A stretch of DNA of 25,116 nucleotides from a virus. The position numbers and the translations under genes were made by a program. Of the stretch, positions 1 to 25,116 are shown piece by piece. Every line of letters begins with the position of its first letter. Positions within the stretch are counted from its first letter, which is position 1. The stretch lies in the IMG/VR virus record IMGVR_UViG_3300025543_000193, positions 1 through 25,116 of that record. One strand, 5' to 3'. The notes below the pieces were generated by a model, which saw nothing but the letters and a program-made list of their open reading frames with translations, searched no databases and had not been told where the DNA came from.

Positions 1-627
1 ACTACTGATACACCGACTAATAATTTTGCAACATTAAATCCTTTAATATTAACTGCATCATATACTTTTTCAGAAGGTAATTGCAAATTAGTTACTAGTG
101 GAAGTGATTCAACAGGTGGTGGAATAGGTACTATAGGAGTTTCACAAGGTAAATGGTTTTGGGAACTTAAATTATTAAGTGGTAACATGGGTAATCACAC
201 ACATGGAATTATAAGTGAATTTACAAATACAAATCAATCAGCTTTGCAAAATAAAGTAGGTGTTACTCAATTTAGAAATGATGATGGTGGAGAAATGGTT
301 AAAGATGGAACACAAACAAGTGCTGACTATGGAACTTTTTCTACAGGAGATATTATGGGTGTTGCTTTAAATGCAGACGATAATCAAATTTCTATATATA
401 AAAATGGAAGTGTAATAGTTTCTAATTTTACTATAAGTACAACAAGAGGAATTTTATTTCCATTGATTTGTATGGGTATAAACTGTGAAACACAATGTAA
501 CTTCGGCAACGCACCTTACGCAATCTCATCAGGCAACACAGATGGTAATGGCTATGGAAACTTTGAGTATGCAGTTCCTAGTGGATATTATGCACTTAAC
601 ACAAAAAACCTAGCGGAGTATGGATAA
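1..627 (+). CDS. SPRY-domain tail/fibre-type protein, 5' truncated
   Basis: The reading frame is open from the first base, so the gene begins upstream; the ATG at 187 is internal and not the start. The visible 208 residues open with DTPTNNFATLNPL and continue to GKWFWELKLLSG, a combination I recognise from SPRY/B30.2-like domains in marine phage proteins. The later segment GVALNADDNQISIYKNGS is the usual SPRY core strand pair (an aqueous-solution-like VALD..N.IYKNG motif). SPRY is a beta-sandwich binding fold, so a role in surface or receptor recognition on the tail is inferred. The stop overlaps the next ATG (TAATG), which couples it to the DUF7483-like gene. No catalytic residues are apparent. 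Confidence 0.8.
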   Translation, partial: TTDTPTNNFATLNPLILTASYTFSEGNCKLVTSGSDSTGGGIGTIGVSQGKWFWELKLLSGNMGNHTHGIISEFTNTNQSALQNKVGVTQFRNDDGGEMVKDGTQTSADYGTFSTGDIMGVALNADDNQISIYKNGSVIVSNFTISTTRGILFPLICMGINCETQCNFGNAPYAISSGNTDGNGYGNFEYAVPSGYYALNTKNLAEYG

Positions 628-1679
628 TGAGTTATACAAATGGATTAGACAAACCATCAGATTATTTTAATACCGTTCTTTATACAGGTAATGGAACACT
701 TGGTCATGCAATTACAGGTGTCGGACATAAACCTGATTTTGTTTGGATAAAAAATAGAGGTTCTGCTAATGGTCATGTTTTACATGATGTAATTAGAGGA
801 GTTACTAAAAATATAGAAACAAGTTCTGCTGCGGCAGAAAATACACTTGACCCACTTAGTAGTTTTGACAGTGATGGATTTACATTAAATGGAACTGGTG
901 GTGGAATAAATGGAAATACAGAAACATACGCATCATGGAATTGGAAAGCTGGAGGAACAGCAGTATCTAATACTGATGGAAGTATAACCTCAACTGTTAG
1001 TGCTAATACTACAAGTGGATTTAGTATTGTGTCTTATACAGGTAATTCTACATCTGGTGCTACAGTTGGTCATGGATTATCAAGTGCTTTAGGTATGCTT
1101 ATAGTAAAAAATAGAAGTGAAGCTAAAAATTGGTGTGTTTTTCATCAATCAAATGGTGGTACAAAAAATCTTTCTTTAAATACTACTGATGCAGTTGAGG
1201 TTAATGCTACAAGATGGAATAATACTGCACCAACATCTTCTGTTTTTACATTAGGTAATTCAACTCCTGTAAATAATAATGGTATTACTTACATAGCTTA
1301 CTGCTTCGCAGAGAAACAAGGCTACTCAAAATTTGGAAGCTACACAGGAAATGGTCAAGATACACCAAATGGTGTTTTTACCTATCTTGGTTTTACTCCA
1401 GCATTCATACTTATAAAAGCTACAGATATTAACTCATGGGTTATGGTGGATAATAAGCGTCCAGCAGATTCAAACCCAGTAGATAGTAGTTTAGCAGCAG
1501 ATTCTACTGCAACAGAAACCACAGGCGATATTAACACAACTTTTGATTTTTTATCAAATGGATTTCGTACAAATGGAAATAGTGGAAATAATAATAGTTC
1601 AGGTCAAGAATATATCTACATGGCATTTGCTGAAAATCCATTCGTTTCATCATCTGGTGTACCAGCTACTGCGAGATAA
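627..1679 (+). CDS. Triple-repeat fibre-like protein (DUF7483-like units)
   Basis: A 350-aa protein made of three diverged copies of one unit, starting near Tyr19, Tyr137 and Tyr239, each opening with YTGNG or YTGNS followed by a hydrophobic stretch of the type GHKPDFVWIKNR, LGMLIVKNRSE or TPAFILIKA. Each unit ends in a G-x-TYIAYCFAE-like or YIYMAFAENP segment. This pattern matches the DUF7483 type repeats often found beside SPRY proteins in marine phages. The composition is rich in Asn, Thr, Ser and Gly, as is typical of extracellular beta-rich fibre proteins. It starts on the overlapping TAATG of the previous gene. A role in host attachment is inferred from the position and repeat architecture; no enzyme motif is visible. 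Confidence 0.75.
   Translation: MSYTNGLDKPSDYFNTVLYTGNGTLGHAITGVGHKPDFVWIKNRGSANGHVLHDVIRGVTKNIETSSAAAENTLDPLSSFDSDGFTLNGTGGGINGNTETYASWNWKAGGTAVSNTDGSITSTVSANTTSGFSIVSYTGNSTSGATVGHGLSSALGMLIVKNRSEAKNWCVFHQSNGGTKNLSLNTTDAVEVNATRWNNTAPTSSVFTLGNSTPVNNNGITYIAYCFAEKQGYSKFGSYTGNGQDTPNGVFTYLGFTPAFILIKATDINSWVMVDNKRPADSNPVDSSLAADSTATETTGDINTTFDFLSNGFRTNGNSGNNNSSGQEYIYMAFAENPFVSSSGVPATAR
681..1640 (+). repeat. Three degenerate in-frame repeat units
   Basis: Units begin at about 681, 1035 and 1341, each with a TATACAGG or TACACAGG start that encodes YTG(N). Spacing is about 354 and 306 bases. The repeats are clearer in protein than in DNA, so the duplication is old. Confidence 0.65.
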
Positions 1680-1719
1680 GAAATCTTGCTATAACACATA
1701 ATCTGGTATATTTTAAAGT

Positions 1720-3699
1720 ATGCTACAAAAAATTCAATTTGCACCCGGCTTTAACAAGCAACAGACAGAATCTGGAGCTGAAGGTCAATGGATAGATGGC
1801 GATAATATTCGTTTTAGATATGGACAACCTGAAAAAATAGGCGGTTGGCAAGAGTTAATATCTAATACTATTGCAGGTCCTGTAAGAGAACAATTAACTT
1901 GGACAGATTTACAAGGTAGAAAATACGCAGCATTAGGAACTTCTAAAGTTCTTCTTATTTATTATGAAGGAACTCTTTATGATATTACTCCATTAGATAC
2001 AGATAGAGCAATTACTGGAGCAACTTTTGATACTACAGATACTTCAACAACTGTAACCGTTAACAAATCTTCTCATGGATTTGAAGTTGGAGAATATATA
2101 AAATTTAGCACAGTAACAGCTCCTCCGGGATCCGGATACATATCAACAGATTTTACAGATGATTTATTTGAAATTATATCAAAACCAAATGATGATTCTT
2201 TTACTATTACTATGGCAACTGCTGCAACAGGAACAACGTCTGCTGCAGGTAGTGCTACTATTACACCTTATATAACTATAGGTCCTACTTTCCAAACTTC
2301 AGCTTATGGTTGGGGTACAGGTGTTTGGGGATCAACTCCAACTGGAACAGGATGGGGAGAAGAAACAACTGCTACAACTGTAACACTAGCTCCAGGTTCT
2401 TGGTCATTAGATAACTTTGGACAAATATTAGTTGCAACAGTTAAGAATGGTAAAACTTATACTTGGGATCCAAGCACACTTCCAGATCGTTTTGCAGTTA
2501 GAGCAGCTGTTATGACCGGTGCACCAACAGCATCTATTTTGACTTTAGTATCAGATAGAGATAGACACTTATTTCATATTGGAACAGAAACAACTATTGG
2601 AGATCCAAGTACTCAAGATCCAATGTTTATAAGATTTTCAAACCAAGAAGATTATAATACATATCAACCCACTGCAACCAATACGGCCGGTACTTTTAGA
2701 CTAGATACTGGTAATGAAATTATTGGAGCGGTACAAGGTAAAGATTATATTTTAATATTAACGGATCAAGCAGCTTATACAATTCAGTTTGTGGGTCCAC
2801 CTTTTACTTTTTCTGTTAGACAAGTAGGTACAAACTGTGGAGCTCTAGGTCAACACTGTATGGTCTATGCACAAGGTGCAGTATTTTGGATGGGATTTGG
2901 TGGTGGATTCTTTATGTTTGATGGAACCGTTAAACAATTAGGGTCTTTAGTTGAAGACTTTGTATTTACAGTTCAAGGTGATGGTCTTGGTATTAATTAC
3001 GATGCCAGTCAAATAACTTATGCAGCTCACAACTCATTATATAATGAAGTTGTCTGGTATTATGCAACAGCAGATTCAACTCAAATTAATAGAAATGTAG
3101 TTTATAATTTTGTAGATAAAACTTGGACAACAGGATCTTTATCTAGAACAACTTATCAAGATGCACATACTTACGGATTACCTTATGCAACAGAATATAA
3201 TTTAACAGGAGTTCCAACTTTCCCAGTGATTAATGGAGCAACGAGCAACTACGGATCTAGTCAATATTGGGCCCATGAAACAGGGGTTAACGAAGTGTCT
3301 TATAATGGAACTACAAGTGCTATTACTTCTTACATTCAATCTGGAGATTATGATATTACTGCAACAAGAACTATGCAAGGGCAATCAACTGGAATAGGAG
3401 ATTTAAGAGGTGATGGTGAGAATATTATGAGAGTATCAAGATTTATACCTGACTTTAAAAACTTAAGTGGCAATGCAAAAATTACATTATTCTTTAGTAA
3501 CTATCCTGCAGATACAGCGCAAAGTAGTTCTTTAGCTCCTTTGATCACTGGACCATTTACAATTACAACAAGCACTGATAAAGTAAATACTAGAGTTAGA
3601 GGAAGACTTGTGAGTTTAAAAATTGAAAATGATGCAATAGGTGAAACTTGGAGATATGGTACATTAAGATTAGATATTAGTGCGGGAGGAAGAAGATAA
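1720..3699 (+). CDS. P22 gp10-like tail hub / 'stabilisation' protein
   Basis: A 659-aa protein. The N-terminus (FAPGFNKQ, then GAEGQWIDGDNIRFRYGQPEKIGGW) is the characteristic opening of the phage stabilisation family related to P22 gp10, which closes the portal channel and connects to the tail. P22 gp10 is shorter (about 470 aa). The extra length here includes an early Thr/Ser-rich insertion around residues 105-200 with a GFEVGEYIKF-type strand motif. The rest is beta-rich, with propeller-like segments such as KDYILILTDQAAYTIQFVG and GAVFWMGFGGGFFMFDG. It follows a 40-base gap after the fibre gene, the largest gap in this part of the block. The structural role is well supported by family resemblance; the exact place in the virion is inferred. 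Confidence 0.8.
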   Translation: MLQKIQFAPGFNKQQTESGAEGQWIDGDNIRFRYGQPEKIGGWQELISNTIAGPVREQLTWTDLQGRKYAALGTSKVLLIYYEGTLYDITPLDTDRAITGATFDTTDTSTTVTVNKSSHGFEVGEYIKFSTVTAPPGSGYISTDFTDDLFEIISKPNDDSFTITMATAATGTTSAAGSATITPYITIGPTFQTSAYGWGTGVWGSTPTGTGWGEETTATTVTLAPGSWSLDNFGQILVATVKNGKTYTWDPSTLPDRFAVRAAVMTGAPTASILTLVSDRDRHLFHIGTETTIGDPSTQDPMFIRFSNQEDYNTYQPTATNTAGTFRLDTGNEIIGAVQGKDYILILTDQAAYTIQFVGPPFTFSVRQVGTNCGALGQHCMVYAQGAVFWMGFGGGFFMFDGTVKQLGSLVEDFVFTVQGDGLGINYDASQITYAAHNSLYNEVVWYYATADSTQINRNVVYNFVDKTWTTGSLSRTTYQDAHTYGLPYATEYNLTGVPTFPVINGATSNYGSSQYWAHETGVNEVSYNGTTSAITSYIQSGDYDITATRTMQGQSTGIGDLRGDGENIMRVSRFIPDFKNLSGNAKITLFFSNYPADTAQSSSLAPLITGPFTITTSTDKVNTRVRGRLVSLKIENDAIGETWRYGTLRLDISAGGRR

Positions 3700-3875
3700 T
3701 GGCAAAAATTACAGCATACATACCAGAACCAGTTGAAGAATATAAAGTTGAAAACCAAAGACAGATTATTGAAGCGGCAGTTACAATTAAAGACCAACTT
3801 AATTTTGGTTATCAAGAAGATTTAAAACAAGAGATTGAAAGATTTACTTGGTTTAATATGAGGTTTGGTTGCTAA
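3699..3875 (+). CDS. Small conserved phage protein (58 aa)
   Basis: Start and stop both sit on TAATG overlaps with the genes on either side, and the frame fills the gap exactly. The product begins MAKITAYIPEPVEEY and contains VENQRQIIEAAVTIKDQLNF, predicted to be one amphipathic helix, and ends with FTWFNMRFGC. The ENQRQI-x(n)-QLNF pattern recalls small proteins found just after the gp10-like gene in marine podoviruses. It may be a minor tail or assembly component; the function is unknown. Confidence 0.75.
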   Translation: MAKITAYIPEPVEEYKVENQRQIIEAAVTIKDQLNFGYQEDLKQEIERFTWFNMRFGC

Positions 3876-4657
3876 TGAGCTCATGTAATAATGTAAATAC
3901 AACAGGTGGAACTAGTCCAGGTACTAGTGATATAGATTTTTTTCTTGCAGTTGCTAAAGGAGATTTTACAGGTTACACAAATGTTTCTAAGTTCGGATCT
4001 AATCCAAATATTAAATCATCAGGGTTTGAAACTATTTGGGATGGAAGTAATTTATATCCATGGCCAACAGCTGCTGATACTTTAGATGTTGTAAGTAATG
4101 ATGCAAATGATGATGATGGAAGCACGGGTGCTAGAACTATTGAGATACAAGGATTAGATTCTTCTTGGAATTTATTAACTGAAACGGTTACTATGAATGG
4201 TACAACTACTGTTACAACTTCAGGAAACTTTTTAAGAGTATTTAGAGCAAGAGTAGTTACAGCAGGATCAAGTGAAACTAATGAAGGAACAATCACTATG
4301 AATCACACAACTTCTGGGGATTTACTTGCACAAATTAGTTTTGATACTATTGGACAAGGTCAAACATTAATGGCTTTGTATACAATACCTGCAGGTAAAA
4401 CAGGATACATTATAAATGTAAACTTTTCATCTGCAAAAGATAGTGAGCATACATTTAGATTAATGACTAGAGATAACACTGTAACTGATGCTGCATGGAA
4501 CGCTAAAGAATACGCATCAGCTAGAGGTGGATTTAATGATTGGAGAAAATTTGCAATTAATAAAGTAACAGAAAAAACTGATATAGATTTTCAAGCAATC
4601 GCAAGTAATGCATCAGCATGCGCTGGAGGATTTGAGTTAATACTCATAGATAACTAA
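3875..4657 (+). CDS. Putative virion structural protein, beta-rich
   Basis: A 260-aa protein. I choose ATG 3875, which overlaps the preceding TAA, rather than the TTG six bases upstream, because this one-base overlap is the rule in this block. The N-terminal half carries FFLAVAKGDFTGYTNVSKFGSNPNI followed by ETIWDGSNLYPWP, a signature I associate with uncharacterised structural proteins of marine phages. The middle is a run of Thr/Val strands (LTETVTMNGTTTVTTSGNFLRVFRARVV) and the C-terminal half looks like a second beta domain. No catalytic motif is visible. A tail, collar or head-decoration role is inferred from position between the gp10-like gene and small structural genes. Confidence 0.65.
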   Translation: MSSCNNVNTTGGTSPGTSDIDFFLAVAKGDFTGYTNVSKFGSNPNIKSSGFETIWDGSNLYPWPTAADTLDVVSNDANDDDGSTGARTIEIQGLDSSWNLLTETVTMNGTTTVTTSGNFLRVFRARVVTAGSSETNEGTITMNHTTSGDLLAQISFDTIGQGQTLMALYTIPAGKTGYIINVNFSSAKDSEHTFRLMTRDNTVTDAAWNAKEYASARGGFNDWRKFAINKVTEKTDIDFQAIASNASACAGGFELILIDN

Positions 4658-4995
4658 TGGCTAATTTTTATAAAAACGCATTCTATGATCCTAGCACAAC
4701 CGATGTTGTGACTTTATATACGTGTCCCAATAATGCAAATGCAATTGTTCAAAATATACAAGTAACTAATGAGTCAGGTAGTAAAATAGTTAAAGCTTCT
4801 GTTTATGACTCAAATGTAACAACTGTTTTCCAAGTAGCTTATGCTAGTATCACTGGCCCCACTATTTGTAATTTAGCTAAAGGACCAATTATCCTTGAAG
4901 AAAACGACACCATAAGACTTGAATCTTCTGACGTTTCTGATATAAGTGCCACACTATCTATATTAGAAATAAGTAGAGAAGATCAGAATGGATGA
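4657..4995 (+). CDS. Small putative structural protein (112 aa)
   Basis: Starts on the TAATG of the preceding gene. The 112 residues are almost all beta-strand type: DVVTLYTCPNNANAIVQNIQVTNE, then KASVYDSN and LEENDTIRLESSDVSDISATLSILEIS. This resembles small beta-sandwich phage proteins often encoded after the preceding structural protein. The function is unknown; a minor virion or decoration protein is the most economical reading. Confidence 0.6.
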   Translation: MANFYKNAFYDPSTTDVVTLYTCPNNANAIVQNIQVTNESGSKIVKASVYDSNVTTVFQVAYASITGPTICNLAKGPIILEENDTIRLESSDVSDISATLSILEISREDQNG

Positions 4996-5176
4996 ACCAG
5001 TTAAAATAGAAACGACAACAAAACACACTTTTAGAAGTAAGTCTACAAATAAGACTTATGAAACTAAAGAAGAGTTTTTAAAGAATCATGCTGAAGATGA
5101 TTTAGCAGTTGATACAGCAGTTACAGTTACCAATAAAGGATTAAACCTACTACAGAAAGTGATGAATCAAAAATAA
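4988..5176 (+). CDS. Hypothetical 62-aa protein
   Basis: Overlaps the end of the preceding gene by eight bases and ends on a TAATG shared with the glycosyltransferase gene. The product is charged (MDEPVKIETTTKHTFRSKS..., then EEFLKNHAEDD) and ends with a short helix GLNLLQKVMNQK. The part KTYETKEEFLKNH has the look of a small 'K.Y.t.eEf' accessory fold, but I do not recognise a family. It is accepted as real because it fills the gap between genes and keeps the coupling pattern. Confidence 0.55.
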   Translation: MDEPVKIETTTKHTFRSKSTNKTYETKEEFLKNHAEDDLAVDTAVTVTNKGLNLLQKVMNQK

Positions 5177-6114
5177 TGATAAACCAAAATCCTAGAGGCG
5201 GAACAGAGCTTCAATTTGAATATTTAAGAAAAAACGTTGATTCTAAATTATTAAATCAAGTACAAATATGTACATCTGTACCTGAATCTATTCCACTATC
5301 AAAAGATAAAATAAATATACTTTGGCAAAAGAATTCATATGATCAACCGAATCTGGCTCCATGGTTCAAAGATAAATCTAATCATAAAAAATATGATTGG
5401 TATGTATTTAATTCTAATTGGAATTTTGAAAAATTTAGAATGATGTTTGATATACCACTAGAGAGATCTTTGGTAATTAAAAATGCTGTAGATACTATTG
5501 AACCTACTCCAACTACATATAAAAAAGGTGATCCTATAAAAATTATACATCACTGTACACCTTGGAGAGGTTTATCTGTATTACTAGGTGCAATGCAACT
5601 TGTTAAGAATCCATTAATAAGTTTAGATGTTTATTCATCGACAGAAGTATATGGTAAAAATTTTCATAAAAAAACAGATGTTATATACAAAGATCTTTAT
5701 GATCAAGCAAGACAACTCCCTAATGTAAATTATATTGGTTACAAACCAAATGAATACATTAAACAACATTTAAAAGATTATAGACTATTTGTGTATCCTA
5801 GTATTTGGGAAGAAACATTTTGTATATCTTTAATTGAAGCAATGGCTGCAGGGTTATATTGTGTAACAACTAATTATGGTGCGCTGTTTGAAACCGGAGC
5901 CGAGTTTCCAATGTACATTCCATACTCTAATAATTATGAATCTTTAGCTAGAAAATTTGCACAAGGTATAGAAGTCGCTGCACAATCGCTAGAGGCACCA
6001 GGCATCCAGGATCATTTAAAAATGCAAAGAGATTACGTTAATAGATTCTACAATTGGAATGTTAAATCAATAAGTTGGACTAGATTTTTACAAGGAGCAA
6101 TCAATGCAAAATAA
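5176..6114 (+). CDS. Glycosyltransferase, GT4-like (GT-B fold)
   Basis: A 312-aa protein. The C-terminal domain carries the GT4 nucleotide-sugar region: NYIGYKPNEYIKQHLKDYRLFVYPSIWEETFCISLIEAMAAG, with the EX7E pair at Glu213 and Glu221 and a downstream VTTNYGALFETG. The start of the donor domain is KIIHHCTPWRGLSVLLGAMQLV. The N-terminal domain opens almost directly at the NPRGGTE glycine motif, so the usual first beta-strand before it is missing or very short. The start is the TAATG overlap; no strong Shine-Dalgarno is seen. GT4 enzymes transfer activated sugars with retention of configuration; acceptor and sugar cannot be read. Position within the virion block suggests modification of virion proteins or of the host envelope. 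Confidence 0.85.
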   Translation: MINQNPRGGTELQFEYLRKNVDSKLLNQVQICTSVPESIPLSKDKINILWQKNSYDQPNLAPWFKDKSNHKKYDWYVFNSNWNFEKFRMMFDIPLERSLVIKNAVDTIEPTPTTYKKGDPIKIIHHCTPWRGLSVLLGAMQLVKNPLISLDVYSSTEVYGKNFHKKTDVIYKDLYDQARQLPNVNYIGYKPNEYIKQHLKDYRLFVYPSIWEETFCISLIEAMAAGLYCVTTNYGALFETGAEFPMYIPYSNNYESLARKFAQGIEVAAQSLEAPGIQDHLKMQRDYVNRFYNWNVKSISWTRFLQGAINAK

Positions 6115-7000
6115 TGAACCTATTTGGTTTAATGACAATAAAAAAATAAACGCTAATAAAGATACTTATCAAACAGAAAAATTAGAAAGAGTAGATTCTA
6201 AAAGTGGATTAGAATCATCTATTAAAATAATGGTATGTACTCCATGTCATAGTGAAGTATCTATGCATTACACTCAAGCAGTTTTAAAGTTTCAACAAGA
6301 ATGTATGAAACGAAATATATTAGTTAGTTTTAGTTTATTAAAATCATCATTGGTTACACAAGGTAGAAACTTATGTGTAGCTGAGTTTTTAAATCATAAA
6401 GATAAATACGATTATTTACTATTTATAGATTCTGATATTTCTTTTAAAAGTGAGACTATATTTAAAATGATTGATGCAGATAAAGATATTATTGCATGTC
6501 CATATCCAATGAAGATGTTTGAAACAGAAAAGATGTGGAAGAAAATAAAGGAAACCGACATGGTTAAATCAGAAAAAGATTTGTTATCTTCAGGGTATAT
6601 GTATCCAATTAAAATTGGTGAAAATAAACTTATAGTAGATAAAGGAGTTATGGAAGTAACTCATGCTCCAACAGGATGTATGTTAATTAAAAGAAATGTA
6701 ATAGATAAATTGATAGCAAAACATCCTGAATTAGAGATATATCAACCCACTGTTATTAATGGTAAAGAGACTAAAAAAGAAAACTTTTATAACTTATTTG
6801 ATACATTACATGATCCAGAAACTAAACGATACTTTGGAGAAGACTTTGGATTCTGTCAAAGATGGACTGATATTGGTGGTAAAGTATATGTATATGTAAT
6901 GGACCATATATCTCACATTGGAGATCATGAGTATTGTGGTAGATTTTACGATATGTTGACTGGCTTAAAACGTGTTGACGTTGACAAGAAAATCAAATAA
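6104..7000 (+). CDS. Glycosyltransferase, GT-A / GT2-like
   Basis: A 298-aa protein. After a polar 40-residue leader comes KIMVCTPCHSEVSMHYTQAV, then LVTQGRNLCVAEFL, and YDYLLFIDSDISF with the metal-binding DxD at Asp109 and Asp111. Next is IACPYPMK and later a HAPTGCMLIKR loop and EDFGFCQRW, the acidic ED near the acceptor site in GT2-type enzymes. A GGAG sequence at about 6093-6097 lies six bases before the ATG and supports this start, which overlaps the first glycosyltransferase by 11 bases. It is likely to act in the same pathway as its neighbour, for example adding a second sugar; the substrate is unknown. Confidence 0.8.
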   Translation: MQNNEPIWFNDNKKINANKDTYQTEKLERVDSKSGLESSIKIMVCTPCHSEVSMHYTQAVLKFQQECMKRNILVSFSLLKSSLVTQGRNLCVAEFLNHKDKYDYLLFIDSDISFKSETIFKMIDADKDIIACPYPMKMFETEKMWKKIKETDMVKSEKDLLSSGYMYPIKIGENKLIVDKGVMEVTHAPTGCMLIKRNVIDKLIAKHPELEIYQPTVINGKETKKENFYNLFDTLHDPETKRYFGEDFGFCQRWTDIGGKVYVYVMDHISHIGDHEYCGRFYDMLTGLKRVDVDKKIK

Positions 7001-7008
7001 AGTATAGT
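6981..7008 (+). promoter_or_regulatory. Near-consensus sigma70 promoter
   Basis: TTGACA at 6981-6986 and TATAGT at 7003-7008 with a 16-base spacer, 11 of 12 consensus positions. It lies in the last codons of the GT-A gene and just after. The expected start of transcription is about 7015, leaving a leader of roughly 40 bases to the ATG at 7057. It would drive the internal-virion-protein block separately from the tail block. Confidence 0.65.
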
Positions 7009-7056
7009 ATTTACAGGATATCTACGCCTGCTTAACAATATAAGTATATTTAAAAT

Positions 7057-8319
7057 ATGGCAATAAACAGATCATCAATGGAACGTCAATTACGTATGGG
7101 TGGAGGCATTATGAATGCTATGCCTAGACAACAATATGGCTTAGGTAGCTTTGTAAAAAAAGCTGTTAAAGGTGTTACCGGTGCTGTTAAAAAATTTGCT
7201 AAATCAGATTTAGGTAAAGCAGCATTAATAGGAGCAGCTGGTTTTGGAATTCCAGGAACACAATTTGGTGGTTTATTTGGTAGAGCAGGCATTGGTGGAG
7301 CAGCCACAGGTTTATTTGGTAAAGCAGGTATTGGTGCAACACTTAGTGGAATACCAGGGGCCTCAACAGTTTCAAATTTTTTAGGTGGTGAAAAAACATT
7401 AGGTAAAACTTTAGGAGTTATGGCAGGTGGTTCTTTATTAGGTGGTCTTTTAGCAAAAGCAGAAGCAGGTGATGAAGAAGCGGTTGCAGCGACTAGAGAT
7501 GTAAATTCATTAAGAAGTTATTTAGATAGTGGTTATAGAAATTTAGGATATCCAGAAGATGAAATTCCGGCATTAGTTGAACAAGGTGTGTCTGAATATA
7601 GTTCATCTCAAGGAGGTTATGCTAATGGTGGTAGAATTGGTTTTAATAATGGTTCAGAAGATTATGGAAAATTAATTGATGCATATGAAAGAGGTATTGA
7701 TGTAATGCCCGGTGAATCCTTAACAGATTATATTAATAGAATTAGGGAATCGGAAAGAAAAAATTCTGCTATGGGTGGTAGAATGCAATATGGTTTAGGT
7801 AGTTTAGTTAGAGGATCAGGAGTATTTCAACCTGTATCGGCTTCCATGAATGCAGGAGATACACCTGTTATGCCAAGTAGTGGTATGGGGGGAATGCTTT
7901 CTAAATTAATTAATAGTAATCCTGATATTTTTAAAAAATTAAGAAGTAGTAGTTCCAGTAATTTTATTGATGAAAATTTTAATGGTATAGATGATAGACA
8001 AGAAGTAGCTTATGGTGGTAGAATAGGTTATGCTTTTGGTACTCCAGAACAAAATGCTATTCAAGCTTCACAAATGGAAGGTTTACCTTTAAATCAAAAC
8101 CCTGCAGGAGTTACAGAATTAGATCTTAGAGAAACAGGTGGATTTATTCCTCCAGTTGGTGTAAAAGAAAAGGCAGATGACATCCCAGCGATGTTAGCAA
8201 ACAATGAATTCGTATTTACAGCTGATGCGGTAAGAGGAATGGGTGACGGAAACGTTAACAAAGGTGCACAACGTATGTATGATATGATGAAAAAATTAGA
8301 AAAAGGTGGTAGAGTATAA
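7057..8319 (+). CDS. Gly-rich putative virion protein with GGRIGY motifs
   Basis: A 420-aa low-complexity protein. The N-terminus is basic, with RQQYGLGSFVKKAVKGVTGAVKKFAKS and then a Gly/Ala hydrophobic region (about residues 50-135) including a tandem GLFGRAGIG / GLFGKAGIG pair. The middle has repeated GGRIGF, GGRMQYGLG and GGRIGYAFG motifs. The C-terminal 55 residues (VGVKEKADDIPAMLANNEFVFTADAV, then GDGNVNKGAQRMYDMMKKLEKGGRV) are a conserved ending that I recognise from marine-phage structural proteins. The gene opens the block after the 6981 promoter. A virion role is inferred from neighbours and composition: hydrophobic, flexible and without catalytic motifs. The exact location, internal or tail, is unknown. 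Confidence 0.65.
   Translation: MAINRSSMERQLRMGGGIMNAMPRQQYGLGSFVKKAVKGVTGAVKKFAKSDLGKAALIGAAGFGIPGTQFGGLFGRAGIGGAATGLFGKAGIGATLSGIPGASTVSNFLGGEKTLGKTLGVMAGGSLLGGLLAKAEAGDEEAVAATRDVNSLRSYLDSGYRNLGYPEDEIPALVEQGVSEYSSSQGGYANGGRIGFNNGSEDYGKLIDAYERGIDVMPGESLTDYINRIRESERKNSAMGGRMQYGLGSLVRGSGVFQPVSASMNAGDTPVMPSSGMGGMLSKLINSNPDIFKKLRSSSSSNFIDENFNGIDDRQEVAYGGRIGYAFGTPEQNAIQASQMEGLPLNQNPAGVTELDLRETGGFIPPVGVKEKADDIPAMLANNEFVFTADAVRGMGDGNVNKGAQRMYDMMKKLEKGGRV
7132..8319 (+). repeat. Dispersed GGR / QYGLGS motif repeats within one gene
   Basis: The QYGLGS(F/L)V motif occurs at 7132 and again at 7787. GGR motifs occur near 7625, 7774, 8014 and 8307, each coded by ggtggtag(a) followed by an aromatic or hydrophobic pair. 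A tandem GLFGxAGIG pair lies at 7270-7335. These are in-frame motif repeats, not long DNA repeats. Confidence 0.6.
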
Positions 8320-9131
8320 TGGCTGAAATAGTTACACAAAGAACAGCACCCGCAGAATTTATAGAAGCTGCAGGTAAAACGTATTTAACAGATTTACAAA
8401 AAGCAATTGGTGGATATAAAGGCGCTGATCTGTCTACAACAATGGGCCCACAATTTGTTGCGGGACAAGATCCTTTATCTCTTCAAGCACAACAATTAGC
8501 AACACAAGGTATTGGTGGATATCAACCTTATTTACAAGCTGCGCAAGCTGCAACAGGACCTACAGGCTATCAAGCTTATATGTCTCCATATCAACAAGAC
8601 ATTATTGATACAACTTTACAAGAATACGATGTTCAAGCACAAAAAGGTTTACCCGCTTTAGCAGCGCAAGCAATTGGTGCAGGTGCATTTGGTGGTGGAC
8701 GTGAAGGTGTTCAAAGAGCAGAATACCAATCAGCATCTGATAGAAATAGAGCAGCTTTACAAGCTCAATTATTACAACAAGGTTTTAGTCAAGCACAACA
8801 ATTATCTCAACAAGATTTTATGAATCAATTAAATTTAGGTCAACAGTCACAATCTTTCTTGGGTCAAGATGTTGGAGCATTATCTGCTTTGGGTGGACAG
8901 AACCAAGCTCAAACACAAGCTCAATTAACTGCTCAACAACAATTATTACAAGCACAACAACAGCAACCATTAACTGCAGCGCAGCAATATGGTTCTGGTA
9001 TTGCAAGTTTAATATCCGGATATCCAGGTTCAACAATGACGCAAACTTCTCCTTCACCAACAGCAGCTCAAACAGCGATAGGTTTAGGTTCAACGTTAGC
9101 AGGTTTGTATAGAGCATTTCCAGGAACTTAA
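8319..9131 (+). CDS. Gln/Ala-rich putative internal virion protein
   Basis: A 270-aa protein starting on TAATG. It begins AEIVTQRTAPAEFIEAAGKTYL. A central conserved patch, AIGAGAFGGGREGVQRAEYQSASDRNRAALQAQLLQ, is one I associate with many marine-phage structural proteins. It is followed by a long Gln-rich helical stretch (QAQTQAQLTAQQQLLQAQQQQ) and a hydrophobic C-terminus (QTAIGLGSTLAGLYRAF). This shape (small, helical, Gln/Ala-rich, next to giant proteins) resembles T7 gp14-like ejection proteins, but no direct sequence match can be claimed. It is likely to be carried in the capsid or tail and delivered at infection. Confidence 0.6.
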   Translation: MAEIVTQRTAPAEFIEAAGKTYLTDLQKAIGGYKGADLSTTMGPQFVAGQDPLSLQAQQLATQGIGGYQPYLQAAQAATGPTGYQAYMSPYQQDIIDTTLQEYDVQAQKGLPALAAQAIGAGAFGGGREGVQRAEYQSASDRNRAALQAQLLQQGFSQAQQLSQQDFMNQLNLGQQSQSFLGQDVGALSALGGQNQAQTQAQLTAQQQLLQAQQQQPLTAAQQYGSGIASLISGYPGSTMTQTSPSPTAAQTAIGLGSTLAGLYRAFPGT

Positions 9132-9133
9132 TT

Positions 9134-10096
9134 ATGAGTAGAATATTTAAAAGACCTATGTTTAGAAAAGGTGGTAATGTTGGAGAAGGCATCATGACTG
9201 GTATTGTTGATAGAGAAAACCATGCTGAATCTGATCCTAATGGAGTAGGTTCACAAAATAGAGTAAAAGAATTAACAAAACAAAATTTAGATTTATTAAT
9301 GCAAAATATTCCAGAAGATAAAGGATATGATCCATTAACTACATTTTTATTACAATATGGTCCATCAATAGCTACACAAACTGGTGGTAGAGGTTTAATT
9401 GGTAATTTAATTGGAGCAGCAGAAAAACCAATAGCTTCATTACTTACAGAAAAAGCTGAACAGAAAAAATTCTTAAGAGACCTTAAATCAGGAGCAACTC
9501 AATTAGGAATTGAACAAGCTGGTAAAGAAACTTTATTAGACAAAGAAATTCAAGCTAGATTAGATTTAGAAGCTGGTAAAATAAAACCAGATGCTATATA
9601 TGAAGCAACTCTTCAAGAAGATTTTGCTACATATCCAGGACAACCTCAAGTAGCTCAAAGGGCTGCAAAATTTAAAACAACAAGAGCAGATGATTTATAT
9701 GATAAAGTAGGTTCTAGAGCAGCTGGAGTTTTAACATTTGATATTAGTGATCCAGAACAAGTTAAAGCTAATGTAAAACAATTAAAAAAAATGGATGGTA
9801 AATTTGTTTATGATCCTTATGAAAATAATTATAAAAAAATTAATGTTCAAAAAGGAGTTATTGGTCAACCAACAACATACATGGATATTGAATCTATTAA
9901 TTTAAAAGAAGTAACTAATGGAGCAGATACAGGTCCTGTAGTAGAAATGACTGAATATCAAAAAGAAATTTTAGCTGGAATTCCTAAATATAGAGAAGAA
10001 CAAAAAAAATTAAAAGAGGAAAAACAAAAACAATCTAGATCAGATGTTTCTGAACAATATAAAAATGTTCCATCAATAGGTGAAGATTATTTATAA
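9134..10096 (+). CDS. Putative internal virion protein (320 aa)
   Basis: Begins two bases after the previous stop. The N-terminus SRIFKRPMFRKGGNVGEGIMTGI is a basic segment with a Gly-Gly motif that I know from other marine phage virion proteins of unknown role. After it come a helical region (residues 35-140, with EKAEQKKFLRDLK), a central mixed domain, and a highly charged C-terminal tail (KYREEQKKLKEEKQKQSRSD) likely to be a helix. No enzymatic motif is seen. Position between the Gln-rich protein and the 1351-aa protein suggests it belongs to the same ejected complex, by analogy with T7 gp14-gp15-gp16. Confidence 0.55.
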   Translation: MSRIFKRPMFRKGGNVGEGIMTGIVDRENHAESDPNGVGSQNRVKELTKQNLDLLMQNIPEDKGYDPLTTFLLQYGPSIATQTGGRGLIGNLIGAAEKPIASLLTEKAEQKKFLRDLKSGATQLGIEQAGKETLLDKEIQARLDLEAGKIKPDAIYEATLQEDFATYPGQPQVAQRAAKFKTTRADDLYDKVGSRAAGVLTFDISDPEQVKANVKQLKKMDGKFVYDPYENNYKKINVQKGVIGQPTTYMDIESINLKEVTNGADTGPVVEMTEYQKEILAGIPKYREEQKKLKEEKQKQSRSDVSEQYKNVPSIGEDYL

Positions 10097-10112
10097 GAAA
10101 GGAGTAATTTAA

Positions 10113-13100
10113 ATGGCCGAATTTGTTCCACTATTACCACAAGAAGAGGATAGTGAAGCCTCTTGGTACACTGCCGGTTTATCTGGTATAGCATCCGGTA
10201 TTATAAAAGTTCCTGAAGGTGTATTTTCATTAGGTGCAGAATTAATAGATTTAGGTTTTGATACTGATACAGCCGCAGATGTAGAAATGTTTTTTGATAA
10301 ACTTAATCCATTTGAAGAAATTGCAGAACAAAAAGGTATAGGTAAATTAACAGAGGCTTTAGTCTCTATTGGAATTCCAGGAACTGCAGGTTTTAAATTA
10401 GGTTCTAAACTAGCCAATAACTATTTTAAAAAGAAAGCTCTTAAACAAGCTTATAGTTCAGGAGATAAAGCTGTAATTAAAGCAGCGGAAAAAGCTTTTA
10501 AATTAAATAAAAAACAGGGTTATTCAAAATTTGCAGCGGGAGCTATGGGAGGTGCTGCGGGTGAAGCTTTTGTAGCAGATGTAGAAGATATTGGAACTTT
10601 TGGAGATATGTTTGACAAAGGTCCAACTCAATTAGATACTTTTTCTACAGGTGGAGGTAGAGAAGATGCAACAAGAAAATTATTAAATAGATTAAAGTTT
10701 GGTAGTGAATCTTTATTATTTACTCCAATAGTAGCTGCAGCAGGTAAAAGTGCTAAAGCATTAGCTACAAAAGGAAAAGAATTAGCTTACAGTAATAATG
10801 TACTTGAAAGATATTTAAATAAATTTGCAGAAGCCTTTACTCCAGAAGGACCTTTAACAAAAGCTTTATTTGGTTCACAAAAAGTAATGGAAGGATTTAG
10901 ATCTGCTGACATGAACAAAGCTACAGAACTAGTAAAAAACATTGATAGAACAATTAATAAAGCATTTCCTGAAATGCAAAAAGCTTTAGATAAAACATTA
11001 AGTAAAGAGGAAAAAGAAGTGTTTTATGAAAAAGTAAATGATTTAATATTAGATGGAGATTTAACTAAATTTTCAGATCCAAAAAAAACAACTGAATTTT
11101 TAGAACTTTTAAAAAAACAAGGTGTAACTGATGAAACAGCTAATAATATTATTACCAACATTGACGAAGCAAGAGGAACATTTGGAAATTTAATCGAGAC
11201 AGTAAATAATTTTAATGCACCAGAATTAAAAAGTATATTACAAAAGAGAATAAAATCTTCTATTAAAAATACATATAAAATATTTGAAGACGCTCCTATA
11301 TTAGGAGTATTTGGTAGATATAAACCAACAGATGAAATTAGAGAAAATGCAACTAAATTTTTTGAAAAACAAATAGCTGCTTCTAGGGGTGATATAAATT
11401 ACAATTTAGATACAGGTACTTATAGACAAGAAGCTAGAGACATTGTTGATAAAATTTTAGAAGATGGAGTTAGAGCTAAAAAAAGCAGTCGAGGTTTAGC
11501 TGATCCTTCGTATATTAAAAATACTTTAACCGGATTAGGTAAAGATGAAAAATTTATTAAAAATATAATTGATGACACTGCTGGCCCGGCGATACAAGTA
11601 AGAAAACTTTTAGGGGAAATGAAAGATCCTAGATATTCTATATTTAATGCAGTTACTGAACTATCAGGTATGGCTAGAACAAGTGCTATGTTAAAACAAA
11701 TGGTAGATCAAAATGATATAATTCAAAAACAAGGAGGTGTAGGAAGTTTTTGGAAAACCGCAGAAGAAGCCAGAGCAGCTACTAATGGTACCGTTGAAAT
11801 TATAGAAATAGGGGGGACAAAATCTAAAGATAAACTTTCTGAATTAGCAGATTTTAAAGCAGGTCAAATAGAAAATCCGTTAATAGGAAAATTTACAACT
11901 AAACCAATTGCAGATGCGTTAGAAAAAGCAAATAGTTTAACAGAAGGATATTTTACAGCAGCTGTTAGGGGTAAAGAAGGATCTTCTGCTGCAGAAAAAG
12001 GTGCAAGTTTTTTATATAGAAATTTATTGCTTTTTCCAAAAGCAACTTCACAGTTAGCTAAAACTGTTTTTTCTATACCTACACATTTACGTAATATTAT
12101 TAGTGCGGGTGCATTTGCTTCAGCTAATGGAATTCTATTTGAAGGATTTAAAAATCCAAAATTATTAGGTGAATCTTTTAGAAAAGGTTGGCAAATATCA
12201 GGTGTAGGTAATTTAAAAAATACAAGATTTAAAGATGCTGATTTCGAAGCAGCTTATAGAGAATTATTGGAATTAGGAATTGTAAATTCTCAAGTACAAA
12301 TTGGAGATCTTAGAGCTTTAATGAAAGATGTTAATTTTGGAGATAAAATAGCTGATTTAGACTCTGTTTTAAATCCAATGATGGCTAAATTAAAAAAATT
12401 TCCACAATATTTACAAGGTAAATACACAGCTGAAGATGATTTTTGGAAAATTACAAACTATTTTGTTGAATTATCTAGGAGAGATGAAGCTTACAAAAAA
12501 GCAAATATTATAAAAACACCTAAAGAATTAAAAGAAGAAGCTGCAGATATTGTAAGAAACACAGTACCAAATTATGCTTATGTTGGAGATGTTGTAAGAA
12601 CTGCAAGGTTATTACCTGTTGGTAACTTTATGTCTTTTCCATCTGAAATGATTAGAACAACTGTTAATATTGGTGGTCAAGCAATTAAAGAAATGAAACA
12701 TATTCCAGTTGCAGGTGAGAGAATTATAGGAACTGATATTGCTCCTATGGTTTTTATAGAAGGAAAAGGTTTAGTTAAAAATAATAACCCGATGTACAGT
12801 ATAGGTGCAACAAGAGCTGCAGGTATGGCATTTACTTTAAATGCAGTTCCAGCAATGGTGGTAGAAGGTTCAAAAGCTTTATACAATGTAACAGAAGATG
12901 AAATACAGGCTTTAAGACAATTCGTTCCTGATTGGTCAAAAAATTCTACATTAGTTCCTATAAGAGATGAAGATACAGGTAAATTAAAATACATAGATTT
13001 TAGTCATTCAAATGCATATGATTTAATTGGAAGACCTTTTAGAACTTTAGCAAATGAAATTATGTCTGCTACAAAAGATGGAGATACTATATTACAAGGT

Positions 13101-14168
13101 TTTATAAATGGAGCTGATGAAGCAGTTACAGAAATAGCTTCTCCATTTATAGATGAATCTATTTGGACTCAAGCTGCAGCAGATATAAATTTATTTCCAT
13201 TATTGCCAGGTAGAGGTGGTAGAACAAGAGATGGAAGAATTTTATATACAGAACAAACACCTATAGGTGATAGAATGTCAATTAAGTTTAGACATTTAAT
13301 GGAAGCCTTAGCTCCCTCATACAAACAATTTATAAGAATAGGTCAAGCCGCTACAGGAACACCTACTAAAACTGGAAAGACATTAGAATTAGATGATCAA
13401 ATTGCAGGTTTCATAGGGTTTAGACCTACAGAAGTTGATCCATTAAGATCAATGAGTTTTAAAATTGCTGAATATCAAACAGGTATAAGAAATTCTAGAA
13501 GAGAATTTACCGGTGGTGCCTTTGGATTATTAAGGGGTGGACCTATTAAACCCAATGATATTATTAATAGATTTTATGAATCTAATAAAGCTAGATTTAA
13601 TGTTCAAAAAGAAATGAATAAAAATATTAATGCAGCCGAAATATTAGGTGTATCAAATAATGATTTAAGAAAAGAATTTAAAGATAGACAATTATCTACT
13701 GAAAATTTTAATGCATTAAGAACTGGAAAATTTAAAGCTTATTTTCCATCTGAAGATATTAGAGCTAGATTTGCAGAAATAGCTAGAGATTTAGGCGATT
13801 ATGATGTTTTTAGAACAGTGTATCCAACACTAAAAAGAATGGAATTAGACATGAATAGATTATCTTTAAACGGTTTATATCAAAAAAATATCGAACGAAC
13901 AGGTTTTTCTGAAGGAGGTTTGGCTACATATGAACCTACTTTACAAGAAACAGATGAAGGTGGTATAGATTTAAATGATTATTTAATAGAAGAAATACAA
14001 CCAATGGCATTATCACAAACACCTATGCAAACACCTATGCCTAGCGCTGAAATTCTTCAACAGGCCCAGGCTTCAGGAATTGGACCAAATGGATTGACTC
14101 CAACTGAGAATGCTTTATTATCTGAGGAAGAGAAACAAATTAGACTAAGATCTAGAGGATTAGCATAA
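10113..14168 (+). CDS. Giant putative internal virion protein (1351 aa)
   Basis: The largest gene in the window. An excellent Shine-Dalgarno (AAAGGAG at 10100-10106) precedes the ATG. The N-terminus is acidic and hydrophobic (FVPLLPQEEDSEASWYTAGLSGIASGIIKVPEGVFSLG...), followed by helical regions and hydrophobic stretches, such as LLFPKATSQLAKTVFSIP around residue 640 and the segments near residues 905-930. The C-terminus is low complexity (MQTPMPSAEILQQAQASGIGP) after an EGGLATYEP motif. Size, location and lack of motifs resemble T7 gp16-type ejection proteins, which cross the envelope. I see no lytic transglycosylase signature of the type found in T7 gp16, so any enzymatic role is unproven. 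Confidence 0.65.
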   Translation: MAEFVPLLPQEEDSEASWYTAGLSGIASGIIKVPEGVFSLGAELIDLGFDTDTAADVEMFFDKLNPFEEIAEQKGIGKLTEALVSIGIPGTAGFKLGSKLANNYFKKKALKQAYSSGDKAVIKAAEKAFKLNKKQGYSKFAAGAMGGAAGEAFVADVEDIGTFGDMFDKGPTQLDTFSTGGGREDATRKLLNRLKFGSESLLFTPIVAAAGKSAKALATKGKELAYSNNVLERYLNKFAEAFTPEGPLTKALFGSQKVMEGFRSADMNKATELVKNIDRTINKAFPEMQKALDKTLSKEEKEVFYEKVNDLILDGDLTKFSDPKKTTEFLELLKKQGVTDETANNIITNIDEARGTFGNLIETVNNFNAPELKSILQKRIKSSIKNTYKIFEDAPILGVFGRYKPTDEIRENATKFFEKQIAASRGDINYNLDTGTYRQEARDIVDKILEDGVRAKKSSRGLADPSYIKNTLTGLGKDEKFIKNIIDDTAGPAIQVRKLLGEMKDPRYSIFNAVTELSGMARTSAMLKQMVDQNDIIQKQGGVGSFWKTAEEARAATNGTVEIIEIGGTKSKDKLSELADFKAGQIENPLIGKFTTKPIADALEKANSLTEGYFTAAVRGKEGSSAAEKGASFLYRNLLLFPKATSQLAKTVFSIPTHLRNIISAGAFASANGILFEGFKNPKLLGESFRKGWQISGVGNLKNTRFKDADFEAAYRELLELGIVNSQVQIGDLRALMKDVNFGDKIADLDSVLNPMMAKLKKFPQYLQGKYTAEDDFWKITNYFVELSRRDEAYKKANIIKTPKELKEEAADIVRNTVPNYAYVGDVVRTARLLPVGNFMSFPSEMIRTTVNIGGQAIKEMKHIPVAGERIIGTDIAPMVFIEGKGLVKNNNPMYSIGATRAAGMAFTLNAVPAMVVEGSKALYNVTEDEIQALRQFVPDWSKNSTLVPIRDEDTGKLKYIDFSHSNAYDLIGRPFRTLANEIMSATKDGDTILQGFINGADEAVTEIASPFIDESIWTQAAADINLFPLLPGRGGRTRDGRILYTEQTPIGDRMSIKFRHLMEALAPSYKQFIRIGQAATGTPTKTGKTLELDDQIAGFIGFRPTEVDPLRSMSFKIAEYQTGIRNSRREFTGGAFGLLRGGPIKPNDIINRFYESNKARFNVQKEMNKNINAAEILGVSNNDLRKEFKDRQLSTENFNALRTGKFKAYFPSEDIRARFAEIARDLGDYDVFRTVYPTLKRMELDMNRLSLNGLYQKNIERTGFSEGGLATYEPTLQETDEGGIDLNDYLIEEIQPMALSQTPMQTPMPSAEILQQAQASGIGPNGLTPTENALLSEEEKQIRLRSRGLA

Positions 14169-15343
14169 TGGCTATATATGAAACACTGTATCCACAAGGA
14201 AATTTTTTAAATATTAGAGATAATGCTCCAACACAAGCAGACTATAATATTAGAGCAACAGAAGATTTAGTTAGAAATTTACCTGGAGGATTATTAAAAG
14301 ATATAATTTCACCAGCAATGGCGGCTACTTTAAGTTTACCATATGATACCATTCAAGGTATATCAAGAGCAGATAGTTATACACCATCTGGAATAATGAA
14401 ATCAATTGCTGCAGAAAATCCTTTATCAAGTGCATATGAAAGATTTATAGGTGCATCTGCTCCTTTAGCGGAAAGAATAAATAATTTAAATTTATTTAAT
14501 TCTGCTGTTGCAGCTGAAAAACCTACGATTCCCAATGTTAGTTTAGGTACTCCACAAATTAATTTTAATACTGGAATTACAGGTGCATCTAATGCTATTC
14601 CAATGATTAATAATGTTCCAATGATTAATACCGGTGCTATAGATCAAAGGTTACAAAACACAGATTTAATTCAACAAATAATTGCTGCTAATCAAGTAGC
14701 TAATGCAAATAAATTTGGAAATACTGTAGCTCCTTTTTCTGGAAATCAAATTCCTCAAATTAATAATCAAATGCCATTTAATGATTTCTATGGTTCAGTT
14801 TATGAACCTTACAATGAAGAAAAAGATGACGAACAAGTAGATTATCTTCCAGGTCAATCTTCATTTAAAGATAAAATAAGTAATTTTGGAAGTAACGTTA
14901 TGCAAAAATCTGGTATTGGAGGTTTATTAGGTTTAATAACTGGTAATCCATTAATTGGTTTAATAGGTAAAGGTATTGGTGGTTTAGCAAATAATTTTAA
15001 TTCTAGTTTTGTAGGACCAAAAGGTTCGACTGGATATGGTAAAGATACCATTGGTGGTTTATTTGCAAGATCAAATAATTTTGCTGATTTTGTTCAAAGT
15101 ATGAGGGATAAAAAAGCTAGAGAAGATGCTGCAGCAAGAGGAGCAGCTAAAGCAAATATGGCAGAAGCTAAATCAATAACAGATAGAATATCAAAAGATA
15201 AAGTATCATATCAAGATAATTACAGAGGAGGCGGCGGAGGCGGCGGAGGCGGCGGCGGAGGCGGCGGAGGCGGATCTTCAGGAAGTAAAGGAAGCAGAGG
15301 TGAAGGTATGGGTGGTTTTGGTGGAGGAGCAGACCGTGACTAG
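14168..15343 (+). CDS. Putative virion protein with C-terminal polyglycine
   Basis: A 391-aa protein starting on TAATG. The first half includes ETLYPQGNFLNIRDNAPTQ and a low-complexity Asn/Ile-rich region with a short repeat (PMINNVPMINTG, DNA repeat ccaatgattaata at about 14600-14632). A Gly-rich hydrophobic segment (GIGGLLGLITGNPLIGLIGKGIGGL) lies around residues 252-278 and could insert into a membrane. The C-terminus has a basic helix (MRDKKAREDAAARGAAKA), then 16 consecutive glycines, then SSGSKGSRGEGMGGFGGG. It is likely to be another internal or tail component; no family name is recognised. Confidence 0.55.
   Translation: MAIYETLYPQGNFLNIRDNAPTQADYNIRATEDLVRNLPGGLLKDIISPAMAATLSLPYDTIQGISRADSYTPSGIMKSIAAENPLSSAYERFIGASAPLAERINNLNLFNSAVAAEKPTIPNVSLGTPQINFNTGITGASNAIPMINNVPMINTGAIDQRLQNTDLIQQIIAANQVANANKFGNTVAPFSGNQIPQINNQMPFNDFYGSVYEPYNEEKDDEQVDYLPGQSSFKDKISNFGSNVMQKSGIGGLLGLITGNPLIGLIGKGIGGLANNFNSSFVGPKGSTGYGKDTIGGLFARSNNFADFVQSMRDKKAREDAAARGAAKANMAEAKSITDRISKDKVSYQDNYRGGGGGGGGGGGGGGGGSSGSKGSRGEGMGGFGGGADRD
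15227..15274 (+). repeat. GGA/GGC polyglycine tract (16 codons)
   Basis: Sixteen consecutive glycine codons, all GGA or GGC, in a genome where glycine is mostly GGT or GGA. The tract contains five GGAGG cores and is far more GC-rich than its surroundings. It is a simple-sequence repeat prone to slippage, and lies 61 bases before the next gene's start. Confidence 0.9.
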
Positions 15344-15536
15344 ATCAAAAAACTCAGCTTTAGAAAAAATAGAATCTCACGAAAAACTTTGTCGTATAAT
15401 GCAAAAACAAACTCACGAAAAAATTAATAAATTAGAAACTCAAATTGATAGAATTGAAAGAATTTTAATCGGTTGCGCTGGCGCTTTACTCATGGGTATG
15501 GGTGGAATGATTACAGCATTAATATTTAAATTATAG
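15336..15536 (+). CDS. XhlA/holin-like small membrane protein (66 aa)
   Basis: I choose GTG 15336 rather than the upstream GTG 15300: a GGAGGAG sequence at 15323-15329 sits at ideal spacing, and the gene then overlaps the previous stop by only eight bases. The product is MTRSKNSALEKIESHEKLC..., a coiled-coil-like charged helix (residues 8-42), followed by a single membrane segment ILIGCAGALLMGMGGMITALIF (43-64) and a KL end. This resembles XhlA-type lysis accessory or holin proteins, which have a short amphipathic N-terminus and one C-terminal membrane anchor. Location at the end of the late block fits a lysis role. No endolysin or spanin gene is visible in the window, so the call is tentative. 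Confidence 0.55.
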   Translation: MTRSKNSALEKIESHEKLCRIMQKQTHEKINKLETQIDRIERILIGCAGALLMGMGGMITALIFKL

Positions 15537-15570
15537 TTTTTTGGGAGGTTGGGCACTTAGCTGCCGGGAT

Positions 15571-15594
15571 TGATTATAGTGGGGACTATAATCA
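15571..15594. terminator. Perfect 10-bp hairpin between convergent genes
   Basis: Arms TGATTATAGT (15571-15580) and ACTATAATCA (15585-15594) enclose a GGGG loop. It lies between the + strand membrane-protein stop at 15536 and the last codon of the minus-strand helicase, so it may stop transcription from both sides. There is no U-run after the stem in either direction, so it is not a textbook intrinsic terminator. Outer bases GGAT (15567-15570) and ATCC (15599-15602) could extend the stem with a bulge. Confidence 0.5.
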
Positions 15595-17028
15595 CTATAT
15601 CCATTCTCTAAAATCTTCATCCATAATCGTATTGGCAATATCAACTTTATTACGTAAAGCTTTTACAATTCTTTCATCAATTGTATCTTCAGTCATAATA
15701 TCAATATAAGTCATTTTTTTAGTTTGACCAATACGATCAATACGTGCTTCTGATTGTTGACGTTTCTCAAGGTCATAACCATTTGAAAAATAAACCATAT
15801 TACTTCCAGCAGTTAAAGTAATACCATAACCACCGGTATGAGTAGTTCCTACAAAAAATCTACAATTATCATCTGTTTGAAATTTTTTAATATTAGCTGA
15901 TCTTGCATCAGTATCCGTTGCACCATAATAATCTACAACAGAATCTTCACCATATACTTTTTTAATTTGTTCAATTATTCTTCTAACATCATGAGTATAG
16001 TGAGACCATATAATAGTTTTACCTTCAACGTTTTCTAATATGTTCATTAGTTCAGTTAATCTTTGACAAGGTAAATCTTTTATAGTTCCATCATCAGCTG
16101 TAAAATGTCCACAAGTAATTTGATGTAGTCTCATCAATTGAGTCATGACAGTTGCGGAAGATTGCATCTTACCATCTAAGAAAGCAATTGTTTCTTCTTT
16201 CATTTGTTTATAAACTTTTTTCTGTTCAGGTGTTAATTCAACATAATGTTTAACAAAAGTTTTTTCAGGTAAATCTAAACAATCATCTTTTAAAATTCTT
16301 TTTGAAAAAGGTTTTATTTTTTCTGATAATTCACCAAGGTTTCTATAACCAACAACAATCTCAACTCTTCTACCCTGTACTTCAATTTTTTTAGTAACAG
16401 CATACCTAGATTTAAATACCCAATAAGAATCATGATCTAATAACCATGGATCAAGAAATGCACATTGTGAAAATAAATCTAAAGGTGATTTAGTTACAGG
16501 TGAACCTGTAAGTATTCTTCTATATTTAGCATTATCTCTTAATGATAAAATATTTTTAGTTCTATTTGATGTAGGAGTTTTAATTGTAGTAGACTCATCA
16601 ATTGCAATCATTGCCTTATGACATGATAAAAATTTTTGTGCAAAATCAGTTCCATTACCTGAACTAAATGATTCAACATTCATAATTAAAATATGTAAAT
16701 CAGTTCCTGTTTCAAATAAAGTATTTAATATTTGTTTTTGTTTTGCTGATTTGTCTGATGTTTTCCATAGAACCATTTTCTTTTCGATATGATCAGGTAA
16801 ATGTACAGGCACCTCCTGATCGTACCAGTTCTTATAAACACCTTTAGGTGCAATAAGAAGGAGACCATTTATCAGGCCTTTATCATATAAAATTGCAGCA
16901 TTATCTAGTAATACCTTTGATTTACCTGTACCCATTTCCATGAAGTACGCAAAATTTTCTTTATCCCAAGATGCTTCTAATGCATCTAATTGGTGCTCAT
17001 ACGGCTTAGTTTTAAATTTATAATTCAT
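15595..17028 (-). CDS. SNF2-like SF2 helicase/ATPase
   Basis: A 477-aa protein and the only minus-strand gene. Helicase motifs in order: Q motif YEHQ (10-13), Walker A MEMGTGKS (30-37), motif Ia IAPKGVYKNW (59-68), Walker B with DEST (144-147) in place of DEAH, motif III LTGSPV (about 172), then a C-terminal domain with KTIIWSHYTHDV, motif V TTHTGGYGITLT and motif VI QSEARIDRIGQT. The pattern matches phage SNF2-family proteins. Such proteins translocate on duplex DNA and remodel bound proteins or help recombination and replication. The start ATG at 17028 has AAAGG about ten bases upstream on its strand. It is transcribed towards the late block and against the replication block. Confidence 0.9.
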   Translation of the reverse strand: MNYKFKTKPYEHQLDALEASWDKENFAYFMEMGTGKSKVLLDNAAILYDKGLINGLLLIAPKGVYKNWYDQEVPVHLPDHIEKKMVLWKTSDKSAKQKQILNTLFETGTDLHILIMNVESFSSGNGTDFAQKFLSCHKAMIAIDESTTIKTPTSNRTKNILSLRDNAKYRRILTGSPVTKSPLDLFSQCAFLDPWLLDHDSYWVFKSRYAVTKKIEVQGRRVEIVVGYRNLGELSEKIKPFSKRILKDDCLDLPEKTFVKHYVELTPEQKKVYKQMKEETIAFLDGKMQSSATVMTQLMRLHQITCGHFTADDGTIKDLPCQRLTELMNILENVEGKTIIWSHYTHDVRRIIEQIKKVYGEDSVVDYYGATDTDARSANIKKFQTDDNCRFFVGTTHTGGYGITLTAGSNMVYFSNGYDLEKRQQSEARIDRIGQTKKMTYIDIMTEDTIDERIVKALRNKVDIANTIMDEDFREWI

Positions 17029-17061
17029 AATATATAACCTTTACTTTTCTTTCTAAGAAGA

Positions 17062-17089
17062 TATATATAGTTGAAAAAGAATATGTCAA
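17062..17089 (-). promoter_or_regulatory. Sigma70-type promoter for the minus-strand helicase
   Basis: On the minus strand, TTGACA (17089-17084), a 16-base spacer, then TATATA (17067-17062); with an 18-base spacer the -10 would be TATATC. The helicase ATG follows about 33 bases beyond the -10. The -35 overlaps the start codon of the divergent + strand gene at 17083. Confidence 0.5.
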
Positions 17090-17427
17090 TAAAAAATAAA
17101 GTTTATCTAACTCAAGAAATTCCAGGTACGTCTATAGGACAACCAAAATATAATATTTTAGGTGCACAAAAGTTTGGACAAATTGTCACAGTGTTGCCAG
17201 AAAAAAGTCAAATTATTTTATCACCTGGTCCATTAATTCACAAATTAAGAACTGCATTAAAAGATTATACAACTGATGATTACTTATTATTATCAGGAGA
17301 TCCTGCAATTATAGGAGTAGTTTGCTCAGTTGTTTGTGATATAACAAATGGAAAATTTAATTTATTAAAATGGGACAGACAAGAAAAAACTTACTATCCA
17401 ATCGAAGTAGATATTTTTCAAAAATAA
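17083..17427 (+). CDS. Small conserved phage protein (114 aa), early region
   Basis: The product begins MSIKNKVYLTQEIPGTSIGQPKYNILGAQKFG. A longer reading from TTG 17071 is possible, but the ATG is preferred because the conserved part starts here. The segment LSPGPLIHKLRTALKDYTTDDYLLLSGDPAIIGV is compact and resembles a family of short proteins, often near the replication genes of marine phages, which begin YLTQEIPGT. Two cysteines occur in CSVVCDI. The function is unknown. It is transcribed divergently from the helicase, with only 54 bases between start codons, and I see no clear + strand promoter of its own. Confidence 0.7.
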   Translation: MSIKNKVYLTQEIPGTSIGQPKYNILGAQKFGQIVTVLPEKSQIILSPGPLIHKLRTALKDYTTDDYLLLSGDPAIIGVVCSVVCDITNGKFNLLKWDRQEKTYYPIEVDIFQK

Positions 17428-17430
17428 AAC

Positions 17431-17459
17431 TTGACAAAATAAGTTTTAGTCACTATAAT
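17431..17459 (+). promoter_or_regulatory. Perfect consensus sigma70 promoter
   Basis: TTGACA (17431-17436), 17-base spacer, TATAAT (17454-17459), all 12 consensus positions at the optimal spacing. Transcription should start near 17466, about 38 bases before the ATG at 17504. It sits immediately downstream of the preceding gene's stop, so it can drive the replication operon that follows. Confidence 0.85.
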
Positions 17460-17503
17460 TACGACCATGAAAGTTATAAAGAAAAAAACCAAAGGAGTTA
17501 TAT

Positions 17504-18052
17504 ATGATAATAGATATGCGTAAAGACGCACCTGATCAATCTAATAGTATTGATCCAGATAAACTTTCAACAGAAGTTGAAAAGTTACAATCCATACAAA
17601 ACCAAATTGAAAATTTGGAAGCACAAGTAAAAGATTTAAAACAAGATGAAAAACATTTTAGTTGTGTTGTTATTCCAAAATTAATGGAAGACATGAACCT
17701 ATCTAGTTTAAAACTAAAAGATGGTTCAGAGTTAACTGTTAAACAAATTTATAGTGCCACATTAAAAGCTGATAAAAAAGCTGAAGGCATACACTGGCTT
17801 CGAGACAATGGCTTAGGTGATATAGTAAAAAATAATATTACTGTATCATTTGGTCAAGGCGAAGATAACAAGGCTGTCGATTACGCTGGCCTTGCGAGGT
17901 CGAATGGGTATGAACCTATCCAAGAGGAGAAAGTTCACCCTTCGACACTCAAAGTAGTTATGAAGGAATGGAAAGACAAAGGTCGAGAAGTTCCTGAAGA
18001 ACTATTCAATACATTTGATGGAAGTCAAACGTATTTAAAAAATAAAAAATAA
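17504..18052 (+). CDS. Coiled-coil early phage protein (182 aa)
   Basis: Strong ribosome site AAAGGAG (17491-17497), six bases before the ATG. Residues 20-50 form a clear coiled coil (LSTEVEKLQSIQNQIENLEAQVKDLKQDE). A second conserved stretch is LMEDMNLSSLKLKDGSELTVKQIYSATL, with ADKKAEGIHWLRDNGLGDIVKN after it and VHPSTLKVVMKEWKDKG near the C-terminus. I recognise the type from early regions of many marine phages but cannot name a function. A DNA-metabolism accessory or nuclease-inhibitor-like role would be speculation. The last third (about 17850-18000) has more GC-rich codons than the rest. Confidence 0.65.
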   Translation: MIIDMRKDAPDQSNSIDPDKLSTEVEKLQSIQNQIENLEAQVKDLKQDEKHFSCVVIPKLMEDMNLSSLKLKDGSELTVKQIYSATLKADKKAEGIHWLRDNGLGDIVKNNITVSFGQGEDNKAVDYAGLARSNGYEPIQEEKVHPSTLKVVMKEWKDKGREVPEELFNTFDGSQTYLKNKK

Positions 18053-18065
18053 ATAATAACCTAAT

Positions 18066-18077
18066 AAGGAGATATAC
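18066..18077 (+). promoter_or_regulatory. Very strong ribosome binding site (T7 gene 10-like)
   Basis: AAGGAGATATAC, followed by TATG, is the same 12-base string as the Shine-Dalgarno region of the T7 gene 10 leader. Spacing between GGAG and the ATG at 18079 is seven bases. It suggests very high expression of the protein encoded next. Confidence 0.6.
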
Positions 18078-18078
18078 T

Positions 18079-18858
18079 ATGGCAGATACAAATGCTGTGA
18101 CTAAGACAAACAGTGCGGGTGCACTGGCTACAATCAACCTAAGAGGAGACTCTGGAAGAGGTAGCGAAGAAATAAAATCGGATGATATGTCTACACCGAT
18201 TTTAAAAATCCTACACCAACTATCACCTGAATGTAATAAGAGTAATGCAAAATACGTAGAAGGTTCACAACCTGGTATGATTTATGCAAAAGGTCTTGGT
18301 ACATTAGTAGATGGTCAAGAAGGTGTAGACCTACTTGTTGCACACGTGCAAACAAGATATCCTGAATGGCAGGAAATGGGTGACGTAGCAGCTCCGCCTG
18401 TTGCAACTCATATGTCTGTGCCATCAGATGCCGTTGAAGAAAGAAACGGTAAATATAGACTGACTAATGGTAACTATTTAGAAAAGACTGCATATTTTTA
18501 TGTAGTTGTTTTAGGTGATGAACCTAGACCTGCAGTAATTACTATGAGATCATCTAACTTAACACCTGCGAGAGAATTAAATCAGTTGATTAAAAATCTA
18601 AGATTTAAAGATGACAAAGGTGTTTATAATCCGGCAGCATATGCAGCAGTTTATAATTTAAAAACTGCAGCTAAAGTTGCGGGAAGTAAAAACTGGCATG
18701 TCTATAAACCTTCTATGAAGAGAGCGTTAGATATCTCTAAAAAAGAAGACGCAGACTTATATTTAATGGCACAGGAGTTTCAAAAATCTGTGTCAAAAGG
18801 TGCAGCTAAACCTGAATATGAGAAAAGCGATAAACCTCAAATATCAGATATTGTTTAA
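18079..18858 (+). CDS. Putative ssDNA-binding / replication accessory protein
   Basis: A 259-aa protein with the strongest ribosome site in the window. Its N-terminus is polar; the core has MSTPILKILHQLSPECNKSNAKYVEGSQPGMIY, then a GVDLLVAHVQTRYPEW strand region and LEKTAYFYVVVLGDEPRPAVITMRSSNLTPARELNQLIKNLRF. The C-terminus is acidic/polar (PEYEKSDKPQISDIV). Similar proteins sit before the primase in marine phages, where abundant ssDNA-binding proteins would be expected; the acidic tail, position and strong RBS fit that. No OB-fold motif can be read with certainty, so function is inferred. It is followed by a hairpin terminator. Confidence 0.45.
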   Translation: MADTNAVTKTNSAGALATINLRGDSGRGSEEIKSDDMSTPILKILHQLSPECNKSNAKYVEGSQPGMIYAKGLGTLVDGQEGVDLLVAHVQTRYPEWQEMGDVAAPPVATHMSVPSDAVEERNGKYRLTNGNYLEKTAYFYVVVLGDEPRPAVITMRSSNLTPARELNQLIKNLRFKDDKGVYNPAAYAAVYNLKTAAKVAGSKNWHVYKPSMKRALDISKKEDADLYLMAQEFQKSVSKGAAKPEYEKSDKPQISDIV

Positions 18859-18872
18859 TTCACTAAGTGAAT
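18858..18872. promoter_or_regulatory. Perfect 7+1+7 palindrome
   Basis: ATTCACT (18858-18864), a central A, then AGTGAAT (18866-18872), an odd-length dyad directly at the stop codon of the preceding gene. Too tight for an RNA hairpin as written, but suitable as an operator for a small dimeric repressor. Unproven. Confidence 0.3.
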
Positions 18873-18884
18873 ACTTCGAAGGTG

Positions 18885-18919
18885 TGGTGGCAACGGGAGA
18901 CTGTTGCCACCATTTAAAA
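18885..18919 (+). terminator. Intrinsic-type terminator hairpin
   Basis: Arms TGGTGGCAAC (18885-18894) and GTTGCCACCA (18903-18912) with an eight-base loop, perfect over 10 bp and GC-rich against an AT-rich background, followed by a short TTT then A-rich tail. It lies between the putative ssDNA-binding gene and the primase gene. It could attenuate rather than fully end transcription, so that the binding protein is made in excess over the primase. The short U-run makes strength uncertain. Confidence 0.65.
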
Positions 18920-18938
18920 AAATTAAAGGGATACAGAT

Positions 18939-20585
18939 ATGCAAGAGTTTATAAAAAATTTTACAGGTTTAGAACGTAATTACGGTTATTGTAATATTAG
19001 TAATGGTTATAAAGATCCTGATACAGGAAAGATAAGATTTAAAAATGGTGACTATGGGTGGTCAGGTAAACCTATAACTCAATTTGATTACAAACAACAT
19101 TTAGATGGGACAAAATCAATAGGAATACAACCCTGTAATGATAGTGATTTAGCAAGGTTTGGTGCAATAGATATAGATCCAAAAATATATAAAAATTTAG
19201 ATGTAAAATATTATCTAGATATAATTCAAGAAAAACAATTACCATTAATACCAGTTAAATCTAAAAGTGGTGGGCTTCATTTATATTTATTTACAAAAGA
19301 ATTAGTAAGAGCAAAAGTAATAAAAGATTTTTTAGAAGACGTATTATTTTTATTTAAACTACCAATCAATACAGAAATATTTCCTAAACAAACTAAATTA
19401 GGAAGTGATACAAATGGAAATAAAGTAAACGGTAATTTTATAAATCTTCCATATTTTGGTAAAAAAGAAAGAGTTGCATTAGATCCATCGGGTAAAGAAA
19501 TACCTTTTGATGTGTTTCTACAATGTGTTGAATTAAATAAAGTAGATTCAAATCAACTAAAAGAATTATCGGATAATCTTATTCAGAAAGCATTAACCGG
19601 AGGTGCAGAGGAATTTAAAGATGGTCCACCATGTTTGGAAATTTTATCAAAAAATAAAATGACAGATGGTCGTGATAGATTTTTATATAATTACATGGTC
19701 TTTGCTAAGAAAAAATATTCAGATGATTGGAAAAATAAAGTTCTACAAGCAGGTAGAAATTATTTTGAGTTTAATCAAACCTGGACAGATGATCACATTA
19801 AAATGAAAATAAAAAATTGGGAGAAGCAGGACAAAGGTCATACTTGTAGTGATGAATTACTTTCACCTGTTTGTGTTAAATCAGAATGTGTAAAAAGAAA
19901 ATTTGGAATTATATCAGATAAGAAAATAGATTGGCCATTGATGACTAATCTAATCAAAGTAGATTTTAAACCAGATCCTGAATATTATCTTACGGTAGAA
20001 AATAAAAAAGGTGAATCAGTTTCAGTTCATGCAAAAGATGTAAATAAATTAAAAGATCAAAAAGAATTAAGAGGTTTAGTTATGGCTCAAGCGGATATAT
20101 TTCCACCTCCTATTAAAGCAATGGACTTTCATGCAATGATAAATGCTTTGTTAGATACACAAGATACAGTGCAGCCGGCTCCAGGGACCAGACCAATGGA
20201 GATATTAAAGAAATTATTAAGGGAACATATTAACGGACCTCAGGCTACAACGCACAATTCTTTTTTAAGTGGTAACGTATTGAAAGATGAAACTTATGCA
20301 TACTTTGTTTATGATGATTTCTATACTTTCTTAAAAGAAAACGAATGGAAGAAAGATGCATCTAGAACTTCTTACATGATAGAAAAAATGTTTGAAAATG
20401 AAAAAGATCATTTACCAAAACCAGAGTTTGGTAAGAAGAAAAGATTTCCAGGTAAAAATAAAAAAACAGATAAACCAAATCCAGGTGTTAATGGATGTGC
20501 ATTTATACCTTTATATCTATTTAAAGAAGAAGACATGGAAGTAGAAGAGATTATAGAAATAGAAAATGAGGATGATATTGTATAA
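18939..20585 (+). CDS. Archaeo-eukaryotic-type primase (AEP superfamily)
   Basis: A 548-aa protein. The N-terminal half has the AEP catalytic pattern: FGAIDIDP with acidic Asp78 and Asp80, then KSKSGGLHLYLF with His114 in the S-x-H-type position, then a GNFINLPYF segment (about 173) as the third conserved element. This matches the TOTE/AEP-like primases found in phages and conflict systems. A Cys-rich region near residues 299-316 (HTCSDELLSPVCVKSECVKRKFG) probably binds zinc. The C-terminal half is helical with no helicase motif, so it is not a bifunctional T7 gp4-type enzyme. It would make primers for the polymerase at 22920. The start has AAAGGG in its upstream leader. Confidence 0.8.
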   Translation: MQEFIKNFTGLERNYGYCNISNGYKDPDTGKIRFKNGDYGWSGKPITQFDYKQHLDGTKSIGIQPCNDSDLARFGAIDIDPKIYKNLDVKYYLDIIQEKQLPLIPVKSKSGGLHLYLFTKELVRAKVIKDFLEDVLFLFKLPINTEIFPKQTKLGSDTNGNKVNGNFINLPYFGKKERVALDPSGKEIPFDVFLQCVELNKVDSNQLKELSDNLIQKALTGGAEEFKDGPPCLEILSKNKMTDGRDRFLYNYMVFAKKKYSDDWKNKVLQAGRNYFEFNQTWTDDHIKMKIKNWEKQDKGHTCSDELLSPVCVKSECVKRKFGIISDKKIDWPLMTNLIKVDFKPDPEYYLTVENKKGESVSVHAKDVNKLKDQKELRGLVMAQADIFPPPIKAMDFHAMINALLDTQDTVQPAPGTRPMEILKKLLREHINGPQATTHNSFLSGNVLKDETYAYFVYDDFYTFLKENEWKKDASRTSYMIEKMFENEKDHLPKPEFGKKKRFPGKNKKTDKPNPGVNGCAFIPLYLFKEEDMEVEEIIEIENEDDIV

Positions 20586-22021
20586 TGATTTATAAATACT
20601 ACGGTCCTCCAGGTACAGGTAAAACATATAAGCTTATCAGTAGAGCTAAAGCATATGTTAGAATGGGTGTACCGTTAGATAAAATTGCATACTTTGCTTT
20701 TACTAAAAAAGCTGCAGAAGAAGCTAGAGAAAGAATGCCAGCAGAAGACAAAGATTTATATTATTTTAGGACTATTCATTCATTTGCTTTTGATCAATTA
20801 GATTTAAATACTAAAAAAGTAATGCAAGGTAGTGATTATGAAAAGATAGGTAAGAAATTAAATTTAAGAGTTAAGTATTATGATAAATATAATAAAGAAG
20901 AAATATTTTATTTAAATAGTGATAGCCCATATTTTCAAATGATAGGGAAAGCAATTAATAGAGATGTAACTATTAGAGAAGAGTATGATAGAAATGAACA
21001 TAACTCTAAAGAAATTAAATGGCATATATTAAAAAATATAAATGATAATTTAAAAAATTATAAGACTGTTAAAAAGAAATTAGATTTTAATGATATGATC
21101 AATCAATTATTATTAAAAGAAGATTTACCTAGATTTAAAGCAATCTTCATAGATGAAGCTCAAGATTTATCTCCATTACAATGGAAACTATTTGATAAAT
21201 TAAAACAATATACAGATGATATTTATTTAGCAGGTGATGATGATCAGGCTATCTTTGCTTGGGCTGGAGCAGATGTAGATAGATTTATATCTGAAAAAGC
21301 AGATAAAGAAAAAGTATTGAAATATTCAAAAAGAATATCAAGAGCAGTTCAGGAACAATCAATCATACCTCTAACTAATATAATTGGTTTAAGAAAACTA
21401 AAAAAATATTATCCAAGAGACTACGAAGGTGAGTGTCTTAAAATAAATAACCTAGATCAAATAGATCTAACAGAGGGAAAATGGTTAATATTAACTAGAA
21501 CTATTTCTAGATTAATAAGGATGACAAAAGAATTAAGAAAAAGAAATTTATATTATTATACTAATAAAGGTAAAAGTTTTGTAGTTAGAATATATAATGC
21601 ATCAATTAATTATAATTCATGGTGTAGAGGAATTAAATTAGATGAAAAAGAAATAAAAGATGTAGAAGAATATACTGGTCTTAAACAAAATAAATGGGAC
21701 AACACAATAGATTGGTTTGATGCTTTTAAAAAAGCAGATTTATCTGAGAAAGAATATATTAAAAATATGATAGATAATGGGGAAGACCTAGATGATAGGG
21801 CACGTATCAAAGTATCTACTATTCATGCAGCTAAAGGTGGAGAAGAAGATAGTGTAATTCTTTGTTTAGACATTGGAGATAAAATTAAAAAAGCAATTAA
21901 GAAGAGTCAAGCAAAGCATGATGAAGAACATAGAGTTTGGTATGTTGGGGGAACACGTGCAAGAAATAATTTATATAAATTAAAAGCAAGAATAAAAAGA
22001 AATGAATATAAACATATTTAA
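20585..22021 (+). CDS. UvrD/Dda-like SF1 DNA helicase
   Basis: A 478-aa protein starting on TAATG. SF1 motifs in order: Walker A GPPGTGKT (7-14), motif Ia AFTKKAAEEARERM, DEAQ (190-193, Walker B), motif III AGDDDQAIFAWAGAD from Ala216, motif V TIHAAKGGEEDSVIL (about 411) and motif VI VWYVGGTRARNNLY (about 452). It lacks the long 2B insertion of E. coli UvrD and is near the size of T4 Dda. It probably unwinds DNA at phage forks or displaces proteins, and works with the primase encoded directly upstream. Confidence 0.9.
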   Translation: MIYKYYGPPGTGKTYKLISRAKAYVRMGVPLDKIAYFAFTKKAAEEARERMPAEDKDLYYFRTIHSFAFDQLDLNTKKVMQGSDYEKIGKKLNLRVKYYDKYNKEEIFYLNSDSPYFQMIGKAINRDVTIREEYDRNEHNSKEIKWHILKNINDNLKNYKTVKKKLDFNDMINQLLLKEDLPRFKAIFIDEAQDLSPLQWKLFDKLKQYTDDIYLAGDDDQAIFAWAGADVDRFISEKADKEKVLKYSKRISRAVQEQSIIPLTNIIGLRKLKKYYPRDYEGECLKINNLDQIDLTEGKWLILTRTISRLIRMTKELRKRNLYYYTNKGKSFVVRIYNASINYNSWCRGIKLDEKEIKDVEEYTGLKQNKWDNTIDWFDAFKKADLSEKEYIKNMIDNGEDLDDRARIKVSTIHAAKGGEEDSVILCLDIGDKIKKAIKKSQAKHDEEHRVWYVGGTRARNNLYKLKARIKRNEYKHI

Positions 22022-22024
22022 GAA

Positions 22025-22046
22025 TTTACATACTAACCTATGTAAA
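22025..22046 (+). terminator. 8-bp hairpin after the SF1 helicase gene
   Basis: Arms TTTACATA (22025-22032) and TATGTAAA (22039-22046) with a six-base loop CTAACC, directly after the stop codon. It is AT-rich and has no following U-run, so a terminator function is weak; it may instead protect the mRNA end or be part of the structured region that follows. Confidence 0.4.
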
Positions 22047-22131
22047 CCGATCGGGAGCGAGAAAACCCTTTTTGGTGGGTGGCAGCATCAAGCTCTAACG
22101 GGCGAAGTTGGTTCGATTTCTCCAACTCCCT
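22047..22131 (+). ncRNA. GC-rich, foldable intergenic segment (candidate ncRNA or leader)
   Basis: Of these 85 bases 46 are G or C (54%), far above the surrounding coding DNA, and no reading frame explains it. Possible stems: CCGATCGG palindrome (22047-22054); GGGAG (22053-22057) with CTCCC (22126-22130), closing the whole element; ACCC (22065-22068) with GGGT (22077-22080); AGTTGG (22106-22111) with CCAACT (22122-22127), whose loop starts TTCGA like a tRNA T-loop. The last stem and the closing stem share one or two bases, so they would compete or stack. It is not a standard tRNA: the T-arm cannot form the 5-bp/7-nt geometry and no D-arm is visible. It precedes the DUF3310 gene and could be a free small RNA, a 5' leader element or a processing site. 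Confidence 0.4.
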
Positions 22132-22185
22132 ATTCATTCATGGTCGTTAAACTAACAACTGTCACATTAAACTGAAAGGAAAACT

Positions 22186-22434
22186 ATGACACACAAAGAT
22201 GACTTGGAAAATGCATTTCCACAAGATAAACAAATTGGAGGATCTCATTATAAAGATTTTCCCATTCAACCTTATGAATTTATTTCAAAAAATAACTTAT
22301 CATTTTTTCAAGGTAACGTTGTTAAATACGTTTGTAGATACTTGAATAAAAATGGAATACAAGATATAGAAAAGATAATTCATTACTGTGAATTAGAAAT
22401 TAAAAAGATGAAAGACATGAAGAGGAAAAAATGA
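22186..22434 (+). CDS. DUF3310 protein
   Basis: An 82-aa protein, with the family core QIGGSHYKDFPIQPYEFISKNNLSFFQGNVVKYVCRYLNKNG, then DIEKIIHYCELEI. This is the DUF3310 family, found in many phages and sometimes annotated as a nucleotide kinase, a name without clear support. The start is preceded by AAAGGA at good spacing. It is the first gene after the GC-rich intergenic segment. Function unknown; a DNA-metabolism role is inferred from neighbours. Confidence 0.85.
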   Translation: MTHKDDLENAFPQDKQIGGSHYKDFPIQPYEFISKNNLSFFQGNVVKYVCRYLNKNGIQDIEKIIHYCELEIKKMKDMKRKK

Positions 22435-22496
22435 ATACATATACTGAAATTTTTGGTTTATTAATTATAACAATATTTATGTTTGGATTGATATAA
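22431..22496 (+). CDS. 21-aa single-pass membrane peptide
   Basis: MNTYTEIFGLLIITIFMFGLI, almost one hydrophobic helix. Start and stop overlap the genes on both sides (ATGA with the DUF3310 stop, TAATG with the next start), and GAGG precedes the ATG. It fills the gap exactly, which supports real translation. The function is unknown. Confidence 0.5.
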   Translation: MNTYTEIFGLLIITIFMFGLI

Positions 22497-22750
22497 TGGA
22501 AACTATTACTTTGAATAATATTTTAGTTACTAGAGAAAGATCTAATTCATATAGAATTAGATTGAATAATGGTTTACTTTTTTCAATTCCTAAAAATTTT
22601 ATTAAATTTAATAATAGTAAAAAGACAGAAGCTATTTGTGTTAAAGAAATTTTTAATAACAATATTTTATTAGAAAAAAATAAAATAAAAAATAAAGAAA
22701 TTGAATTTTTAAAAATGTTAAATAAAAGTAATTTGAAGGAGATTAGATAA
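22496..22750 (+). CDS. Hypothetical 84-aa protein, very AT-rich
   Basis: Coupled by TAATG at both ends. The product is basic and Asn/Lys-rich, with RERSNSYRIRLNNGLLFSIPKNFIKFNN as a beta-like segment and a charged helical C-terminus (KNKEIEFLKMLNKSNLKEIR). I do not recognise the family. The composition fits a small nucleic-acid-binding or regulatory protein, but nothing shows it directly. The unusual AT richness makes it one of the most biased genes in the window. Confidence 0.5.
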   Translation: METITLNNILVTRERSNSYRIRLNNGLLFSIPKNFIKFNNSKKTEAICVKEIFNNNILLEKNKIKNKEIEFLKMLNKSNLKEIR

Positions 22751-22920
22751 TGCCTAAATGTTTTAGTTGTAATGAAGAGCTTGTATGGCAAAATGATTAT
22801 GATGGAGAAGACTGTGGTACAGATGAATTTTTAATTGTATCTATGTATCAATGTCCTAATGAAGATTGTAATGCGTGGTATGAAATGTATCACGGTAAAC
22901 CAGAAAAGGAGAAACACTAA
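22750..22920 (+). CDS. Small zinc-ribbon-like protein (56 aa)
   Basis: Start and stop both on TAATG overlaps. Cysteines at 4 and 7 (CFSC) and at 35 and 40 (CPNEDC) could bind one zinc ion; a further Cys22 lies between. A WYEMYHG segment follows. This layout is common in small phage-encoded zinc-ribbon proteins near replication genes. Role unknown: zinc ribbons often bind nucleic acid or partner proteins. Confidence 0.6.
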   Translation: MPKCFSCNEELVWQNDYDGEDCGTDEFLIVSMYQCPNEDCNAWYEMYHGKPEKEKH

Positions 22921-24857
22921 TGTTGATGCCAACTACAGAATGGGTAGCACCTACAGAATTTCCTGATCTAAGAAAAGCAGATGAGATTGCAATTGACTTA
23001 GAAACCAGAGATCCTGATTTAAAGAGTAAGGGTTCAGGGGCCATAAGTGGTAATGGTGAAGTTGTGGGTATAGCTGTAGCTGTAGATGGCTATAAAAACT
23101 ATTTTCCAATAGCACATGGTGAAGGTCCTAACCTACCTAGAGACCAGGTATTAAAATGGTTTAAAGATGTATGTGAATCACCTGCTACAAAAATATTTCA
23201 CAATGCAATGTATGATGTATGTTGGATACGTAATTTAGGTATAAAAATCAATGGTTTAATTATTGATACGATGGTTGCAGCATCATTGATTGATGAAAAT
23301 AGATTTTCATTTACATTAAATTCTTTATCTTGGGTCTATTTAAATAAAGGTAAGAATGAATCATTACTTACTAATGCAGCGAAAGAACGTGGATTAGATC
23401 CTAAAGCTGAAATGTGGAAAATGCCTGCAAGTGAAGTAGGAGCATATGCGGAAGAGGATGCAGCTCTAACTTTAGAGCTTTGGCATTTATTTAAAAAAAT
23501 AATTATAGAAGAAGATCTACAGAATATATTTAATCTTGAGACTGATCTTTTTCCTTGTTTAGTTGATATGCGCCACCTAGGTGTTCGGGTAGATATCGAG
23601 AAAGCAAATCAATTGAAAACAGCACTGGCAATAAAAGAAGAAAACTTATTGCAACAAATAAAAATAGAATCAGGAGTAGACACTCAGTTATGGGCTGCCA
23701 GATCAATTGAAAAAGTTTTCCAAAAATTAAATTTACCTTACGAAGTAACTGAAAAAACTGGTGCACCATCATTTACTAAAAATTTTATTTCTAAACATAA
23801 TCATCCTGTCGTTAACATGATAGCAGAAGCTAGAAAAATAAACAAGGTAAGAACAACTTTTATAGATACAATATTAAGACATGAACACAAAGGTAGAATT
23901 CATGCAGATATAAATCAAATTAGATCTGATGATGGAGGAACAGTTACAGGAAGGTTTAGTTATTCTAATCCAAATCTACAACAAATTCCAGCAAGAGATC
24001 CTGATACAGGTCCATTGATAAGATCACTATTTATACCAGAAGAAGGTTGTAAGTGGGGTACGTTTGATTACTCACAACAAGAACCAAGATTGGTTGCACA
24101 CTACGCATTAAGATTTGAATACGATTCAGCACAAGTTATTGCAGACTCATATGAAAATGATCCATCAACTGACTTTCACCAAATTGTTGCGGACATGGCT
24201 GAGATTGATAGAAAAGAAGCTAAGACAATTAACTTAGGTTTATTTTATGGAATGGGTAAAGCTAAATTACAAAATGAATTAGCAGTATCAAAAGAAAAAG
24301 CAGATGAATTATTTAATACTTATCACGGTAGAGTTCCATTTGTAAAAGAATTAATGAGTGGAGTTATGAATGCTGCACAACAAAAAGGTAGAATAAAAAC
24401 TTTATTAGGTAGACGTTGTAGATTTCCTAAGTACGAACCAATTCTAAGAGGTTCTGATTGGGGTACATTTGTACCTGCAGCAGATCATGAAAGAATGAAG
24501 GATCTAAAAGAAATGGGACCATACTTATTAGATGAGAATGGTGATCAAGAAAAAGATGTTGATGGTAAACCAAAGAAAAATTATTGGTATAAAAATGGAC
24601 ATAGAAGAGCATTTACTTACAAAGCATTAAACAAATTAATTCAAGGTAGTGCTGCTGATATGACTAAAAAAGCAATGGTTGATCTATATAAAGAAGGTTT
24701 AATAGGTCATATACAAATACATGATGAATTAGATTTTTCTATTGAATCAGAACAACAAGCTGATAAAATAAAACAAATTATGGAACAAGCAGTAGAACTA
24801 AAGATTCCTAATAAAGTTGATTATGAATCCGGTCCTAACTGGGGTGAAATAAAATAA
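22920..24857 (+). CDS. polA: Family A DNA polymerase (Pol I-type)
   Basis: A 645-aa protein. The ATG at 22920 has AAAGGAG at 22905-22911. The N-terminal 3'-5' exonuclease has DLE (Asp26, Glu28), HNAMYDV (exo II) and YAEED (exo III), so proofreading should be intact. Polymerase motifs: A DYSQQEPRLV with Asp383, B RKEAKTINLGLFYG (Arg431, Lys435, Tyr443), C HDE at 601-603. No 5'-3' exonuclease domain is present, as expected for phages. The residue equivalent to E. coli Phe762 is Leu439. An insert (LLDENGDQEKDVDGKPKKN) precedes the YKALNKLIQGSAAD helix. This is the replicative polymerase. Confidence 0.95.
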   Translation: MLMPTTEWVAPTEFPDLRKADEIAIDLETRDPDLKSKGSGAISGNGEVVGIAVAVDGYKNYFPIAHGEGPNLPRDQVLKWFKDVCESPATKIFHNAMYDVCWIRNLGIKINGLIIDTMVAASLIDENRFSFTLNSLSWVYLNKGKNESLLTNAAKERGLDPKAEMWKMPASEVGAYAEEDAALTLELWHLFKKIIIEEDLQNIFNLETDLFPCLVDMRHLGVRVDIEKANQLKTALAIKEENLLQQIKIESGVDTQLWAARSIEKVFQKLNLPYEVTEKTGAPSFTKNFISKHNHPVVNMIAEARKINKVRTTFIDTILRHEHKGRIHADINQIRSDDGGTVTGRFSYSNPNLQQIPARDPDTGPLIRSLFIPEEGCKWGTFDYSQQEPRLVAHYALRFEYDSAQVIADSYENDPSTDFHQIVADMAEIDRKEAKTINLGLFYGMGKAKLQNELAVSKEKADELFNTYHGRVPFVKELMSGVMNAAQQKGRIKTLLGRRCRFPKYEPILRGSDWGTFVPAADHERMKDLKEMGPYLLDENGDQEKDVDGKPKKNYWYKNGHRRAFTYKALNKLIQGSAADMTKKAMVDLYKEGLIGHIQIHDELDFSIESEQQADKIKQIMEQAVELKIPNKVDYESGPNWGEIK

Positions 24858-24866
24858 TGAAAAATT

Positions 24867-25116
24867 ATGGCTTATTTAAATGCAAACATACCACCAATTT
24901 ATTGCAAAATAAGGAAGGAGTATCTTTATGATCTTAAAAAACATCAAGGAGAAAGCATTGACTGTGTTATCTTTGGTCTCGTCTCTATATCAGGACGTGC
25001 GCTCTTATTTAATATCATGCTACCCAATGGTGCGTGCTTTTGGCGTTTGCCTATCTCAGCGTTTTTCCAAAAATCGTATGACCGAACCAAAGTGCCTGAT
25101 ATGCAAGTCAACGAAT
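24867..25116 (+). CDS. Conserved marine-phage protein, 3' truncated
   Basis: Only the first 83 codons lie in the window, open to the last base. The start MAYLNANIPPIYCKIRKEYLYDL, followed by VIFGLVSISGRALLFNIMLPNGACFWRLPISAFFQKSYDR, is a highly conserved sequence I recognise from marine phages of this kind, where it follows the polymerase. Function unknown. Codon use is more GC-rich than in neighbours (ctc, gcg, cgt, tgg), in line with strong conservation. Competing reading: a 24-codon frame from 24857 overlaps the start but looks random. Confidence 0.75.
   Translation, partial: MAYLNANIPPIYCKIRKEYLYDLKKHQGESIDCVIFGLVSISGRALLFNIMLPNGACFWRLPISAFFQKSYDRTKVPDMQVNE

Follow-up and report, generated by a model that had tools for sequence, protein, structure and literature searches.

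A conserved structured RNA of about 120 nucleotides was identified directly behind a helicase gene of an uncultured marine phage. It represents a clearly supported RNA family outside Rfam, which is present in many uncultured marine phage contigs and is folded into several interlocking pseudoknots. By comparison of the homologous sequences the fold, the functional strand, the occurrence as one copy per contig searched and the variability of the gene context were established, and that the multi-pseudoknot fold itself is correct we consider practically certain. The original prediction of a functional structured RNA at this site is thereby supported by conservation and covariation, with corrected boundaries and stems. 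The proposal that the RNA derives from operon mRNA and acts as a discrete molecule is of a more tentative kind and is discussed below.

Position of the element and collection of homologs

The window, i.e., the whole stretch of DNA that was analysed, is a linear contig of 25,116 bases from an IMG/VR virus record with 31.9% G+C overall. The RNA core (22047-22167, plus strand, as modelled by R1) occupies most of the gap between a gene encoding a UvrD/Rep-type helicase (20585-22021, plus strand; Pfam UvrD-helicase, E=3e-29) and a DUF3310 gene (22186-22434, plus strand; Pfam DUF3310, E=8e-10). This gap had been described as 85 bases long; its true length is 164 bases (22022-22185). The high G+C content noted for the segment 22047-22131 within AT-rich DNA was confirmed, with 54.1% compared to the 31.9% of the contig. 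This value is reached by 84 of the 25,032 segments of 85 bases, all except two of which fall in 15182-15263. The latter region, the sole G+C peak of equal height, is the poly-glycine-coding end of a 391-aa ORF (14168-15343). The folding energy of the single sequence was not significant (z = -0.61 for the 85-mer, z = -1.0 for 147 nt). The case for a structure is based on conservation and covariation, and neither the G+C content nor the energy carries it. A protein-coding reading was rejected: no Pfam family was matched by the 57-aa ORF at 22002-22175, which runs across the element, and the lengths of the homologous elements differ by non-multiples of three, which counts against this ORF. A promoter and terminator scan detected neither a sigma-70-like promoter nor an intrinsic terminator beside the window copy.

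The first relatives were gathered via the DUF3310 protein and thus independently of the RNA; about 28 of these loci contained a similar segment with 68-100% identity. A 19-nt pattern derived from the 3' strand yielded many further matches, nearly all of which, among those listed, were true homologs (the match in L119 was due to chance). A covariance model was built on 62 sequences and scores the window copy with 108.3 bits. Many unrelated contigs drawn by a further search pattern were filtered out by this model. Homologs are numerous in IMG/VR: at least 85 distinct copies were found, and 85 were aligned. One full match of the covariance model was obtained per contig, including long contigs which were searched whole, and the element is single-copy wherever tested. 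The comparison of homologous regions in related phages, which had been suggested originally, demonstrated that the segment is kept.

Fold and covariation

The conserved fold consists of the five helices A, F, B, P3 and D, whose strands are arranged from 5' to 3' in the order A5, F5, B5 (in the loop of F), F3, P3 hairpin, D5, A3 (in the loop of D), D3 (with a UUA bulge) and B3. Helices F and B combine into an H-type pseudoknot, and helix A crosses both B and D, which is an intricate architecture for an RNA of about 120 nt. Helix A is composed of A1 (GGGAG, 22053-22057, with CTCCC, 22126-22130) and A2 (GAGAAA, 22059-22064, with TTTCTC, 22117-22122); all strands are given on the plus strand. The 3' strand of A2 lies in the apical loop of D, and its position 22117 can alternatively pair in helix D. 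The 5' strand of F (22072-22077) pairs with 22086-22091 and thereby encloses a loop of 8 nt, which contains the 5' strand of helix B (GTGGCAG, 22079-22085); the latter pairs with CTGTCAC at 22159-22165. The P3 hairpin (GCTC-TAAC-GGGC, 22092-22103) is followed by the 5' strand of helix D (GTTGGTTCGAT, 22107-22117), which pairs with 22150-22156 and 22143-22146, so that the 3' strand (22143-22156) bulges out UUA at 22147-22149. Conserved unpaired bases are concentrated at the core, namely in the UUA bulge, an AA linker and a 5' GA. The bulge is conserved to 98/95/100%, its columns being partly fixed by the search pattern. An additional hairpin of 8 bp, P0 (22025-22046; 22025-22032 with 22039-22046), is seen in the fold 5' of the core. 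It is limited to some clades, comprising that of the window and the relatives L006, L009, L055, L189 and L203, and its stems vary among relatives yet stay complementary (TTTATATGC/GCATATAAA, TTACAC/GTGTAA).

The four stems drawn by the original prediction could be retained only in part. The closing stem GGGAG/CTCCC is real and corresponds to helix A1, and GCTC/GGGC (22092-22095 with 22100-22103) corresponds to P3; the four-stem picture, however, is not the conserved fold, because the real partner strands are mostly found beyond the 3' end quoted for the element (22143-22165). The sequence TTCGA, which had been compared with a tRNA T-loop, is part of D5 and is paired downstream, and hence the likeness is not structural. 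A further candidate helix between UAACG of the P3 loop and a downstream CGUUA was dropped, as it is absent from copies with UUCG (L400, L377, L430) or another loop on P3; its appearance is produced by the UAAC loop together with the UUA bulge.

Covariation in related phages, the lack of which had been named as counter-evidence beforehand, gives very strong support to the fold. In a MAFFT alignment, which was not fitted to the structure, 98.7% of the cells in the 25 pairs of F, B, P3 and D are paired and 13 pairs are changed on both sides. None of 500 shuffles reached any of the five measures for these helices, and sliding the partners lowers the pairing to 27-56%. A further shuffle test had the same outcome; its alignment was fitted to part of the structure, and it is therefore supporting only. 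Since the sequences are related, the cell counts do not represent independent events; several pairs, though, occur as four to six standard pair types, which requires repeated compensated change. RNAalifold recovered B, P3 and D unaided, and F, P3, D and B rank top in the mutual information over all columns of the 85-sequence alignment. The strongest signals of the alignment are the pairs 30-41 and 27-44 of helix F, which are found with five and six pair types, respectively, and are both 100% paired. The signals for the B pairs and for the outer F pair 27-44 are not circular, because these pairs are absent from the model. Helix B displays a C-G/U-A exchange in 25 sequences and compensated changes in L067 (ATAGCAG/CTGCTAT) and L290 (ATGGTGG/CCACCAT), and all four pairs of P3 are altered on both sides somewhere. 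The invariance of D3 and B3 in the columns of the search pattern is not evidence, because the pattern selected these columns as constant.

Helix A was tested apart. All eight pairs of A1 and A2 are formed with the own partner strand in 63 of 63 homologs, compared to a mean of 40 of 63 (sd 2.8, maximum 47) with swapped partners; the latter also score well because the register is partly free, and it is the difference that counts. Covariation within A2 comprises GAGA/TCTC, GCGA/TCGC, GTGA/TCAC, GAAG/CTTC and GTAT/ATAC as well as UAAUGC/GCGUUA and AUAAUGA/UCAUUAU from divergent copies. Among 2,350 pair cells 243 G.U pairs were counted versus 6 A.C pairs. Such an asymmetry is expected under selection on the sense RNA and unexpected for DNA or an antisense RNA, which identifies the sense RNA as the functional molecule.

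Gene context and distribution

Comparison of the flanking genes revealed that about 62 of the 85 aligned copies are located after a UvrD helicase gene (two of them at contig ends, where the helicase was recognised by its C-terminal residues), 11 after an SNF2 helicase gene and 12 elsewhere. The last group includes some copies behind genes for RecB-like nucleases (PDDEXK_1 slightly under the Pfam cut-off). The upstream genes are mutually unrelated (UvrD helicase, SNF2 helicase, RecB-like exonuclease and others), and the element nearly always lies 3-25 nt past the stop codon of a same-strand gene, in operons as well as at operon ends. In most copies the next start codon follows at 7-25 nt. All eight SNF2-context copies with readable downstream sequence are followed by a gene on the opposite strand, so that no downstream gene could be controlled there. 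These varied neighbors indicate that neither DUF3310 nor any other single gene is an obligate partner of the element, an independence which speaks for an activity residing in the RNA. A role as 5' leader of the DUF3310 gene, which had been considered originally, is disfavored, since many copies follow other genes and some have no same-strand gene next to them.

In L003, L004, L023, L074, L100 and L109 the element and DUF3310 are separated by inserted small genes of different kinds, so that genes appear to be gained and lost at this junction. Relatives lacking the element (L012, L016, L031, L034 and L038) have, in its place behind the helicase gene, a short ORF that encodes a hydrophobic stretch and overlaps or abuts the helicase stop codon.

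The phages that carry the element are marine and uncultured; their nearest isolate is the related Pelagibacter phage HTVC027P (PolA 75% and helicase 59% identical). Judged by this phage kinship only, the host is probably a marine bacterium near Pelagibacter. BLAST searches of phage isolates with the window and three divergent copies gave no homolog (best E of the window query 2 or worse), and HTVC027P, 023Pt_psg01 and HTVC023P, which were searched whole, contained chance-level matches only. Because the element is absent from complete relatives, it is not essential for this type of phage. None of 397 Pelagibacterales genomes matched the covariance model under filters stricter than those of the other searches. 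Within the GTDB collection the 19-nt pattern gave 35 matches, of which one belongs to a full-length element (L225) and the others are due to chance. L225 (LSSG01000033.1) is binned as a Thermoplasmatales archaeon MAG and carries a full element with 114.2 bits; it looks like a wrongly binned phage contig.

Possible functions and comparison with known RNAs

In the explanation we favor, this compact RNA, present in one copy per genome, would be transcribed in sense direction within the mRNA of replication genes, directly past a stop codon. Cleavage or trimming of the transcript may then release it, and the resulting discrete folded RNA would act in trans, e.g., by binding a host or phage protein, and not by controlling one neighboring gene. 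As a whole, the statement that a new phage RNA family arises from operon mRNA and acts as a discrete RNA falls, on the available sequences, just short of an even chance. The fold, the sense-strand signal, the single full match per contig, the SNF2-context copies without a controllable gene and the conserved unpaired core bases argue for this reading; the lack of a promoter or terminator at the window copy, which leaves a separate transcript unproven, the short distance to the following start codon in most copies, which would suit a role in cis as well, and the complete relatives that lack the element argue against it. It is a serious possibility, the contrary being the more probable, that these abundant marine phages carry a compact multi-pseudoknot RNA of a new class, intrinsically active either in self-cleavage or in the capture of a host protein. 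The captured protein may be a nuclease, a ribosome factor or a defence protein.

Positioned always behind a same-strand gene, within operons and at their ends, and containing crossing helices, the element could also serve in cis as a block on the mRNA which stops exonucleases or guides endonuclease cutting. By analogy to exonuclease-resistant RNAs it would stabilise the upstream message or part it from the downstream one. We regard this as possible but unlikely, as the upstream genes are unrelated, a general stabiliser could be expected several times per genome, and the conserved unpaired bases of the core suggest a more specific task. These same bases, combined with a compact nested pseudoknot and the lack of a fixed gene partner, are typical of small ribozymes, and the F/B arrangement is reminiscent of the pistol ribozyme. 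A self-cleaving ribozyme of a new class, which would cleave the polycistronic mRNA in the knot or close by, nevertheless seems improbable, given that no ribozyme family of Rfam 15 matched and that conservation names no cleavage site.

Much the same reserve applies to the idea that the element regulates the following gene, which is DUF3310 in the window, as a leader or riboswitch; the 3' strand of helix B would then lie beside the ribosome-binding site. Copies in the UvrD context usually have a ribosome-binding site with ATG no more than 70 nt away, and the gene that follows is often DUF3310; on the other hand the next gene varies, it is missing from the same strand in the SNF2 context, and L003, L004, L074, L100 and L109 contain other small genes before DUF3310. 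The absence of a consistent same-strand downstream target counts against a riboswitch or gene-specific leader. A tRNA remnant, a tRNA mimic or a tRNA-derived attachment site is suggested by two words in tRNA order (see below) and is very improbable, since no tRNA was predicted, covariation pairs both words with downstream strands and the Pelagibacterales genomes lack matches to the model. Least credible of all is an element at the DNA level (origin, packaging site or protein site) or a mere chance peak of G+C, for which the locally high G+C content in an AT-rich contig would speak: the compensatory changes with their excess of G.U over A.C are those of a sense RNA, and the failure of all shuffles to reach the observed covariation refutes chance.

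For the comparison with known RNA classes, 4,227 families of Rfam 15 were searched with the window and 15 loci including divergent copies. No family matched at the gathering threshold, and below it only chance matches (Afu_455, ZFAT-AS1_3, astro_FSE and freshwater-2) occurred. ARAGORN detected no tRNA or tmRNA cloverleaf in the window or in 90 elements. The original impression that the segment fits no standard tRNA or RNA motif was thus correct, and no description of the element was found in an open-access literature library. As far as Rfam 15 matching and this literature reach, the RNA family is new, a fold already known from unrelated sequences being conceivable. The novelty lies in the family and its fold, as phage non-coding RNAs as such are already known; with the covariation-backed model and the homolog list, the activity of the RNA is open to direct test.

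The weak match of one homolog to freshwater-2 RNA (RF02980; 17.9 bits, E about 1) rests on a ribosome-binding site, AAGGAGAAAA-ATG, is far under the gathering score of 49.9 and is attributed to chance. Two short words, AGUGGUAG and GGUUCG, are common to the element and tRNA and are ordered alike in both. They resemble D-loop and T-arm words (GUGGYAG, 22079-22085, and GGUUCG, 22110-22115), which may be a coincidence or a trace of origin; in contrast to tRNA, the element forms no cloverleaf and both words are paired to downstream strands. An HDV-like ribozyme, which needs a nested double pseudoknot with the 3' strand of P1 right after the P3 hairpin, was ruled out, because in the element P3 is followed first by the 5' strand of D and only then by the 3' strand of A, and the respective Rfam models were negative. 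Viral exonuclease-resistant RNAs (xrRNA) are likewise compact viral pseudoknots downstream of a coding sequence; the element has no Rfam match to them and its carriers are DNA phages. In the pistol self-cleaving ribozyme a hairpin loop pairs with a 3' strand, with another helix in between. Helices F and B recall this hairpin-loop pseudoknot, whereas the element, which has no Rfam match here either, is distinguished from pistol by the extra hairpin P3 and by helix A, which crosses B and D.
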